In this document: positions 1-64,000 of the stretch, one piece after another
Position numbering within the stretch: the stretch's first letter is position 1
Layout of the letters: the number at the start of each line of letters is the position of its first letter
Assembly: GCF_000332175.1 (NCBI RefSeq)
Contig: NZ_KB235914.1
Span: 1,675,368 to 1,739,367 of the forward strand
Length of the DNA stretch: 64,000 nt
Source: Pseudanabaena sp. PCC 6802
GTDB taxonomy: Bacteria > Cyanobacteriota > Cyanobacteriia > Pseudanabaenales > Pseudanabaenaceae
Direction: 5' to 3'
Notes under the pieces: model-generated
What the model was told of the DNA's origin: nothing
Databases searched by the model: none
Seen by the model: the letters and a program-made list of their open reading frames with translations, nothing else
Position numbers and translations under genes: made by a program

Positions 1-243
1 ATATCCTCCTACCAGTTGATACACTTGTTGGCTGACCAACTGATTCAGGCTATGCGTGATTTTGCTGGGGTCGCGCCATTCCTCAATACACTCTGATATC
101 CCCAGACAGACTTGCACTTGTTCTTCCGCTTGACGAGCAAGCAATATACCTGCATCTGAACTTAATTCCAGCCCTGAAAATCGAACCACTAGCCCTCGGC
201 GTGAGTAAAAATCATAGGGCAGTTCCGAATTACACTCTGTCAT
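1..243 (-). mobile_element. IS1380-type transposase, N-terminal part (cut by window edge)
   Basis: A minus-strand frame opens at ATG 243 and stays open to base 1, giving the first 81 codons of a longer protein. Visible segments are RRGLVVRFSGLELSSDAG, then ILLARQAEEQ, then WRDPSKITHSLNQLVSQQVY. This order (charged start, V-x-F-x-G, SDAG, a leucine-arginine helix, RDP, then H-S-x-x-x-L-V) is how I remember the N-terminus of IS1380-family DDE transposases. The catalytic part lies outside the window, so intactness cannot be judged. It sits beside the trailer end of the CRISPR array, and its upstream end faces the array. I could not fix the terminal inverted repeat, which should lie between 250 and 366. 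Confidence 0.6.
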
Positions 244-271
244 GGCAAAATGAATGTACTAAAAATTCTAG

Positions 272-308
272 AGAGCTTGATTCTAAATCGTTTCAAGCTC
301 TTTTTTTG
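272..308 (+). terminator. Hairpin with T-tract between transposase and CRISPR trailer
   Basis: AGAGCTTGA (272-280) and TCAAGCTCT (293-301) are perfect 9-base arms around a 12-base loop, followed on the plus strand by seven T. It has the form of an intrinsic terminator reading rightward. No plus-strand gene precedes it here, so it may instead belong to the insertion sequence or shield the transposase from read-through. Confidence 0.5.
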
Positions 309-350
309 TTCTCTTTCTTCTTTCTTATGAATTATTCAGGTTAGGCTCTC

Positions 351-371
351 AGCACGTTAAAGTAACGTGCT
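351..371. repeat. Perfect palindrome overlapping the last CRISPR repeat
   Basis: AGCACGTTA (351-359), three bases, then TAACGTGCT (363-371). The right arm includes the first five bases of the trailer-end CRISPR repeat (GTGCT), so the hairpin straddles the array boundary. It could be an old repeat fragment in inverted orientation, an IS target scar, or a trailer-side structure. Confidence 0.6.
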
Positions 372-3300
372 CAACGCCTTGCGGCATCAGAGGTTCGATC
401 GCTAATTTTTTACTGTCGCTTTGTGTTAGATATAGTCTCGTGCTCAACGCCTTGCGGCATCAGAGGTTCGATCGCAGTCCTTGGGCAAACTGAGTAAAGC
501 TTCATCAGCTAGTGCTCAACGCCTTGCGGCATCAGAGGTTCGATCGCTCGTAGGCAATCTGGAAATCCCTGTTTATGGCTAGTGCTCAACGCCTTGCGGC
601 ATCAGAGGTTCGATCGCATCCCAGCGCCGCTGTACCTCGGCGATCCATTTCCGGTGCTCAACGCCTTGCGGCATAAGAGGTTCGATCGCAACATAGATTT
701 CAAAAACAATACTTCGACCAGCAGTGCTCAACGCCTTGCGGCATCAGAGGTTCGATCGCTTATTGCTAAGCATAGTTTCTTCTACTATTAAGAAAGTGCT
801 CAACGCCTTGCGGCATCAGAGGTTCGATCGCCATATCGGCCACAACTACACCCAAAAGCACGTAACTATTGTGCTCAACGCCTTGCGGCATCAGAGGTTC
901 GATCGCGGGGTAACCCAACAAAGGCACATTGCGATTCTGTGCCGTGCTCAACGCCTTGCGGCATCAGAGGTTCGATCGCAACCAGATAAAAAGACCTACT
1001 CCTAGCGTATTTAGGCAGTGCTCAACGCCTTGCGGCATCAGAGGTTCGATCGCAGAGTACAATGTGACTTCTCCCATGACATTTAAGTTGTGCTCAACGC
1101 CTTGCGGCATCAGAGGTTCGATCGCCCACATTAGTGCCGATCGCCGCTACTTTGTACTGAAGTGCTCAACGCCTTGCGGCATCAGAGGTTCGATCGCAAA
1201 AAAGCGTCATTAGACACGCCTAAGCCCACACGTGCTCAACGCCTTGCGGCATCAGAGGTTCGATCGCATCGAGCAAAAGCAGGCAGCAAATTAAGTGCAA
1301 AAGGTGCTCAACGCCTTGCGGCATCAGAGGTTCGATCGCTTGATTACCCTCTTCCAAGAACATGTAGCGATCTTGTGCTCAACGCCTTGCGGCATCAGAG
1401 GTTCGATCGCTAATCCTCTCGAATTGATTTATCAATTTTTTTAGCCGTGCTCAACGCCTTGCGGCATCAGAGGTTCGATCGCGGCTAATACCACATGTGG
1501 CTGCTGTTAGGCTATGGAGTGCTCAACGCCTTGCGGCATCAGAGGTTCGATCGCTTCTGTGGTGGGTGTATCCACATTACCCGCATTTAGGTGCTCAACG
1601 CCTTGCGGCATCAGAGGTTCGATCGCTCCACAAAGGGGTAAGGATTGCTGTAAGGAGGATTGTGCTCAACGCCTTGCGGCATCAGAGGTTCGATCGCAAA
1701 ATCTTACCATCGATCCATCACCTAACTCTCCCAGTGCTCAACGCCTTGCGGCATCAGAGGTTCGATCGCAAGTCTTCGTTAGAAACTGAAAGGCTCTATT
1801 TGCTTGTGCTCAACGCCTTGCGGCATCAGAGGTTCGATCGCAATATAAGACTTTTAGAAATATGTCAATACTTTTTTGTGCTCAACGCCTTGCGGCATCA
1901 GAGGTTCGATCGCATTTTGATCGTCTCATGATGATATTCCGTATTTGGTGTGCTCAACGCCTTGCGGCATCAGAGGTTCGATCGCAGCGGATTGGTAACG
2001 GATATACGCCGAAAGAGTTAGTGCTCAACGCCTTGCGGCATCAGAGGTTCGATCGCACCTATTCGGCAATCAACCATTTGTGCTGCTGCTGTGCTCAACG
2101 CCTTGCGGCATCAGAGGTTCGATCGCGTGCTGACTGTCGCTATTCTAGACTGTTTTACCAGTGCTCAACGCCTTGCGGCATCAGAGGTTCGATCGCTGGA
2201 GGGCTTGCCCATAAAAGAGATACTTCAGGTATCTGTGCTCAACGCCTTGCGGCATCAGAGGTTCGATCGCACGTCCTCATCTGGAGGGTACCAGCACCAC
2301 CATCTTCGTGCTCAACGCCTTGCGGCATCAGAGGTTCGATCGCTGTATTGATTGCTTTTGCTTTTCGGTTAGAGTCGTTAGTGCTCAACGCCTTGCGGCA
2401 TCAGAGGTTCGATCGCACTCTCTTAGTGGCACATAGAAAAAATTATGAAAGAGTGCTCAACGCCTTGCGGCATCAGAGGTTCGATCGCCGCGGCTGAAAT
2501 TTGGTTCAGATCCTCCCATTAAATAGTGCTCAACGCCTTGCGGCATCAGAGGTTCGATCGCGGTGTTCCAAGATTGATCCTTGTTCTATAATACCGTGCT
2601 CAACGCCTTGCGGCATCAGAGGTTCGATCGCGACGATCGCTATAACCTTAAAGCTTTCAGCGCTTGGTGCTCAACGCCTTGCGGCATCAGAGGTTCGATC
2701 GCTCTCTTATTGCTAAATGAGGGCAACAGTTTGTCGCGTGCTCAACGCCTTGCGGCATCAGAGGTTCGATCGCAAGACCTATGCAAGCGATTTAGTACGG
2801 GGCTTAAGAGTGCTCAACGCCTTGCGGCATCAGAGGTTCGATCGCGTTCAAAAGGTTGAGATCCTTTGAGTATTCCTTTTGGGTGCTCAACGCCTTGCGG
2901 CATCAGAGGTTCGATCGCGTTATCAAGGCAATGGGCGATCGCTCAAGAATACCCGTGCTCAACGCCTTGCGGCATCAGAGGTTCGATCGCGTCTCAAGTT
3001 GAGACTGATGAGACACAGCCCTAGACAGTGCTCAACGCCTTGCGGCATCAGAGGTTCGATCGCAAATCGAAGCAGGTATTATCTTCACGATTGGGAAAGT
3101 GCTCAACGCCTTGCGGCATCAGAGGTTCGATCGCTCCTATGGCTAGCTGCATAGTGCGCGGCAGAGTGTCGTGCTCAACGCCTTGCGGCATCAGAGGTTC
3201 GATCGCCTTAATATTTCTTAACATGCAACAAACAGAAGCCCGTGCTCAACGCCTTGCGGCATCAGAGGTTCGATCGCATCGGCTACAACTACACCCAAAG

Positions 3301-3640
3301 ACACGTAACTGTCGTGCTCAACGCCTTGCGGCATCAGAGGTTCGATCGCAGAACGGTAAAAGGCTTAAACGAAATAGAGTTTTTACCGTGCTCAACGCCT
3401 TGCGGCATCAGAGGTTCGATCGCCTGGCCAAGTTTTTCTTCGGTATCGCAGCGATCGCAGTGCTCAACGCCTTGCGGCATCAGAGGTTCGATCGCATATT
3501 AGTTAATCAGTTGAGTCAATCGAATTGTATGTGCTCAACGCCTTGCGGCATCAGAGGTTCGATCGCCTGTTCGAGACACCGAACCAAATTAGGGCATCTG
3601 TTTGGTGCTCAACGCCTTGCGGCATCAGAGGTTCGATCGC
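367..3640 (-). CRISPR. CRISPR array, 46 repeats and 45 spacers
   Basis: The 36-base repeat begins GTGCTCAACGCC and ends GAGGTTCGATCGC on the plus strand. I counted 46 copies (starts 367, 440, 512 ... 3460, 3531, 3605) and 45 spacers of 34-39 bases. All are identical except the fifth copy (654-689), which has C to A at 675. Read on the minus strand the repeat has a 5-bp stem, ATGCC/GGCGT, around a GCAA loop, followed by a TTGAGCAC-like 3' end, as expected for a Cas6 product with an 8-base handle. Three facts put the leader at the 3640 end and transcription on the minus strand: cas2 is at that end, a promoter lies at 3728-3757, and the only mutated repeat is near the other end. Spacers 7 (832-870) and 41 (3278-3313) are near-duplicates. 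Confidence 0.98.
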
Positions 3641-3891
3641 GCCGATGGCTCGAAGCCCTATAGGGCAAGCCACCGTAGACGAACTTGCAAGAACCACCTT
3701 AAGACTACCAGACTTATCCATTTCGTTAAAGTACAGTATGACAAAGTGCAGTGTCAAACCCTTATACAGAAAGACTTTCATCAAATACATGTACCTATAA
3801 CCTTCAGCTAAAGGCCACACGTAGCTACCTGCAAAGCGATCGGAGACAACGTTTGCGTAACAGACTTTCACAAACAGCGATCCTTGCATTT
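3641..3891 (-). promoter_or_regulatory. CRISPR leader with promoter
   Basis: This is the gene-free 251 bases between the cas2 stop and the first repeat. On the minus strand TTGACA (3757-3752) and TACTTT (3733-3728) are 18 bases apart, a good -35/-10 pair. It would start the pre-crRNA some 80 bases before the first repeat. GCCCTATAGGGC (3655-3666) is a perfect 12-base palindrome only 14 bases from the first repeat, where leader-anchoring or integration-host sites lie in other type I arrays. No convincing open frame is present. Confidence 0.7.
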
Positions 3892-4185
3892 CTAGATAAT
3901 CCGATGGCGATCGCAAGGAGCAGACCAAACTTCCGGGCGATTACAAGCGATCGTTCTTTCCACACAGCGATTGCACAAGCCTGCCAGCAAAAGACTATCC
4001 TCAGGTTTAAGAATCTTCTCAAGCTCCCAACGCAGTTTCTCTCGCTCTCGCATGGTTAGCGCGCAGCGAAAGATAGAATATTGAACTCTCTCACCATATC
4101 CCTGTACGAGTTTGTATGCCTTACGCCAGCGCTTGGGTTCGCGAATGTCGTAGCACACCAAATACCAGTTTTTAGACTCAGCCAT
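3892..4185 (-). CDS. cas2: CRISPR-associated endoribonuclease Cas2
   Basis: The product has 97 residues, normal for Cas2. NWYLVCYDIREPKRW at residues 6-20 carries the first beta strand and the conserved Asp13. GYGERVQYSIFRC follows, as in other Cas2 proteins. With Cas1 it forms the integrase that inserts new spacers. The start lies 3 bases after the cas4-cas1 stop, so the two are translated as a unit, and the leader begins right after its stop. Confidence 0.95.
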   Translation of the reverse strand: MAESKNWYLVCYDIREPKRWRKAYKLVQGYGERVQYSIFRCALTMREREKLRWELEKILKPEDSLLLAGLCNRCVERTIACNRPEVWSAPCDRHRII

Positions 4186-4188
4186 AAC

Positions 4189-5847
4189 TTACCTCAAAAT
4201 CAACTGAGCGAACAATCCCTCCTCTCCACACCATTCCTTTTCCAACAAACGTACCTCCAACTCAAATAACCGACGATAAGTAAGCGAATAACCCAAAGCA
4301 GGATGTTTCCAACTTTCTTCCTTGCGCTTTTCATAGAGGTCGATCGACTTGCGCCGCCCCGCATCGCTTAACCATACCTGCTCCCCTCGCACGTCAAAAT
4401 CCTCCCGCACGTTCCACTGCCCCCGGTTAATCGAACCGACAATGGGTAAGTCCACCAATGGAACGCGAAAGATTTCTAGCAAATCTAAAGCTAAAGGTGG
4501 AGCTTGCGTGCGCGGCTGGTGATAGAAGCCCAGAGCAGGTTCCAAACCAACCGTTAAGATCGCACTCATCACATCTTTCAGCAAAAGTGCGTAGCCAAAA
4601 CTCAGCAAAGCGTTGAAGCGGTCTTTGGGAGGACGGCGATTGCGACCGTCAAAACGCATTTCTGGCGGTACATCTGCACCAAGCAAGTAAGGTATAGCCC
4701 CAAAATATGCCGCCGCTAAGTTTCCCTCTAAGCCCAATAAAGATTCCAAAGAAGGCGCTTGCGTTACTTGTTTGAGTAGTGTTTTCATATGGGCGATCGC
4801 TTTCTCCAGCCCTTCAGGAACCCGTGCCATGCCCCGCTGTCCCCGCATCAGAAACTTACGCTGCCCTTGCCCTCGACAAGCAACGAGTTTTCGGGCTAGC
4901 TCCAAACACTTTGCCGAATCGCTCAAAGCACCGTACTGGCGGATGCGTCTTTGAATGCTGCCCTGCCGACTGTCGAAACTCCCAACGTACCGCCCGCCGC
5001 CAGACACGAAATGTACGCCGATGCCCTGGTGCGCGCAAAAATGCAACGCCTGGGTAGAAATTTGCGAAAAACTGTGCAGGACAACCTGAGCGATCTGGCG
5101 GGCGGGAACGATCTCGACTGGCCGATCGCGACGAGAGATTTTCAGTTGCTCGCCCGTTCGACCCACACTGGTACCAGCCTCAAGGACGTGCACGATGTCG
5201 CGATCGTCGTCTTTGGGAAATAGACGAACTGGCTGCCACGCACGATCGTGGGCTAGCCTCGCCTCCTCTGGCAAGCATACAGGCGCAAGCGAGCACCGAG
5301 CGCATAGCCGCTCGTTTGCCGTTACAGGTGGGCGATATGGAGAGATGCGTAGTTCGCGGGCACGGGCGATCGCCGCTCTCACCTCTGCCCTCCCCGCATC
5401 ATCCAGCGGTACGCGCACCAGCACGTTATCGGCATGGTAGCGAATCCTCCCCTCTTGAATGGGAATTCCTAACGCCGACTCCATCAAACACGCATAGGCT
5501 AGAATTTGCAGGCGATCGCTTTCCCAGGCTTGCGGTTGTTTGCGATCGTCCCGTGCCGCTTTACCGCGCTTGTGTTCGTAGGGAATTGTCTGGCGATCGC
5601 GGGTTCTGAGCGCATCGACTTTGCCCCGCAAGCCTAATTCTGCACTTTCGAGAAACAGTTCTTCCCAGTCTTCATCTTCTTGCTTTTCTAGTTCGACATG
5701 CAGCCTGCGTCCGGCAAACACAGCGGCATCTTGAGTATAGAGTTCCTCTACCTCTTCGAGATAAAACAGGCGCGGGCAATAGGCCAGCGCATGGAGGGCA
5801 GAGACACGAATGGTGTCCTGCGCAATATCGATAGCAGGCGCAAACAT
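4189..5847 (-). CDS. cas4-cas1: Cas4-Cas1 fusion (spacer acquisition)
   Basis: This 552-residue protein joins two adaptation enzymes. The Cas4 part (about 1-200) has Cys24 in AYCPRLFY, the nuclease core with VDAL near 78 and YEHKRG at 90-95, and a C-terminal Cys set (C182, C185, C191 in CARCSLAPVC), together enough for an Fe-S cluster. The Cas1 part (about 215-552) has ISTQALHFCAHQGIGVHF, the acidic LLGLEGNLAAAYF, and the His and acidic residues in EPALGFYHQ and ALDLLEIFR. Cas4 trims and orients prespacers; Cas1 integrates them. Fused cas4-cas1 is best known from type I-G (formerly I-U) and some I-B loci. AAGGAATTCC precedes the ATG. A repeat-like hairpin ends 29 bases upstream. Confidence 0.95.
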   Translation of the reverse strand: MFAPAIDIAQDTIRVSALHALAYCPRLFYLEEVEELYTQDAAVFAGRRLHVELEKQEDEDWEELFLESAELGLRGKVDALRTRDRQTIPYEHKRGKAARDDRKQPQAWESDRLQILAYACLMESALGIPIQEGRIRYHADNVLVRVPLDDAGRAEVRAAIARARELRISPYRPPVTANERLCARCSLAPVCLPEEARLAHDRAWQPVRLFPKDDDRDIVHVLEAGTSVGRTGEQLKISRRDRPVEIVPARQIAQVVLHSFSQISTQALHFCAHQGIGVHFVSGGGRYVGSFDSRQGSIQRRIRQYGALSDSAKCLELARKLVACRGQGQRKFLMRGQRGMARVPEGLEKAIAHMKTLLKQVTQAPSLESLLGLEGNLAAAYFGAIPYLLGADVPPEMRFDGRNRRPPKDRFNALLSFGYALLLKDVMSAILTVGLEPALGFYHQPRTQAPPLALDLLEIFRVPLVDLPIVGSINRGQWNVREDFDVRGEQVWLSDAGRRKSIDLYEKRKEESWKHPALGYSLTYRRLFELEVRLLEKEWCGEEGLFAQLILR

Positions 5848-5875
5848 AATTGGAATTCCTTGTAAATAATAATCA

Positions 5876-5900
5876 GTTCAACGCCTGACGGCATCAGCGG
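5876..5900 (-). other. Solitary CRISPR-repeat-like hairpin inside the cas operon
   Basis: GTTCAACGCC (5876-5885), TGAC, then GGCATCAGCGG (5890-5900) matches the array repeat at 20 of 24 positions over its conserved stretch. The ACGCC/GGCAT stem is fully kept; only the loop and flanking bases differ. The orientation is the same as in the array, so the hairpin would form in the cas mRNA, just before the cas4-cas1 ribosome site. It also contains the stop of the decayed relE reading frame. It could be a Cas6 cleavage site in the operon transcript or a relic of an older array. Confidence 0.6.
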
Positions 5901-6033
5901 TAGGATAGTAGCAGTATCAAAGGGTCAGTTGATTCCAGTTCTGTAAATACAATCGCCTCAACTCTTTCTTGCCCATCTTTAGGCAGTTTGGAAGTTCTTT
6001 TAGAAATCTTTTGGTGTATTCAGCTTTCCACAT
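5894..6033 (-). pseudogene. RelE-type toxin remnant, frameshifted and truncated
   Basis: ATG at 6033 overlaps the antitoxin stop. The frame reads MWKAEYTKRFLKELP, typical of RelE/ParE-like toxins, then loses phase. One base later the protein resumes as KLPKDGQERVEAIVFTELES, so one A is missing near 5986-5990. The resumed frame stops at 5894-5896 inside a CRISPR-repeat-like sequence, after about 46 residues instead of the usual 85-90. The toxin is therefore dead on two counts, while its antitoxin is intact. Confidence 0.75.
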
Positions 6034-6232
6034 GGTTGGCTTTCAACGATTGGTAATAATTTCTCGCGTCTTCTCCAGATAGATGGTCTTCATCGGCCAC
6101 TTCATCAATCAGTTTAGCCAAGCCGAAGTTTTCTAGTATTTCCTCGATTTTCTCGAATTCGACAATAGGAATCTGGACGGCAAGAGGAACTTGATTTTCA
6201 TCCACTACATAGGTTTTATGAATTTGCAACAT
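6020..6232 (-). CDS. RelB/Phd-like antitoxin
   Basis: This 70-residue acidic protein opens with a short beta segment (HKTYVVDENQVPLAVQIP) and continues as a helix (EFEKIEEILENFGLAKLIDE) with an acidic C-terminus. This is the layout of small antitoxins paired with RelE toxins in cyanobacteria. AAGGA lies 8-12 bases before the ATG. Its stop codon overlaps the start of the broken toxin. It lies between the 171-residue cas gene and cas4-cas1. If functional it now acts without a cognate toxin, as an autoregulator or an anti-addiction relic. The family name is inferred from pattern only. Confidence 0.7.
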   Translation of the reverse strand: MLQIHKTYVVDENQVPLAVQIPIVEFEKIEEILENFGLAKLIDEVADEDHLSGEDARNYYQSLKANHVES

Positions 6233-6379
6233 TTTAGTTCCTTAGATATTTAAGTTTACTGCAAGTGTATCAGGTCGTCAGGAGGCGAAAGTCCAAGTTT
6301 TTTTGTGAATTAATTGATGGTTATGAAATTCATCAAAATAGATAATTCGTGGTTTTACTGCGATCGAGGCGATCGCTAC

Positions 6380-6895
6380 CTACAACAACCCTAACAGTTC
6401 TAGTATTCTCTCTGCCCACAATTGCGATCGCGCAGCTACCTTTTCCCTCTCTTCGGGATTCTGCCAGATAGTTGACCAATGGAACTGCCAATGAGAAAGT
6501 TGTCTTTGCAGTTCGAGCAACTCGACAGAAGTATCAATATCTACTTCTATTGCTGCCCATTCGATGAAATATTTACTTTCTTGCGAGAGGTACTCAACAG
6601 TTGTAAGACTGAGGGCTTTTCGCGTGAGCGTCTTGATTTGGCTCAGATTATCTGCCATGTTACCGATTCGCGTTGGAGACATATCCCTCAAATATCGCAC
6701 TTTTAGACTATTCCAATCCTTCATTGGCTTCCAACCTCTCTCTGACAATTTTCTCAATTTCGCTACGGATCTCAGGATCTTGAATCTCGTTACTCCTGTT
6801 ATTCTGTGAGGGACAAATGTTGAATCATCTATCTGTAGTTGATTTAGATTGTCTGGATACTTTTGTTCGGACTTTTTGGTGTCTATCCCAAGCAT
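6380..6895 (-). CDS. Unknown 171-residue protein coupled to cas5
   Basis: I do not recognise a family. The start ATG overlaps the cas5 stop as ATGA, so it is translated with cas5 and belongs to the cas operon. The first 35 residues look unstructured. The rest is rich in helix-forming stretches (RFKILRSVAKLRKLSER, then VELLELQRQLSHWQ) and ends with a conserved-looking EEREKVAARSQLWAERILEL. It is basic in the first half. A small helical protein beside the Cascade genes could be a Cas11-type small subunit or an accessory factor, but nothing here proves it. No toxin, nuclease or metal-site motif is visible. Confidence 0.65.
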   Translation of the reverse strand: MLGIDTKKSEQKYPDNLNQLQIDDSTFVPHRITGVTRFKILRSVAKLRKLSERGWKPMKDWNSLKVRYLRDMSPTRIGNMADNLSQIKTLTRKALSLTTVEYLSQESKYFIEWAAIEVDIDTSVELLELQRQLSHWQFHWSTIWQNPEEREKVAARSQLWAERILELLGLL

Positions 6896-7539
6896 CAGTG
6901 GGTGAAACTATACTTGGTGCTAATCGATGTCCATGCCAATGTCGGCGGCTCATATTCTTGACTTGCTTCCCTTAAGTTGTAGCGTCGCTCTCGAGTACCT
7001 TTTGAGCCAACATGATCTACCCAATAAGGCAAAGTTAGTATACCGTCTTCGTCTTGCACGAGCCATCGCCAAGAATCAGTGCGATCGCTCTCTTTTAGAA
7101 GCTGCACGGAATTGACTAAATCTCGACTTTCTCCTAAGCATAAACCGCCAAATCGAGAAATAGACTGTGGGCTAGCAAATGCCGACCGTAGGCGATCGCA
7201 TAAATTAGGTGCGGCAAGATCGGCTCCCTTCTCAAGAAACACAACCAATTCAATATCAGTAAGCAATTCCTGGTAATCAGGGCGAGCATTAGTTGGATCG
7301 GCTATTTCTTTTTTCTTAAATCGGCGAAATGTGCGAATCACTGTTGATTTCACTGGGTTTGAAAGCATTGCGATCGCTAGCTCTACTCCACAGTGCTTAT
7401 AGCGATCCATTTCGCCAACCATAGATAGTAGCATCCCATAAATTGTCGATGGCGGCGGGACTGGATAAGTTTCTGCGTATTCGCGAGCGCGAGACTGGCG
7501 AAAGCAAGCAATTGGAACTTCAATTTTTAATGAAATCAT
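6895..7539 (-). CDS. cas5: Cas5 (DevS/Cmx5-type Cascade subunit)
   Basis: The product has 214 residues. It begins with the RAMP-like first strand ISLKIEVPIACFRQ and then YPVPPPSTIYGMLLSMVGE, the P-P-S-x-x-G-x-L segment typical of Cas5. A glycine-rich turn follows later (SRFGGLCLGESRD). In type I complexes Cas5 holds the 5' handle of the crRNA and caps the Cas7 filament. It follows the DUF433/DUF5615 pair by 25 bases and overlaps the next gene by 4 bases. The MYXAN-type assignment comes from the whole gene set. Confidence 0.88.
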   Translation of the reverse strand: MISLKIEVPIACFRQSRAREYAETYPVPPPSTIYGMLLSMVGEMDRYKHCGVELAIAMLSNPVKSTVIRTFRRFKKKEIADPTNARPDYQELLTDIELVVFLEKGADLAAPNLCDRLRSAFASPQSISRFGGLCLGESRDLVNSVQLLKESDRTDSWRWLVQDEDGILTLPYWVDHVGSKGTRERRYNLREASQEYEPPTLAWTSISTKYSFTH

Positions 7540-7564
7540 TCTGATAAACCTGCAGTTTCAATAT

Positions 7565-7936
7565 TCATAACCTTCCAATCGGCAAGATGCGAACTCTCGA
7601 ACGCAATGCATCTACAGATACAAGAGCGCCAGCCTCAAGCTCGGTCTGAAATTGGCGAAGTGCCGAAATCACCAGAGTGGCGATCGCATCTGGTAGGGGG
7701 TCCTGTATGCGAACTTGAATAACGCTGGGAGCTTCTGCTTGCGTTGCGGCCAGCAAGGTGCCAAAGTCCAGGTCGTGGGTAAAGATAATATAGCCATTGC
7801 TCGAGGCGTACGACGCGATCGCGCGATCGGTTGCGCGAATATCGCCAACTGTTGACCAGTGTACGGACTCGATACCTGCATCTGCGAATGCCTGCACCCA
7901 ATCGGGTGACAAATTCATATCGATTAAGATTTTCAT
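7565..7936 (-). CDS. DUF5615 PIN-like toxin
   Basis: This 123-residue protein opens MKILIDMNLSPDWVQAF and contains GYIIFTHDLDFG near residues 47-58 with acidic residues spaced as in the DUF5615 PIN-like fold (D6 and the THDxDF motif). Such proteins are predicted RNases paired with DUF433 antitoxins. Its start overlaps the DUF433 stop as ATGA, the usual toxin-antitoxin coupling. This is the only one of the three TA modules in the cas operon with both parts intact. It separates cas7 from cas5, so it should share their transcript. Confidence 0.85.
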   Translation of the reverse strand: MKILIDMNLSPDWVQAFADAGIESVHWSTVGDIRATDRAIASYASSNGYIIFTHDLDFGTLLAATQAEAPSVIQVRIQDPLPDAIATLVISALRQFQTELEAGALVSVDALRSRVRILPIGRL

Positions 7937-8163
7937 GCAGAAGCGAGTGGAATATCAACCTCTTCAACGCGCCAGGCAGCGTAGGCCAGGGCTTCGTAGA
8001 TGTCAGCCAGTTCCAAATATGGATAAGCTTTGAGAATTTCCTCCGGCGTATGCCTGGATGCGATCAAGCCGACGATCGTGCCAACGGTGACGCGCATTCC
8101 TCGAATGCATGGCTTACCGCCCATTACTTCGGGATTAAATGTGATGCGAGTGAGTTTTTGCAT
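7933..8163 (-). CDS. DUF433 antitoxin
   Basis: The product has 76 residues. FNPEVMGGKPCIRGMRVTVG followed by HTPEEILKAYPYLELADI is the standard DUF433 signature, a small winged-helix-like DNA-binding domain. It would neutralise the overlapping DUF5615 toxin and repress the pair. A strong ribosome site, AAGGAG, lies 9 bases before the ATG. It starts 18 bases after the cas7 stop, so the module is inserted cleanly into the operon without breaking a cas gene. Confidence 0.9.
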   Translation of the reverse strand: MQKLTRITFNPEVMGGKPCIRGMRVTVGTIVGLIASRHTPEEILKAYPYLELADIYEALAYAAWRVEEVDIPLASA

Positions 8164-8181
8164 ACAGAGATTCTCCTTTAT

Positions 8182-9081
8182 TTATAGCTTTAGATCCGAT
8201 GCAATTCGTGACTTCAAATCCTCTACAGCGGCCTTAATACCTCTAAATACGTTTGCCCCCTGTGTTTCCAGCGTATCGCCTGCTTTGGTATTAGCGATTG
8301 CACCTGCAACCCATACTTCCTGTGGATCTACGTCTTCTGCCTCAATGCGACGGATCAGATCGGGAACTGAAATGTCTCTATCTTTTTCTGCAAAGCAGTA
8401 GAGAAGGCGAGGAGAGAAATCATGCGTCCATCGAAACACTAAACTGTCAGGTGAAAAATCATAGAGAAAGCGCGAGTGATTCCCAGCTACACCACCAATA
8501 GAAATCAATCCATCTAGGATGGCATGAATGCGAGATTTATCTTTTAGGCGATCGGGCGTGAGGGCAAAGCCATATTGATAGCGGGTAGCATGAACTTCCG
8601 TACCATAAAGTGAGGTGCGATTTTTCTGTCCGCTAGCGGCATTGAAAGTAACATCCCCTTCATAGGGAAGTATAGACACAGCACGAGTCACTTCGAGTAC
8701 CCCACGCTTTGCATTAGTTGTTCCTTTAGGTGCTTTTTTGCCTTTTTGCTTTGGTTCATCTGAGGCTTCGACTTTCGCCCCTTCTGCTTTCATATAGCCA
8801 AGTACATCATCATCAATGTAAAGCTCATCATCAAAAGCAGGATCTTTCCATATGTTGTCATTCTTTGCATCATCCCACTGACGATTAACCAGATCGCCAT
8901 TTCCTGACGTTTGCCAGTAGTAACGCAATGCCCAACGAATCGCCTCTGCCGAGACGGTTGTATGAACCTCGCCTTGCCAGATCATCTTTTGCAAAGTTGT
9001 AATATTGCCTTCATTCTCACCGCGATTATTTGCTGCGGTGCCATAGTTTGTAAGAATGTTACCGAAAAGATGCCAAGTCAT
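8182..9081 (-). CDS. cas7: Cas7 (DevR/Cst2-type Cascade backbone)
   Basis: I chose ATG 9081, giving 299 residues that begin MTWHLFGNILTNYGTAANNRG; the N-N-R-G-E segment is characteristic of DevR-type Cas7. An earlier in-frame ATG at 9135 adds 18 residues with no resemblance to the family. A disordered, Lys-rich insert occurs around residues 100-130 (EPKQKGKKAPKG). GISIGG-like glycine turns follow before the C-terminal helices. Several Cas7 copies coat the spacer part of the crRNA in the interference complex. The gene lies between a broken DUF433 gene and an intact TA pair. Confidence 0.9.
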   Translation of the reverse strand: MTWHLFGNILTNYGTAANNRGENEGNITTLQKMIWQGEVHTTVSAEAIRWALRYYWQTSGNGDLVNRQWDDAKNDNIWKDPAFDDELYIDDDVLGYMKAEGAKVEASDEPKQKGKKAPKGTTNAKRGVLEVTRAVSILPYEGDVTFNAASGQKNRTSLYGTEVHATRYQYGFALTPDRLKDKSRIHAILDGLISIGGVAGNHSRFLYDFSPDSLVFRWTHDFSPRLLYCFAEKDRDISVPDLIRRIEAEDVDPQEVWVAGAIANTKAGDTLETQGANVFRGIKAAVEDLKSRIASDLKL

Positions 9082-9179
9082 AATTTTTACCCTGAAATAG
9101 ATTTGTGGATTTTGTGTTCTTACGCCGTATGGCATCTAAGGAAAAAATATCTAGAGGAACTGAAGTCGAATTTGTATAG

Positions 9180-9480
9180 TCATGTTCCACTTGCTTTAGG
9201 ATGCTTGAGTACTTGCGATTTCCAAAGCTCTACATCTGAAGCATTGGTAAGCTCTTGATCGATCTCCTGCTGATGGTCAAAATAATACGCTAGGGCAGAA
9301 TGTACCTGTGAAGGTCTTAAATGGGGGCAGCGTTGTCAAAATTTCATCAACGCTCATACCCATTTGGTAATAGCCTGCGATCGCTCGAACTGCGATGCGC
9401 GTGCCTTCAATAATTGGCACACCGCCTAAAATAGTTGCATTGGTTGTGATGTATGGATAAACCGTTGCTGCATAACTCAT
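9180..9480 (-). pseudogene. Second DUF433 antitoxin, frameshifted
   Basis: GAGGAA precedes ATG 9480. The frame reads ITTNATILGGVPIIEGTRIA and then MGMSVDEILTTLP, a clear DUF433 domain. At a run of five C near 9327 the phase is lost; dropping one C restores HLRPSQVHSALAYYFDHQQE and a normal C-terminus ending at 9180. Without the correction the frame ends at 9277. It could be a real inactivating slip or a sequencing error in a homopolymer. No toxin gene follows; cas7 starts about 100 bases on. It lies between cas8 and cas7 and is clearly different in sequence from the DUF433 at 7933-8163. Confidence 0.75.
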
Positions 9481-9493
9481 AGTAATTTCCTCT

Positions 9494-11140
9494 TTAATCT
9501 TCGTCATCAAATTCAAAGTTCTTAATTCCTGGAGAAATAGATGAGTTTTTGGGAACTTCAAGAACTGGGGGGAATGTTTCTTGATTTTCTGATTCTTCGG
9601 TAATAGATACGTTGAAGTCATAATTATCTCTGCCTTTGTAGCTAACTAGAGCAAGCAAAGCCAGATCTCTTGCTGCTTTCCAATCATTCATCATGAACTG
9701 CATAAAGGTTTCCCAGTTAGATTGTACCGTAGGTAATCTCCCCGCTCTAGCCCAGAAGTCCATCACAAATTCGCGTACAGCATTAGGGGTCTTACAACGA
9801 CTAAGACGAGTTCTAAATCGCTCGTTTACTTTGTCAAAACGAATTTGCTCATCTGCTTGGGTGCGACTTGACAATTGCCCATAGGTATAGCTTAGGGCTT
9901 CATGAAATGCTTGCACAAATAGACGATGACTAGGATCGCTCCATTCCACTTTTTTGTTTTGGATCATTTGGTTTAGTCCTTCTCGCTCGTAGTTTAGTTT
10001 TTCAAATAAATCCTTACTCGTAATTTTGCTAGAAAGCTCTGCATACCAAGGCTTACCCCTAGCAAGGTTGTCAGCAATTAACTCTCTCGCCAGACTTGTA
10101 GCAATAAAGCTATCTCCATCTCTATCTCTAGCAATCACTTTATCCTGCAAACATTCTCGACTTACTTTGTAAGTTCGAGCGATTTCTTCCCCTGTCCGAT
10201 CGTCAACCTTGACAAGATACAGATCGGTACGTGTTTTTTGTTGGGTTGACCATGCGACTGTTCCCATCGTCACGACTTGACAAGATAACAGATCGTAATC
10301 GCGAGCTAGCTTTTCTGTCATTGTCAGAAATTGCAATCCTGCATCTCCCAAACTTGATGCCCAAAATTCCTTAAAAGTTCGATTGCGGAGACTCATGCGA
10401 TATTTAGCATATTTTTCCAGATCGCAGATTTCAGGAATTACAAGCGCATATTGGGCGCGTTGTTCGCGGAGGCGCGATCGCAAAACGAAATAGCAACAGG
10501 CAACAGGAGCAAATAGCAGGATTAGAGCTAGATGAGCGGGTTCTTCAAAACTAGTATCGCTGCTAAATGCGGTATGACGAACGGCTGCACCTGGGTTAAG
10601 CCAGCCCGCAATACTAATTGGCTTGGTTAAGAGATTTCCACCCTTATCGCAAAGATTTCCAGCAAATTCTTGATAGACATAGGATGTCAATGCTTTGTAC
10701 CGAACAATAATTGGATAGGATTCCTCATCTTCGTAGTAAATCTTGGTTTGCACTCCCATACTTTTGTGGGTGCTGTTGTGTTGGAGTAACGTACCTAAAA
10801 TACCTTGATGGGCGATCGCTAAATATTGCGGTGGCATTTGCCTAGCATCCAGTCCGCGCAAGCAAATCATGCCATCTTGTAACTGAAAAGATTGCTCAAA
10901 TAACCATTTTAAGGCATCAAGAGCTTTACCTTCCCAGCGTAAAGTTATAGATCTTCGATCGAGCGTCCATTGCAAAGGAATCTGTGAATTATGTTGGAAA
11001 TTCTGATTTTCGCGATCGAGTTGTCGAAGTGTCATGTATAACCCTGCTAAACCAGCACGATGCATTAAAGTCATCTGTGGATCGGCGAGATCGAAAGTAA
11101 GTGCTTGTACTTCAGTGTCTAATGGGTTTAATGTCTGCAT
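9494..11140 (-). CDS. cas8: Cas8 (Cas8a1/Cmx1-type large subunit)
   Basis: This is a 548-residue protein. Its position between cas3 and cas7, its size, and the segments DPQMTLMHRAGLAGLYMTL near the start and SFEEPAHLALILLFAPVAC mid-way match my memory of the MYXAN-type Cas8a1/Cmx1 family. Cas8 recognises the PAM and recruits Cas3. The C-terminal 150 residues are helical (FRTRLSRCKTPNAVREFVMD) and could supply a small-subunit-like bundle. It overlaps the end of cas3 by 13 bases. The last 40 residues are acidic and probably disordered. Confidence 0.85.
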   Translation of the reverse strand: MQTLNPLDTEVQALTFDLADPQMTLMHRAGLAGLYMTLRQLDRENQNFQHNSQIPLQWTLDRRSITLRWEGKALDALKWLFEQSFQLQDGMICLRGLDARQMPPQYLAIAHQGILGTLLQHNSTHKSMGVQTKIYYEDEESYPIIVRYKALTSYVYQEFAGNLCDKGGNLLTKPISIAGWLNPGAAVRHTAFSSDTSFEEPAHLALILLFAPVACCYFVLRSRLREQRAQYALVIPEICDLEKYAKYRMSLRNRTFKEFWASSLGDAGLQFLTMTEKLARDYDLLSCQVVTMGTVAWSTQQKTRTDLYLVKVDDRTGEEIARTYKVSRECLQDKVIARDRDGDSFIATSLARELIADNLARGKPWYAELSSKITSKDLFEKLNYEREGLNQMIQNKKVEWSDPSHRLFVQAFHEALSYTYGQLSSRTQADEQIRFDKVNERFRTRLSRCKTPNAVREFVMDFWARAGRLPTVQSNWETFMQFMMNDWKAARDLALLALVSYKGRDNYDFNVSITEESENQETFPPVLEVPKNSSISPGIKNFEFDDED

Positions 11141-13536
11141 GGCTCTGCTCCCATTTCTTCACTGTATTGAACTGCATCACCTGGTGCTCTCAGATAGAAT
11201 TTACAGCGCTTCCAAGTTTCCCATCCTTTCACCAGCCGGATTGGCACGCTCCAAGCCTGAGTTTCTTGCATGAACGATTTTTGGTTAGCTTGTGATGCTT
11301 CCTTGATTGCTGCCATATCATCTTCAAGAAGAACTGTTATCGTTCCACCACCTTCACGTAAGGGCACAGGATAATTTTCCCAATCAAGTTCGAGCCAAGC
11401 TGAAGATATATCTTCTTTTTTAGGAATAGGTAGAGCAATTTCCTTAGCAGTGCTGGCAAGATCCTCTTGGCTAATTGCGTCATAATCGTTCAATGCTTCA
11501 ACCAAACGAATTCCTGTCCTCATTTCTTCATTGGTATAAGGCATTCCATCCCAAGCATAAAAGATCGCAGTACAGATTTTCTCAACTCGAAACTGTTCGG
11601 GGGCATATTCCTCTAGTTTGCGATTTAGCCGTCCCAAACGTTGAATCAATGCAGCGGCAGGAGCCATTGCTGTAACTAAAAGATCGGCACTCAAATCGAG
11701 CGACATTTCACAAACTTGGGTAGTAATCACCAAACATGGCACAGCGCTGTCAAAAGCTTGAATCACCTGTTCGTGCTTTCCTAGTTGCTTAACACCTTTC
11801 TTATCTATGTATCCAGCACGATCTCTATAGCGAAATCGACTGTGATAGATGAGATGCTTGATATTTGGGTCATCTAGTTTGGCAATATATTCCTTCGCCT
11901 TACGATAGATGTCAATGCAAGATTGGACTGAATTTGTCACCCACAAGACTTTTTCGCCCCGTTCTAAAGCTTGTGTCACGGCTTCAAACAATGGCTGCAA
12001 ATTTTCGATTTTAGAGTCAATGTCTGGGCGATAGTCAAATTTATAACGCTTGATTTCTTCAAGAGGTTGATAGCCTTTATCTAGAATATTAATTCCCTCA
12101 TTGAGATCTTCTTCGATTATGTTCTGAATTGCTTCCTTCTGCTCTTCGCTAAAACTAGCACTCATTAGTAAGATTGGCGCACCGCGACAGGTTTTGAGAA
12201 ATTTTAATAATGCTCCAAATAGGCGATCGTCGTAGGCATGAACTTCATCAAATACAAACGCTGCCTGCATTAACGCAGGGAAAGCATACAAAGGACGGCG
12301 ATTGTTTTGCATTAACCCTAAGACTGTATCTACTGTGCAAACCACAATTTTTTTTGTCCATGCTTGCAATGACGATAACCGCGCATCAATACTCTCTGAG
12401 TCATCTTGTTCCCCAGAGAATAGCAATTCGCGATCCAGATCGGAGCGAGAATGCATCAGTGCTGACTCGGTATCACTGCCGTTAGCATAATCGATAAATC
12501 CCTGCGTCGCTGTGCCTGTAGTGGGATAGCAAAAGAAAAGCTTACGAGCGGATTGATTTGAATTTCCTGTTGCCCATTTCTGCGCCCAAGCATAGGCAGC
12601 AATAGTTTTGCCAGTACCACAACCTGCTTTAACTAGCGTGACGCGATGGTTCGTATTGGCAATCTCCTCTTGAAAACTACGCAACTTTCGATCGCCTAGC
12701 TTTTCCTGAAGAACATTGTGTAGATCTCCAGGTTCTAAAACCAATTTCAACATTTTGGGAATCCAAGTTTTAATGTCTTCTCCTTGCTCTGTTAAGGCTG
12801 AACCAGCAAGATCGGCGGCGATTACCGTCGCTTTGACAGTGGCAATAAATCGCTGTTCGTATTCATTGCGTTTTTCTAAAGATCCAAATTCCTTGGTGAG
12901 ATTAGCGATCGCTCGTTCCAGTTCTTCTCGACTCCAATCACGGGTTGGCACAGTAGGAACTGACGCGGGCAAACCTAAATACTTTACGCCCATCTTCTTA
13001 GTAACTAACTCAAAGTCTTCATGGGATGTAAAGACCTTCAGACTCGCCCCCGTTCCATTGGGAAAACCATCGATTTTATTAGCATCAAGTTTGAGATGAT
13101 GCCCCATTGCTGCCCATACTGCAACAATTAGATCGGCATCAGGTATTTGCGAAAGCCATTCCCGAAACTCTGGAACTTGTAAGGCTAAAATACCGCTGAG
13201 AACTTCATGACGAATCATCTGGCGTTGTCCATGCGATCGCCATGACTTTTTTCCCTTTGTTAAATCTACATGAGCTAGACCCTTAGATTTGAGATACACC
13301 ATTTCCTGAAAGTGCTGATTAGCTTTGCCCCAATCATGTAGATAAGCGGCTAATTCCACCGTTCTCTCAAATCGTTTGCGATCTTCTGCCGCTAGTCCTA
13401 ACTGTTGAAAAATGCGATCGCCAATTTCCGCAATAATTGTTTTGGTAGACTTATAAACTGCCCAAATATGACCTGTAAAGGTTGCTGAGGTACAGGTTAC
13501 TGAGTTAGTCGATTTCGCCAGCAATCTTTCAAACAT
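11128..13536 (-). CDS. cas3: Cas3 HD nuclease-helicase
   Basis: I chose ATG 13536 (802 residues); AGGAGAG sits 8 bases upstream and the start overlaps the cas6 stop as TAATG. The HD nuclease has LHDWGK (H67, D68) and a later MGHHLKL. The superfamily 2 helicase has Walker A KAGCGTGKT, the DEVH box in FDEVHAYD, SASFSEEQ as motif III, TTQVCEMSLDLSAD and the arginine motif QRLGRLNRK. Both activities look intact. Cas3 unwinds and degrades DNA marked by Cascade. An in-frame ATG at 13572 would add 12 residues lying inside cas6 and lacks a ribosome site. Confidence 0.96.
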   Translation of the reverse strand: MFERLLAKSTNSVTCTSATFTGHIWAVYKSTKTIIAEIGDRIFQQLGLAAEDRKRFERTVELAAYLHDWGKANQHFQEMVYLKSKGLAHVDLTKGKKSWRSHGQRQMIRHEVLSGILALQVPEFREWLSQIPDADLIVAVWAAMGHHLKLDANKIDGFPNGTGASLKVFTSHEDFELVTKKMGVKYLGLPASVPTVPTRDWSREELERAIANLTKEFGSLEKRNEYEQRFIATVKATVIAADLAGSALTEQGEDIKTWIPKMLKLVLEPGDLHNVLQEKLGDRKLRSFQEEIANTNHRVTLVKAGCGTGKTIAAYAWAQKWATGNSNQSARKLFFCYPTTGTATQGFIDYANGSDTESALMHSRSDLDRELLFSGEQDDSESIDARLSSLQAWTKKIVVCTVDTVLGLMQNNRRPLYAFPALMQAAFVFDEVHAYDDRLFGALLKFLKTCRGAPILLMSASFSEEQKEAIQNIIEEDLNEGINILDKGYQPLEEIKRYKFDYRPDIDSKIENLQPLFEAVTQALERGEKVLWVTNSVQSCIDIYRKAKEYIAKLDDPNIKHLIYHSRFRYRDRAGYIDKKGVKQLGKHEQVIQAFDSAVPCLVITTQVCEMSLDLSADLLVTAMAPAAALIQRLGRLNRKLEEYAPEQFRVEKICTAIFYAWDGMPYTNEEMRTGIRLVEALNDYDAISQEDLASTAKEIALPIPKKEDISSAWLELDWENYPVPLREGGGTITVLLEDDMAAIKEASQANQKSFMQETQAWSVPIRLVKGWETWKRCKFYLRAPGDAVQYSEEMGAEPCRH

Positions 13537-14195
13537 TATGTTCTCTCCTTGACTGGAATGAATACACCACAACCCATGTGGCGTTTACCACCAAGTCCAT
13601 AAACTTGTAATTTCAATGAATCTTCTTCACTCAAGTGAATCGCTTCTACTGTAAACCCAATTACTGTAAAACGTTTGATTTTGATAGTTTTCCTGGCAGG
13701 ATTACCATCGCGATCGCAAGGGATAGATAATTCTGCCTGAATTCCCAGCACTTCTAGCTGTCGTTTTGCGGCTTCTAAAAAAGATTCTGGCTCTTGATAA
13801 CCTTTAATGGTGACGACACGCGATCGCAAGTACGGTCGCGGTCTCAGGGTCTGAATTTCGGGAATCCCTAGCTGTATATCATGAATACCAAGCGTGAGAT
13901 GCTTACCTGCAAGCACGTACACAAGTGGAATTTTTGTGACTGGAACGCGAATGCGGAAGCAAGAATGCTCGGTGAGCAAAATCTTACCTTCGCGATCGCC
14001 AAAGCCAGCAGCAGTTAGAATTGCAATATCATTATGTTCTTTGATTTTGGGAATGTGACGCGCGATCGCCCCTAAAAGCGCGTAGCCATGATCGGCAGGC
14101 AAGTATTTGCCACGGAGAGGGAAAGATAAATCAATAAACGGTTCCAACCACTCGTCTTTAGGGATCTGATGAGCCATCTGAAACGAAGAAGTCAT
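13536..14195 (-). CDS. cas6: Cas6 crRNA-processing endoribonuclease (Cmx6 type)
   Basis: I chose ATG 14195 (219 residues), since AGGAGA lies 8 bases upstream; the open frame itself extends to 14273. It starts MTSSFQMAHQIPKDEWLEPF and contains SFPLRGKYLPADHGYALLGAI, where the His in ADHGY is a plausible catalytic residue. It ends with GLGGKRHMGCGVFIP, the glycine-rich loop of Cas6 RAMP proteins. It should cut repeats at the base of the ATGCC/GGCGT stem. It precedes cas3 with a TAATG overlap, so cas6-cas3-cas8 are tightly coupled. Confidence 0.9.
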   Translation of the reverse strand: MTSSFQMAHQIPKDEWLEPFIDLSFPLRGKYLPADHGYALLGAIARHIPKIKEHNDIAILTAAGFGDREGKILLTEHSCFRIRVPVTKIPLVYVLAGKHLTLGIHDIQLGIPEIQTLRPRPYLRSRVVTIKGYQEPESFLEAAKRQLEVLGIQAELSIPCDRDGNPARKTIKIKRFTVIGFTVEAIHLSEEDSLKLQVYGLGGKRHMGCGVFIPVKERT

Positions 14196-14280
14196 TGTAA
14201 TTCTCCTATTTAGTTGAAGAAAATTTCTAAAACCTAGTGTTTGAAGCGTGGAGTTAATCTCTCCAAGCCCCACTGACTAA

Positions 14281-14550
14281 TTAATCAATCCGAATAATTT
14301 CCCAGCGATTACGCCCCTTATGCCAGATGCGATGGCTTTTATACTCTACACATTGACTAATTAAAACTAGTCGTAGATCGAGTGCTTTACCAAAACGTTC
14401 TGATACTTGGTCAGTTTGTAAGACTTCTAAGCGCGGGGGATCAGGAGGGAATTGAAGGCAAAGTTGCCCCCTTCCTGAGGAGAGTTTTTGTGTTAACATG
14501 AGGAGTAATAATAAATTTACAAAGCGGAGATAGCTATTTGGCTGCTCCAC
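14281..14550 (-). CDS. Small unknown protein at the head of the cas operon
   Basis: The frame gives 89 residues from a GTG at 14550 or 72 from ATG 14499; neither has a good ribosome site. The body reads GQLCLQFPPDPPRLEVLQTD, then ALDLRLVLISQCVEYKSHRI, and ends WHKGRNRWEIIRID. This looks like a small beta-rich fold with a basic tail. I know no family for it. It starts 8-60 bases after the predicted cas promoter and ends 85 bases before cas6, so it is the first gene of the transcript and a candidate regulator or anti-toxicity factor. It could also be a leader frame without function. Confidence 0.5.
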   Translation of the reverse strand: MEQPNSYLRFVNLLLLLMLTQKLSSGRGQLCLQFPPDPPRLEVLQTDQVSERFGKALDLRLVLISQCVEYKSHRIWHKGRNRWEIIRID

Positions 14551-14557
14551 TTTTTTA

Positions 14558-14587
14558 TTTATATACTAGGGTGTCTGCATTAGTCAA
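14558..14587 (-). promoter_or_regulatory. Predicted cas operon promoter
   Basis: TTGACT (14587-14582) and TATAAA (14563-14558) on the minus strand are 18 bases apart (17 if ATATAA is used). Transcription would begin near 14550, at the first gene of the cas operon. A full 29-base copy of the CRISPR repeat lies 42 bases upstream of the -35 box. Confidence 0.6.
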
Positions 14588-14628
14588 CACATTTACCATT
14601 AGTATCATCAGGAGTATCATTAATAATT

Positions 14629-14657
14629 GTGCTCAACGCCTTGCGGCATCAGAGGTT
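14629..14657 (-). repeat. Solitary CRISPR repeat copy upstream of the cas promoter
   Basis: Twenty-nine bases, from GTGCTCAACGCC through ATCAGAGGTT, are identical to the array repeat. The last seven repeat bases are replaced by AAGAGCA. The kept part includes the whole stem-loop and the 3' handle. It lies 11 kb from the array, in the same orientation, just above the cas promoter. Together with the degenerate copy at 14730 it encloses a 72-base spacer-like stretch. Confidence 0.9.
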
Positions 14658-14729
14658 AAGAGCAGTTAGCAAGGTTAAAGCATACCTGCTCGGCACTTTG
14701 CACGATCGACTAACATTGATCATCAGTAT

Positions 14730-14769
14730 GTGCTCAACGCTTTTGCACAAAGCTTTAAAGCATCAAAGA
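14730..14769 (-). repeat. Degenerate CRISPR repeat with preserved hairpin and handle
   Basis: The first 11 bases (GTGCTCAACGC) match the array repeat, then the sequence diverges. A hairpin remains exactly where the repeat has one: GCTTT/AAAGC arms in 14739-14753 replace the original GCC/GGC stem, directly next to the unchanged 9-base GTGCTCAAC. CATCAAAG near 14761 recalls CATCAGAG of the consensus. Changed sequence with unchanged structure suggests selection for Cas6 recognition rather than random decay. Confidence 0.55.
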
Positions 14770-15169
14770 ATTTATTTAGCCTATCACCTTTATAGGCTTG
14801 GCAAACTCATATTACACTCCTACTTGTAAAATGTCTGTAGCAACCAAGCTCAACTCATGATTCAGCTAATTGGATTTTGTCAATTCCTCTACCCAGAAGA
14901 CAGAAGTAGCAGCGAGTGCAGCGATCGCCCACCCCATAAAGTTCAAACGCACGGTCGTGCAGAGTTTGCCCGCATCCGGAACGTTGACGATGACTGCTTG
15001 GGCTACGATCGCAGCAAACGATCTATTTCCAAAAGCCGCTCCAAGTGTCTAGACATATGACTAAGTTATTAACTTGAAGCTATCTTACCCAGCCTACCCT
15101 GCAAAAAACTTGCAGTCTAGAAAATAGACGGTGTAGTGTACCCAAAGCAAGTTGACTGCACGTGCGTTA
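14770..15169. other. Gene-poor gap between cas locus and argS region
   Basis: AGCCTAT/ATAGGCT (14778-14798) is a perfect 7-base hairpin. A minus-strand frame is open from 15048 to 14866 (60 codons) and reads LGAAFGNRSFAAIVAQ, then VRLNFMGWAIAALAATSVFW, then VEELTKSN before a stop. It has no start codon at its head and contains a hydrophobic segment, so it looks like the C-terminal remnant of a membrane protein I cannot name. Nothing else is evident. Confidence 0.3.
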
Positions 15170-15733
15170 CTAGCGGAAAAACTCAGCCACATTACAGCTA
15201 AAATCCGGTAGGACTGGAGAGGTGAGGGTATCAGTTGCAAACAGGGTTGCCACCAATCGCAACAGCAGGCCTTGACGGCGATAAACTTCGAGTTGTTGAA
15301 TGCGCCAGTCCAAAATCCAATATTCCTGTACGCCTCGCTCTGCGTAGAGTTTGAGTTTAGCTTCGCGATCGCGGCGCTCGTTCTGCATTCCCGGAGAAAG
15401 TACTTCTATAATTAGTTCCGGTGCGATGGTGAAGTGTCCCTCTTCATCCACTCCCACTGCCAGTCGCTCATGGCTTATCCACACAACATCGGGAATGACA
15501 TTATCGGCATCATCGAAAATGATTCCCGGTGTGGACACTGTTTCCCCCAACTGAGTTGTTTCTGCCCAGGCATCCAGAATCCTGGATGCTTTAACAATTG
15601 CTTTTTGATGTTTCCAGTGCGGGGCACGGGTCATAAACAACTGTCCATCAATAATTTCGTAACGATTGTTACTCTCCGGCAAAAGCTTGAGATCTTCAGT
15701 AGTCCAATAGATGCGATCGGTGGCAGGGGACAT
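15170..15733 (-). CDS. Uma2 family (DUF820) putative endonuclease
   Basis: The product has 187 residues of the PD-(D/E)XK fold. The pattern is typical: NRYEIIDGQLFMTRAP at the start, VIPDVVWIS with the catalytic Asp, ELIIEVLSPG with the Glu, and AKLKLYAERGVQEYWILD with the Lys and the downstream strand. Cyanobacterial genomes carry dozens of these proteins; their substrate is unknown and some are linked to mobile elements. It is downstream of argS in the same direction, 40 bases away. The catalytic residues are intact. Confidence 0.9.
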   Translation of the reverse strand: MSPATDRIYWTTEDLKLLPESNNRYEIIDGQLFMTRAPHWKHQKAIVKASRILDAWAETTQLGETVSTPGIIFDDADNVIPDVVWISHERLAVGVDEEGHFTIAPELIIEVLSPGMQNERRDREAKLKLYAERGVQEYWILDWRIQQLEVYRRQGLLLRLVATLFATDTLTSPVLPDFSCNVAEFFR

Positions 15734-15773
15734 AGGGCAGGCTAGTATGCGATCGGTAATGCTTTCATTATAG

Positions 15774-17522
15774 CTATATGCGATCGAGCACCTTCATGCC
15801 TAGGAATTCCAATCCTTTTTTCAAAACCTTAGCTGTGATGTAGCATAAAATCAGCCGAGAGGTTCTCTCTGGTTCCTCGGATTGTAGGACTGGGCATTGC
15901 TCGAAAAATTGATTGTATTTCTGACTGAGTTCAAATAGATATTGACAGATTCGATTCGGCATTAAATCTTCCGATACCGCTTCAATTATCTCGGCGAACT
16001 GCAACAGATGCTTGCCCAGGTTAACTTCCTCTTCCGCATTGAGATGAATGGATTGCGTATCTATAAGTTGAGAAAAGTCAATATTGCCTTTACGACTAAT
16101 TCCCTGCACCCTCGCATAGGCATAGAGCATATAGGGCGCAGTGTTACCCTGTAAAGCCAGCATCTTATCGTAGCTAAACGTGTAGTTGCTCGTGCGATTC
16201 TGGCTGAGATCGGCGTACTTAACTGCACCCAAACCTACAGCTGTGGAAACTTCTTGTTTAAATTCTTCAGAAGCTTCGGGGTTGTATTCTTCTGCAATCC
16301 TATGAGCGCGAGCGATCGCTTCGTCTAACAGACTTTTGAGCGTTACGGTTTCACCCGATCTCGTCTTCAATTTCTTCCCATCTTCTCCCAACACCAGACC
16401 GAAGGGAACGTGCTTGACCTTGACGCTGCTAGGTAACCAGCCCGCCCGATTTGCCACCTGGAAGACTTGAGCGAAGTGATCGGACTGTCCGGCATCGGTA
16501 ACGTAGATAATTCGTTCGGCTTTGTCGGTATGAATGCGATATCGCAATGCCGCCAGATCCGTGGTAGCATAGTTGTAACCACCATCGGATTTCTGCACGA
16601 TTAAGGGCAACCGATCTCCATCTTTATTGGTAAATCCTTCCAGAAACACGCATTGAGCGCCCCGATCTTCTTCCAATAACCCCAATGTCTGCAAGTCTTT
16701 GACGACATCGGCTAAATAGGGGTTGTAAAAAGACTCGCCGCGTTCGGTGAGTTCGATATCCAATGCATCGTAGATTTTCTGGAATTCCCGCCGCGACTGA
16801 TCGCACAGTAACTGCCATGCCAGTTTGGCCTCGCGATCGCCCGCTTGCAGTTCCACCACTGCTTGACGGGCAGCTTCTTTAAACTCCTCATCTTCATCAA
16901 ACCGCTTTTTAGCAGCGCGATATAATGCTACGAGGTCGCCTAAGTCCAGGGCATCGGATGTGGTTAGGGCGGCGGGATAGGCTTCGCGCAGGTAGGTAAT
17001 CAACATGCCAAATTGCGTGCCCCAGTCGCCGACATGGTTGAGACGCAGGACATCATGCCCCTGAAATTCCAGAATGCGGGCGATGCTATCGCCGATAATC
17101 GTCGATCGCAGGTGTCCGACATGCATTTCCTTAGCGATGTTGGGACTGGAAAAATCAACAACGATCCGCTGTGGGTTTTCAGTGGGGGGAATTGCCAGGC
17201 GATCGCTCGCTTGCATGTTCAGAAGTTGAGCTTCTAGATAACTGAGTTTGAGTTTGACATTTATAAACCCCGGCCCGTCGATGCTGGGGGCTTCGCAGAG
17301 GTCGTCGATCGCCAGATTCTCAATAATTTTGGTAGCGATTTCGCGGGGATTTTGCTTGAGCTTTTTGGTTAACCCCAAAGCGGCATTGCACTGATAGTCG
17401 CCAAACTTGCGATCCTTGGCAGCGGTGACGGCGGGGTCGGCATCGGCAAACTCTGCCCCAAACGCCGCAACGCAGGCATTGGTAAATCTTGTCTTTAACT
17501 CTGATAAAACTGAACTAGCCAT
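15774..17522 (-). CDS. argS: Arginyl-tRNA synthetase
   Basis: This 582-residue class I synthetase has an N-terminal Add-1 domain for tRNA contact and then [20 protein letters not shown], whose HVGH is the HIGH motif. The motif corresponding to KMSKS is in the [12 protein letters not shown] segment, altered as is usual in ArgRS. The C-terminal helical anticodon-binding domain contains [15 protein letters not shown]. It charges tRNA-Arg. Length is normal. It is divergent from the HIT gene, with about 90 bases for two promoters. Confidence 0.97.
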
Positions 17523-17610
17523 GAAAAAATTAACTTAACCCTAAGTGAACGATTCCTGCGAGGTATGTAGATTAAACTCTATCTCAGCTTACATAAGATA
17601 TGGAGCAGTT

Positions 17611-17961
17611 ATGCCCGAACCTTCTGAAACTATTTTTAGCAAAATTATTAAGCGCGAAATTCCAGCCAAAATTGTCTACGAAGACGATCGCGCTCTAGCC
17701 TTTCATGACATCAATCCCCAAGCTCCCGTCCATATTTTGGTAGTACCGAAACAACCCATACCAATGCTGTCGCAGGCTCAGGATCGAGATGAATCCTTAC
17801 TCGGCCATCTCCTCCTGGTTGCCGCAAAAGTCGCTCAGGATGCGGGTCTAGAGCAAAATTTTCGTTTAGTTGTCAATAACGGGCGCGGGGCAGGGCAGAC
17901 GGTATTTCACTTGCACCTCCACATTTTAGGCGGGCGATCGCTGGCATGGCCGCCAGGTTAG
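17611..17961 (+). CDS. HIT family (HINT-type) nucleotide hydrolase
   Basis: I chose ATG 17611 (116 residues) with GGAG upstream; an earlier in-frame start at 17545 would lie in the promoter region. [20 protein letters not shown] at residues 8-27 and [18 protein letters not shown] are standard for HINT proteins. The catalytic histidine triad is HLHLHILGG near the C-terminus. These enzymes cleave adenosine phosphoramidates and related AMP conjugates. It stands alone, divergent from argS. Confidence 0.93.
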
Positions 17962-18134
17962 GTGCGATTCCCACGACGAAGATGTCCCAATAACTCTAGG
18001 GACAGTGCCCCCGTGCCTGCGCCCCATTCTTGTCCCCATGCCTGCCCCATACCAACCCATTGAGCGATCGCGACAATCGCTAAGGTTAAAATAACAATGC
18101 GAGCATATATGCAGCAGGATCGAACTAATCGCAC
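17958..18134 (-). CDS. Possible small exported protein
   Basis: A 58-codon minus-strand frame from GTG 18134 encodes a basic start ([12 protein letters not shown]), a hydrophobic core ([18 protein letters not shown]), an AWGQ cleavage-like site and a short tail ending HLRRGNRT. This is how a signal peptide looks. Its stop overlaps the HIT stop, so the genes converge tail to tail. There is no clear ribosome site and I know no homologue. It may be chance. Confidence 0.25.
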
Positions 18135-18157
18135 CAACCCAGCTAATCAGTCAAGTT

Positions 18158-18940
18158 ATGTACAATCCTACCCAAATAATCGACGAGGATTTGCTGTATC
18201 CAAGCGAGGACGGTAAGCCTATGGCAGCAAATACCGAGCATTTCAACTGGATCGTCTTGTTAAAAGAGAATCTCGACGCTTTGTTTGCCGATCGCGAGGA
18301 TGTCCTGGTCGTTGGCGATGTATTCTGGTATCCCGTGCGATCGCAACTAATTGCCCCCACTGCTCCCGACGTGATGGTGGCTTTTGGTAGACCAAAGGGC
18401 AAACGCAAGTCTTACCGCCAGTGGCGCGAGGAGAATATTGCCCCACAGGTTGTATTCGAGATCCTCTCTCCCAGTAACGATCCCGATGAAATGAGCCGTA
18501 AGTTCGAGTTTTATCAACAGTACGGCGTAGAGGAATATTACACCTACAACTTAGAAACCCATGACTTTGACGTATGGTTGCGCCGTCGGCACAGGCTCGT
18601 CCCGGTGCGCCGTACTAATGGCTGGTTCAGCCCGCGTTTGGGCATTCGGTTCGAGCTATCGCACGGCGTTCTGGAGGTCTTTTACCCCAATGGAGAAAAA
18701 TTCCTCACCACCATAGAAATGATTCAAAGACAGAAGGCAGCAGAGCAGTTCGCCGAACAGGAACGACAAATCGCCGAGCAGGAACGACAAATCGCCGAAC
18801 AGGAACGACAAATCGCCGAGCAGGAACGACAAATCGCCGAACGGGAAAAACTAAGGGCTGATTCTAGCGAGCAGCAATTGCAGCAACTAATGGCGGCGTT
18901 GCGCGATCGGGGAATTAATCCTGAAGAGTTGTTGAACTGA
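18158..18940 (+). CDS. Uma2 family endonuclease with heptad coiled-coil tail
   Basis: The first 190 of 260 residues are a Uma2 PD-(D/E)XK domain: PTAPDVMVAFG supplies the Asp, APQVVFEILSPSNDP the Glu, and RKFEFYQQYGVEEYYTY the Lys helix. The last 65 residues form a coiled coil. It contains four perfect copies of the heptad EQERQIA and a fifth altered one, encoded by 21-base tandem repeats between about 18757 and 18845. Such repeats change copy number easily. The coil probably drives dimer formation. Function is unknown. Confidence 0.9.
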   Translation: MYNPTQIIDEDLLYPSEDGKPMAANTEHFNWIVLLKENLDALFADREDVLVVGDVFWYPVRSQLIAPTAPDVMVAFGRPKGKRKSYRQWREENIAPQVVFEILSPSNDPDEMSRKFEFYQQYGVEEYYTYNLETHDFDVWLRRRHRLVPVRRTNGWFSPRLGIRFELSHGVLEVFYPNGEKFLTTIEMIQRQKAAEQFAEQERQIAEQERQIAEQERQIAEQERQIAEREKLRADSSEQQLQQLMAALRDRGINPEELLN

Positions 18941-18960
18941 ATACCAAGTGCGATCGGATT

Positions 18961-20289
18961 TCATGACGGTTGCCCAGTTAGGCGTAAATACACCGTTGCT
19001 AGAGCCTTAGCATCTCCCACATTGCCTGGGAATAAAACTACTGGCAAATTGGGAAATAATGGGTGGTTGTCGGGGGTAGTGACAACGGAGCAGCCAGCCA
19101 GAATTTGACCCAAGAGACGAGCCGCAGGCAGCGCCAGACCCGTACTTAAAACATCATTCGACGTAATGCCGCCTTTACTGATTAAAAAGCCGATATCTTG
19201 GGGTAACCCGCGCACGACATCCATTAACAGCCCCGACACAGCTTGACCGAATTCTAAACGGGTTTGTGCGTCCGCAAATGTCAATTCCTGACGACTGGTA
19301 AAAACGACTGCGGTTTTTCCCGTTACATGGGCAGACTCTACCTTTGCCAACACCTCAGATAGCAGGGCGGGGGCGGAAACAGCAGGATTATCTAATAGGC
19401 GCGCTACCTCCACTTCTACGGGTTCAGTACCTGCAGTTTGCAATAGTTGTTCTAACTGCTCCGTGGTCTTTTTAACATGCGAACCGACGATTACCGCTCC
19501 AGGTTTCTGCGATCGCACGTACTGCGACATCGACTCCGCCGCGATCGGTTGTGGTGGTAGCTGTGCTAGGGCAGTGAGCAAACTGGCGGCGCTACGAAAC
19601 AGGAAGTGCTTGCCCTCAGAGGCAGCCTCCAGCAAATCGCTGGCAAAGCGATCCAGATCCGCCTGTACTTCGGCATCCACTACGCAGCACTGATTGTTGC
19701 TTAATTGCATTAAGCGCTCCAGGCTGCCCTGGCGGATTTCGTCTAATAAAAATCGCGTTACTGCCGTGGCGGGAATTCTGCCTTTGGTCTTTTCCTCCAC
19801 GTAATCGGGCAAATAACTATGTTGGTAGCCAAATACGGAATCCTTGGCAAATTCCGTCAAGTGCGTAGGTGTAGGCACGCCATCGACGATCAGGTAATGC
19901 ACGCTATCGCGGGTAAAGCGTCCTCCCTCAAAAAACGCTGGTACCAGGAAATGGGCATCGAACGGCCCCACCTCTGCCGCGATCGCATCGGTTTCAATTG
20001 GATAGTGTCCCCGCAGAGTGGAATCAGAACGGCTGACTACTAAAAATTCTGTAATCTGCTCCGCTGCGAGAGCTAGCTTGAGGTTGTGGCAAACTTCACG
20101 GGTAATGGCATCGGCGGCATCCGGCGCGATCGCTCTGGTATTAGTGAGAACGAACATCAGCGGCGACGCATCGGCTAAACCAATTCTGAGCGCGTCCACG
20201 TCCCAACGGGTTAACAACAGGCAGCTATGCACGGTTTGCGATCCGGTGGGGTCGTCATCTAACACGATAATCTTGGGACGTGTATTCAT
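18961..20289 (-). CDS. DUF1537 four-carbon acid sugar kinase-like protein
   Basis: The product has 442 residues. The N-terminal domain starts IIVLDDDPTGSQTVHSCLLL; D-D-D-P-T-G is the signature of the DUF1537 (OtnK/DtnK-like) kinases. It continues with VLTNTRAIAP and VSRSDSTLRGHYP, which bind the sugar acid. The C-terminal nucleotide-binding domain has GFLISKGGITSNDVLSTGL. Known members phosphorylate threonate, erythronate or tetronate-type acids. The usual partners (aldolase, dehydrogenase) are absent here, so the substrate is open. It is divergent from the DMT exporter. Confidence 0.88.
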   Translation of the reverse strand: MNTRPKIIVLDDDPTGSQTVHSCLLLTRWDVDALRIGLADASPLMFVLTNTRAIAPDAADAITREVCHNLKLALAAEQITEFLVVSRSDSTLRGHYPIETDAIAAEVGPFDAHFLVPAFFEGGRFTRDSVHYLIVDGVPTPTHLTEFAKDSVFGYQHSYLPDYVEEKTKGRIPATAVTRFLLDEIRQGSLERLMQLSNNQCCVVDAEVQADLDRFASDLLEAASEGKHFLFRSAASLLTALAQLPPQPIAAESMSQYVRSQKPGAVIVGSHVKKTTEQLEQLLQTAGTEPVEVEVARLLDNPAVSAPALLSEVLAKVESAHVTGKTAVVFTSRQELTFADAQTRLEFGQAVSGLLMDVVRGLPQDIGFLISKGGITSNDVLSTGLALPAARLLGQILAGCSVVTTPDNHPLFPNLPVVLFPGNVGDAKALATVYLRLTGQPS

Positions 20290-20466
20290 CTAGGTATCAA
20301 AGGTGTGGATTTAAATTATTGTTTCACATGTTGGGAATTGGGGATTGGAAGTATCGACCAATGGGGGAATGCGGAGTTCGGTAAAATTGTTTACGATTTT
20401 TTATTACAAAAACTTTACAATTTAACAATCGCATTTAGTTGAATTGCGATCCTTAACTAAGCCACT

Positions 20467-21525
20467 ATGTCCGTTAAAATGCCTGCTCACATGCCTGCCA
20501 TCAGTCGCCAGTCTGTTTTTGTCATCTTGCCTTTTTTCCTGTGGGGTACGGCAATGGTGGTGATGAAGTCGGTTTTGCCGCACACCAGTCCTTTCTTTTT
20601 GGCGGCGGTGCGCTTGATTCCGGCTGGCATCTTATTGCTAATTGCTGCTAGTTGGCTGGGGCGACAGCAGGTGCAAGGGTGGCGGGCGTGGCTGTGGGTT
20701 GCTTTATTTGCGCTGGTGGACGGGACGTTATTTCAAGGTTTTTTGGCATTAGGCTTAGTAAGGACTGGTGCGGGATTGGGTTCGCTCCTGATTGACTCGC
20801 AACCTTTGGCGGTAGCGGTTCTGGCGGCATTATTTTACCAGGAGCGCATTGGCCCGATCGCAATAGGAGGATTGCTGCTTGGCATCTTGGGTATAAGCAC
20901 GATCGGTCTGCCTGCTAATTTAATGAATGCTTTGCTAGCGGGGGATTTAGCTGCGGTCTGGCATGGCGGTATCTTCACGCTGGGGGAATGGTTTATGTTG
21001 GGGGCTTCTCTCTCGATGGCGGTGGGAACGATTTTGATTCGCCCTGTGGTGCGGAATGTCGATCCTGTCGTGGCAACGGGTTGGCATATGATTTTGGGCG
21101 GGTTGCCACTGCTGGCGGTTTCGGCTCTGACGGAAACGCACCAATGGCAGGATCTCAGTACTTGGGGCTGGTTGGGCATGTCGTATATGACGGTCATGGG
21201 TAGCGCGATCGCCTACGGTCTATTTTTCTACTTTGCCGCTTCGGGCAGTCTCACAACATTGAGCGCCTTAACATTTTCTACACCCGTGTTTGCATTACTA
21301 TTTGGGAGTATATTTTTAGGGGAAAGCCTGACCAAAGTGCAGTGGATAGGGGTAATTCTGACTTTGACCAGTATCTATCTGGTGAGCGTCCGCCAGAGCG
21401 ATCGACCTGAGGTAGAAGATTCGTCCTCAAGCAAAGCGATCGCTGGTAGCGAAACATCCTTCCCAGACCTATCTCAGCTAGAAACATTGTCAACATTGGC
21501 ACAGGAAGTTACAATCCGCGAGTGA
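20467..21525 (+). CDS. DMT superfamily (EamA) exporter
   Basis: This 352-residue protein has about ten hydrophobic segments in two EamA halves, starting with FVILPFFLWGTAMVVMKSV and repeating near SMAVGTILIRPVV. GLVRTGAGLGSLLIDSQPL and ALTFSTPVFALLFG are the conserved ends of the two EamA halves. Members export amino acids, nucleotides or other small metabolites. The last 45 residues are a polar, probably cytoplasmic tail. The glycosyltransferase-like gene starts 20 bases later on the same strand, so they may be cotranscribed. Confidence 0.9.
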   Translation: MSVKMPAHMPAISRQSVFVILPFFLWGTAMVVMKSVLPHTSPFFLAAVRLIPAGILLLIAASWLGRQQVQGWRAWLWVALFALVDGTLFQGFLALGLVRTGAGLGSLLIDSQPLAVAVLAALFYQERIGPIAIGGLLLGILGISTIGLPANLMNALLAGDLAAVWHGGIFTLGEWFMLGASLSMAVGTILIRPVVRNVDPVVATGWHMILGGLPLLAVSALTETHQWQDLSTWGWLGMSYMTVMGSAIAYGLFFYFAASGSLTTLSALTFSTPVFALLFGSIFLGESLTKVQWIGVILTLTSIYLVSVRQSDRPEVEDSSSSKAIAGSETSFPDLSQLETLSTLAQEVTIRE

Positions 21526-21545
21526 ATGGAGTGAGCGAACGAAAT

Positions 21546-22637
21546 ATGCCAACTGCTTATTTTGCTATTACCAACCACGGCTTCGGCCATACCACTCGTC
21601 TATCCTCTGTCATTGCAGAATTGCAAGCTCGCTGTTCCGACCTTAATGTCATCATCGCTACTACCGCGCCGCGCTGGCTGCTAGAGTCATATATTTCCAG
21701 CGACTTTATTTATCATCAGCGTTCGTTTGACGTGGGCGTAATCCAATCGGATAGTCTGAATATGGATAAAACCGCCACGCTCGATAAGCTGAACTACATC
21801 CGTACTAACCAGTCCGAGCTGATCGAGCAAGAAGTGGAGTTTCTCCATGCTCATAATGTGGATCTAATTGTGGCTGATATTCCGCCGTTAGTTGCCGCGA
21901 TCGCTGCTGCTGCCGATATACCCTGTTGGATGACTGGGAACTTTGGTTGGGATTTCATCTATCAGGATTGGGTAGAGCAGGGTGAGACGGAATTTACAGA
22001 GGTTACGAAATGGATATTGCAGTTACACGGTCAATGCGATCGCCTGTTTCGTCTGCCGTTCCACGAACCGATGTCTGGCTTTAGTAACGTGCAGGATATT
22101 GGTTTTACAGGGGGCAATCCCAGATTTAGCCGCGAGGAACTCTGCGATCGCTTTGAGATGTGCAGCATCCAACCCAAAGCCCTGCTCACATTTGGCGGTC
22201 TGAGTTTGAATGCCATTCCTTACCACAATCTCTCCAAATTCCCCGACTGGCAATTTATTACGTTCGATCGCGATGCTCCCGACTTACCGAATCTCAAGCA
22301 GATTTGCGGGCATACGTTGCGCCCTGTAGATTTGATGCCCATCTGCGATCGCGTCATTTCCAAACCAGGATACAGCACTCTTTCCGAAGCCTGTCGCGTC
22401 GGCGTACCCGTTGTGTGCCTCACTCGCGACGGTTTCTCCGAGGCAGAAATCCTGATTGACGGATTGCAGGACTACAACCACCATCTGATTATCTCACCAG
22501 AAGATTTTTATGATGGCGATTGGCAATTTCTCAATACCGACATGCAGCCACCGCGCCAACCAGATTGCATTCCAGATCATCACGGTGAAGTAGCGATCGC
22601 CACAAGTATTTTGGAATATCTAGGAGCAGGAGGATAA
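21546..22637 (+). CDS. Glycosyltransferase-like protein (GT-B fold)
   Basis: I chose ATG 21546 (363 residues); an in-frame GTG 24 bases earlier overlaps the DMT stop. It starts TAYFAITNHGFGHTTRLSSV, a GT-B N-terminal strand with a G-F-G-H loop like that of MurG-type enzymes. The C-terminal half has KALLTFGGLSLNAIPY and RVISKPGYSTLSEACRVGVP, the donor-nucleotide region. The acceptor and product are unknown. It is followed by ndbB on the same strand after 61 bases. Confidence 0.75.
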   Translation: MPTAYFAITNHGFGHTTRLSSVIAELQARCSDLNVIIATTAPRWLLESYISSDFIYHQRSFDVGVIQSDSLNMDKTATLDKLNYIRTNQSELIEQEVEFLHAHNVDLIVADIPPLVAAIAAAADIPCWMTGNFGWDFIYQDWVEQGETEFTEVTKWILQLHGQCDRLFRLPFHEPMSGFSNVQDIGFTGGNPRFSREELCDRFEMCSIQPKALLTFGGLSLNAIPYHNLSKFPDWQFITFDRDAPDLPNLKQICGHTLRPVDLMPICDRVISKPGYSTLSEACRVGVPVVCLTRDGFSEAEILIDGLQDYNHHLIISPEDFYDGDWQFLNTDMQPPRQPDCIPDHHGEVAIATSILEYLGAGG

Positions 22638-22678
22638 ACACCCTATACCACTAACAATTCGCTACAATACGAGGCAGT

Positions 22679-22698
22679 GGAGTAAAAACATGGCCTAG
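22679..22698 (+). promoter_or_regulatory. Ribosome site feeding a two-codon frame before ndbB
   Basis: GGAG (22679-22682) is 7 bases from ATG 22690. That ATG is followed by GCC and TAG, then by the ATG of ndbB at 22699, all in one frame. The ribosome site is correctly spaced for the first ATG but 16 bases from the second. Either a third codon mutated to a stop and ribosomes restart at once, or the two-codon frame is a deliberate leader. Confidence 0.5.
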
Positions 22699-23916
22699 AT
22701 GAGTCGCATTTGTATTCTTGGTGGTGGATTTGGCGGTTTGTATACCGCCCTCAGCCTTACGCGTCTGCCCTGGGCAGAAACGCCAGAAATTATTTTGATC
22801 GACAAGAGCGATCGCTTTTTGTTTACACCGCTATTGTACGAGCTGGTAACGGGCGAGTTGCAAGCATGGGAGATCGCGCCAACTTTTGCCGATCTGCTAG
22901 CTGATACTGGCATTCATTTCGTGCAAGGTCACGTCAACGACATCAATATTGCCGATCGCGAAGTGAGCGTTGCCATTGCCTCTCAAATTGCTACTATGAG
23001 CTACGATCGCCTGCTGCTTGCGATCGGCGGCGAAACGCCCATCGACCTCGTACCCGGTGCGTCAGAATATGCCATCCCATTTCGTACCCTTGCCGATGCC
23101 CAGCGTCTGGAACAGCGTCTGAGCTTTTTGGAAAAGTCCGATCGCGAGAAAATTCGCGTTTGTATTGCTGGTGCGGGTGCAAGCGGGATCGAACTAGCCT
23201 GCAAGATTGCCGATCGCCTGAAAGAGAGGGGCAGAGTCCGCATTGTCGATCGCAATCCTACAATCTTGCCCGACTCGACTGCGACTAACAGGGCGATCGC
23301 CGAACGCGCGCTTCTAACCAGAGGAGTATGGCTGGATTTATCAACGAGCGTTTCCGAAGTGACCGAGCAGGAAGTAACACTGGACTACAGTAGCGGCAGC
23401 GACACCTTACCTGTTGATATTGTGATGTGGACGGTTGGCAACAGTTTTTCCAGACTAATTCAGAAACTGCACTTACCCCACGCGCAACGGGGGCAAATCC
23501 TGACGGAACCTACATTACAGGTACAAAGCCATCCAGATATCTTTGCCATAGGCGATCTGGCAAGCTGTCCTGACGAAAATGCCAACCCGTTACCCGCCAC
23601 GGCGCAAGTAGCGTTCCAGCAGGCTCAATACTGTGCCTTTAATATCTGGGCTAGCCTGCACGATCGCGACCTACTGCCCTTCCGTTATCTCGCCTTGGGG
23701 GAGTTCATTTGTCTGGGCACAGATAGCGCTGCTATGTCAGCATTTGGACGCTTTTCCGTTGATGGCATTCCTGCTTATGTCCTTCGCCGCTTTATCTATC
23801 TTCTGCGCATGCCAACATTACAGCATCAACTTAAGGTAGGCTTTAACTGGATTGGTAAGCCGATTTTAGAAGCGATTTCGTCCCGAATGCCTCCGACCGC
23901 CAACCAAAGAAGATAA
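22699..23916 (+). CDS. ndbB: Type 2 NAD(P)H-quinone oxidoreductase, NdbB-like
   Basis: The 405 residues contain two Rossmann motifs: RICILGGGFGGLYTALSL for FAD and RVCIAGAGASGIELACKIA for NAD(P)H. FLFTPLLYELVTGE and DIFAIGDLASCPDE are NDH-2 hallmarks. From memory it aligns along its whole length with Synechocystis NdbB (slr1743), which with plant NDC1 reduces demethylphylloquinone before its final methylation. It is membrane-associated, with a C-terminal amphipathic segment. hpd starts 11 bases downstream, so the two are probably one operon for prenylquinone metabolism. Confidence 0.85.
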   Translation: MSRICILGGGFGGLYTALSLTRLPWAETPEIILIDKSDRFLFTPLLYELVTGELQAWEIAPTFADLLADTGIHFVQGHVNDINIADREVSVAIASQIATMSYDRLLLAIGGETPIDLVPGASEYAIPFRTLADAQRLEQRLSFLEKSDREKIRVCIAGAGASGIELACKIADRLKERGRVRIVDRNPTILPDSTATNRAIAERALLTRGVWLDLSTSVSEVTEQEVTLDYSSGSDTLPVDIVMWTVGNSFSRLIQKLHLPHAQRGQILTEPTLQVQSHPDIFAIGDLASCPDENANPLPATAQVAFQQAQYCAFNIWASLHDRDLLPFRYLALGEFICLGTDSAAMSAFGRFSVDGIPAYVLRRFIYLLRMPTLQHQLKVGFNWIGKPILEAISSRMPPTANQRR

Positions 23917-23927
23917 CTCTTAGCAAC

Positions 23928-24854
23928 ATGCTCGATTCTGCTAGAGCTAAATTCAAGCCGATTGGGTTTCACCACGTGCATTTTTATCTGGAAGATGTCG
24001 GGTATTGGTGCCAATGGTTTGAGACCTGTTTGGATTTCAGGGCGATCGCCACTGAGATCGATTCTCTAGTCAAAGATGCCCAGACAAGCATCTTACAGCA
24101 CGGTTCCATCCAAATTCGCCTGTCTGCCCCCCTGCGCGCCAGCAGCCCGGTTGCGCAGTTCCTCTCAGTACATCCACCTGGCATTGCCGAAGTTGGGTTT
24201 ACGGTCAATACCGATCTGCTTGAAGATATTGTTATCCCAGCTTGGGGAGATTTAACCCATCGTTTAATTGGTAAATCTCACAACCAGTTACCCACAAAAT
24301 CTATAACTTCTAGTTTGTTCAGCCACATCGATCATATCGTGCTCAATGTCCCTGTGGGAGAAATGCATGCGGCTATGCAGTGGTATACCGAACGAATGGG
24401 CTTGCGGGCAAGCGATCGCTTCTCCATTCGCACCGAGCGATCGGCGCTGAAAAGTATCGTGATGGAAAACGAAGATAGATCGATTCAAATGCCCATCAAC
24501 GAGCCATCCACATCCAACTCGCAAATCCAGGAATTCCTGGACTACAACTGCGGTGCTGGCATTCAACACCTGGCTTTACATACTTACGATATTGCGATCG
24601 CTGTCGATCGCTTAGAGCAAAGCGGCGTGAGATTCCTGAAGACCGAACCCAAAATTCTCATCGATACTCAGCCAACCCATCCAAATAAAGCTCTATTACA
24701 GATATTTACCCAGCCAATCTTCGATCGGCCTACATTCTTCTTTGAAATCATCCAGCGCCGCAATGATGCCCAGGGATTTGGTGAAGGAAATTTTCAGGCT
24801 TTATTTGAAGCGATCGAGCGCGAACAAATATCTCGGTCTACCTCACTAGCGTAA
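23928..24854 (+). CDS. hpd: 4-hydroxyphenylpyruvate dioxygenase
   Basis: The product has 308 residues with two vicinal-oxygen-chelate halves. The second half keeps the iron ligands: His in SHIDHIVLNVP, His in AGIQHLALHTYD and Glu in TFFFEIIQRR near the C-terminus. It turns 4-hydroxyphenylpyruvate into homogentisate, the head group of tocopherol and plastoquinone precursors. It is shorter than most HPPDs (340-390) and opens directly at the first half with GFHHVHFYLEDVGYWCQWF. It follows ndbB by 11 bases. Confidence 0.9.
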   Translation: MLDSARAKFKPIGFHHVHFYLEDVGYWCQWFETCLDFRAIATEIDSLVKDAQTSILQHGSIQIRLSAPLRASSPVAQFLSVHPPGIAEVGFTVNTDLLEDIVIPAWGDLTHRLIGKSHNQLPTKSITSSLFSHIDHIVLNVPVGEMHAAMQWYTERMGLRASDRFSIRTERSALKSIVMENEDRSIQMPINEPSTSNSQIQEFLDYNCGAGIQHLALHTYDIAIAVDRLEQSGVRFLKTEPKILIDTQPTHPNKALLQIFTQPIFDRPTFFFEIIQRRNDAQGFGEGNFQALFEAIEREQISRSTSLA

Positions 24855-24965
24855 GGCGATCGCTCCCCCATCTCAAAATCTATCCCATACCCGCAGATCG
24901 CAGCGGCTAATGCACCGCACGACCAGCTTTGAGGGATTCTAAGCGATCGGTTTGGAGCATCTATC

Positions 24966-25880
24966 TTAGGCTTTCGCAACTTGCATTTCAGGTGCCGTAC
25001 ACAGAGGAAATCCCATATTCTCCCTTTGGGTGAGATAAAGCTTGGCAACTTGTCTGGCTAAATTACGAATGCGTCCGATATATCGCACCCGTTCAGTAAC
25101 GGAAATGGCACCCCTCGCATCCAGCAAATTAAAGGTATGCGAGCATTTCAAAACATAATCAAACGCAGGTAAAACTAAATCTACTTCAATTAGTCGCGCT
25201 GACTCTTCTTCATACTGATTGAATAAGCGGAATAATAATTCCGTTTCCTGGATCTTTGTGCCAAAGTTGTAATGGCTATGTTCGACTTCGCTCTGGTGAT
25301 GTACCTGTCCGTAACTGACCTGCCCCAGTTCGGGATGCGATTGCCAGGTAATATCGAAAACAGAATTCACGCCCTGCAGGTACATGACCAGTCGCTCTAA
25401 GCCATAGGTAATCTCTACGGAGACAGGGCGACAATCCAAACCACCTGCCTGCTGGAAATAGGTAAACTGCGTTACTTCCATGCCATCGAGCCATACTTCC
25501 CAACCTACACCCCAAGCTCCAAGAGTAGGCGATTCCCAATCATCTTCTACAAAACGCACGTCGTGATCGGCGGGGTCGATTCCCAAATATTTCAGACTAT
25601 CGAGATACTGTTCCAGAATGTCATCGGGTGATGGTTTAATCAATACCTGAAACTGGTAGTAGTGTTGCAAGCGGTTAGGATTTTCCCCATATCGCCCATC
25701 CGTCGGTCGGCGACAGGGTTCGACATAGGCAACTCGCCAGGGTTCGGGACCGATTGCTCGCAAAAAAGTATGCGGGCTCATAGTACCTGCCCCTTTTTCA
25801 GTATCGTAGGGCTGGGCAATTAGACAACCGCGATCGCTCCAATATTTTTGTAGAGATAAGATAACTGATTGAAAATCCAT
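24966..25880 (-). CDS. glyQ: Glycyl-tRNA synthetase alpha subunit
   Basis: The 304 residues begin [19 protein letters not shown] and run through [20 protein letters not shown] and [20 protein letters not shown], the standard start of the bacterial alpha subunit. It contains class II motifs 2 and 3 and the conserved [19 protein letters not shown] near the end. It charges tRNA-Gly as an alpha2-beta2 enzyme. glyS is not in the window, as is common in cyanobacteria. Confidence 0.97.
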
Positions 25881-26061
25881 GAATTTCTAGCGAGGATTTT
25901 GCTCCTGCTCTAGTTAAAAATTATTTCGCCCTCAATTTTACAGGGGTTAGTGTCGATCTGGTCGATCGTATGCGTTAAGGAATTAAGAGAAAATTTCACC
26001 CCTCGCAGGGATTTTGTTTCTACAGTCGCGCTTGAGATCGCCGGGCATTTAATTTTCGATC

Positions 26062-26703
26062 CTAAACCAGGCCCGATCGCAGTGCGACAACGGCTGCCTG
26101 CACGCGATCGTCAACTGCTAACTTGTTCATAATGCCGCGTACGTGAGTTTTCACGGTATTGGGGCTGAGGTAAAGTACCGCTGCAATTTCAGGATTGCTT
26201 TTACCATCGACCATGAGTTTTAGTACCTCTAGCTCGCGCTGCGACAGTTGCCCCAGGTTAGCAGATGGCGTAGGGGGTTTTAAATGCTCGACTACCTTTT
26301 TGGCAATTTGCGGATCCAGGTAAGTAGCACCTTCTTGGGCAGCAGCGATCGCGGTAATCAGGCGATCTAAGCTGGCTCCCTTAATGCAGTAAGAGTCTGC
26401 CCCACTAGCCAGAGCTGCCACAATTTCTGTTTCCGCTGTATGCGAAGTTAGCATGACCACATGTATATTCGGTAGCGCTGCTTTAATGCGTTGCGTGGCA
26501 GCAATGCCATCGAGACGCGGCAAGCCAATATCCATGATCACAATATCAGGCTTGAGTTTTAAAGCTGCTTCAACCCCAAGATAGCCGTCCTCTGCCATCC
26601 CCACCAGGGTAATCTGAGGGTATTCCTGCAATGACTGCTCTAGTCCCAATTGCATTAGAGGGTCGTCTTCTACAATTAACACCCTTACTGGTGATGTATT
26701 CAT
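26062..26703 (-). CDS. NarL/LuxR family response regulator
   Basis: I chose ATG 26703 (213 residues), which begins right at the receiver domain: VRVLIVEDDPLMQLGLEQ, with the phosphorylated Asp in DIVIMDIGLPRLDG and Lys in YCIKGAS. The C-terminal helix-turn-helix is LSQRELEVLKLMVDGKSN followed by IAAVLYLSPNTVKTHV. All receiver residues are present. No histidine kinase is nearby. The gene stands alone, with a long upstream gap containing a family A repeat. Confidence 0.93.
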   Translation of the reverse strand: MNTSPVRVLIVEDDPLMQLGLEQSLQEYPQITLVGMAEDGYLGVEAALKLKPDIVIMDIGLPRLDGIAATQRIKAALPNIHVVMLTSHTAETEIVAALASGADSYCIKGASLDRLITAIAAAQEGATYLDPQIAKKVVEHLKPPTPSANLGQLSQRELEVLKLMVDGKSNPEIAAVLYLSPNTVKTHVRGIMNKLAVDDRVQAAVVALRSGLV

Positions 26704-26916
26704 AGACAAATTCATAAATTGGCTGAGAAGGTTCACCTACAACATCTAGAATATGCCAGGATCGAGACAATTGTGAAAGATCAAGTCGTAGATGAGGCGT
26801 TGTGTTAGACCTTACGAAATAGTGTTAGGGCGGGGTGTAAGGGTTAGACGTGCGCGGTGACTCAATCCCCATCTACCCAGAGCAAACCAGATTGCTTGCT
26901 GCCATAGCTATAAAAA

Positions 26917-27066
26917 TATAGCCATAGACAGATCTGTTAGGACATGGGGGTGTGGGGGCTGCGCCCCCACGCAGGGGAGGCAGGGCGGTCTTGGGGGTTT
27001 CCCCCTAGAGCCACTGCCGTGTTCCACCCCTGCACCCCGTCCTAAACCTGTTGGCTATAGCTATAT
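26917..27066. repeat. Family A palindromic repeat, copy 1 (long form)
   Basis: The ends TATAGCCATAG (26917) and CTATAGCTATA (to 27066) are imperfect inverted repeats extending inward through TTAGGAC/GTCCTAA. The interior is GC-rich with runs of G and C. It carries an optional module (GGCAGGGCGGTCTTGGGGG then CTAGAGCCACTGCCGTG) also found in copies of family B. The rest of the gap from 26704 to 26916 holds nothing I can identify. Confidence 0.75.
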
Positions 27067-27150
27067 AAATAAGAATATAAACAAAATGTAAAAATTGCTT
27101 AACAAAATAATTGTCGTTCGCACTATACTTTTTATGGCTTTGGTATAAGA

Positions 27151-27188
27151 TACTCTGAACTTTTTACATAAAGAGGCGATTCAGAGTA
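27151..27188. promoter_or_regulatory. Inverted repeat upstream of the LCP gene
   Basis: TACTCTGAA (27151-27159) and TTCAGAGTA (27180-27188) are perfect 9-base arms 20 bases apart. They lie in the AT-rich 300-base gap before the LCP gene, about 185 bases from its start, where a promoter would be expected. It could be a regulator site; no specific protein can be named. Confidence 0.4.
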
Positions 27189-27372
27189 ACTAAATTACTA
27201 ACTGTGTGTATTATTCCTGAACTACGCCCAAAATTTATGTAGCTCCAGACCGAACCAGATCGATAAAACAATAGGAATATACTGACTAAAGCTCATAAGG
27301 CAATTTGTTCCTAGAGGTTAAGTAGCACCATTATTGAGTTAAATGCTGTTGTGAGGAGCATATAAGTAGCCT

Positions 27373-28785
27373 GTGTCAACCAACCCCATTACCAATCTCG
27401 TCAAGAGTTCACAACGAGGCAAGTTCATCAAACGCTTGCCAAAGATCTCAACCAGGTTGAAGGTTTTACTTGTCAGTCTTGCTTTACTTTCAGGTAGTAT
27501 GGGAGCTGCTTTAGCATTTCTCATGACAAGCAAGCCGTTTCAGCAAACCCAGACCTCAGGAATTACCAACTCTAATAGCATGACAGCCACTACGGCTGGA
27601 CTGCCGGAGTTAACTCGCTCTGTTAACATCCTGATCCTGGGCACGATCGTCCTTACTTCAGATTTGCCGGATGCCGAACAACAGCCTAAGGGTAGATATT
27701 TAGCCCAAGTCAATTCCACACTCAATGGACAAAGCGATGCGATTTTACTAGTACGCTTTGACCCATTTACTAAAAAGCTTACAGCACTTTCTATACCGCG
27801 AGATAGTCGTGTAAATATTCCAGAACTTGGCTACCGCAAAATTAATGCGGCAAATTATGTGGGTGGGGCTTCTCTGTCAGCCCAAATCGTCAGCCAAACT
27901 CTAGGTAACGTTGAGATCGATCGCTACTTTCGCGTAAATGTCGATGGGTTTGGGAAGTTAATCGACGCTCTAGGTGGTGTAGACATCTACGTACCCAAGC
28001 GCATGAAGTACCAGGACGATAGCCAGCACCTCTATATAAATCTCAATCCCGGTCAGCAGCACCTGGACGGCAACAAGGCAATTCAGTACATGCGCTTCCG
28101 CCATGACGATCTTGGTGATATCGGACGAGTTCAACGCCAGCAAACACTTATTCGCGCTCTGATCGAACAAAAGTTAAACTTGGCAACCATCTCGCGTTTG
28201 CCGGATATCCTGGCTGTTTTGAAGGAGAACATCGATACTAACCTCTCCGTTGAGGAAATGCTAGCTCTTGCAGCTTTTGCCGCTAAAACAGATCGTAAAA
28301 ACGCGCAGATGCTGATGGCTCCCGGTCGTTTTAGCGCTCCCAATGAATATCCCATAAGTTATTGGATTTTGAATGAAAGGCATCTAATGCGATTAATGGC
28401 TAACTATTTTCAGGTTAACGTTCCTTCTGAAGCTTTAGATGAGGTCAACCGCTCGCCTAGCAGTCTTAGGGTAGCTGTTCAGGATAGTATTTCTAATCCT
28501 GAAGGGGTGAAAGTAGCTAAGGATATCCTGGTCAAAGCAGGTTATGGGGACGTGTTTCCTGCAGATGAACCTTGGGCGAACCCCTTAGAAAAGACTAAGA
28601 TTATTGCCCAGCAGGGAGATCTAGAAAGCGCTGAGGAGGTACGCAATACCTTGGGTATTGGTGAAATCGTGTTGGAGTCTACTGGATCGTTGGAATCCGA
28701 TGTGACAGTAAGGCTTGGTAGGGATTGGCTAGATCTCAAATCTATTCAAGTATACAAGCCCAAACCATTACTAGATAGAAGCTAA
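27373..28785 (+). CDS. LytR-CpsA-Psr (LCP) family protein
   Basis: This 470-residue protein starts at GTG 27373 with GAGGAG 14 bases upstream. One membrane helix lies at about residues 32-52 (LKVLLVSLALLSGSMGAALA). The LCP domain follows: GQSDAILLVRFDP, SIPRDSRVNIPE, GVDIYVPKRM and YMRFRHDDLGDIGRVQRQQ, with the conserved Arg and Asp residues that bind the polyprenyl pyrophosphate. A LytR_C-like domain is at about 350-460 (SLRVAVQDSISNPEG). LCP enzymes attach glycopolymers to the cell wall. It appears monocistronic. Confidence 0.93.
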   Translation: MSTNPITNLVKSSQRGKFIKRLPKISTRLKVLLVSLALLSGSMGAALAFLMTSKPFQQTQTSGITNSNSMTATTAGLPELTRSVNILILGTIVLTSDLPDAEQQPKGRYLAQVNSTLNGQSDAILLVRFDPFTKKLTALSIPRDSRVNIPELGYRKINAANYVGGASLSAQIVSQTLGNVEIDRYFRVNVDGFGKLIDALGGVDIYVPKRMKYQDDSQHLYINLNPGQQHLDGNKAIQYMRFRHDDLGDIGRVQRQQTLIRALIEQKLNLATISRLPDILAVLKENIDTNLSVEEMLALAAFAAKTDRKNAQMLMAPGRFSAPNEYPISYWILNERHLMRLMANYFQVNVPSEALDEVNRSPSSLRVAVQDSISNPEGVKVAKDILVKAGYGDVFPADEPWANPLEKTKIIAQQGDLESAEEVRNTLGIGEIVLESTGSLESDVTVRLGRDWLDLKSIQVYKPKPLLDRS

Positions 28786-28867
28786 GATGCGATCGCAAAG
28801 ATAATAACGGATCTATTTCAAGCGCTTGTTAGACTTGAGCACTGACTTGTCCTAGTTGTACCTTACA

Positions 28868-28950
28868 TCACATAGGCTCAACCGTTAGCTTAAAGCCCAG
28901 TGCCTTAACCACTTTGGCTACCGTTGAAAAGTGGGATTTCCTTCAGGAGA
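28868..28950 (-). pseudogene. HigA-type (XRE) antitoxin C-terminal remnant
   Basis: On the minus strand the codons read SPEGNPTF, then after one missing T they continue as STVAKVVKALGFKLTVEPM and stop at 28868. This matches the C-terminal end of HigA-like addiction-module antidotes. The coding signal ends abruptly at the edge of a family B repeat (28951), and no N-terminal part or toxin remains. It is therefore a truncated and frameshifted gene relic. Confidence 0.65.
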
Positions 28951-29106
28951 TATAGCGTTTTTCAATTGAGAACAGGTTTTATTGACGGGGTGAAGGGGTT
29001 CCACACGGCAGTGGCTCTAGCGGGGAACCCCCAAGACCGCCCTGCCTCCCCTTCTTGGGGGCAACGCCCCCAAACCCCCTACTCTTTCCGATCTGCAAAC
29101 CCCTAT
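28951..29106. repeat. Family B palindromic repeat, copy 1 (long form)
   Basis: It begins TATAGCGTTTTTCAATTGAG and ends GATCTGCAAACCCCTATA, with GGGGTGAAGGGG and GGGGGCAACGCCCCC inside. It contains the optional module shared with family A, here in reverse orientation. The left edge abuts the HigA remnant. The remaining bases to 29206 hold no feature I can identify. Confidence 0.75.
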
Positions 29107-29206
29107 AAGGCTTTATACAGTCCTTCCCTACTTATGCTTGTAACTCGGGATAACTGACTCAATTGAGTAAACCCTATGTTGCATAATTAATTGTGCGCTG
29201 TACTAG

Positions 29207-29638
29207 CTATTCGGGTACGAGCAATCCCATAGGAGTGATAGGGGCTGTAAACACAAAGTAAATTACGCCCGCGCCTAAGAAGGCGATCGCCAAACTAAAG
29301 AGAATCACCCACCGATCCGGCGGTTCGTAGACATCTTCATCGATGTCGTAGCGAACCGCAAAGTAGTGCTGCGTAGTCAGCAGTACGGTCAACAAGCCCG
29401 CGATCGCAAAGGCTAACCCCAACTTCCAACCGTTACCTGGTTCGGGAGATAGAGGAGGTTTAAGAGCGCGCAGTCGAATGATGACAACACCGAACCCCAT
29501 CAGGGCGATCGCAGTTCGCATCCATGCCAAATAAGTGCGTTCGTTGGCAAGGTGATCTCGCACCCGCGATGGATTGGATCGTTTGGCTTTCTCAACCTTC
29601 TCCGGTTCGTATTCTCTTGGTTTGAACAGATACATCAT
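29207..29638 (-). CDS. DUF202 membrane protein (YidH-like)
   Basis: The product has 143 residues. A basic start is followed by RVRDHLANERTYLAWMRTAI, the hallmark of DUF202, and then three hydrophobic segments (ALMGFGVVIIRLRAL, LGLAFAIAGLLTVLL, VILFSLAIAFLGAGVIYFV). Its function is unknown. It is the last of five minus-strand genes starting at the APC permease. Confidence 0.88.
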   Translation of the reverse strand: MMYLFKPREYEPEKVEKAKRSNPSRVRDHLANERTYLAWMRTAIALMGFGVVIIRLRALKPPLSPEPGNGWKLGLAFAIAGLLTVLLTTQHYFAVRYDIDEDVYEPPDRWVILFSLAIAFLGAGVIYFVFTAPITPMGLLVPE

Positions 29639-29673
29639 TAGCAGCGATCGCGAACTACTTAGCTAAGGTGATA

Positions 29674-29705
29674 ATGCGTTAGGCGGAGGCCATGACGCAT
29701 CCTAC
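29674..29705. repeat. Short palindromic repeat, family D copy 1
   Basis: ATGCGTTAGGC, a short spacer, then GCC and ATGACGCATCCTAC. The same pattern recurs at 42801-42834 and 52444-52475. Such dispersed ATGCGTTAGGC/GACGCATCCTAC palindromes are common between cyanobacterial genes. Confidence 0.6.
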
Positions 29706-29726
29706 AGGTATTGGCAAATTCTATCC

Positions 29727-30371
29727 TCAGTCATCCACTTCAGCATTGGGGATGCGCGTATCGATGAATGATTGAGATACTTCAGGAATATACCAGTTAA
29801 CTTCACCGGATTTCAAGATCTTAGGGTTAGGAATATTCAGTTCAATTGTTCCATCAGGATCGCTCTTTGCCACTAAGCTCGTACCGTCGAGAATCTCGAT
29901 CGCTGCGGCACCGCTGGTTGTTTGACCCTTTAACTTGACATCGCTGGGTAGATAAATGCCATTGCAATCCCACTCTTCCTCCGTTACTTGTTCGTTGCCT
30001 AAGAAGTAAATGGCAGTATCGTAGGGATCGGTCGTTCTTTTAGGTTTTGGCCCGTAAACAGCGATGGTTTTGCCCGTTTCGTTACGGCACTGTCCCCAGT
30101 TAATCCCAGAGGCTTGGGCGTATTTGAGAAACTCCTGTTCATCGCGAGCTTGAGTTGCAACTGGAACGCTTTTTTCTGTTTTTACCTGCGCCCCCTGCGT
30201 CGCACTTATTGTTGGATTGACAGGACTACCGAGCGGTTTGTTGAGTTCAGAGTTGACAGGGGTTCGATTGAAATTGGTCTTTTGCGCTAAGGATGGCTGG
30301 GCAAAAATTAAGTTAGCCACAACTAAAAGAGCGATTAAAAATAACTTCAAGTGCGATTTCAAAAATTGCAT
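29727..30371 (-). CDS. Secreted protein of unknown function
   Basis: The 214 residues begin with a signal peptide (FLKSHLKLFLIALLVVANLI, cleavage near QPSLAQ at residue 29). A disordered, Thr/Val/Pro-rich linker runs to about 75. The rest may be a small domain with two Cys (WGQCRNE and EEWDCNGIYLP) that could form a disulfide. I know no family. It lies between DUF202 and the first CadD-like gene on the same strand, which suggests a periplasmic role linked to ion transport, but that is inference. Confidence 0.75.
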   Translation of the reverse strand: MQFLKSHLKLFLIALLVVANLIFAQPSLAQKTNFNRTPVNSELNKPLGSPVNPTISATQGAQVKTEKSVPVATQARDEQEFLKYAQASGINWGQCRNETGKTIAVYGPKPKRTTDPYDTAIYFLGNEQVTEEEWDCNGIYLPSDVKLKGQTTSGAAAIEILDGTSLVAKSDPDGTIELNIPNPKILKSGEVNWYIPEVSQSFIDTRIPNAEVDD

Positions 30372-30448
30372 TGTTTTTCTCCTTGTAAGTTGATATAGAT
30401 TTTTGTGTCAAAATTAATACCAGATCGATGCCTTACCGCCATCGCATT

Positions 30449-31120
30449 CTAAGCAGTAAATAAGCTCTTTTGCAGTAACTGCAAGCTGCCGCTTTCAGCC
30501 AGAATGTAGATTCCCAAACCGATCAGAACGAATGGCATGACCTTCTTCCCGTAACGGGCGATCGGGCGGGCGATCGCCGATCGGCGAGTCAACCAATAAG
30601 CGATAAAACACCACACTCCAATCAACAGATAGAAAACGCTCAGCGTTACTCCCAAGCTGGGCAGATCGCAGTTCGCGAACAATGGGATGTAAATACCGAT
30701 GTTGTCTCCTCCGTTGGCAAAGGTCACGGCGGCAACATTGAAAGTGTGGGGAGTCAGAAGATGGGCGATTGATGTAACCATAGGGGAATTGCGAAATTTG
30801 GTGCGAGCAAATTCTACTGATACTGTTTTGACCTCTCCGTTATCTGCGTTTCGATTCATCAGATTTGCGATCCCGATAATTAGGGGAACGATTCCCAGAA
30901 AACCAATCCATGCTCTCGGCAAAATCAAACCGCCAAAGAATCCAGGTAGACTCAAAAGGATAATTGCGGTAAAACCTAGATACTGTCCGATCGCGATATG
31001 TTTGGGATGGAAAGAAGCATTTACCTGGGCAAAGAAGAGCGTCAGAATGACAAGATCATCGATGTTAGTAGCGACAAAGGAGACAATCCCTGCAACTATT
31101 ACACTTGTTAGCCAACCCAT
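30449..31120 (-). CDS. CadD-family cation transporter, copy 1
   Basis: The 223 residues have six or so hydrophobic segments. VSFVATNIDDLVILTLFFAQ near the start and VTFANGGDNIGIYIPLFA mid-way are the conserved acidic motifs of the cadmium resistance transporter (CadD) family, each placing Asp in a membrane helix. It could export cadmium or another divalent ion. It follows a paralogue (31143-31844) by 22 bases. Confidence 0.88.
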   Translation of the reverse strand: MGWLTSVIVAGIVSFVATNIDDLVILTLFFAQVNASFHPKHIAIGQYLGFTAIILLSLPGFFGGLILPRAWIGFLGIVPLIIGIANLMNRNADNGEVKTVSVEFARTKFRNSPMVTSIAHLLTPHTFNVAAVTFANGGDNIGIYIPLFANCDLPSLGVTLSVFYLLIGVWCFIAYWLTRRSAIARPIARYGKKVMPFVLIGLGIYILAESGSLQLLQKSLFTA

Positions 31121-31142
31121 GACAATGCTGCCATCTCCTACT

Positions 31143-31844
31143 TCAATTATTTTCTACTTCCGTTGGCTGACTGCGATCTTTGACCAATCCCATTAAGCAA
31201 AAACAACTGCCAGCCAGTGCTAGGGGAGTTAGCGCATTGCTATCTAAAACGATCGCTACACCTAAACCAATTAGAACGTATGGTACGAAGTAATTACCAT
31301 ACCGCGTCAAAAGAGGAGCGATCGCTGGTTGCAGTGTCAACTTATATGTAGCATAGCACCAAACTCCTACTAAAGAGAGAAAAATGGCGACGATTACCAG
31401 TAAGCTTTTCCACTCGCTATTGGCGAATAAAGGTACGTAAATACCAATGTTGTCGCTACCATTGGCAACTGTAATCGCTGCTACACTGTAGACTTGGGGA
31501 GAAAGTAGACTCTGTAAAGGAGAGAACTCCGATGGTTTGGGATCTACTTTAGATTCTCCCGAGGCATCGTTCTCAGGATTCAGCAGTCGGCTCAAACCCA
31601 TTGCGATTGGCACTAGACCCAGCAATCCAATCAGGTGGTGGGGCAAGATCGACCTACCAAAGAACCCTGGGAGGCTGGCTATGAGTAGGGCCATAAATCC
31701 GAGATATTGTCCGAATACGATGTGCCGACGACGGAACGTAGCGTTCGCTTGCGAAAATAACAGCGTCAAGATAATCAGATCGTCGAGATTTGTAGCCACG
31801 AAAGCCGTTACACCTGTTGGAATTGCGGTCGCTAACCAGTTCAT
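31143..31844 (-). CDS. CadD-family cation transporter, copy 2
   Basis: The 233 residues share the copy 1 motifs: VTAFVATNLDDLIILTLLFS, IVFGQYLGFMALLIASLPGF and ITVANGSDNIGIYVPLFANS. The two are about half identical by eye, so this is an old tandem duplication or a heteromeric pair. A second loop rich in Glu and Ser (residues 88-105) is longer than in copy 1. It follows the APC permease by 23 bases. Confidence 0.88.
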   Translation of the reverse strand: MNWLATAIPTGVTAFVATNLDDLIILTLLFSQANATFRRRHIVFGQYLGFMALLIASLPGFFGRSILPHHLIGLLGLVPIAMGLSRLLNPENDASGESKVDPKPSEFSPLQSLLSPQVYSVAAITVANGSDNIGIYVPLFANSEWKSLLVIVAIFLSLVGVWCYATYKLTLQPAIAPLLTRYGNYFVPYVLIGLGVAIVLDSNALTPLALAGSCFCLMGLVKDRSQPTEVENN

Positions 31845-31867
31845 TTAAGTTTGTCCTTCTTGCGGGT

Positions 31868-33322
31868 TCATTTGATATCGCTAAATTGGATGTGAATTTC
31901 CTCAATGGATTGCTGCATTTTTCCCATTAAGATTGGAGAGCGTACTCTTTGGAAGACGTACCATCCAAAACCTACTGTAAGATACAGCAGGAACAGATAA
32001 GGAAACATGTTGTTGGGAAATGCTGGAGTAGGGAACAATTCGCTGCCGGGAATGCCCAACGTACCCACGACTGGCAGTAGCATAAAGCCGATCGCCAATA
32101 TCGCAAAAACTACATCTCTCAACCGCAGTTTGCCCAGGCGATAGAGGTAAACTGGTGCTGCAATCGAAATCAGGATATACGCCAACAGAAATCCGTAGGT
32201 GCAAATCGTCCCAAAGTAGCCCTGACTGTCAAAGGTTTTCACTCCAAATAGATTCACTAAAGCAGGCACCAAAAAGGTGAGCAGGGATGACACGGCGATC
32301 GCCATATGGGGCGTAAGGTTGAACTCGTGGGCTTTGCCCAGCGAATTGTGCAGTAATCCATGCCGCGCCATCAAGAATAGTAATCTAGCCGTCGGATTGA
32401 TACAAGCGAGAACGCAAGAGAAGAAGCTAAGCAATGCACCCAGGCTAATTAGAACTCCTAAAAAATCTACTCCTGCTTGGTGAGCGAGGAAATCTAGAGG
32501 AGCTTCGCTTTTGCCAAGATCGATCCCAGCACTGTTAAACCCCAGGATCTCGATGTAAGCCATTACGATAAAGAATAAACCAGCCAGGATTACGCTTTGC
32601 GTCACGGATTTGGGAATGGAGCGCAAGGGGGTTTTCGCCTCATCCCCCAAGGAGGTTGAACTCTCAAACCCAGAGAAACCAAATACGACCAGCACGATGC
32701 CCATCGTAATGCCGCCAGGGGTTGCTCCTTGTAGAGTTAATTGCGATCGATCGATCGCAAAACCTTGATGCGCCCAGACGATCGAGCCTAAAAGCAGAAT
32801 CGAAGCGATCGAGACTCCCTCCAGTACCAACATCATTTTTGCCGATAGTTTGATGTCTCTGTAGGCCATATACCAGGCAGAAGCAGCGCCAGCGCCGAAT
32901 AGCAGCAGACTCTCTACATGAATGCCGAGGTTGCCCAGCATCTTCTGACTAAAAATAGCAAATCCGCACAGGGTGGACATGCCGGTAAATAAATAAGCCA
33001 GGACCAATCCCAAACCGCACAAAACTCCCGCACTAGGTCCGAGACCCTTGACAATATAGGAATATAGCGATCCTGGAGAAGCAGAGCGGCGAGCAAACTG
33101 ATTGATGTTGATACTGACAAACACCAGACCGATCGCGCCTAGCAAAAGGCTCAACCAGGTACCGCTGCCAGAGGAGGCAAAGATAAGACCCATGACTGCT
33201 GCTGGTACAGTGGTAGGAGCGATTACGGCAATTGATTGAGCCAAAACCTCCCCATAGGAAAGACATTCGTGTTTTAAGCCATGCAAACTCCTGTTTAATC
33301 TCGCATTTTTGGTTATCGTCAT
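31868..33322 (-). CDS. APC family amino acid permease
   Basis: This 484-residue protein has about 12 membrane segments. The N-terminal helix 1 region reads AVIAPTTVPAAVMGLIFASS, followed by NQFARRSASPGSLYSYIVKG, a typical substrate-binding stretch. VVFGFSGFESSTSLGDEAK in helix 6 with the following TPLRSIPKSV is diagnostic for APC carriers. The cargo is an amino acid or amine; the sequence does not tell which. It is the first gene of the CadD-DUF202 run, with a promoter region upstream at 33323-33550. Confidence 0.92.
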   Translation of the reverse strand: MTITKNARLNRSLHGLKHECLSYGEVLAQSIAVIAPTTVPAAVMGLIFASSGSGTWLSLLLGAIGLVFVSININQFARRSASPGSLYSYIVKGLGPSAGVLCGLGLVLAYLFTGMSTLCGFAIFSQKMLGNLGIHVESLLLFGAGAASAWYMAYRDIKLSAKMMLVLEGVSIASILLLGSIVWAHQGFAIDRSQLTLQGATPGGITMGIVLVVFGFSGFESSTSLGDEAKTPLRSIPKSVTQSVILAGLFFIVMAYIEILGFNSAGIDLGKSEAPLDFLAHQAGVDFLGVLISLGALLSFFSCVLACINPTARLLFLMARHGLLHNSLGKAHEFNLTPHMAIAVSSLLTFLVPALVNLFGVKTFDSQGYFGTICTYGFLLAYILISIAAPVYLYRLGKLRLRDVVFAILAIGFMLLPVVGTLGIPGSELFPTPAFPNNMFPYLFLLYLTVGFGWYVFQRVRSPILMGKMQQSIEEIHIQFSDIK

Positions 33323-33343
33323 TCAAAATCTCCTTATTAGATC

Positions 33344-33377
33344 GAGCGCTCGATACATTGCTCGATACATTGCTCGA
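33344..33377. repeat. Short direct repeats before the permease gene
   Basis: GAGCGCTCGATACATT is followed by GCTCGATACATTGCTCGAC, so the 12-base unit GCTCGATACATT occurs twice in tandem with a third partial GCTCGA. It sits about 30 bases upstream of the APC permease start. Tandem sites of this kind often bind a regulator. Confidence 0.45.
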
Positions 33378-33481
33378 CTTGAATTAGCAGGTTTCTACTT
33401 CATGCAGATATCTGCGCTGAAACGTACTAGCTTCAATGTAGGTAAACCCTCTAATAGAAGCAAACATTCTTTATTGTCGAA

Positions 33482-33502
33482 TCGATAAATAGAAGTTATC
33501 GA
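33482..33502. promoter_or_regulatory. Inverted repeat in the permease/cysK gap
   Basis: TCGATAA (33482-33488), seven bases, then TTATCGA (33496-33502). It is a perfect palindrome 160 bases upstream of the APC permease and 300 bases before cysK. It may be an operator; the protein is unknown. Confidence 0.35.
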
Positions 33503-33552
33503 ACTTGGAGACTGATGTACCGATTGACAAACTATGTAATGAAAATACCTTT

Positions 33553-33654
33553 TATAGCCGTAGACAGATCTGTTAGGAGGGGGTGTGGGGGCTGTGCCCC
33601 CACGCAGGGGTTCTCCCCCTGCACCCCGTCCTAAGCCTAGTGGCTACAGCTATA
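33553..33654. repeat. Family A palindromic repeat, copy 2 (short form)
   Basis: It begins TATAGCCGTAGACAGATCTG and ends GGCTACAGCTATA, with GGGGGCTGTGCCCCC inside. It lacks the optional module seen in copy 1. The bases from here to cysK at 33807 are AT-rich with no feature I can name. Confidence 0.75.
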
Positions 33655-33806
33655 TCAGATATCCTTTTGTTACAAAGTTGTTACAACAGTTAAATAGTTC
33701 TTTACAACATACTTGCGATTTATGCGTTTGTATGAAATATTACTTTAATTACACGATAAATACGTAGGATTATCGTAGATTATTTTTACTATTACTATAC
33801 CCCGTC

Positions 33807-34769
33807 ATGCAAATTGCTCATAACATTACAGAACTAATCGGCCATACCCCATTAGTGCAGCTAAACACCATCCCCCGCCTGGAACACTGCGGGGCCAGAG
33901 TCGTAGTCAAGCTAGAGTCTATGAATCCTTCGTCTTCAGTTAAAGATCGCATAGGCGTTGCCATGATTAACGCGGCAGAGGAGAATGGGGCGATCTTGCC
34001 CGGTAGATCTGTAATTGTGGAGCCGACTTCAGGCAATACAGGTATTGCCCTGGCTATGGTAGCAGCAGCCAAGGGATACCGTCTGATTCTAACCATGCCA
34101 GAAACCATGAGTATAGAAAGACGAGCGCTGCTCAAAGCCTATGGTGCGGAATTGGAGCTAACACCCGGCCATGAGGGCATGAGAGGTGCTATTCGTCGTG
34201 CTGCTGAGCTAGCGGAAACGATTCCTCATGCTTTCATGCCACAACAATTTCGTAACCCGGCCAATCCTGAGATTCACAGAAAGACTACGGCAGAAGAAAT
34301 CTGGAGCGATACCGATGGGGAAGTTGATATTTTAGTGGCTGGAGTAGGTACGGGTGGCACGATTACAGGCGTAGCTGAAGTAATCAAACAACGCAAGCCT
34401 GGTTTTCAAGCGATCGCGGTAGAACCTGCCAACAGTCCCGTGCTATCGGGTGGAGATCCGGGTGCGCATAAGATTCAGGGAATTGGTGCTGGATTCATTC
34501 CCGAAGTCTTGCGAACCGATTTGATCGATGAAGTGATTGCAATTGCCGATGAGGAGGCGATCGCCTACAGTCGCCGCCTTGCCAGAGATGAAGGGATATT
34601 ATCAGGAATCTCATCGGGGGCGGCGCTAGCTGCCGCCATTCGTGTCGGTCAGCGCCCAGAAAATGAGGGCAAGTTGATTGTATTAGTGCAGCCGAGTTTT
34701 GGCGAGCGCTATCTAAGTACGGCTTTGTTTGAAGATCCGAGAATTGTGGAAGCTTCAGCAATTAAGTAG
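33807..34769 (+). CDS. cysK: Cysteine synthase A
   Basis: The 320 residues are a fold-type II PLP enzyme. [15 protein letters not shown] places the PLP lysine at K46, [11 protein letters not shown] binds the substrate carboxylate, and [13 protein letters not shown] holds the PLP phosphate. [12 protein letters not shown] lies near the C-terminus. It makes cysteine from O-acetylserine and sulfide; the acetyl donor enzyme cysE is 3.3 kb downstream. A LysR gene starts 31 bases after its stop on the same strand. Confidence 0.95.
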
Positions 34770-34800
34770 CGGGAGAGAGCGCGTGTGGATTTGATATAAG

Positions 34801-35727
34801 ATGGCAAGGATGACCCTCGAACAGCTACGAATTTTTTTAGCTGTAGTAGAGCATTTGCACTTTACCCGCGCGGCAGAATTCCTTTACATTACCCAGCCTG
34901 CTGTTAGCGCTGCAATTCAAAGTCTAGAAGCAGAATATGGACTCAAGCTGTTTCATCGCATCGGTCGCCATATTGAGATTACTGAAGCAGGCACACTCCT
35001 GCAGTCAGAGGCTCAAAAAATTCTCGATCTGGTCGCCCTGACCGAACAGGGGCTGCGAGAATTAAACGACATGCAGCGGGGAGAATTGAAGTTAGGCTCT
35101 AGTCTCACGATTGGCAATTATTGGTTACCCGATAAACTCAGCCAGTTTCAACGTCAGCATCCCAATATTTCAATTAAATGTACCCTCGCCAATACAGAAG
35201 AAATTTGCGTGGGAGCAGCAACTGGTTTGTTCGATCTGGGGTTGGTAGAAGGAGAAGTAAAACCGTCTTTGCGCGGGAACTTGGAACAAGAAGCTGTGGG
35301 TAGCGATCGCATCTTGATCGTAGTCGGACGAGAGCATCCCTGGTTTGCCAGAACTGAAGTTAGCCTGTCAGAACTGAAGGATATCCCTTGGGTAATGCGT
35401 GAGTCGGGATCGGGTACGCAACAAAGATTTGAGGAAGCTCTGTACAATTGGGGCATCGATCCTCATCAGTTAAACGTAATTATAGTGCTCAACAGCGGCG
35501 AAATGGTGAAGGCCGTGCTGGAGGGCGGTATGGGGGCAGCAGGGATTTCCGAGTTGATGGTAAAAAAAGAACTCCAGCTTGGTTCTCTACGGGCTGTTCC
35601 CATTATCGATAATAGAAACGATTCTAAAGTAAATGCGGAAATTATCCGCCCCTTTCTGAAATTAAAGCACCGTCAGCGATTTCAGACGCGAGTGTCTAGG
35701 GTCTTTGAACAGATGTTGGTTTCTTGA
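34801..35727 (+). CDS. LysR-type transcriptional regulator
   Basis: The 308 residues start with the classical helix-turn-helix: TLEQLRIFLAVVEHLHFTRA then LYITQPAVSAAIQSLEAEYG. The effector-binding part has GSSLTIGNYWLPDKLSQF, VVGREHPWF and NSGEMVKAVLEGGMGAAGIS. The last resembles the CbbR/CysB-like group. Being next to cysK and followed by a TauE-type exporter gene, it probably controls sulfur genes, but the ligand is not visible. Confidence 0.92.
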   Translation: MARMTLEQLRIFLAVVEHLHFTRAAEFLYITQPAVSAAIQSLEAEYGLKLFHRIGRHIEITEAGTLLQSEAQKILDLVALTEQGLRELNDMQRGELKLGSSLTIGNYWLPDKLSQFQRQHPNISIKCTLANTEEICVGAATGLFDLGLVEGEVKPSLRGNLEQEAVGSDRILIVVGREHPWFARTEVSLSELKDIPWVMRESGSGTQQRFEEALYNWGIDPHQLNVIIVLNSGEMVKAVLEGGMGAAGISELMVKKELQLGSLRAVPIIDNRNDSKVNAEIIRPFLKLKHRQRFQTRVSRVFEQMLVS

Positions 35728-35729
35728 AA

Positions 35730-35820
35730 TATAGCGCTTTTCAATTGAGAAAGGTTTGAGTTTATGGGGTGCACGGGTGGAACCCCTGCACCCCGTCCTA
35801 AGCCTAGTGGCTATAGCTAT
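35730..35820. repeat. Hybrid of family B left end and family A right end
   Basis: It opens like family B (TATAGCGCTTTTCAATTGAG) but ends like family A (GTCCTAAGCCTAGTGGCTATAG). This can be explained by recombination between the two families, or by one element landing in another. It follows the LysR stop within a few bases. Confidence 0.6.
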
Positions 35821-35930
35821 AGCGTTTTTCAGATCGGAAAGACTAGGGGGTTTGGGGGCAACGCCCCCAAGAAGGGGTTCCACCCCTTCACCCCAAAAAT
35901 AAAACCCGTTCTCAAGTGAAAACCGCTATA
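35818..35930. repeat. Family B palindromic repeat, copy 2
   Basis: It begins TATAGCGTTTTTCAGATCGG, has GGGGGCAACGCCCCC in the middle, and ends CGTTCTCAAGTGAAAACCGC followed by TATA. It shares its first bases with the preceding hybrid element. The rest of the gap to 36039 is AT-rich with no gene. Confidence 0.75.
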
Positions 35931-36039
35931 TATCGATAAATATGGGAATAAATGCAATCGCCTGTAGACATTTGCGCTCCATTTGTATTAGACTGATAAC
36001 ACGAATCTACAGTAATTCTATCGGAATAGTGTATTTAGT

Positions 36040-36531
36040 ATGAAGGTAATCCCTAAAAACAGCAATGAAAATAGGCTTTTAGAGCAACCGCTTAGCGTAC
36101 AAGACCTTTCTGTCCAGTCATTCCAGGCTTTGTTAAGCAACTTGCTAAGCAGCATGAAGGCAGGCTTTACGCTCAAGCAAGTGAGGGGAGGCCTAATGCT
36201 TGTGATGGGATATTTACTATCGCCCCTGTGCTGGTGGAACGACCTATTTTTCAATCTACCCGTCGCCTATGGTTTTGGGGTTATCTGCAGTTGGATTTCA
36301 GCAGACTTACTGATTCCTGGATCGATCGCAGGATACTGGCTTTCCAATATTGCAGGTATCCTCTTAATGCAAGCAGGTGCGGGCGATATGTTGCAAAAAC
36401 GAGCAAAGGAGCGCGATCGCAAAAAGGAAATCCTGAGCGGTCTATTCACCTCAACCGCCTTCACAGCGATCGTTCTGGTCTTAATCCATCTTAATATCCT
36501 CGACACTCCCAATCTATTTAACGGTGGATAA
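36040..36531 (+). CDS. Membrane protein of unknown function, paired with TauE
   Basis: The 163 residues have a polar 45-residue start, then four or so hydrophobic segments (LMLVMGYLLSPLCWW, VAYGFGVICSWISADL, GSIAGYWLSNIAGILLMQAG, STAFTAIVLVLIHLNIL) with a basic cytoplasmic loop (KRAKERDRKK). I know no family. Its 3' end overlaps the TauE gene by 8 bases, so the two proteins are made together and may form one transporter. Confidence 0.75.
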   Translation: MKVIPKNSNENRLLEQPLSVQDLSVQSFQALLSNLLSSMKAGFTLKQVRGGLMLVMGYLLSPLCWWNDLFFNLPVAYGFGVICSWISADLLIPGSIAGYWLSNIAGILLMQAGAGDMLQKRAKERDRKKEILSGLFTSTAFTAIVLVLIHLNILDTPNLFNGG

Positions 36532-37330
36532 TATCGTGGACTATGTACTATTGACTGCGCTTAGCTTTGCCGTCGGTATTGTCGTTGGCTTGACGGGGAT
36601 TGGCGGAGCTTCGCTAATTACACCCATGTTGATTTTGATATTTCGCGTTCCACCCGCGATCGCCGTTAGTTCTGATGTGGTAGCAGCCACGTTGATGAAG
36701 CTAATTGGAGGCTACAAACACTGGCAGCAAAAAACTCTCGATTTGCAGGTGGTCAAGTGGCTGGCACTGGGCAGCGTTCCAGGAACGCTGCTGGGGGTAG
36801 GAATCCTGCATCTACTCAAGCACGTTGGAATTAGTCTTGATGAAGTGCTCCTGCGCCTGCTGGGAATAGCAATCCTGTGCGTGACTTTATTGGCACTGCT
36901 GCAATTATTAATTTTGGTGTTCGTGCCTAAATTGAAGCTGCCAGAACCGCCGAAATTCGATTTAACTACTCAACTGGGGCGAATCTCAACCGTAGCGGTA
37001 GGAGCAGCTTTAGGTTGCGTTGTGGGCTTGACGAGCGTATCTTCGGGTTCGATGTTCGCACTCGTGCTAATTACTTTTTTCCACCTCGACGCTCGCAAAC
37101 TCGTGGGAACTGATATCGCTCAAGCTGCGATTCTATTATTTTTTACATCACTGGGACATCTCAGTCTCGGTACGGTAGACTGGAGCCTGGTTTTGCCTAT
37201 TTGGTTGGGGACGGTACCGGGGGTATTAATAGGTACAAAGCTGTGCAAGCTTACTCCTCAACGAACTCTGCGCTTGATTATATATTCTATTTTGATGATG
37301 GTGAGTTGGAAGTTAGTCTACCAAGCATAG
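36524..37330 (+). CDS. TauE/SafE family sulfite exporter-like protein
   Basis: The 268 residues start at GTG 36524. Two repeated membrane halves each begin with a G-x-T-G-x-G-G or G-L-T-S-x-S-S-G loop: FAVGIVVGLTGIGGASLITP near residue 20 and GCVVGLTSVSSGSMFALVL near 165. This is the TauE/SafE fold, which moves sulfite, sulfoacetate or other small organosulfur anions. The gene overlaps the small membrane protein before it and lies in a sulfur-metabolism island. Confidence 0.9.
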   Translation: MDNIVDYVLLTALSFAVGIVVGLTGIGGASLITPMLILIFRVPPAIAVSSDVVAATLMKLIGGYKHWQQKTLDLQVVKWLALGSVPGTLLGVGILHLLKHVGISLDEVLLRLLGIAILCVTLLALLQLLILVFVPKLKLPEPPKFDLTTQLGRISTVAVGAALGCVVGLTSVSSGSMFALVLITFFHLDARKLVGTDIAQAAILLFFTSLGHLSLGTVDWSLVLPIWLGTVPGVLIGTKLCKLTPQRTLRLIIYSILMMVSWKLVYQA

Positions 37331-37436
37331 GTTAAGTACTTGCCTCCTCAGTATTAGCAGATAGCCACGCCTTGAGAATGCAAGCGCCCCGCTTCCAATC
37401 CCTGTCGCTCGAAGATGTACTGATATGTTATTTATG

Positions 37437-37652
37437 TTATTCCAACGCACTGATTCCTTCCCAAGATGGTGCAAACGGCGGTAAAGCTAACGGACAAGTT
37501 CGCCAGTGACTGCTAACTGGAACTCCAAGTCGATGACAATAACCGTCACTACGCCCTTGAAACTTGTAGAACTGACAGCAACGACATGCTGACAACTTTT
37601 CTTGAGGTTTTGCAGCTAATTGTGGTGTAGGGTTAAGTGTAGGTGGTATCAT
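37437..37652 (-). CDS. Small Cys-rich cyanobacterial protein
   Basis: The 71 residues include KLSACRCCQFYKFQGRSDG, then YCHRLGVPVSSHWRTCPLA. Five Cys and two His in this spacing suggest a small zinc or iron-sulfur fold. I recall similar uncharacterised proteins in many cyanobacteria. GGAGG lies 12 bases before the ATG. It is read against the flanking sulfur genes, and a hairpin terminator lies in its leader. Confidence 0.65.
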   Translation of the reverse strand: MIPPTLNPTPQLAAKPQEKLSACRCCQFYKFQGRSDGYCHRLGVPVSSHWRTCPLALPPFAPSWEGISALE

Positions 37653-37689
37653 TTCGTCAAAGAACCTCCATTACTAAAGTCTATTGAGT

Positions 37690-37720
37690 TAAAAAATAAA
37701 GAACCCCCGCTCGGGTTCTT
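37690..37720 (-). terminator. Intrinsic terminator in the leader of the Cys-rich gene
   Basis: AAGAACCC (37720-37713 read on minus), six bases, then GGGTTCTT and TATTTTTT form a canonical minus-strand terminator. It ends about 40 bases before the start codon of the 71-residue protein and no complete gene precedes it on that strand. It may be a transcription attenuator, or a stop for antisense transcripts coming from cysE. Confidence 0.6.
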
Positions 37721-38053
37721 GTTGTTCCTCAGATCGCGGAGAGGGTCTAACTGCGAGGGTTCAATCTATCTGTGCTTAACAGAATTTATGAGGTGTAAAA
37801 GATTATCCTACAATTACAAGGAATTGGAAGTATAAGGCATGACAATTAGTACAATTCAGCAATTGTCTCGCGATGGATCTTGGGATTAGCGGGATTTTGG
37901 AACAATTTATCGAAGATTACTTTGCAAGTGGATCGTATCTATGCTATTGTCGATCGCAAAACTACTAAATTTCGATAGGAAAATCGTAGTATATTCACTC
38001 GAAGCCCAAGCGCGATCGAAATAGCAAATACGCGAAACCGTTAGGCATTCTAA
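37721..38053. other. Gap before cysE with a possible coding relic
   Basis: From ATG 37873 a plus-strand frame reads GISGILEQFIEDYFASGS and then degenerates; another phase resumes DRIYAIVDRKTTKFR before a stop near 37978. I vaguely recall small cyanobacterial proteins with an IENYFASG-like start, so this could be an internally deleted relic. It is too short to be sure. The rest is AT-rich and probably carries the cysE promoter. Confidence 0.2.
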
Positions 38054-38896
38054 ATGAACGACACTCAATCCCCACCTGAATCAGCCCCGAACAAGCCAAC
38101 GGTCTTGCTTTCCGGCGGCCTGGGTTCGTTAGCAATCAGTCTCCGCACGGTCATAGCTAGAGCGATCGAGATCCCGGTCGCTGATTGGAAAGCAATTTAC
38201 GAGCGCGATCCATCTGCCCGTAATTGGTTAGAAGTTTTGTTTTGCTATCCAGGATGGCAAGCGCTGTGTTGCCATCGCGTCGCCCATTGGTTGCATAATC
38301 TCAACATTCCTTTTCTGCCTCGTTTTCTGTCACATTTAAGCAGGTTGGTGACGGGAATTGAGATTCACCCAGGAGCCAAAATTGGCAAAGGCGTGTTTAT
38401 CGATCATGGTATGGGAGTTGTCATTGGGGAGACAGCAGCGATCGGCGACAACGTTATTATCTATCAGGGGGTAACCCTAGGAGGAACGGGAAAAGAGACG
38501 GGCAAGCGCCATCCAACTGTTGGCAGTAACGTTATGATAGGTGCGGGAGCCAAACTATTAGGTAATATTCAGATTGGCGATTGCGTTCGAGTTGGGGCCA
38601 GTTCGGTAGTTTTGCGCGATGTCCCCAGCCATTGTACGGTAGTGGGAGTACCAGGGAGGGTAACTCATAATTTGGCAGGAGCCGAAAAGTCTCTAGGGAA
38701 TGGCAGCTTACCCGATCCAGAAGCATCAGTAATTCGTAATTTATTCGAGCGGATCAAGAATTTGGAGCAACAAGTTGATGATTTGCAGGCTCAATTATCC
38801 CATCCCTCATTATTGGGCATCGAGGAAAGGTCATTAAATAGCTTAATAGCAAGCGATCTGGCAATCGAAGAATTTCTCCACGGCGCTGGAATTTAA
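38054..38896 (+). CDS. cysE: Serine O-acetyltransferase
   Basis: The 280 residues have a 30-residue polar start, the helical domain with [20 protein letters not shown] and CHRVAHWL, then the left-handed beta helix of hexapeptide repeats: [39 protein letters not shown] and [18 protein letters not shown]. The His and Asp in FIDHGMG are catalytic. It makes O-acetylserine for CysK. A helical tail ([13 protein letters not shown]) follows the usual end. The NIL-domain gene lies 41 bases downstream. Confidence 0.95.
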
Positions 38897-38937
38897 GAAG
38901 TTCAAAATTGAAGTTCAAAAATAAGAGACTGATAATG

Positions 38938-39267
38938 ACTTTTCCTCAAGGTATTTCTTCCCAAACCCCAAATTTGTCTATCTTACAAAATATGCATAAC
39001 GAACAGTTGGTAAAGATGCGCATCCAAGTTTGGATTCCTAGGGAATACCATCAAGAACCTGTTCTATCTCAACTGATGGTTGGATTTGGTCTTTTAGTCA
39101 ATATTACAGGGGCAAAGCTTGGCCCTGAGACCAACGGTCATGGTTGGTTCGACCTGGAATTGCATGGCAAACCATCTCAGATTCAGAACGGCCTGTCATA
39201 TTTACGAGAGTTAGACTTAAAAATCGCAGGCAAGCCTAACTCCGATGGCGATGGATGGCATTACTAG
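38938..39267 (+). CDS. NIL-domain protein
   Basis: I chose ATG 38938 (109 residues), since the earlier ATG at 38908 adds only a Lys-rich stretch. After a polar start the protein is a single NIL-type ferredoxin-like domain: RIQVWIPREYHQEPVLSQL, FGLLVNITGAKL and GWFDLELHGKPSQIQNGLSY. NIL domains accompany methionine-uptake ABC proteins and some sulfur-insertion enzymes. It is downstream of cysE, in keeping with a sulfur role. The hairpin GTTGCAAA/TTTGCAAC at 39269-39292 follows its stop. Confidence 0.8.
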   Translation, partial: TFPQGISSQTPNLSILQNMHNEQLVKMRIQVWIPREYHQEPVLSQLMVGFGLLVNITGAKLGPETNGHGWFDLELHGKPSQIQNGLSYLRELDLKIAGKPNSDGDGWHY

Positions 39268-39268
39268 T

Positions 39269-39292
39269 GTTGCAAATCATAAATTTTGCAAC
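39269..39292 (+). terminator. Hairpin after the NIL-domain gene
   Basis: GTTGCAAA (39269-39276) and TTTGCAAC (39285-39292) are perfect 8-base arms. There is no strong T-run behind it, so termination would be weak. It is followed by a decayed GC-rich palindrome resembling the core of family B. Confidence 0.4.
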
Positions 39293-39402
39293 ATGGGGGA
39301 ATGGGGGCAAAGCCCCCAGAAGGAGATTTCACTCCCTCCACCCCCTCCAAAACTTTTGTTTTGGCGTACTAGGATGCGATCGCTGAGGTTTTAGAACTCA
39401 TT

Positions 39403-39993
39403 TCAGATTTCGTAATGCCAGAAAGGTTGTCGATCTGGCAGTACAATTAACTGATGAGCTTGACGGCTAATAATTCCCTGTCTCTCCAACTGATTTAGCG
39501 TGCGAGTTACTGTCACGCGGGTTGTCCCAATCAATTCGGCAATGTCCTGATGGGTTAAACGCAGATCGATTAGCTGTCCTGCTTCGATTTCGCGCCCAAA
39601 TCGATTAGCCAGCCAGTTTAGTAGCTGCAATAGAGATGACTCAGTTACCTTGCATCGCAAAATCTTGAGAAATTGCTCGCTCCGCTTTATGTGCTGAATC
39701 ATAATCTCGGTGACTCGATGCCATTCCGAACGAGGCAATATTCTTGCCTTTACATTAGTGAGGCACTCCATTTCATAGGGATTCATGCTTGAGAGCGCGC
39801 TGCCAACAATATCACCATCACTCCACAATCCCAGACCGATAACAGTACCATCTTCTTGCCACGTGAGCGTGCGCACCACACCCGACTCAATGTGCCAGAA
39901 AAAGTCAGAATCCTGGGGAAGTAGCGATCGCCGCTCAAACTTATAGTAGGTTGACTCCGATACTTCGACGGGTAAAAGTGATGCGATCGCCAT
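39403..39993 (-). CDS. Crp/Fnr family regulator
   Basis: The 196 residues comprise a beta-roll effector domain (FERRSLLPQDSDFFWHIESG and GLWSDGDIVGSALSS) and a C-terminal winged helix with LRLTHQDIAELIGTTRVTVT, the typical recognition helix. The beta-roll lacks the cyclic-nucleotide phosphate cassette. Cyanobacterial relatives include NtcA and the sulfur regulator CysR. The nearby cysK, cysE, TauE and NIL genes make a CysR-like role plausible, but it is only inferred. Confidence 0.88.
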   Translation of the reverse strand: MAIASLLPVEVSESTYYKFERRSLLPQDSDFFWHIESGVVRTLTWQEDGTVIGLGLWSDGDIVGSALSSMNPYEMECLTNVKARILPRSEWHRVTEIMIQHIKRSEQFLKILRCKVTESSLLQLLNWLANRFGREIEAGQLIDLRLTHQDIAELIGTTRVTVTRTLNQLERQGIISRQAHQLIVLPDRQPFWHYEI

Positions 39994-40099
39994 AATAATT
40001 TTAAGTGTTGATATTTTGTGGGGTAGTGAGCTAGGTAGAACTTAGTAAAGAGATGTAGTTCATCAGTATGCGCCAATAAGCACCCTGCTTGTTTATTAC

Positions 40100-40252
40100 T
40101 AACTTACCTTACGCGGAATATCCTGAATCCCTCACCCTAGACCTCTCCCAGAACGGGAGAGGGAACAAGAAAAAACTGAATTACTCCCCTTCTCCCTTTT
40201 GGGAGAAGGGGTTGGGGGATGAGGGAAGTTTTGCTCTGCGTCACATCAGTTA
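40100..40252. repeat. Family C repeat, copy 1
   Basis: It starts AACTTACCTTACGCGGAATA and ends CTGCGTCACATCAGTTACT. The interior has inverted blocks (CCCTCACC ... GGGGATGAGGG) and the inverted pair ACTCCCCTTCTCCC/GGGAGAAGGGG. Two relatives lie at 45402 and 46257. Together the three flank and divide the PHA cluster. Confidence 0.65.
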
Positions 40253-40749
40253 CTAATAAATTCTTGCGAAGGTATTCTACCACAATCTACGCTATATCGA
40301 TCGAGATAGTGTAGATTTGCAAATTAGTTGCAATCTAGCTGTAGACCACGCAAATCTTTAGCGGCGTTATTTCTTTGTTGAATCAACGTGCTTTTCACTG
40401 ATAATCGGATGTTTCGTCTCGGATCGAACCAATAGTCTTTTCAGCCAATCCCGTCAATTCTGCTTGGCCGGTTTTTCGCCCACTTCAGCGCAGTCTTGCA
40501 AATACTCATACAGCAGTTCCTTGGGAATTTTGGGAAACGCCGGACTAACCTCGGCTCCTGTACCTCTGTTCCTGTATAGTTATTCTCCAAAATGCTAATT
40601 GAAGAATAACTATAATGTTATGGTATTATGTTCCTAGGAATTTAAACCTACCAGTGCTGTAAATTGATGGTAGGAGGAGGCGTATCGCGAAATGGCTTTT
40701 TTTGCAAACTAACGGTCTCGGCATTTTGTAAAAAATCAGGTGAGGATAT
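40253..40749. other. Upstream region of phaA
   Basis: A minus-strand stretch (about 40570-40465) reads PAFPKIPKELLYEYLQDC then EVGEKPAKQN before a stop. It has no start codon and may be a relic I cannot name. A 12-base inverted repeat is listed separately. GAGG precedes the phaA ATG. Confidence 0.3.
40575..40614 (+). promoter_or_regulatory. 12-base inverted repeat overlapping a -10 box before phaA
   Basis: TATAGTTATTCT (40575-40586) and AGAATAACTATA (40603-40614) are perfect arms around 16 bases. The right arm runs into TATAAT at 40611-40616, a consensus -10 box 134 bases before phaA. This is how a repressor operator is usually placed. The regulator is unknown. Confidence 0.5.
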
Positions 40750-41940
40750 ATGGTTGAAGCCTATATTGTCTCAGCAGTACGCACGCCCCTCGGTCGGTTT
40801 GGTGGCGTGCTAGCAGATGTTTCCGCAGTGGATTTAGGTGCCCATGTTATGCAAGCTGCCTTAGCGCAGGCGGGGATTGGAGGATCGGCTTTAGATCTCT
40901 ACATTATGGGCAACGTTCTCAGAGCCGGTCACGGTCAACTGTTGCCCCGCCAGGCGGCTTTTAAAGCCAGAATTCCTGAAGCGGTGAATGGCTACGCGAT
41001 CGATATGGTCTGTTCTTCCGGGATGATCGGTTTGATTAACGCGCTCTTAGCAATTAGAGCTGAGGAAGCCGATATCGTTCTGGCAGGAGGCATGGAATCG
41101 ATGTCTCAAACTGGTTTTTACCTCTCGCATCGAGCCAGATGGGGTTACAAATTCCTCTTGGGAGCGCCAGAACAATTAGCCGATCTCATTCTGTGCGATG
41201 GGCTAACAGATACGACCACGAACGAAGGAATGGGAGAGCAAACCGAACGAATCGCTGAAATCCGTGGGTTTACCCGCAAAGACTTAGATGAGATTGCCCT
41301 CTATTCCCATCAGCGAGCAGCGGCAGCTACGACACGAGGTAGCTTTAAAAATGAGATCGCTCCCATTGAGGTGGCAAACAAAAAAGAGCCGCAAATTGTC
41401 GATGCCGATGAGGGAATTCGCCCCGATACCACCGTAGAGAGTTTGGCAAAGCTTCGCCCTGCTTTTAAAAAAGATGGGGTACTCACTGCCGGAAATAGCT
41501 CTCAGATTTCAGACGGAGCAGCAGCCTTAATCGTAGCCAGTCAGTCGGCAGTAGAGAAATATGGACTCAAGCCGATCGCTAAAGTGCTGGGAGGAACATG
41601 GGAAGGCGGTGAAACCTGGCGGTTTACCGAATTACCAGTGCAAGCAGCCGAGAAATTGTTAGAGAAACTAAAGTTGAAGATCTCTGACATCGACCTGTTT
41701 GAGAATAATGAGGCTTTCGCCGTTAGTTCCTTGTTATTCCATCGCGTCCTTGGAGTTCCCCTCGACAAGCTAAACGTCCATGGCGGCTCGATCGCTCTGG
41801 GACATCCCATTGGCGCTTCTGGAACGCGCATCGTTGTTACCCTGCTCAATGCCTTAAAAGAACAGGATAAAACCCTGGGCATGGCTGCTCTCTGTCACGG
41901 AACGGGTGGCGGCACGGCGATCGCTGTCGAACGAGTTTAG
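40750..41940 (+). CDS. phaA: Acetyl-CoA acetyltransferase (beta-ketothiolase) PhaA
   Basis: The 396-residue thiolase has its acylated Cys88 in DMVCSSGMIG, the His in NVHGGSIALGHPIGASG and the second Cys in AALCHGTGGGTA near the end. It joins two acetyl-CoA into acetoacetyl-CoA, the first step to polyhydroxybutyrate. phaB begins 95 bases on, with a short direct-repeat stretch (AACAATCAACAACC) between them. Length and motifs are normal. Confidence 0.94.
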   Translation: MVEAYIVSAVRTPLGRFGGVLADVSAVDLGAHVMQAALAQAGIGGSALDLYIMGNVLRAGHGQLLPRQAAFKARIPEAVNGYAIDMVCSSGMIGLINALLAIRAEEADIVLAGGMESMSQTGFYLSHRARWGYKFLLGAPEQLADLILCDGLTDTTTNEGMGEQTERIAEIRGFTRKDLDEIALYSHQRAAAATTRGSFKNEIAPIEVANKKEPQIVDADEGIRPDTTVESLAKLRPAFKKDGVLTAGNSSQISDGAAALIVASQSAVEKYGLKPIAKVLGGTWEGGETWRFTELPVQAAEKLLEKLKLKISDIDLFENNEAFAVSSLLFHRVLGVPLDKLNVHGGSIALGHPIGASGTRIVVTLLNALKEQDKTLGMAALCHGTGGGTAIAVERV

Positions 41941-42035
41941 TTAGTGGTTTGGTTCGTGGTTCGTGGAAATCAGCTTTAGGTTTTTCCAATCAACAATCAA
42001 CAACCAACAATCAACAATCGACGGAGAAGAAAATT

Positions 42036-42758
42036 ATGGTTTCTCTCGGATTAGAAGATAAAGTTATCGTAGTCACAGGTGGCAATCGCGGTATCGGTGC
42101 GGAGATCGTTAAGTTGCTAACGGAGTTGGGAGCGAAGGTTGCTTATACTGACATCAAGATCGATACCGCTCACAGCGGAGCCTTAGCCATTGCAGCGGAT
42201 GTCACTGACTTAGCTTCCATGAAAGCTGCCGCTGCTCAAATTGCCGAGAAATTGGGGCCAGTTTACGGCGTAGTTGCTAACGCTGGAATTACCAGAGACA
42301 ACTTTTTTACCAAGCTGACGGCTGAAGATTGGGATGCCGTAATCGACGTGAATTTAAAAGGAGTTAACCATACGATCGCTCCCTTTATTGAAGGGATGTA
42401 CGAGCGGGGATCGGGTTCGATTGTCTGTATCAGCTCGATTTCTGGCGATCGCGGTAATGCCGGTCAAACCAACTACGCCGCTACCAAAGCTGCTGTCATC
42501 GGTTTAGTGAAATCCCTAGCTAGAGAAACTGCCCGCTATGGGGTACGAGTCAATGCGATCGCGCCAGGATTTATCAACACCGAAATGACTAAGGCCATTC
42601 CAGAAAAAGTCAAGGAAAAAATTGTGGCTGAAATTCCTTGCCGTCGCTTTGGCGAACCGGAAGATATTGCCTGGGCTGTCGCCTTTCTCCTTTCTCCTGT
42701 CGCCAGCAACTACATTTCTGGTGAAGTCCTGCGGGTTAATGGTGCCCACCACACCTAG
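42036..42758 (+). CDS. phaB: Acetoacetyl-CoA reductase PhaB
   Basis: I chose ATG 42036 (240 residues), which starts at the Rossmann strand; the longer frame from 41949 only adds Asn/Gln-rich repeat-encoded sequence. KVIVVTGGNRGIGAEIVKLL is the NADPH motif, and SSISGDRGNAGQTNYAATKA carries the catalytic Ser, Tyr and Lys. It ends VNGAHHT. It reduces acetoacetyl-CoA to (R)-3-hydroxybutyryl-CoA. ACGGAGAAG is 9 bases upstream. It closely resembles FabG, and the neighbours decide for PhaB. Confidence 0.92.
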   Translation: MVSLGLEDKVIVVTGGNRGIGAEIVKLLTELGAKVAYTDIKIDTAHSGALAIAADVTDLASMKAAAAQIAEKLGPVYGVVANAGITRDNFFTKLTAEDWDAVIDVNLKGVNHTIAPFIEGMYERGSGSIVCISSISGDRGNAGQTNYAATKAAVIGLVKSLARETARYGVRVNAIAPGFINTEMTKAIPEKVKEKIVAEIPCRRFGEPEDIAWAVAFLLSPVASNYISGEVLRVNGAHHT

Positions 42759-42800
42759 ACAGAGAAAGTAAGGGACTTGCATGAAAATAAGCTACCCACC

Positions 42801-42834
42801 ATGCGTTACGGCGATCGCCTAACACATCCTACAG
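42801..42834. repeat. Short palindromic repeat, family D copy 2
   Basis: ATGCGTTACGGCGATCGCC followed by TAACACATCCTAC resembles the copies at 29674 and 52444. Here a HIP1 octamer lies at its centre. Bases 42846-42900 hold another dispersed inverted block (CCTCCCTTAAAAAAGGGA). Confidence 0.5.
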
Positions 42835-42927
42835 TGAGGAAATTATTTAACTGCACCTCCCTTAAAAAAGGGAAAGAGAGGAGATAATGGGAGAATTATC
42901 CCCCTAACTTCTAACTCCGAATCCCAC

Positions 42928-43084
42928 TATAGCGGTTTTCAGATCGGAAAGAGTAGGGGGTTTGGGGGCGTTGCCCCCAGGTCGGGGAGGCAGGGCGGTC
43001 TTGGGGGTTCCCCGCTAGAGCCACTGCCGTGTTCCACCCCTTCACCCCATCAATAAAACCCGTTCTCAATTGAAAAGTGCTATA
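42928..43084. repeat. Family B palindromic repeat, copy 3 (long form)
   Basis: It begins TATAGCGGTTTTCAGATCGG and ends GTTCTCAATTGAAAAGTGC plus TATA. GGGGGCGTTGCCCCC and the shared optional module are inside. It fills most of the gap between phaB and phaE and so separates the two halves of the PHA cluster. The phaE start follows 26 bases later. Confidence 0.75.
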
Positions 43085-43110
43085 CCCATATTTTTACGGA
43101 GAAAAGAGAA

Positions 43111-44283
43111 ATGGAAAGAAAAGTCAGTTCCTGGAACGAAATAGCGGGTGACTTCGCCCAAAGTTGGGCTGACACTGGAACTCAGATGTGGAAAAACTGG
43201 TTCGATCTCGTAGGCTTAGCGCCAAATTCGCCACCAGTTGCCGATCGCCAGCTAGAATTTCCGTATTTTGCCCAGCGATTTACCGAGCATCAGGAACTAT
43301 TTGCCCGCTGGCTCAAATTGTCGTTCGATGCCTGGATGGATATCTTTCCTCAAGTGTCAGCGGGTGAAGGCTGGCAACAAGTTTTGAAAAAGTATACAGA
43401 ACAGATCCGCCATCAGTTTGACGATTTCTTTGGCAGCACCTTGGCAGCCAGTCAAGATACAGCCCAGTTGTGGCAGCTTTACATGCAAGAAACGCAAAAG
43501 TTTAATCAACTGTGGACAAATGCGATCGCCTCCTCGATAAAACCGATGAGCCAAACGGTAACGGGAACTAGCGCCCCCTGGATCGAACTGAACAATCTTT
43601 ATTGGAACTTGTTATACGAGGAAACTTTTGGCAGTTTGATGCAGAGTCCGATTCTGGGGCCGACTCGCGAGTTGAATGGTAAATTACTCAGGGCATTTGA
43701 TGCTTGGACAGTTCTTTACCGAACCAGCATGGACTATCAGGTGGTATTGGGTAACGTCCAGGTGCGATCGCTCGAAGCCCTAATGCAGGAGTTAGTCTCC
43801 TTAGCCGAAAAAGGTGAAAAAGTTGATGGTTGGCGAGAGTTTCAGCAGATCTGGAGTCGCGTGGCTGATGATGTATTTGCGGCTGAATTCTGCGACGATC
43901 GCAACCTCAAAGTGCGCGGCAAGTTCCTCAATGCCCTCAATACCTACAGGATCTATCAGCAAGAACTGATGGAATTGGGCATGAAAATGATGAATATGCC
44001 CGTCCGCAGCGAAGTTGATGAAATGCACAAAAGCATCTACGAGTTGCGTAAGGAGGTAAAAGCTCTGAAAAAGGCCCTGGCAAAATATGAAGATGAAGCG
44101 CAGGCATCAACAGCTAGGCAGGAGCGATCTGCAACCGCAGATAAAACTGATGCAGCGACCCCCCCCGCAGTTCAGCCACCAGAAACTAGCGAGACTGAGG
44201 AATTAGCAACTCCTGAAGCTCCGTCACCAGAAACAGGCGTGCCACATAAGCCCAGAAATAACCGCAAGCATCGAACTAGCTAA
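43111..44283 (+). CDS. phaE: Class III PHA synthase subunit PhaE
   Basis: The 390 residues begin with a helical domain rich in Trp and Gln (SSWNEIAGDFAQSWADTGTQ, MWKNWFDLVGLAP). The conserved box near 315-335 is MNMPVRSEVDEMHKSIYELR, followed by a coiled coil (EVKALKKALAKYEDEAQ). The last 60 residues are Pro/Thr/Ala-rich and disordered. PhaE pairs with PhaC to form the active polymerase. An ATG with GGAGAAAAG upstream starts it. phaC follows by 21 bases. Confidence 0.9.
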   Translation: MERKVSSWNEIAGDFAQSWADTGTQMWKNWFDLVGLAPNSPPVADRQLEFPYFAQRFTEHQELFARWLKLSFDAWMDIFPQVSAGEGWQQVLKKYTEQIRHQFDDFFGSTLAASQDTAQLWQLYMQETQKFNQLWTNAIASSIKPMSQTVTGTSAPWIELNNLYWNLLYEETFGSLMQSPILGPTRELNGKLLRAFDAWTVLYRTSMDYQVVLGNVQVRSLEALMQELVSLAEKGEKVDGWREFQQIWSRVADDVFAAEFCDDRNLKVRGKFLNALNTYRIYQQELMELGMKMMNMPVRSEVDEMHKSIYELRKEVKALKKALAKYEDEAQASTARQERSATADKTDAATPPAVQPPETSETEELATPEAPSPETGVPHKPRNNRKHRTS

Positions 44284-44304
44284 TACCAACTGGAGGAAAT
44301 AGTC

Positions 44305-45402
44305 ATGCTGCCATTTTTTACTCAGATGCGACTGGAAGATTTGACTCACGAGTATACCGAGTTAGCAAAAAAGGTAGTTAAGGGGATCGAAAATTTAAGC
44401 AGCTTGCGAGAGGAAGATATTCAAATTGGTGTCAGCCCCAAAGAAGCTGTCTATCGGGAAGACAAACTAGTGCTATATCGCTTCCAGCCGATGGTAGAGC
44501 AGCCATTGCCGATCCCAGTTTTAATCGTCTACGCTCTGGTCAACCGTCCGTTTATGGTCGATCTCCAGGAGGATCGCTCTTTAGTCGCCAACTTGCTCAA
44601 ACTGGGTGTGGATGTCTACTTAATCGACTGGGGTTATCCCAGTCGCGCCGATCGCTGGCTGACATTGGACGATTACATCAACGGTTATATCAATAACTGC
44701 GTTGATGTTGTCAGAGCCAGACACGGCATGGAAAAAATAAATCTCTTGGGAATTTGTCAAGGAGGAACTTTCAGTCTTTGCTACAGCGCGATCTACCCAG
44801 AAAAGGTCAAAAATGCGATCGTGATGGTGGCTCCAGTCGATTTCCATATTCCTAATGCTCTGTTGAATATGCGGGGAGGTTCCACATTAGGAGCAGAAGC
44901 CCTTGATGTCGATCTGATGGTAAATGCTTTAGGAAACGTTCCTGGCGATTTCCTCAACTTGGAATTTTTAACGCTCAAACCTCAGCAGTTAGGCTTGCAG
45001 AAATATCTTGACTTCCCAGAGATTATGGAGAGCGAAGAAAAGCTGCTGAACTTCATGCGCATGGAAAAGTGGATCTTTGATAGCCCCGATCAAGCAGGTG
45101 AAGCTTACCGTCAGTTTATCAAGGATTTCTATCAAGAAAACAAGCTGATTAAAGGAGAGTTAGAAATCGGCGATCGCCATGTCGATCTGCAAAATGTTCG
45201 GATGCCAATATTGAACGTTTACGCCGAAAAAGATCACCTGGTTCCTCCAGCATCTTCATTGGCGCTGGAGCAACATGTTGGCAGCCAGGACTATACAGCC
45301 TGCTCGTTCCCCGTAGGACATATTGGGATGTATGTCAGCGGTAAGGTGCAGCGAGATTTACCGCCAACAATTGTTAATTGGTTGCAGTCGAGAATTAACT
45401 GA
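44305..45402 (+). CDS. phaC: Class III PHA synthase subunit PhaC
   Basis: The 365 residues are an alpha/beta hydrolase. The lipase-like box is GICQGG at 149-154 with Cys151 as nucleophile. Asp in YAEKDHLVPP and His in FPVGHIGMYVSG complete the triad. VYLIDWGYPSRADRWLTLDD is typical of PHA synthases. It polymerises (R)-3-hydroxybutyryl-CoA on granules with PhaE. GGAGG lies a few bases before the ATG. The order phaA-B-E-C matches other cyanobacteria in content, though Synechocystis has the two pairs apart. Confidence 0.95.
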   Translation: MLPFFTQMRLEDLTHEYTELAKKVVKGIENLSSLREEDIQIGVSPKEAVYREDKLVLYRFQPMVEQPLPIPVLIVYALVNRPFMVDLQEDRSLVANLLKLGVDVYLIDWGYPSRADRWLTLDDYINGYINNCVDVVRARHGMEKINLLGICQGGTFSLCYSAIYPEKVKNAIVMVAPVDFHIPNALLNMRGGSTLGAEALDVDLMVNALGNVPGDFLNLEFLTLKPQQLGLQKYLDFPEIMESEEKLLNFMRMEKWIFDSPDQAGEAYRQFIKDFYQENKLIKGELEIGDRHVDLQNVRMPILNVYAEKDHLVPPASSLALEQHVGSQDYTACSFPVGHIGMYVSGKVQRDLPPTIVNWLQSRIN

Positions 45403-45560
45403 CTAACTCACCTTACGCGGAAGGTTCCGAAACCCTCACCCCTAACCCCTCTCCCTCAGGGAGAGGGGAATAAAACCAGAGCGGGGGCTACGCCCCTGCG
45501 ACCCTTATGTATAAAAGGTACGTACAGGTTAAAGAAGATAAGGATTCCGCGTAACATCAG
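45402..45560. repeat. Family C repeat, copy 2
   Basis: It opens ACTAACTCACCTTACGCGGA at the phaC stop and ends GGATTCCGCGTAACATCAG. The ends are inverted over TTACGCGGAA. The interior has CCCCTCTCCCTCAGGGAGAG and CTTATGTATAAAAGGTACGT. It may supply the phaC terminator. Confidence 0.7.
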
Positions 45561-45567
45561 ATGATAA

Positions 45568-45680
45568 TATAGCGATTTTCACTTGAGAACAGGTTTTATT
45601 TTTTGGGTGAAGGGGTGGAACCCCTTCTTGGGGGCGTTGCCCCCAAACCCCCTTCTCGTTTTCATCTGAAAACCGCAATA
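45568..45680. repeat. Family B palindromic repeat, copy 4
   Basis: It begins TATAGCGATTTTCACTTGAG and ends TCTGAAAACCGCAATA, with GGGGGCGTTGCCCCC in the middle. It lies directly behind family C copy 2. Bases 45713-45760 form another hairpin (AAATGCACCATTT and AAATGGTGCATTT), which may be the phasin terminator region. Confidence 0.7.
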
Positions 45681-45712
45681 CCAATCTTGTTCTCTTCTCC
45701 TGCAACAGATAA

Positions 45713-45756
45713 ATGCACCATTTGCCCCGCTCTTCGGGCGTAAATGGTGCATTTCA
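45713..45756. terminator. Long hairpin between phaC and the phasin gene
   Basis: AAATGCACCATTTGCCCC and the later GGTGCATTT with GCGTAAATGGTGCATTT form a strong stem (AAATGCACCATTT pairs with AAATGGTGCATTT). It sits 50 bases after the phasin stop on the minus strand, so it may end transcription of both converging units. No clear T-run is seen. Confidence 0.4.
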
Positions 45757-45804
45757 CAGTGTGAGGAAAACATTGGCTTGCGATCTAGGGAGATCGCTTT
45801 CTCT

Positions 45805-46089
45805 TTAAGCGACATTAGCAGGGGTTTTCTCTGCCGATTTAGTTCGCATCGTCTCAAAGTAGTCAGCCCAAAACTGTTTTTGCGATTCAATTATCGTTTG
45901 AGTTGTTTTCTCCTGGACTTCGAGGTAAGTTTTGACTGCTTCCTCTTGAAGCTTCAAAGCTTTCTCAAAATTCTCTGAGAAATTCAACTCTTTTTTCCCA
46001 TTTGGTAAACTTTCGATCCACGTGTCTACCAATTTTTTCTGCCACTCGCGCAATTGCTGTTGGTACTCGTCAAAAAACTTGGTATCCAT
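45805..46089 (-). CDS. phaP: Phasin (PHA granule surface protein)
   Basis: The 94 residues are helical throughout: DEYQQQLREWQKKLVDTWIE, FEKALKLQEEAVKTYLEV, then QEKTTQTIIESQKQFWADYF. This amphipathic repeat with Q/E/A-rich heptads matches the small cyanobacterial phasin described in Synechocystis (ssl2501, about 106 residues). Phasins coat the polyhydroxybutyrate granule and control its number and size. It converges on phaC. Confidence 0.85.
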   Translation of the reverse strand: MDTKFFDEYQQQLREWQKKLVDTWIESLPNGKKELNFSENFEKALKLQEEAVKTYLEVQEKTTQTIIESQKQFWADYFETMRTKSAEKTPANVA

Positions 46090-46256
46090 TGAAATTGACC
46101 GCTAGATACTCCATCTTATTGGAGGTGGAGAGGAAGCAGGGCGGAATGTGCCACTTCCTAATTGACTCTACTTTTCTCGTAATTATTATAATCGCTTTTT
46201 CGCTGAGAAAAAATAAAATTTTAAAATCTTTATAGCGATTCTAGTTTTTATTAAAA

Positions 46257-46407
46257 ACTCACCCTATGCGGAAGATCCTGAAACCCTCGCTCCTGAACCA
46301 TTGCTTTCAGCGAGAAGGAAAACCAGGAAGGAGCTGCACATCTGCGATCCTTATGTATAAAGGTACATACAGATTAAAAGAGATAATGATTCCGCATAAC
46401 ATCAGTT
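46257..46407. repeat. Family C repeat, copy 3
   Basis: It opens AACTCACCCTATGCGGAAGA and ends ATTCCGCATAACATCAGTT. The conserved interior CTTATGTATAAAGGTACATA matches copy 2. The terminal base pairs changed on both sides (TACGCGG to TATGCGG, CCGCGTA to CCGCATA), which keeps the ends complementary. Confidence 0.7.
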
Positions 46408-46536
46408 AAAACCATAACCTTAGAAAAGTTATGGTTTTATGACAATTAATTTCCTCAAGCAACTGATACCAAATCCTGTTTAGTTACTCTTTTTACTTGA
46501 AGTCTGCGAAGGCTGACTTTGCTTGTGTAGCCGCGA

Positions 46537-46872
46537 CTATCTTGGCACTTGGGCAGGTACTTTGGTCGTGCTGACAACTTCGTAGAATGTGGTTTTGGGT
46601 GCTTTGACAAATAAATAAGACATCCGATCGAGAATGGCTTGATGAGCCGCATTGTGATTGGCTTCCATATCTCCCATGCTTTCCCAAAAAATGACGGCAA
46701 TTCCTCGATCGGTTCCGGGTTCCTGCAACAGATAAGCTCCTTGAAAGCCTTGAGAGTAAGTCGATACAGCTTGTTCGTAAAGCTGCTTGGCTTCCTCAAA
46801 TTTGCCTGGTTTAAATTCGCCGATCGCCACGTAAGCGAATTGGTGTCTGAGAAAATCTAAAAATTCTGCCAT
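46537..46872 (-). CDS. ABM-type dimeric alpha-beta barrel protein
   Basis: The 111 residues include FAYVAIGEFKPGKFEEAKQL, then GAYLLQEPGTDRGIAVIFWE and MEANHNAAHQAILDRMS. This beta-alpha-beta-beta layout with a W-E at the end of the third strand is that of antibiotic biosynthesis monooxygenase (ABM) domains. They bind small organic or heme-like ligands; activity cannot be told. It lies upstream of the phasin gene on the same strand, 450 bases away. Confidence 0.75.
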   Translation of the reverse strand: MAEFLDFLRHQFAYVAIGEFKPGKFEEAKQLYEQAVSTYSQGFQGAYLLQEPGTDRGIAVIFWESMGDMEANHNAAHQAILDRMSYLFVKAPKTTFYEVVSTTKVPAQVPR

Positions 46873-47020
46873 GGTTCTATCAACCTCCCAATTGCTAATT
46901 TAGGAGCTGTCAAACTCATGTGTAGTTAAGGTCGAATCGCCCCTACTAACAATTGCTTTACTATTCCATTATGATACCACGTGGCTCATCTATTGCGATG
47001 CCCCATAACTAATTAACATT

Positions 47021-47126
47021 TATGGCAGGTTTCAGATTGGAAAGAGTAGGGGGGCAACGCTCCTAAGAAGGGGTTCCCCCCCTTCACCCCAAAAATAAAA
47101 CCCGTTCTCAAGTGAAAATCGCTACA
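47021..47126. repeat. Family B palindromic repeat, copy 5 (eroded)
   Basis: The left end is worn (GGTTTCAGATTGGAAAGAG) while the right end is intact (GTTCTCAAGTGAAAATCGCTA). GGGGTTCCCCCCTTCACCCC lies inside. The gap from 46873 to 47020 shows nothing else. The bases after it form the leader of the LtrA gene. Confidence 0.65.
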
Positions 47127-47252
47127 GCACTTGCGATCGCAGTATTCCTCATTAAGCTCGTAATCTGCTATGTTTTTGATACTCTCCATCACCGGCGGGT
47201 GATGTATTTCACAAAACTTGGAAAAACTAAGAGTAAAAATAAGCAGGTAATC

Positions 47253-48431
47253 ATGGCAAAGCGTCAATTGTGGCAAAAGCCGCAACTGCGAACCGATGAG
47301 GAACAGCATATACATCGCAAAGTAACCTGGTTAGAGTTATTTTTCGATCTAATTTTCGTTGTTGTTGTGGCGGAGCTGTCGCACTATCTAGCCAAACATG
47401 TATCCCTCGATGGTGTGGGCAGTTTTATCCTTCTTTTTTTGCCAGTATGGTGGGTTTGGATTGGCGCTACCTACTACAACGAGCGCTTTGAAACCGAGGG
47501 TTTAGAAAATCGCATTTTTACCTTCTTGCAAATTTTAGGTGCGGCGAGTCTGGCCATCTTTACCCATGATGGTTTGGGTAAGACTTCAGTCGGGTTTGCC
47601 CTATCCTATGTCCTATCGCGATCCATCGTGACCTACTTGTGGGTGCGCGGTGGCTATCACGATCGCCGCTTTTTACCAACTGCCAAACGATTTGGCCTAT
47701 GTTTTAGCATTTCCATCGCCTGCTTTATTCTGTCCGTATTCGTATCGCCACCCCAAAGATTCGTACTCTGGGGCATAGGATTGCTGCTCGATATCAGCGC
47801 TCCTTTGTTTGCCTATAGGCATCAGGCGCAATTACCTAAATTTAGCTCCTCCAAACTGCCAGAAAGATTTGGTTTGTTTTTGATTATCGTTCTGGGCGAA
47901 TCTGTAGTGGCAGTGGTGCAGGGACTGGCGGCCAAACCAGAACTTTCGCCGCAGGCGGCTGGTACGGGAGTTTTGGCAATGGCGATAGCGTTTGGCATGT
48001 GGTGGATCTACTTCGATTTCGTGGCGCGGCGATCGCCTAAGTCCGGTATTTTCTGGGCTTATGCCTGGGCTTACCTGCACATGCCTTTAGTTATGGCGGT
48101 AACGGCAACGGGTGCGGGCATTCTCAATGTCATTGCGAGCGAACAGGCTGGACTGCCCGATCCCGCCAGGATGTTAATTTCGGGTTCTGTGGCGATCTCG
48201 CTGACCGTAATTGCAATGCTGGAAAATACTCTACATCGCGAAGCCGACGAGCCAACGCATCCGCACTTGAGTCCTGCTTTAAAATTAATTGCCGCTGCGG
48301 GCGCTGTAGGTTTGGGCATATGGGGGACGGGATTGGGCGCGATCGCGCTACTCGCCTTGCTATTTGGCTTGCTGGCAATCCAAATGGTTTATGGTTTGAT
48401 TGTCTGGTTCAACATGGAGTTAGACGGATAG
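47253..48431 (+). CDS. Low temperature requirement A (LtrA) family membrane protein
   Basis: I chose ATG 47253 (392 residues); the longer frame from 47112 begins inside a repeat. RKVTWLELFFDLIFVVVVAE is the LtrA signature and is followed by about ten further hydrophobic segments. The later ERFGLFLIIVLGESVVAVVQ is the second conserved motif, placing a Glu in a membrane helix. The family takes its name from a cold-growth gene in Listeria; the transported substance is unknown. AAGCAGGTAATC precedes the start. Confidence 0.88.
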   Translation: MAKRQLWQKPQLRTDEEQHIHRKVTWLELFFDLIFVVVVAELSHYLAKHVSLDGVGSFILLFLPVWWVWIGATYYNERFETEGLENRIFTFLQILGAASLAIFTHDGLGKTSVGFALSYVLSRSIVTYLWVRGGYHDRRFLPTAKRFGLCFSISIACFILSVFVSPPQRFVLWGIGLLLDISAPLFAYRHQAQLPKFSSSKLPERFGLFLIIVLGESVVAVVQGLAAKPELSPQAAGTGVLAMAIAFGMWWIYFDFVARRSPKSGIFWAYAWAYLHMPLVMAVTATGAGILNVIASEQAGLPDPARMLISGSVAISLTVIAMLENTLHREADEPTHPHLSPALKLIAAAGAVGLGIWGTGLGAIALLALLFGLLAIQMVYGLIVWFNMELDG

Positions 48432-48441
48432 AGCAAATCCC

Positions 48442-49032
48442 TTATGCTTCAGCAGAAGATTTTTGGGAGAGCATTTTTGCTGCCACGATCCCGCCGATGA
48501 AGCCAAATAAATGTCCTTCCCAGGAAACACCCGCTCGCTGTGGCAAAACGCCCCAAATGACACCGCCGTACATAACCGCCACGAGTATTGCCAGAAATAT
48601 AGCGATCGGTTTGCGCTCAAAGTAGCCGCGAAATAGCAAATATCCCAAATAGCCGTAGATCGTGCCGCTAGCCCCTACATGAATGGAGTAGGGGTTGCCA
48701 ATCAGCCAGGTGCCCAGGCCACTGATAAACGCGCCAATAATCGAAACTGTAAAAAAGTCGCTGATACTGCGCAGCATCACCAGCCAACCCAACACCAAAA
48801 ACGGTACCGTGTTGGCGGCGACATGGGGAAAGCTACCGTGCAGGAATGGTGCGAATAGAATACCGACTAAACCGTCCAGATTGCGAGGGCGAATACCAAA
48901 GCGATCGAGATTACCCCTAAAGACTATGTAGTCAACTATTTCAATAATCCAAATAATAGCGACGAAGCCGCCCAATATCTTAGCTTGGTCTTTGAGATTG
49001 CGCCCCAAAGATCTCAGGTTGTCCTGACTCAT
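48442..49032 (-). CDS. Rhomboid family serine protease
   Basis: The 196 residues have six membrane segments. The first conserved motif is GSFPHVAANTVPFLVLGW (the H-x-x-x-N pair), the nucleophile is in VGASGTIYGYLGYLL (GASG Ser), and the catalytic His is in WEGHLFGFIGG. It cuts membrane proteins within the bilayer; targets are unknown. The gene converges on LtrA with 10 bases between the stops. Confidence 0.93.
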   Translation of the reverse strand: MSQDNLRSLGRNLKDQAKILGGFVAIIWIIEIVDYIVFRGNLDRFGIRPRNLDGLVGILFAPFLHGSFPHVAANTVPFLVLGWLVMLRSISDFFTVSIIGAFISGLGTWLIGNPYSIHVGASGTIYGYLGYLLFRGYFERKPIAIFLAILVAVMYGGVIWGVLPQRAGVSWEGHLFGFIGGIVAAKMLSQKSSAEA

Positions 49033-49100
49033 TCACCCTGCTCCATTTGTGTTGATATTCTGTATTGATATTGAGCGCTTGCCGAACACAAAGCTACTTT

Positions 49101-49250
49101 TATAGCTATAGTCAACAGGCTTAGGACGGGGTGCAGGGGTGAAACACGGCAGTGGCTCTAGGGGGAAACCCCCAAGACCGCCCTGCCTCCCCTGCGTGGG
49201 GGTGCAGCCCCCACACCCCCTGTCCTAACAGATCTGTAGCTATAGCTATA
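49101..49250. repeat. Family A palindromic repeat, copy 3 (long form)
   Basis: It begins TATAGCTATAGTCAACAGGC and ends AGATCTGTAGCTATAGCTATA. It is nearly the reverse complement of copy 1 along its whole length, optional module included. It lies between the rhomboid promoter region and tRNA-Glu. The stretch 49251-49344 carries only the tRNA trailer. Confidence 0.75.
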
Positions 49251-49344
49251 CTAGTTTAAGCGATCGCTAAGCCTTAGGACGGTGGGTAGAGGGAAAGGAA
49301 CCCCAAATAGCACAAAACCAACCTTATATAGGTTGGCTCATATA

Positions 49345-49417
49345 TACCCCCAGGGGAATTCGAATCCCCGTCGCCTCCGTGAAAGGGAGGTGTCCTAGGC
49401 CTCTAGACGATGGGGGC
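49345..49417 (-). tRNA. trnE-UUC: tRNA-Glu (anticodon TTC)
   Basis: The minus strand gives a 73-base cloverleaf. The acceptor arm is GCCCCCA with TGGGGGT plus A. The anticodon loop reads CTTTCAC with anticodon TTC in a CCTCC/GGAGG stem. The T arm is CGGGG, TTCGAAT, CCCCT-like pairing. CCA is not encoded. Besides translation, cyanobacterial tRNA-Glu feeds tetrapyrrole synthesis. Confidence 0.97.
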
Positions 49418-49632
49418 TTGCTTCCATTGCCTGATTGGCTTAACTAGAGTATCTAATAATGAATGGGTTTGTCAACTTTTATCTACAATTTTCTCTCAAT
49501 TTTCTTTAGGGCTTATTAAGGCTCGCGCAGTTCAATGCTGAAACCATTTATCCACATCGGCTTTGCCTTCCTGTAAGGGTAGGGTAGGGGGGTGGCGGAT
49601 CCAATTTGCTCGGGCGTACGATCCAATAATTT

Positions 49633-50061
49633 TCACGGACGAGGTCTGATGCCATAGTGGCAGTAGCGCCAGTAGTCGTGCAGGATTTGGGCGTGATCGA
49701 AGCACAGCGGGGTGGGGAGTTCCCAAGCTGCAAACAAGCCCAGATTTTTGGCATCGTCAGCAGCTTTGGGCGTGCCTGTTGCTTCGGCAAGGAATACGGT
49801 GCTGACTGTATGTTGCCTGGGATCGCGAGCGGGGTTGGAGTAGACGTAGAAAAGCTCGATTAAATCTACCTGCAAACTGGTTTCTTCTTCCGCTTCGCGT
49901 TTGGCGGCTGCTTCTATGGTTTCGCCATAATCGACAAAGCCACCTGGAATTGCCCATCCATACGGTTCGTTACGACGCTCGATCAGGACTATGGGGCGGT
50001 TGGGTAGATTTGCGATCGCAATGATAATATCTACCGTAGGCACGGGGTTGCGATAGGGCAC
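49633..50061 (-). CDS. Nudix hydrolase
   Basis: The 142 residues contain the full Nudix box, [20 protein letters not shown] followed by ETSLQVDL, at about residues 40-67. Upstream [19 protein letters not shown] is the usual strand leading into it. It hydrolyses a nucleoside diphosphate linked to another group; size and sequence suggest an ADP-ribose or oxidised-nucleotide enzyme, without proof. It is monocistronic. Confidence 0.92.
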
Positions 50062-50279
50062 GAGTTTGACAGGATAATTAAAAAGTAGTTAAGAAGTATA
50101 AGTATATAGAGAAATGTCAATGGCACGTAGCCCCAGTTACAAAATGCCCTATTGATATTGGTTATGATAATTACCACATATTTAAGAATTAAAAGCGTGT
50201 AGCTATAGGCTAATCGCTTGGGTTTAGATTGCTATATCGATCCAACTTTATTAGGACTTACGCATTGAATGCTGAAATT

Positions 50280-50356
50280 CAAGATCCCCCCTGGCCCCCC
50301 TTAAAAAGGGAAAAATCCAAAAGCCCCCTTTTTAAGGGGGTTGGGGGATCTGTATT
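50280..50356. repeat. Dispersed hairpin before the OmpR regulator
   Basis: AGATCCCCCCTGGCCCCCCT and the later AGGGGGTTGGGGGATCT are inverted arms, with an inner CCCCTTTTTAAGGGG-type pair. It is a common cyanobacterial intergenic repeat type and the main content of the 50062-50419 gap. Confidence 0.6.
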
Positions 50357-50419
50357 TGGGTAAGTCGTGTTTATCTAACCTTGTTATTAGTCTTCTGGTT
50401 GGTTTAATTACTTCAGCAC

Positions 50420-51262
50420 TTGTTTGAGCAATATTCAACTCCAGAGGAGCGAACGATTTTGATTCCTATCAGTACTATTCAAATTGTCGAGGGTAACCCT
50501 AATCTTGGCTCGTTATTGGGATGGCACCTGCAACAGGCAGGCTATTCAGTGTGTCAGGCTACAAGCGTTCAACAAGCAAAGAGCACTTTTCAGAAGCAGC
50601 AACCTCATTTAATTGTCTTGGACACGGAACTTCCAGATGGCGATGGCATTGAACTGTGCAAGTGGTTGCATTGGCAAAAGAGAGCGTTAATATTTTTAAT
50701 TTCATCCCGTACGTCTGAGGGAGATATAGTGGCGGGTTTGAAAGCAGGTGCAGACGACTACCTCACTAAGCCATTTGGCATTCACGAATTTCTGGCTAGA
50801 GTAGAAGCTTTGACAAGGCGTTTGAACAGCACTATCCCACCTGCTCTGCTCGATTACGGCCAATTGAAAATTGATTTGGTGCAGCGGCAAGTACTCTTCA
50901 AAGGTCATATTATCGACCTGACACCGCAGGAGTTTAGCCTTCTATATGTCCTGGCACAGGCAGCAGGAGCGCCAATCAGCCGCTCTGATCTACTTCAGAG
51001 AGCTTGGCCGGATGAAATTAACAACCCGCGTACCGTCGATTCCCACATTTTGTCGCTGCGCAAGAAGATCGAACTCGACCCCCAGCAGCCCAGCTTAATT
51101 AAAACCGTTCGCAATGTCGGTTACCGCTTTAATATGGAAGTCCTGACGCGATCGCAGGCACGCTCTAGCGGTAATATCTCCAAAAAAGCTAGCAATCAAA
51201 TCGTTGCCTCCCCCTCCAGTCGGGATGGCGAGAGAGTTAAGGCGCAATACGCGCGAAACTAA
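50420..51262 (+). CDS. OmpR-type response regulator with altered acidic pocket
   Basis: The 280 residues (TTG start 50420, uncertain) have a receiver domain whose first strand ends IQIVEGNPNL where family members have V-E-D-D. The phosphorylation site is LIVLDTELPDGDG and the Lys is in DDYLTKPFG. The winged helix has DLTPQEFSLLYVLAQAAG and TVDSHILSLRKKI then VRNVGYRFN. Loss of one or both Mg2+-binding acids suggests weak or absent phosphorylation. A 40-residue basic tail follows. Confidence 0.88.
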   Translation: MFEQYSTPEERTILIPISTIQIVEGNPNLGSLLGWHLQQAGYSVCQATSVQQAKSTFQKQQPHLIVLDTELPDGDGIELCKWLHWQKRALIFLISSRTSEGDIVAGLKAGADDYLTKPFGIHEFLARVEALTRRLNSTIPPALLDYGQLKIDLVQRQVLFKGHIIDLTPQEFSLLYVLAQAAGAPISRSDLLQRAWPDEINNPRTVDSHILSLRKKIELDPQQPSLIKTVRNVGYRFNMEVLTRSQARSSGNISKKASNQIVASPSSRDGERVKAQYARN

Positions 51263-51265
51263 GAG

Positions 51266-52408
51266 CTATGTCAGCACTCCAACAAAGTTGAACGATGCGC
51301 CCAACACTGGTTTGGGATCTTGTCTTTCCCAACGTTGCAGGATTTCGGCATAGATACTGCGGAAGTCTACTTTGACGGGCAAGTTACCTTTCTCCAGGCT
51401 ATCTAAACTGGGATCGCCACCATAGAAGCCAGGTTTCACAGGCCCTAGCAATAGTACAGGGCCAGTTGTGCCGTGATCTGTTCCCCCAGAACCATTTTGG
51501 GCAGGGCGACGACCGAACTCGCTTTGTATCAAGATCAATACATCTTTGTCCTTGCCTCGGGCTTGTAAATCTCGATTGAGTGCTGCTAGACCTAGACTCA
51601 GTTGTTCTAGTAACCGCGCGTGGCGTTGTGCCTGACCAGCGTGAGTATCCCAGCCGCCAATCGTAATGTATAGCACGCGGGGACTTGACTCTAGCAGTCT
51701 GCCTGCCAGGGCAAACTGTTGCCCGATGGGAGTTTTAGCATAACCATGATTGGCGCTGCGCTGCTTGACTTCTTGGGCGATTTGCTTAACAGCGGCTTCG
51801 CTTTCTAATACGGTGCGGCGTACCTGTTCTGCTAAGGGAATCGATTGTGGGGTCGCGTAAATTGCTTGAATGGCTTGACCGAGCTTTCCAGTGCTTCTGA
51901 CCGCCAGTCGGGGCGATAGTTGTAGAAAGCGTTCCGTGCTAGCTCCCGTCAGTGCCAGGGGATACTCCTCGCCCAGAAAAATAGCATCGGCGGATTTAGC
52001 TTTGTTAATTTCTAAATACCGTGCCAACCATCCGGTATTGGTAGATCCAGTGGGATGGGCGCTCTGCCATATATCCTTAGAGCGGAAGTGCGAGAGGTTG
52101 GGATTAGGATAGCTGACATTTTGGATTACTGCGAGGCGATCGCTCTCTAAAATCGGTTTTAGTTCTTTGAGGGAGGGATGCAATGCGACTCGATCTGTGA
52201 CGGGAATACCATCCGCGATCGCGAGACTCGGGCGCAGTTTGCGATAGTTGGCATCTTTATAGGGAATGAATGTATTCAGGCCATCATTGCCACCCGCTAA
52301 TTCGATTACCATGAGCGTGCGTCGATCTTTGGCGGCACCTTGCAGGGGATTCGCTGCCGTTAGCAGCGCGGCAGCGGTCATTGTGGTGAGAAAGTCTCTT
52401 CTATTCAT
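51266..52408 (-). CDS. DUF1501 protein with Tat signal
   Basis: The 380 residues start MNRRDFLTTMTAAALLTAAN, a twin-arginine signal peptide with an Ala-rich core. VIELAGGNDGLNTFIPYKDA and later QSEFGRRPAQNGSGGTDHG are diagnostic for DUF1501, an alkaline-phosphatase-like (sulfatase) fold. It is exported folded, perhaps with a metal. It converges on the response regulator with 3 bases between the stops and is preceded by the DUF1800 gene, its regular partner. Confidence 0.9.
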   Translation of the reverse strand: MNRRDFLTTMTAAALLTAANPLQGAAKDRRTLMVIELAGGNDGLNTFIPYKDANYRKLRPSLAIADGIPVTDRVALHPSLKELKPILESDRLAVIQNVSYPNPNLSHFRSKDIWQSAHPTGSTNTGWLARYLEINKAKSADAIFLGEEYPLALTGASTERFLQLSPRLAVRSTGKLGQAIQAIYATPQSIPLAEQVRRTVLESEAAVKQIAQEVKQRSANHGYAKTPIGQQFALAGRLLESSPRVLYITIGGWDTHAGQAQRHARLLEQLSLGLAALNRDLQARGKDKDVLILIQSEFGRRPAQNGSGGTDHGTTGPVLLLGPVKPGFYGGDPSLDSLEKGNLPVKVDFRSIYAEILQRWERQDPKPVLGASFNFVGVLT

Positions 52409-52443
52409 GATTTTTGAGTATTATTAGTGATGGTGAGGTGATG

Positions 52444-52475
52444 ATGCGTTAGGCAAAGCCGTAATGCGTCCTACG
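52444..52475. repeat. Short palindromic repeat, family D copy 3
   Basis: ATGCGTTAGGCAAAGCC then GTAATGCGTCCTACG, as at 29674. It lies between the DUF1800 and DUF1501 genes and overlaps the last codons of the former. Confidence 0.55.
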
Positions 52476-53736
52476 CTAGTTGGTAAGTGGGCGACGATAA
52501 AATTAGTCCCGTTGCCTCTCGGATCGATAAGCCGCTCATGGCATTACTTAAACCAGGTTCGGGTTTGCCATCCAGTAGGAGCGTTACCAAATCTGCAGTC
52601 GTAAAGCGTTGGGCATCGTACTCAAACCCGAGATCGTCATCGCCTTCTTTGACAAGTTGTTGCGCTAAATTGAGGCGGGTGAGCAATGAGGGTGCCGTCA
52701 ACCAGCCTGCATCCTGCGGCCATCCTTTGACGGTGGGTGCGTTATAGGGAATCTGTCCCATTGCTCTGAGGCTGGCAATTACCTTGGCGCGATCTGCTTT
52801 GATTTGTAACTGACGCAGCGAACCTACTATGAAATATATCGGTGGTTTGAGACGGCTGCGATATGCCCTAGTACTGTAAAACTCGGGTGCGGTGAATATG
52901 GCTTCAACTAAGGCTTTAATACTGCGATCGCTCTTTTGATAAACCCCAGCCAGCCGTTGCACGATCTCTGGTTCGGGATTGGGATAAACAAATGTACTCC
53001 ACAGTTTGGTGCCAATCAGCTTGGCGGTAGCGGGATGATTGGCCAGAATATCCACGATATCTTCGGTTTTGAAGTTGCCACTGCGTCCTAGGAAAGTTTT
53101 ATTTCCGCGATCGTGGCGGCGGGGCAGAAAGTTAACCGCTGTTATCCCCGTATTCCGATCGGTTCTAATTATCCAACCCGTAAGCGATCGCGCTCCTTCC
53201 TGGATATCTCTTTCCGTGTAATTTCCCCGCCCAATCGTAAATAACTCCATCACTTCGCGGCTGAAATTCTCGTTGATCCTACCAGCTCGATTGCGGGCGT
53301 TGTCCAGGTATGCCAGCATGGCGGGGCTGGTGGTAACGCTCATGAGTAGTTCGCGGAAATCTCCAAAGGCGTGAGAATGGAGGCGCTGCTCGTAGTCTGT
53401 GAGTAACTGTGGGAAGGGAATTTTATGCATGGAAACGACAAAATGATCGCGCCAGAAGTTTGTCACCCTTTCCTGTAAAGGATTGGCGGGATTCACCATC
53501 TGTTTGAGCAACCAATCGCCGAACTCTAGAAACCGTTTTCGCTTCTTTCCTTTTATCTGCACGGGAGCGCTCAGATCTGGCACCTCAATTGACGTACTCG
53601 TTTGCAGCCAACGGTGCAGGAGATCGGTATTGCTTTCCGTACTATTTAGTTCTTCCAGGGTGGCTCCAAAACTTGCCCTCCGCCAGAAATGTGCCTTTTG
53701 CTGCATCTTATCCATCATGTTCTTCCCGCTTTGCAT
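52471..53736 (-). CDS. DUF1800 protein
   Basis: The 421 residues have KAHFWRRASFGATLEELNST near the start, then PLQERVTNFWRDHFVVSMHK, NFSREVMELFTIGRGNYTER and WIIRTDRNTGITAVNFLPRR. These mark DUF1800, always found beside DUF1501. Their joint role is not established; export or extracellular matrix handling has been suggested. The start could also be the internal MMDKMQQ seven codons in. The gap to 51266 shows they are one operon. Confidence 0.88.
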   Translation of the reverse strand: MQSGKNMMDKMQQKAHFWRRASFGATLEELNSTESNTDLLHRWLQTSTSIEVPDLSAPVQIKGKKRKRFLEFGDWLLKQMVNPANPLQERVTNFWRDHFVVSMHKIPFPQLLTDYEQRLHSHAFGDFRELLMSVTTSPAMLAYLDNARNRAGRINENFSREVMELFTIGRGNYTERDIQEGARSLTGWIIRTDRNTGITAVNFLPRRHDRGNKTFLGRSGNFKTEDIVDILANHPATAKLIGTKLWSTFVYPNPEPEIVQRLAGVYQKSDRSIKALVEAIFTAPEFYSTRAYRSRLKPPIYFIVGSLRQLQIKADRAKVIASLRAMGQIPYNAPTVKGWPQDAGWLTAPSLLTRLNLAQQLVKEGDDDLGFEYDAQRFTTADLVTLLLDGKPEPGLSNAMSGLSIREATGLILSSPTYQLA

Positions 53737-53786
53737 GGATCGTGATGTGTCTGACTGGGGAAACCGCCTAAAGGTTCAAACTTCAG

Positions 53787-53873
53787 GTATAGCGTTTTTC
53801 AATTGAGAACAGTTTTTATTGACGGGGGACAGGGGTAGAACCCCGTTCATAAATGATTTACGATCGCTATATT
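53787..53873. repeat. Family B palindromic repeat, copy 6 (truncated)
   Basis: It opens TATAGCGTTTTTCAATTGAG with TTTTTATTGACGGGGGACAG, then has lost most of its core and closes with CGATCGCTATA. It lies between the DUF1800 gene and TMEM14. Confidence 0.6.
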
Positions 53874-53890
53874 TATTATTGGTTAAGATT

Positions 53891-54202
53891 ATGAGCTTAG
53901 GTATTGTGGCGGCGATCGCCTACGGCATTTTGGCAATTGTGGGCGGTATTTTGGGGTACGTCAAAAGCAAGAGCAAAGTCTCGATTATCTCTGGCAGCAT
54001 CAGCGGCGCTTTGTTAATCGCGTCTGCGATCGCCCAACTACAGGGCATCAGTGGGGCGCGGATTGCCAGCATTGCGATCGCGGGGGTATTAGTCATCGTG
54101 TTTGCGCTGCGCTTCGCAAAAACCAGGAAATTTATGCCAGCCGGATTGATGATCTTTGCAGGCTTGGTATCACTTGCCGCCATGCTTTTGTCTGCGACAT
54201 AG
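53891..54202 (+). CDS. TMEM14 family small membrane protein
   Basis: I chose ATG 53891 (103 residues). Four hydrophobic segments run through it (AAIAYGILAIVGGILGYVKS, then GSISGALLIASAIAQLQG, and so on), with KSKSKVSIISGSISG between the first two. That is the TMEM14 pattern, shared with the chloroplast fatty-acid exporter FAX1. A lipid role is inferred. The ABC exporter starts 46 bases on. Confidence 0.85.
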   Translation: MSLGIVAAIAYGILAIVGGILGYVKSKSKVSIISGSISGALLIASAIAQLQGISGARIASIAIAGVLVIVFALRFAKTRKFMPAGLMIFAGLVSLAAMLLSAT

Positions 54203-54248
54203 AGCAGCTATTTTCCGAACGATCGCGATCGAAGCTAACATATTACGC

Positions 54249-55994
54249 ATGGCGCGATCGCAACTACAGAAACTCAATACCTACCTCCGTCCCCACTATC
54301 GGGATTTGATTTTGGGCACGCTTGCCCTCCTTGTCGTTAATGCCATCGGCACTTACATCCCCTGGCTAATTCGGGTAGCAGTTGACGAACTAGGCAGAGC
54401 CTTCACCACGGAAAAGGTGATGTATTACGTCTGGATGGTTATAGTCCTGTCTTCGGTGATGTGGGGCATTCGCATGGCATCGCGCATGTTGATATTTGGC
54501 GTGGGTCGGCAGGTGGAGTTCGACCTCAAGCAAAAACTATTTACCCACTTACTCAAGCTTTCACCCAGTTATTTTGCCAATAATTCCGTTGGTAACTTGA
54601 TCAGCATTGTGACCAGCGATGTTGAAAATGTGCGCCGCCTGTTGGGCTTCGCCATACTCAGTTTAATTAATACGGTATTTGCCTATGCGATGACGCTGCC
54701 GCTCATGCTGGTAATTGATGTCAAGCTCAGTTTGCTGGCGATCGCGGTTTATCCCTTGATGTTTATCCTGGTGCAGAGCTTTAGCGGTCAACTGCGCGAC
54801 GAGCAGTTACGGGTGCAGGAAGAACTAGCCACGATTAGCGCTCTGCTGCAAGAGGATCTCAATGGCATGGCTTTGATCAAGACCTATGCCCAAGAAGCAA
54901 ACGAGCGGCAGGCTTTTCACCAACTCAATCAAAAATTGCTCGCGGCTAACATCCAGATGGCAAAAACCCGTAACTTCCTATTCCCGATATTGGGTGGTAT
55001 TGCCAGTGTCAGCCTGCTGGTTTTGCTCTGGGTAGGTGGCGGTATGCTAGCCGAACCAAATACTAGCTTTACGGTGGGCAAGCTCATCGCGTTAATTATT
55101 TACGTGGAGCGGCTCATATTTCCCACTGCTCTCCTTGGCTTTGTCCTCACTACCTATCAAAGGGGGCAAGTTAGCATAGCGCGCGTCGAACAGATCCTGG
55201 ATGAACCGCCAGGCATAGTCGATCGCGATGATGCCATCAACATCGATATTAAGCAGATTAAAGGCAAGATCGAAGCACGCCACCTCACCTATCAATATCC
55301 CGGTGCCCCCAACCCTGCGCTTGCAGATGTCAGTTTTACGATCGAACCGGGAGAAACTGTGGCTGCGATCGGTACGGTCGGTTCGGGTAAGTCTACGCTG
55401 GCAAACGCCCTACTGCGACTCCTGGATATTGCACCCGGACAACTGTGGATTGACGGGATGGACGTTACCCAAATCCGAGTCGGCGATCTCAGAAGCGCGA
55501 TCGCCTACGTACCCCAGGACAGCTTCCTGTTCAGTGCGTCGATCGGCGATAACATTCGCTATGGCAACCCCGACGCTACCAATGCCGCAGTCGAATACTA
55601 TGCCCAGCAGGCACATATACAAGGCGAGATTTTGAACTTCCCTCGTCGCTACGATACTTTAGTAGGAGAACGGGGGATTACGCTGTCCGGCGGTCAGCGC
55701 CAACGCACGGCGCTTGCCCGAGCGCTATTGGTAGATTCACCAATTTTGCTCCTGGATGATGCGCTATCCAGCGTTGATAATCAGACAGCAACGGATATTC
55801 TGGCTAATTTGCCCAAACAGAAAACCGTAATCTTTATCTCGCACAAACTTTCTGTGGCTGCTAATGCCGATCGCATTATCCTCATGGATCGCGGACAAAT
55901 CGTTCGGGTTGGCACGCATCAAGAATTACTTACAGAATCGCCGCTGTACAGTAAACTTTGGGATCAATATAAGTTAGAAGAAGATCTTAAGTAA
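54249..55994 (+). CDS. ABC transporter, fused permease and ATPase (MsbA-like)
   Basis: I chose ATG 54249 (581 residues), giving the expected half-transporter length. Six membrane helices fill residues 1-310. The ATPase has Walker A GTVGSGKST, signature LSGGQRQRTALARALL, Walker B ILLLDDALSSVD and His in IFISHKLS. It works as a dimer exporting lipids, drugs or peptides. TMEM14 precedes it and the CNNM/CBS gene follows by 19 bases. Confidence 0.94.
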   Translation: MARSQLQKLNTYLRPHYRDLILGTLALLVVNAIGTYIPWLIRVAVDELGRAFTTEKVMYYVWMVIVLSSVMWGIRMASRMLIFGVGRQVEFDLKQKLFTHLLKLSPSYFANNSVGNLISIVTSDVENVRRLLGFAILSLINTVFAYAMTLPLMLVIDVKLSLLAIAVYPLMFILVQSFSGQLRDEQLRVQEELATISALLQEDLNGMALIKTYAQEANERQAFHQLNQKLLAANIQMAKTRNFLFPILGGIASVSLLVLLWVGGGMLAEPNTSFTVGKLIALIIYVERLIFPTALLGFVLTTYQRGQVSIARVEQILDEPPGIVDRDDAINIDIKQIKGKIEARHLTYQYPGAPNPALADVSFTIEPGETVAAIGTVGSGKSTLANALLRLLDIAPGQLWIDGMDVTQIRVGDLRSAIAYVPQDSFLFSASIGDNIRYGNPDATNAAVEYYAQQAHIQGEILNFPRRYDTLVGERGITLSGGQRQRTALARALLVDSPILLLDDALSSVDNQTATDILANLPKQKTVIFISHKLSVAANADRIILMDRGQIVRVGTHQELLTESPLYSKLWDQYKLEEDLK

Positions 55995-56013
55995 ACGTCG
56001 CTGTCCCAGATAA

Positions 56014-57096
<1,083 letters not shown>

Positions 57097-57111
57097 TTAG
57101 AATCGGCAACC

Positions 57112-57504
57112 ATGACAAAACAGAGCATTGATTTCACAGCCCCTAGCCTCAAAAGAGCTGAAAGCGCAGTAATCTGTTCTCCCTTTACGCTCAAATTGCT
57201 AGCGGAATTAGCCGAAAGGGGAGTTCCTTTGCGCGCGATCGCTGCGCCAGAAGGCATCAAGCTTCAATATCTCAACCGACCTTTGGGATTAATCCCAACT
57301 GAGAATGCTTTGTTATGGTTGGTACAGGTAGGCGTACTGCGTCGTGAAGTGGACGGACAGGGCATTACCGATAGTTTTCGCCTGACCCCATTGGGCTTTC
57401 AGGTTCTAGAGAAATGGCGATCGCAACAGCAATTTCCCTCACCGACATGGCGCGATCGCTTCCAAAATTTCCTCGCTCAGATCCAACCATCACGCTTTAT
57501 CTAG
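57112..57504 (+). CDS. Npun_F0494-type conserved cyanobacterial protein
   Basis: The 130 residues include SPFTLKLLAELAERGVPLRA and LLWLVQVGVLRREVDGQGIT, then DSFRLTPLGFQVLEKW. I recall this as the Npun_F0494 family, widespread in cyanobacteria. The fold looks like a winged helix, so DNA binding is possible. It is the end of the TMEM14-ABC-CNNM run, and the palindrome at 57511 follows its stop by 6 bases. Confidence 0.7.
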   Translation: MTKQSIDFTAPSLKRAESAVICSPFTLKLLAELAERGVPLRAIAAPEGIKLQYLNRPLGLIPTENALLWLVQVGVLRREVDGQGITDSFRLTPLGFQVLEKWRSQQQFPSPTWRDRFQNFLAQIQPSRFI

Positions 57505-57510
57505 GCGATA

Positions 57511-57540
57511 TATAGCGGTTTTCAGATGAAAACCGCTATA
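57511..57540. repeat. Minimal family B element (30-base perfect palindrome)
   Basis: TATAGCGGTTTTC, four bases, GAAAACCGCTATA. It is the two ends of family B joined without any core, lying between converging genes. Its right part includes the last bases of the DUF815 reading frame, including the stop. Confidence 0.85.
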
Positions 57541-58882
57541 GTGCTGCGATTGCTTCTGCTTGCAAAAAGTCGATGAATTGCTGAGCCGTGCGTCCCGACC
57601 GCCCATTATGCCTGGTTGCCCACTGCAAAGCGCGATATTCCAAGTCCTCTGGACTAATCCCAATTTTTGCGCGTGCGGCTAAATGCGTGACGATTTGTAA
57701 GTAGGTATGCTGGTCGGCTCCGGTAAATGTAATCGTTAAGCCAAAGCGATCGCTAAGTGAGAGTTTTTCTTGAACTGTATCCCAAGGGTGAACTTCATCG
57801 CTGTCACTGGGACGGGGGCGATCGCTAAAATATTCGCGTAAGAGGTGGCGGCGATTGGATGTGGCGTAAACAATTACGTTCTCTGGTCGAGCAGTCAGGT
57901 TACCTTCTAACAAGACTTTCAGTGCTTTGTAGTCTTCTGATTCCTGCTCGAATGAGAGGTCATCAACAAAGATAATGAACTTCTGCGGAGCATGACGCAA
58001 TTGCTCGACAATAATTGGCAAATCTCTCAGATCGGATTTTGCGACTTCGATCAGTCGCAGCCCGCGATCGCTATATTTCAGGAGTAGAGATTTTACCAGC
58101 GATGACTTGCCAGAGCCACGACTGCCATAGAGGAGAACGTGCAAAGCCTTCGCTCCTGCCAGGAAAAACTCTGTATTTTTGAGTAAGGTCTCTTTTTGCA
58201 GATCGTAACCTATTAGATTCTCTATTTGGACGAGATCGGGATGGCTGATGCCGACTAGCTCGCCCGATCGCCAGGATAGAGCAGCATATTGGGCAAATAC
58301 CCCCGTGCCATATTTGTGATAGCGATCGGCGAGTTGCGGTAATGCTTCTGCCCAATTACTTAGCGATCGCAGTAGATGTCTCAGTGCTATATGCGAATCG
58401 CTTGTAGATGCATTACCATGCCATGCCACCGGCTCGAAGGGCAGATCGATCGCGGCTTGCAGCCATTGCGTCAAGCAGTTACTGCCCACAGAACTCAAAT
58501 TGTGCAGTACTTTAAGATCGTGCTGAACTGCTGAAACAAGGTCTAGTGGGAAGTTTGAAAACTCCGTAGTTTGCGCGAGTTGGGTAAATGGGTTACTAGC
58601 AGTTAAAATGCAATCTATAAGATAATCTTGCCAACTACAGTTAACCGTCGCCATCGCGAGAAACCACTGACCGTAGGCTTGCAAACATTCTGATGCCGTG
58701 CTTTTAGATGATATCGACAATCCATCAGCGATCGCGTTCTGGTTGCTAATCTGCTCGCTCAGAGTTTGCAAAACTCGCAGAAACTTCTGACCTGGCTCCT
58801 CTGCCAAGATATCTCGATAGATGAGCAGCGATGCAGCTTGCAGTTGACACGTCCGGATCGATTCTGCTATTTCTTGGTACAT
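57536..58882 (-). CDS. DUF815 AAA-type ATPase
   Basis: The 448 residues have an N-terminal helical region of about 230 residues, then the ATPase: LHVLLYGSRGSGKSSLVKSL is the Walker A, KFIIFVDDLSFE the Walker B, and ENVIVYATSNRRHLLREYFS the sensor 1 stretch. GEN-LTARP and RFGLTITFTGAD follow. DUF815 proteins are predicted AAA+ machines without a known substrate. The coiled-coil gene at 58888 ends just before it on the same strand. Confidence 0.9.
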   Translation of the reverse strand: MYQEIAESIRTCQLQAASLLIYRDILAEEPGQKFLRVLQTLSEQISNQNAIADGLSISSKSTASECLQAYGQWFLAMATVNCSWQDYLIDCILTASNPFTQLAQTTEFSNFPLDLVSAVQHDLKVLHNLSSVGSNCLTQWLQAAIDLPFEPVAWHGNASTSDSHIALRHLLRSLSNWAEALPQLADRYHKYGTGVFAQYAALSWRSGELVGISHPDLVQIENLIGYDLQKETLLKNTEFFLAGAKALHVLLYGSRGSGKSSLVKSLLLKYSDRGLRLIEVAKSDLRDLPIIVEQLRHAPQKFIIFVDDLSFEQESEDYKALKVLLEGNLTARPENVIVYATSNRRHLLREYFSDRPRPSDSDEVHPWDTVQEKLSLSDRFGLTITFTGADQHTYLQIVTHLAARAKIGISPEDLEYRALQWATRHNGRSGRTAQQFIDFLQAEAIAAL

Positions 58883-58887
58883 ATAGA

Positions 58888-59286
58888 TTAATCATGGGGT
58901 TCCTGACCGCGATCGTCCCAGTTACGGCGGTTCATAAACCGAATCTCTTCCAGCAAAATATTAAAGCGTTGGTCTGTCTCAGCTTGCCGCTCTTCAATTT
59001 TAGCTTGACGCTCTGCACTTTCGGCTTGACGCTCAGCATATTCGGCTTGACGCTCAGCATATTCGGCTTGTTGCCGTTCAATAGCTGTTTGCCGCTCGTC
59101 CATCCTGGACATTAACACGGTAAGCGTACCGATGTTATCTGCCAACATGCGATGCGTTTCTGCCATGTATGCCTGGTTAGCTTGTAACTCGCGTTGGCTA
59201 GCCTGTAACTCGCGTTGAGTCTCCGTCATAACGGTTATAGCTTCTTCTACCGTGTGGATTCTTCTTTCTAATGGCTCTTGAGTCAT
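58888..59286 (-). CDS. Coiled-coil protein with heptad repeats
   Basis: The 132 residues are almost all one coil. RELQASQRELQANQAYMAE and then repeated AEYAERQ and AESAERQ heptads run through the middle, encoded in part by a 21-base direct repeat near 59010-59060. It ends in RFNILLEEIRFMNRRNWDDR. No enzyme domain is seen. It starts the operon with the DUF815 gene 5 bases later, so it may be its partner. Similar coils occur at the tails of Uma2 proteins. Confidence 0.7.
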   Translation of the reverse strand: MTQEPLERRIHTVEEAITVMTETQRELQASQRELQANQAYMAETHRMLADNIGTLTVLMSRMDERQTAIERQQAEYAERQAEYAERQAESAERQAKIEERQAETDQRFNILLEEIRFMNRRNWDDRGQEPHD

Positions 59287-59490
59287 GTCTTTACCCTACA
59301 AAATTTCTTTATCGCCTTGGCCTCAACGCCAGTAATACCAGTATAAACCACAATATCCCAGCCAGAATTTTCTAACTAATCGAGAATACCTGAGGAGCTT
59401 ATTCCCTGTCATGGCACAAAATCCCAATTCCCATTCTCTTTGACTATCAGAGTAAACTCCTGATATGCAGAAATTGTAGCGTATCAGAAA

Positions 59491-60522
59491 TTAATTGATT
59501 TTAATTTCTCGCTTTACGTCAATTAATGCTTTACCATTGCGGATCAGTTGATATTCGCCTCGCCAGGTACCTGTCGCTAGTTTTTGCTCGGGTTTGTTGC
59601 GCTTACCCGTAAAGAGCATCCAGGTGCGACTGGGTTTTTCGATATTTTTTTCGCTATTTGCAATGACAGAACCATTAGGGGCAATCAGACGAATGCGCTC
59701 CAGGTCGTCTTTAAGCACGCCGTAGGTTCTCACCCAAAATACGATCGCACCTGCATTCGCACTCAGTGTAATATCGTCAAACTTGCCCTGCTCGGCATCT
59801 TCTAATTTTGGGACGCGATCGGCAAAACCCGCATTCATCAAACCAGTTGGCACGTAGACAAGTGGAGTTCTCCACATGGACTTGGCAGGGACTTTACACC
59901 CCGGTTTGCGCTCGATTTGAGCATCTACACCCAGGAACGGATCGACTGGCTTGCCTTGGTAGCGCGCCTCAAAGTGAACGTGGGGAAATGAAGCCGCTCC
60001 CGACTGACCCACCAACCCTAAGACAGTCCCAGATTTGACCTGAGTGCCCGGCTTTGCCACCACCGAACCATGGCGCATATGGCAGTATTGGGTTTCCCAC
60101 CCCTGCCCGTGATCGATGACAACCCCATTGCCACACTCTTTGCCCTCAATCCCAGAATCCTTAGTATCGAGAGTTTTGCGATCGACGATGCCATCTCGCA
60201 CTCTTAAAACTTTGCCATTTGCTGCCGCAATTACAGGTACGCCCTGGCGCATAACTCTCTCATCGGGAATCGCGAAATCCGTGCCGGTATGTCCGTTGTA
60301 GGTCATGCGTCCGCATCCAAAATCCACTGCCTCGGAACCGGGATCGCGATCCGTATAATTCAGTACGAAGCAATCTTTACCCAAATTGCACTTAAGCGGC
60401 AGATCGAACTTCATATCGGGTGCATTGCTCTTCTGGCTTAACTGCACGGGAACTTCGCTGCTTGCTGACGAGCAGGAGAGAAGTGCGATCGCTGTGAGAG
60501 TAGGAACGAATAGTTTATGCAT
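59491..60522 (-). CDS. M23 family metallopeptidase, lipoprotein
   Basis: I chose ATG 60522 (343 residues). The signal ends in the lipobox LLSC at residue 16, so it is lipid-anchored. The LytM/M23 domain has TYNGHTGTDFAIPD (H-x-x-x-D zinc site) and later ASFPHVHFEARYQGKPVDPF (H-x-H). VIDHGQGWETQYCHMRHG fits between. It cuts or binds peptidoglycan cross-links. The C-terminal 130 residues are a beta-rich domain of unknown role. Confidence 0.9.
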   Translation of the reverse strand: MHKLFVPTLTAIALLSCSSASSEVPVQLSQKSNAPDMKFDLPLKCNLGKDCFVLNYTDRDPGSEAVDFGCGRMTYNGHTGTDFAIPDERVMRQGVPVIAAANGKVLRVRDGIVDRKTLDTKDSGIEGKECGNGVVIDHGQGWETQYCHMRHGSVVAKPGTQVKSGTVLGLVGQSGAASFPHVHFEARYQGKPVDPFLGVDAQIERKPGCKVPAKSMWRTPLVYVPTGLMNAGFADRVPKLEDAEQGKFDDITLSANAGAIVFWVRTYGVLKDDLERIRLIAPNGSVIANSEKNIEKPSRTWMLFTGKRNKPEQKLATGTWRGEYQLIRNGKALIDVKREIKIN

Positions 60523-60601
60523 ATGAACTGACCGATCCACCGACAAAATGCGAGTCTGTGTCGCTCTTTACCAACCTCCATCCCTAATCCCTACCCCCTA
60601 C

Positions 60602-62791
60602 TTACAGACCGTTGATCGCCCTTTGCAGTTGAATGAGGGAGAGGTTAAAGCCAACAATGGCATCCAGGCGGTTGACATCGGCTTGGGTGAGATCGTCCTC
60701 AGAGCGCAGTACTTCTAGTTGGGTACCGACTCCGGCACTGAGGCGTAGTCTGGAAAGACGTAGAGCTTCAGTTGCTTGCTGCACTGCTAGTGTGGTTGAT
60801 TCGATCTGCTCTTGCCGCGCTCTGAGATTATTGTAGGCGCTCTCTACGTCAAAGCGAGCCTGGTCGCCAGCCTCTGTAAAGCGGGATTCTGCTAGGGCGC
60901 GATCGGCTTCAGATTGCTTGGCACGAGCATTGGCAACACCACCGTCAAATATAGACCAGTTAAGCGAGGCACCAAGGGTATAACCCAATGTTAAATCGCC
61001 AGCTTGGTTGAGGTTGTCGTTATGATCGAGCCTGGCAAATATGTTAAGCTGCGGCCCAAGATTAGCAAGTTCGGCTTTGGCGCGATCGTTAGCGATTTCT
61101 CTTTGTAGTTTGGCAATGTCCAGTTCGGAGCGATTTTTGTAAGCCAGGAGAATGGTTTCCTCTAATCCTAGTTTCCAATCCTCATTGGGTTTCACTTCAT
61201 CGGATGGGAATAGGGCAAGATTAGACGGATATGACAACTGGCGTGCTAACTCGCGGCGGGTAATGCTCTGCTGTGCCCGAGCGTTGCTTAAAGTTTGTTT
61301 GGCATTTGCTAACTGTACCTGAGACTGCAAAACATCGAACTTGGTACCAACCCCTGCCCTTTCTAGAGCCTGAGTATCTTGTAAGCTACGTTCGGCATTT
61401 TTTACCTGTTGCTCGCGAATGCGTACCTGTCCATCAGCATTCTGAGCATCGTAATAGGCAGTAGCGATACGCAAGCGGGTAGTTTGGGAAATACGGTTAA
61501 GATCCGCCTCTGCCACGCGCAGAGAATTCTCTGCGACTCTGATGTTAGCATCCACCCGCCCAGAGGTGAAAAGGTTGTAATTAAGAGTCACTCCACTGTT
61601 TAAAGTGTGCGAGGTGGGAGATCTTCTGCCAATGAAGAATGAGGAGTTGCCGTAGTTATATGTAGATTGCGCGCTGAGGGTTGGGTTCTTTTCTGCTAAA
61701 GCTTGATCCAATACGGCTCTGGCTCGCTCTACCGCGATTCTGGCCTGGGCAATTGTGGGGTTAGTGCGATCCGAAAGCTCCAGGGCTTCTTTGAGGCTGA
61801 GGGGTTGGGTGCGTTCGATCTTGACCTGACTGGGAGTTGTGGGTACAACCAGAGGTTGTCGGGGATCTAGACCGATCGCAACTTTATTTGCCGAGTTTGC
61901 AGATGTTGCAGATGTTGCAGATGTTGCAGGGGTACTTGTTGGGGTGCTGCTATTAGTAGTCGCAGGCTCGGTTGATGGCGAGACAGCCGCTATATTAGTG
62001 CTTGGTTTAACCTCAACACCTGTGACTGAATTAGGCTTAGCGATCGCGGGTTTATTTACCCCAGGGATATCATCGAGAGGGTTAATGGTAGCAGTTGCTG
62101 TGACAGCGGGCTTGGCAACCGGAGATTTGGCGATCGCAGAGTTGCTCTGTGGCTTGCTCTGTGGCTTGCTAGAAGGTTTACGATCGGGCTTACTGGCAGC
62201 GGGGATATCATCTAGAGGATTAATGGCAGTAGCGATCGCAGTTTTTACGCGAGGTGGAGAATTATCCGGCTCCAGGACAGCTAAGTTAGCAGGCCGAGGT
62301 AATTTTGGAGAAATCTCGGCAAATTTAACGGTGCGATCGAGAGGGGTTGGTTGAGCAGATGCTTTAGGCGAAACTTTTCTGGTTGGTGATTTTACAGACG
62401 CTACTATGGGGGTTGGTGGGGTGGGTTGCAATGGTGCTGATGGCTCTGCGGCTGGTTCTAAAGAGCTGGCACGTTGAACCTGAGTAATTAGCTTCGTGGT
62501 ATGGCGAGAATCGATCGGTGTGGGTTTGAGCGCAGTGGAATGGATCTCCTGCAAATTCACCTTGGCAGTTACAACGCCTAATTTCCCGTTCTGTTGAACC
62601 CGTGGCTTACTGAAATTAGCATCCAGCACAGTCTTAGAACCCGGCTGCTGCTCCGAGATTTGAGAAGCGGGAAGGTAGGTTGTGGGATTGGGGTTGGCAT
62701 TAATGATGGCATTTTGGGCATTGACCGTAAGTGTCGGCATCAGAACGACTAAGCTGGCACTTAATGGCATCCAATAGGAAGAAAATCGCAT
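60602..62791 (-). CDS. TolC family outer membrane efflux protein with long N-terminal extension
   Basis: The 729 residues have a signal peptide (SASLVVLMPTLTVNAQ), a low-complexity stretch of about 320 residues rich in Pro, Ser, Thr and Ala, then two TolC repeats: SLKEALELSDRTNPTIAQAR and later LGLEETILLAYKNRSELDIA. Two copies of NPLDDIPxxxKP stand near 190 and 235, and a 9-base GCAGATGTT repeat encodes an Ala-Thr-Ser tract. It forms the exit duct for efflux and secretion pumps. The extension is longer than usual. Confidence 0.9.
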   Translation of the reverse strand: MRFSSYWMPLSASLVVLMPTLTVNAQNAIINANPNPTTYLPASQISEQQPGSKTVLDANFSKPRVQQNGKLGVVTAKVNLQEIHSTALKPTPIDSRHTTKLITQVQRASSLEPAAEPSAPLQPTPPTPIVASVKSPTRKVSPKASAQPTPLDRTVKFAEISPKLPRPANLAVLEPDNSPPRVKTAIATAINPLDDIPAASKPDRKPSSKPQSKPQSNSAIAKSPVAKPAVTATATINPLDDIPGVNKPAIAKPNSVTGVEVKPSTNIAAVSPSTEPATTNSSTPTSTPATSATSATSANSANKVAIGLDPRQPLVVPTTPSQVKIERTQPLSLKEALELSDRTNPTIAQARIAVERARAVLDQALAEKNPTLSAQSTYNYGNSSFFIGRRSPTSHTLNSGVTLNYNLFTSGRVDANIRVAENSLRVAEADLNRISQTTRLRIATAYYDAQNADGQVRIREQQVKNAERSLQDTQALERAGVGTKFDVLQSQVQLANAKQTLSNARAQQSITRRELARQLSYPSNLALFPSDEVKPNEDWKLGLEETILLAYKNRSELDIAKLQREIANDRAKAELANLGPQLNIFARLDHNDNLNQAGDLTLGYTLGASLNWSIFDGGVANARAKQSEADRALAESRFTEAGDQARFDVESAYNNLRARQEQIESTTLAVQQATEALRLSRLRLSAGVGTQLEVLRSEDDLTQADVNRLDAIVGFNLSLIQLQRAINGL

Positions 62792-63027
62792 AAGCTACAG
62801 TTTGTCACTCCTTATCACTCCTCGTACAAACCTGCCAATACTTTTAGAACTGAGCAGGCGCAGTTTGGTTCCTGCTTTGAATTTGCAAGCCTGACAAGTC
62901 AAGCGAGCACTCCAAAGAGCAACCTCTGTTTAATTATGGCGGATCTTGTCAGATTGTGGCAGCAAATCACCCGATCGCATGACCTAGAGCCTTGCAGCAT
63001 CACACGAATCATTTTGGATTGCTATAC

Positions 63028-63393
63028 CTAGTTTGGGTTGGATGGGTTGGACTCAAAGAAAAGTTTGTAAAGCACCCAGACTACCAATGCTAGAACTGCT
63101 AAGGAAATCGCTACTTCAACTAGCTTAAGCACAAAGCCAATTACGGTGAAAACAAGCAACCCCAAGACCACAACTGCGACAACTCTAGTAGCACCAGTCA
63201 TGCCGTTAATCCATCGTACTAAATCCGCTAGCGAGGTCTTGAAAGCACCCACGATCCCACCACTCGAAATTGGGCTGGACTGGCTGAATTGTTCGGAGCG
63301 ATCGGAGTAATCCGAGTTAACTTCCTCCTTTACGTCGTTAACCTCGCGCTCAAGGCGGCGAAATTTTTCTTCGAGATCGTTTAGTCCACTCAT
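63028..63393 (-). CDS. Small membrane protein with coiled-coil start
   Basis: The 121 residues start with a charged coil (DLEEKFRRLEREVNDVKEEV), then a Ser/Gln-rich linker, one hydrophobic segment (RVVAVVVLGLLVFTVIGFVL) and a second (AISLAVLALVVWVLYKLFF). I know no family. It may span the membrane twice with the coil in the cytoplasm. Its neighbours give no functional clue. Confidence 0.65.
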   Translation of the reverse strand: MSGLNDLEEKFRRLEREVNDVKEEVNSDYSDRSEQFSQSSPISSGGIVGAFKTSLADLVRWINGMTGATRVVAVVVLGLLVFTVIGFVLKLVEVAISLAVLALVVWVLYKLFFESNPSNPN

Positions 63394-63546
63394 AGTGATT
63401 TTTACAACAATTAAACTAGTTAATTTATTCTAACTGTAGGGGCTGTGCCTTGTGCCTGCCCCGAACCAACCAGGCTGATGACAAAGCGATCGCACATCGT
63501 ACGAGGATTTTATTGACGAGAAACCTCTAACAGGCAAAATCGACTA

Positions 63547-64000
63547 TTATTTTTCACAATCTGCCGATCGCAGCGATTTCGGCAAATCCTGCCAGTCAAA
63601 TTTCCAGCATTTGAGCTGCCAGTCTTGACCGGCAACGGCGATCGCCGCAGCATAATCGCTCCAGTCAGGTAGAGCAAGGGGAACGATCGACCAGCGATCG
63701 TAGTAGGTAAAACGTGCTGCCGAGGCGAGCATCGATCCTAGATCGAGCTGGTCTAAGCCTTGAGCGATCCCTCTGCCATGTGCTTTTGCCTGTGCCTCCT
63801 TGCAGGTCCAGCACCGGAAAAATTCGGTTTGTTGTTGTGCTGAGGGCAAGCCAAGCAGATAAGCCCGTTCCGATCGCGTGAAAAATCTGGTAATAATTTC
63901 TGCGACCGGGCGATCGCGATTTATTTGTTCGACATCGACTCCTACATCTCGCCCTTGCGCCACGATATAAAGTGCCAGCCTGCCGGAGTGGGAGAGGTTA
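63547..64000 (-). CDS. 4'-phosphopantetheinyl transferase (Sfp-type), cut by window edge
   Basis: The frame is open to the window edge, so the N-terminus is missing. Visible are NLSHSGRLALYIVAQGRDVG, then VDVEQI with the Mg2+-binding Asp/Glu pair, and FFRCWTCKEAQAKAHGRGI, the W-(T/S)-x-K-E-A motif. This is the signature of Sfp/HetI enzymes, which attach the phosphopantetheine arm to carrier proteins. An internal ATG at 63963 would miss the conserved SHS motif, so it is not the start. Confidence 0.9.
   Translation of the reverse strand, partial: NLSHSGRLALYIVAQGRDVGVDVEQINRDRPVAEIITRFFTRSERAYLLGLPSAQQQTEFFRCWTCKEAQAKAHGRGIAQGLDQLDLGSMLASAARFTYYDRWSIVPLALPDWSDYAAAIAVAGQDWQLKCWKFDWQDLPKSLRSADCEK

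What the first reader, a model, noticed from the sequence alone, without database searches (positions are those of the whole stretch)
14629..14769. Pair of repeat-like hairpins enclosing a 72-base stretch above the cas promoter: candidate crRNA-like regulatory RNA
A 29-base exact repeat copy (14629-14657) and a second copy (14730-14769) lie in the sense orientation above the predicted cas promoter. The second has lost its sequence but rebuilt the stem (GCTTT/AAAGC) exactly beside an unchanged GTGCTCAAC handle. This resembles the crRNA-resembling antitoxin (CreA) and Cas-regulating RNAs described for type I loci: repeat, long spacer-like insert, repeat. Seen: the two hairpins and their position. 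Inferred: a processed RNA that guides Cascade to repress cas genes or a toxin.
Basis: partly seen in the sequence, partly recalled or inferred. Interest (0 to 1): 0.85.

Follow-up and report, generated by a model that had tools for sequence, protein, structure and literature searches.

The report
crRNA-like RNA repressing cas genes (CreR)
Next to its CRISPR immune genes this cyanobacterium carries a tiny decoy CRISPR unit whose RNA should guide the CRISPR complex back onto the switch of those same genes and turn them down, and matching guide-and-target pairs in two dozen related genera show that the arrangement is real and under selection.

Summary
On the minus strand, a degenerate repeat with an intact 8-nt handle (psiR1, 14730-14764) is followed by a guide. 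The guide's first 17 nt match, at 14 of 15 scored positions, an ATG-flanked site at 14589-14605 that overlaps the likely -35 of the cas operon. This is the single best match in the 5.6-Mb genome.

About 29 comparable units lie upstream of cas6 in 24 cyanobacterial genera with type I-MYXAN (Cmx6/Cmx1/Cmx8) systems. Guide and target change together; mismatches concentrate at positions 6 and 12, which Cascade does not read; the target is always preceded by ATG; psiR1 keeps the handle while psiR2 keeps the body. This is how known CreA/CreR units degenerate.

Apparently new features: a conserved ~32-nt stem-loop inserted just before psiR2 in most Cmx1-type units (z = -10.6), including this one; in seven loci the PAM is the likely cas6 start codon; and a second two-repeat unit 450 kb away whose guide best matches the start codon of the first ORF of this same cas operon. 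The toxin alternative is not supported. Nothing here shows transcription, processing or repression.

The parts
14730..14764 (-). psiR1: degenerate repeat body with a hairpin, and the intact 8-nt 5' handle TTGAGCAC (14730-14737); predicted Cas6 cut between 14738 and 14737
   Evidence: Handle identical to the array's handle; body 7/20 identical to the repeat; stem better than shuffles across 30 units
14713..14729 (-). Guide seed (first 17 nt of the spacer-like stretch): ATACTGATGATCAATGT
   Evidence: 14 of 15 read positions match the site at 14589-14605; best match in the window and in the 5.6-Mb genome
14660..14691 (-). Internal 32-nt stem-loop GAGCAG...CTGCTC inserted just before psiR2
   Evidence: Similar hairpin at the same place in 16 non-redundant long-class units, summed folding energy z = -10.6, 0/300 shuffles
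14629..14657 (-). psiR2: exact 29-nt repeat copy; its hairpin would be the 3' end of the mature RNA
   Evidence: Exact match to the array repeat; in relatives the body is kept and the handle usually lost
14637..14737 (-). Predicted mature CreR RNA, 101 nt (handle + guide + stem-loop + psiR2 hairpin)
   Evidence: Inferred from the two predicted Cas6 sites
14589..14608 (-). Target: PAM ATG (14606-14608) plus protospacer seed (14589-14605)
   Evidence: replaced together with the guide in relatives
14560..14587 (-). Probable cas promoter: -35 TTGACT (14582-14587), -10 TATATA (14560-14565), 16-nt spacing; overlaps the target's distal end
   Evidence: Read from the sequence; not called by the strict consensus scan, so inferred
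14607..14620 (-). Possible weaker second site ATG-ATACTCCTGAT, 12 bases upstream of the main target
   Evidence: 9 of 10 read positions over the first 12 nt; may be chance or a tandem duplication
14281..14499 (-). ORF1, 72 aa, first gene of the repressed operon; its start codon is the best target of the trans-encoded guide
   Evidence: no Pfam match
13536..14273 (-). cas6 (Cmx6), followed by cas3, cas8a1/Cmx1, cas7, cas5: the regulated operon
   Evidence: NCBIfam TIGR02807, TIGR01587, TIGR03485/6, TIGR02585, TIGR02586
367..3640 (-). CRISPR array with 46 repeats, the source of the competing crRNAs

Best explanation
The stretch encodes a CreR, a cas-regulating crRNA-like RNA made from a minimal two-repeat CRISPR. 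Transcribed on the minus strand, it would be cut by Cas6 at both pseudo-repeats to give a ~101-nt RNA with the normal 8-nt handle and a repeat hairpin at its 3' end. It loads into the type I-MYXAN Cascade and takes it to an ATG-flanked site overlapping the -35 of the cas promoter (14589-14608). Pairing of about 17 nt, with Cascade's unread positions 6 and 12 free to differ, would let Cascade bind and block transcription without recruiting Cas3 for cleavage. The result is autorepression of cas genes, relieved when array crRNAs or anti-CRISPRs take up Cascade. Shown by sequence: the unit, the target, and their co-evolution in relatives. Inferred: transcription, Cas6 processing, Cascade binding, repression, the sensor role, and the function of the internal hairpin.
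For: Target is the unique best match to ATG + guide seed in the genome, 1 mismatch over 18 specified positions. An unbiased pair scan upstream of cas6 recovered the same architecture in unrelated loci. Handle-anchored scan of 98 cas6 loci: 30 score at least 12/15, against 0-3 in each shifted-handle or other-PAM control. Position profile of 30 pairs: 1-5 and 7-11 each 26-30/30, position 6 only 5/30, position 12 12/30, position 18 7/30, chance after ~24. Skipping (6,12) gives 13 loci at 14/15 or better and 5 perfect; other same-phase pairs give 2-5 and 0. The nearest relative, Pseudanabaena sp. UWO311, has changed guide and target together (AATGT/AATGT here, TCCGT/TCGGT there). psiR1 keeps the handle (TTGATCAC where the array has TTGATCAC) and loses the body; psiR2 does the reverse, as reported for CreA (PMC9458426). 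Over ~20 kb of each of 35 loci the scan finds almost only this unit upstream of cas6.
Against: No RNA data. The -35/-10 call is weak by strict consensus. psiR2 here keeps an intact handle, unlike most relatives. Many cas6 loci of this type show no such unit. The ATG PAM is inferred from the targets themselves; no phage protospacer of the array was found to confirm it.
Confidence: 0.88

Rival explanations
1. CreA-type antitoxin: the RNA represses a toxin (CreT or CreP) encoded just downstream, and cas genes are bystanders.
For: A 72-aa ORF of unknown function lies between target and cas6; in the homologous Synechocystis sp. PCC 6714 locus a hicBA pair sits between target and cas6.
Against: In G389, G109, G539, G635 and others the target is 106-150 nt from the cas6 domain start with no intervening gene of 30 aa or more, and in seven loci it lies on the probable cas6 start codon. 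The intervening ORFs are not conserved in all loci. No terminator was found between target and cas6.
Confidence: 0.07
2. Remnant of an eroded CRISPR array without present function; guide-target similarity is leftover DNA duplication.
For: psiR2 is an exact copy and insert lengths are irregular.
Against: Homology stops at the guide seed, is always preceded by ATG, and mismatches follow a 6-nt rhythm. Guide and target are replaced together in many genera.
Confidence: 0.03
3. DNA operator or transcript-leader element: the inverted and direct repeats bind a protein or fold in the cas mRNA leader, without Cascade.
For: Stem-loops are present, and a WYL regulator gene lies upstream in 9 related loci.
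Against: Does not explain the conserved 8-nt handle, the ATG rule or the 6-nt mismatch rhythm.
Confidence: 0.02

Closest known systems
CreR, cas-regulating RNA (reported for types I-B, I-E and V-A)
   Same: Two-repeat mini-CRISPR upstream of the cas operon; limited complementarity to the cas promoter; PAM-flanked target
   Different: Here in cyanobacterial I-MYXAN systems with Cmx1 or Cmx8; most Cmx1 units carry a ~32-nt stem-loop before psiR2 (predicted mature RNA ~100 nt instead of ~72); some targets use the probable cas6 start codon as PAM; G538 and G495 carry a second 15/15 or 14/15 site over psiR1 itself. The primary CreR paper could not be read here, so some of this may already be described.
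CreA of CreTA modules
   Same: psiR1 keeps the 8-nt Cas5-binding handle and loses the body; psiR2 loses the handle (PMC9458426, PMC8501985); short seed pairing blocks a promoter
   Different: No toxin found; the target is the cas promoter or cas6 start. Unlike haloarchaeal CreA, psiR1 here retains a stem
CRISPR array crRNA (Rfam CRISPR-DR33)
   Same: Repeat, handle and predicted Cas6 site
   Different: Two diverged repeats, long structured insert, guide matching the host's own genome only over the seed

Membership tests
CreR | One or two ectopic, degenerate CRISPR repeats next to the cas operon with an intact 5' handle | tested here: met
   handle 8/8, psiR1 body 7/20, psiR2 20/20
CreR | Guide with limited complementarity to the cas promoter, next to a PAM | tested here: met
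   14/15 read positions, ATG, unique best in the genome; overlap with the -35 rests on reading the sequence
CreR | Guide and target maintained together by selection | tested here: met
   ~29 units with different guides and matching targets
CreR | RNA is made and processed by Cas6 | not testable with these tools
CreR | Cascade-dependent repression of cas genes, relieved by crRNAs or anti-CRISPRs | not testable with these tools
   Needs reporter assays
CreTA (CreA antitoxin) | A toxin gene is the one repressed by the guide | tested here: inconclusive
   ORF1 of unknown function here; relatives target cas6 directly, which argues against it
CreTA (CreA antitoxin) | Divergent degeneration of psiR1 and psiR2 | tested here: met
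   compared with PMC9458426; in this window psiR2 is not degenerate

The most novel reading that the evidence does not exclude
Two crRNA-like RNAs control the same cas operon from different loci: the local CreR at the promoter, and a second two-repeat unit 450 kb away (C5:2142133-2142229; guide TTAACTCAAAAACTGTA) at the start codon of ORF1. In addition, Cmx1-type CreRs carry a dedicated stem-loop domain that limits the Cas7 filament or guide pairing, so that Cascade binds without licensing cleavage.
Probability: 0.4. Interest if true: 0.78.

Novelty: new variant of a known kind. Interest (0 to 1): 0.62.

Why it matters
It extends RNA-guided self-control of CRISPR systems to a CRISPR type found in about a quarter of the genomes of one sampled cyanobacterial set, with evolutionary evidence for the guide-target pairing. 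The 6-nt mismatch rhythm in natural regulatory guides is an independent in vivo readout of how this Cascade reads its target. The conserved stem-loop, the use of a start codon as PAM and the trans-encoded second guide are concrete and testable. Named, culturable strains carry the unit, and a published Synechocystis sp. PCC 6714 primary transcriptome (SRP032230, cited in PMC5386190) could be checked at once.

Tried and rejected
Fixed motif search for TTGAGCAC upstream of cas6: it used the wrong orientation for minus-strand loci and was redone with orientation. Array spacers against phages and plasmids to confirm the PAM: no usable protospacer, only other arrays and weak hits. RNAalifold on a MAFFT alignment of the long-class inserts failed to align the arms and found only the psiR2 stem; replaced by per-sequence folding against shuffles. 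A guide starting after psiR2 of the trans unit has no convincing target. CreR versus WYL regulator as simple alternatives: not significant overall (Fisher p = 0.18), although all 9 short-class units have WYL upstream and no long-class unit does. A link to the Myxococcus dev operon's autoregulation was considered, but no Myxococcota locus could be reached. The copy at 5895(-) before cas4-cas1 has no matching target. The candidate in G233 was dropped as doubtful.

Full report
Setting. The window comes from a cyanobacterium of the same family as Pseudanabaena in the search set. On the minus strand it holds a type I-MYXAN operon: ORF1 (72 aa), cas6/Cmx6, cas3, cas8a1/Cmx1, cas7, cas5, then a cas4-cas1 fusion, cas2 and a 46-repeat array. 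In crRNA orientation the repeat is GCGATCGAACCTCTGATGCCGCAAGGCG|TTGAGCAC, so the finding lies sense to the cas genes and directly upstream of them.

The observation. Both hairpin copies are present as described. On the minus strand the order is psiR1 (degenerate body, perfect handle), a 72-nt insert, psiR2 (exact 29 nt), and then the leader of the cas operon.

The missing target. The insert starts ATACTGATGATCAATGT. Downstream, at 14589-14608, lies ATG-ATACTAATGGTAAATGTGTTGACT. With positions 6 and 12 set aside, because type I Cascade flips out every sixth base (established knowledge), 14 of 15 positions match. It is the best hit in the 64-kb window and in the whole genome, with 1 mismatch over 18 specified positions. 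The protospacer runs into TTGACT-N16-TATATA, the likely cas promoter. That promoter is my reading of the sequence; the strict consensus scan did not list it.

Relatives. In Pseudanabaena sp. UWO311 (Cas6 70% identical) the same unit has the guide ATACTAATGATCTCCGTTGGTTG and the target ATG-ATACTAATGATATCGGTAGGTTG. Both have changed at positions 13-15 relative to the window, and the mismatches between them are at 12, 15 and 18. A pair scan that did not require a handle then found, in other cyanobacteria, quite different guides with quite different matching targets, each next to ATG and upstream of cas6. Examples: G389 TTTAGCTACTTTGTG / ATG-TTTAGATACTTAGTG; G101 TTTCGTGTTTTCAAGG / ATG-TTTCGAGTTTTTAAGG.

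Statistics. Of 98 cas6 loci, 30 reach at least 12/15; shifting the handle or replacing ATG by ten other triplets gives 0-3. After removing array and gene artefacts and adding weaker cases with a clear psiR2, about 29 units in 24 genera remain. Match rates: positions 1-5 and 7-11 26-30 of 30, 6 5/30, 12 12/30, 13-15 23-27/30, 18 7/30, chance beyond ~24. Positions 6 and 12 were left out of the selection score, so their low rate alone could be chance; the phase test settles it. Skipping (6,12) yields 13 loci at 14/15 or better and 5 perfect ones, whereas other same-phase pairs yield 2-5 and none. Scanning ~20 kb around 35 loci finds almost nothing but these units.

Anatomy. psiR1 keeps the handle and loses the body; psiR2 keeps the body and usually loses the handle. 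This is the pattern described for CreA repeats (PMC9458426; PMC8501985). Where the array handle is TTGATCAC the psiR1 handle is TTGATCAC too (G622, G692). psiR1 stems at the cleavage site beat shuffles. The window is unusual in keeping the psiR2 handle intact.

Two size classes. The distance from psiR1 to psiR2 is 55-74 nt (9 units) or 95-112 nt (21 units, window 101). The long class carries a 31-36-nt stem-loop 1-8 nt (mostly 3-4) before the psiR2 body, often with a TTAACAT-like loop. Its summed folding energy is far below shuffles (z = -10.6, n = 16, 0 of 300), and subtracting it leaves ~69-70 nt in most units, close to the 72-nt array unit. Where a 20-kb region was fetched, long units go with Cmx1 and short ones with Cmx8, except G421; Gloeothece PCC 7424 is a second exception (Cas8a1, short). 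All 9 short units have a WYL regulator gene upstream and no long unit has; shared ancestry may explain this. The function of the stem-loop is unknown; stopping the Cas7 filament early is my guess.

Where the target sits. In five loci with short units a -10-like hexamer starts 26-28 nt after the protospacer start. In seven loci (three groups of related genomes) the ATG PAM opens the reading frame that runs into cas6, so it is probably the start codon. In G538 and G495 a second near-perfect site overlaps psiR1, suggesting that CreR also represses itself.

A second unit. The genome holds another two-repeat unit at C5:2142133-2142229. Its guide TTAACTCAAAAACTGTA has its best non-self match in the genome at window 14480-14499, ATG-TTAACACAAAAACTCTC, the start codon of ORF1 in the same cas operon. 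It scores 13/15; none of 20,000 shuffled guides reaches 13 in that region, and none of the 46 array spacers exceeds 10. UWO311 shows no such extra unit in the repeat search, so this rests on one case.

Named strains. Synechocystis sp. PCC 6714 pSYLB (14/15), Gloeothece citriformis PCC 7424 (15/15), Nostoc sp. CENA543 (12/15) and Nostoc sp. MS1 (12/15) carry such units. Primary-transcriptome data of PCC 6714 exist (SRP032230, PMC5386190).

Placement. Reviews state that CreRs act in types I-B, I-E and V-A through partial promoter complementarity (PMC13131331; PMC12737573). This locus meets every sequence-level feature of CreR that could be tested. It is a variant, not a new kind.

Noticed in passing
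L039:5100-5240 (own genome C5:2142100-2142240): Second two-repeat mini-CRISPR; its guide best matches the start codon of ORF1 in the window's cas operon. Its second repeat is read as the N-terminus of a gene with a C-terminal HNH domain and a weak ribbon-helix-helix match.
   Followed up: partly
5876-5905 (minus strand): A third degenerate repeat (ACCGCTGATGCCGTCAGGCG TTGAACTG) just upstream of cas4-cas1; no matching target found.
   Followed up: partly
14281-14499 (minus) and L013, L057, L020, L021, L054 upstream of cas6: Small ORFs of about 70-100 aa with a similar C-terminus (HKGRN-W) precede cas6 in several CreR loci; possibly a small DNA-binding protein; no convincing Pfam match.
   Followed up: partly
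L147 (Synechocystis sp. PCC 6714 pSYLB): A hicBA toxin-antitoxin pair lies between the CreR target and cas6, so the guide may also control a toxin-antitoxin pair.
   Followed up: no
L129 about 1311-1339 and L133 about 1071-1099 (G538, G495): A second, 15/15 or 14/15 target overlaps psiR1 itself: likely CreR self-repression.
   Followed up: no
835-870 and 3278-3313: Two array spacers are nearly identical (ATCGGCCACAACTACACCCAAA.. / ATCGGCTACAACTACACCCAAA..), suggesting repeated capture from related invaders.
   Followed up: no
14521-14560 (minus) and L040:7680-7712: The cas leader carries a hairpin whose sequence appears in reverse-complement orientation in UWO311 (AGTGGRGCAGCCAAATAG), as if a small repeat element had flipped.
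   Followed up: no
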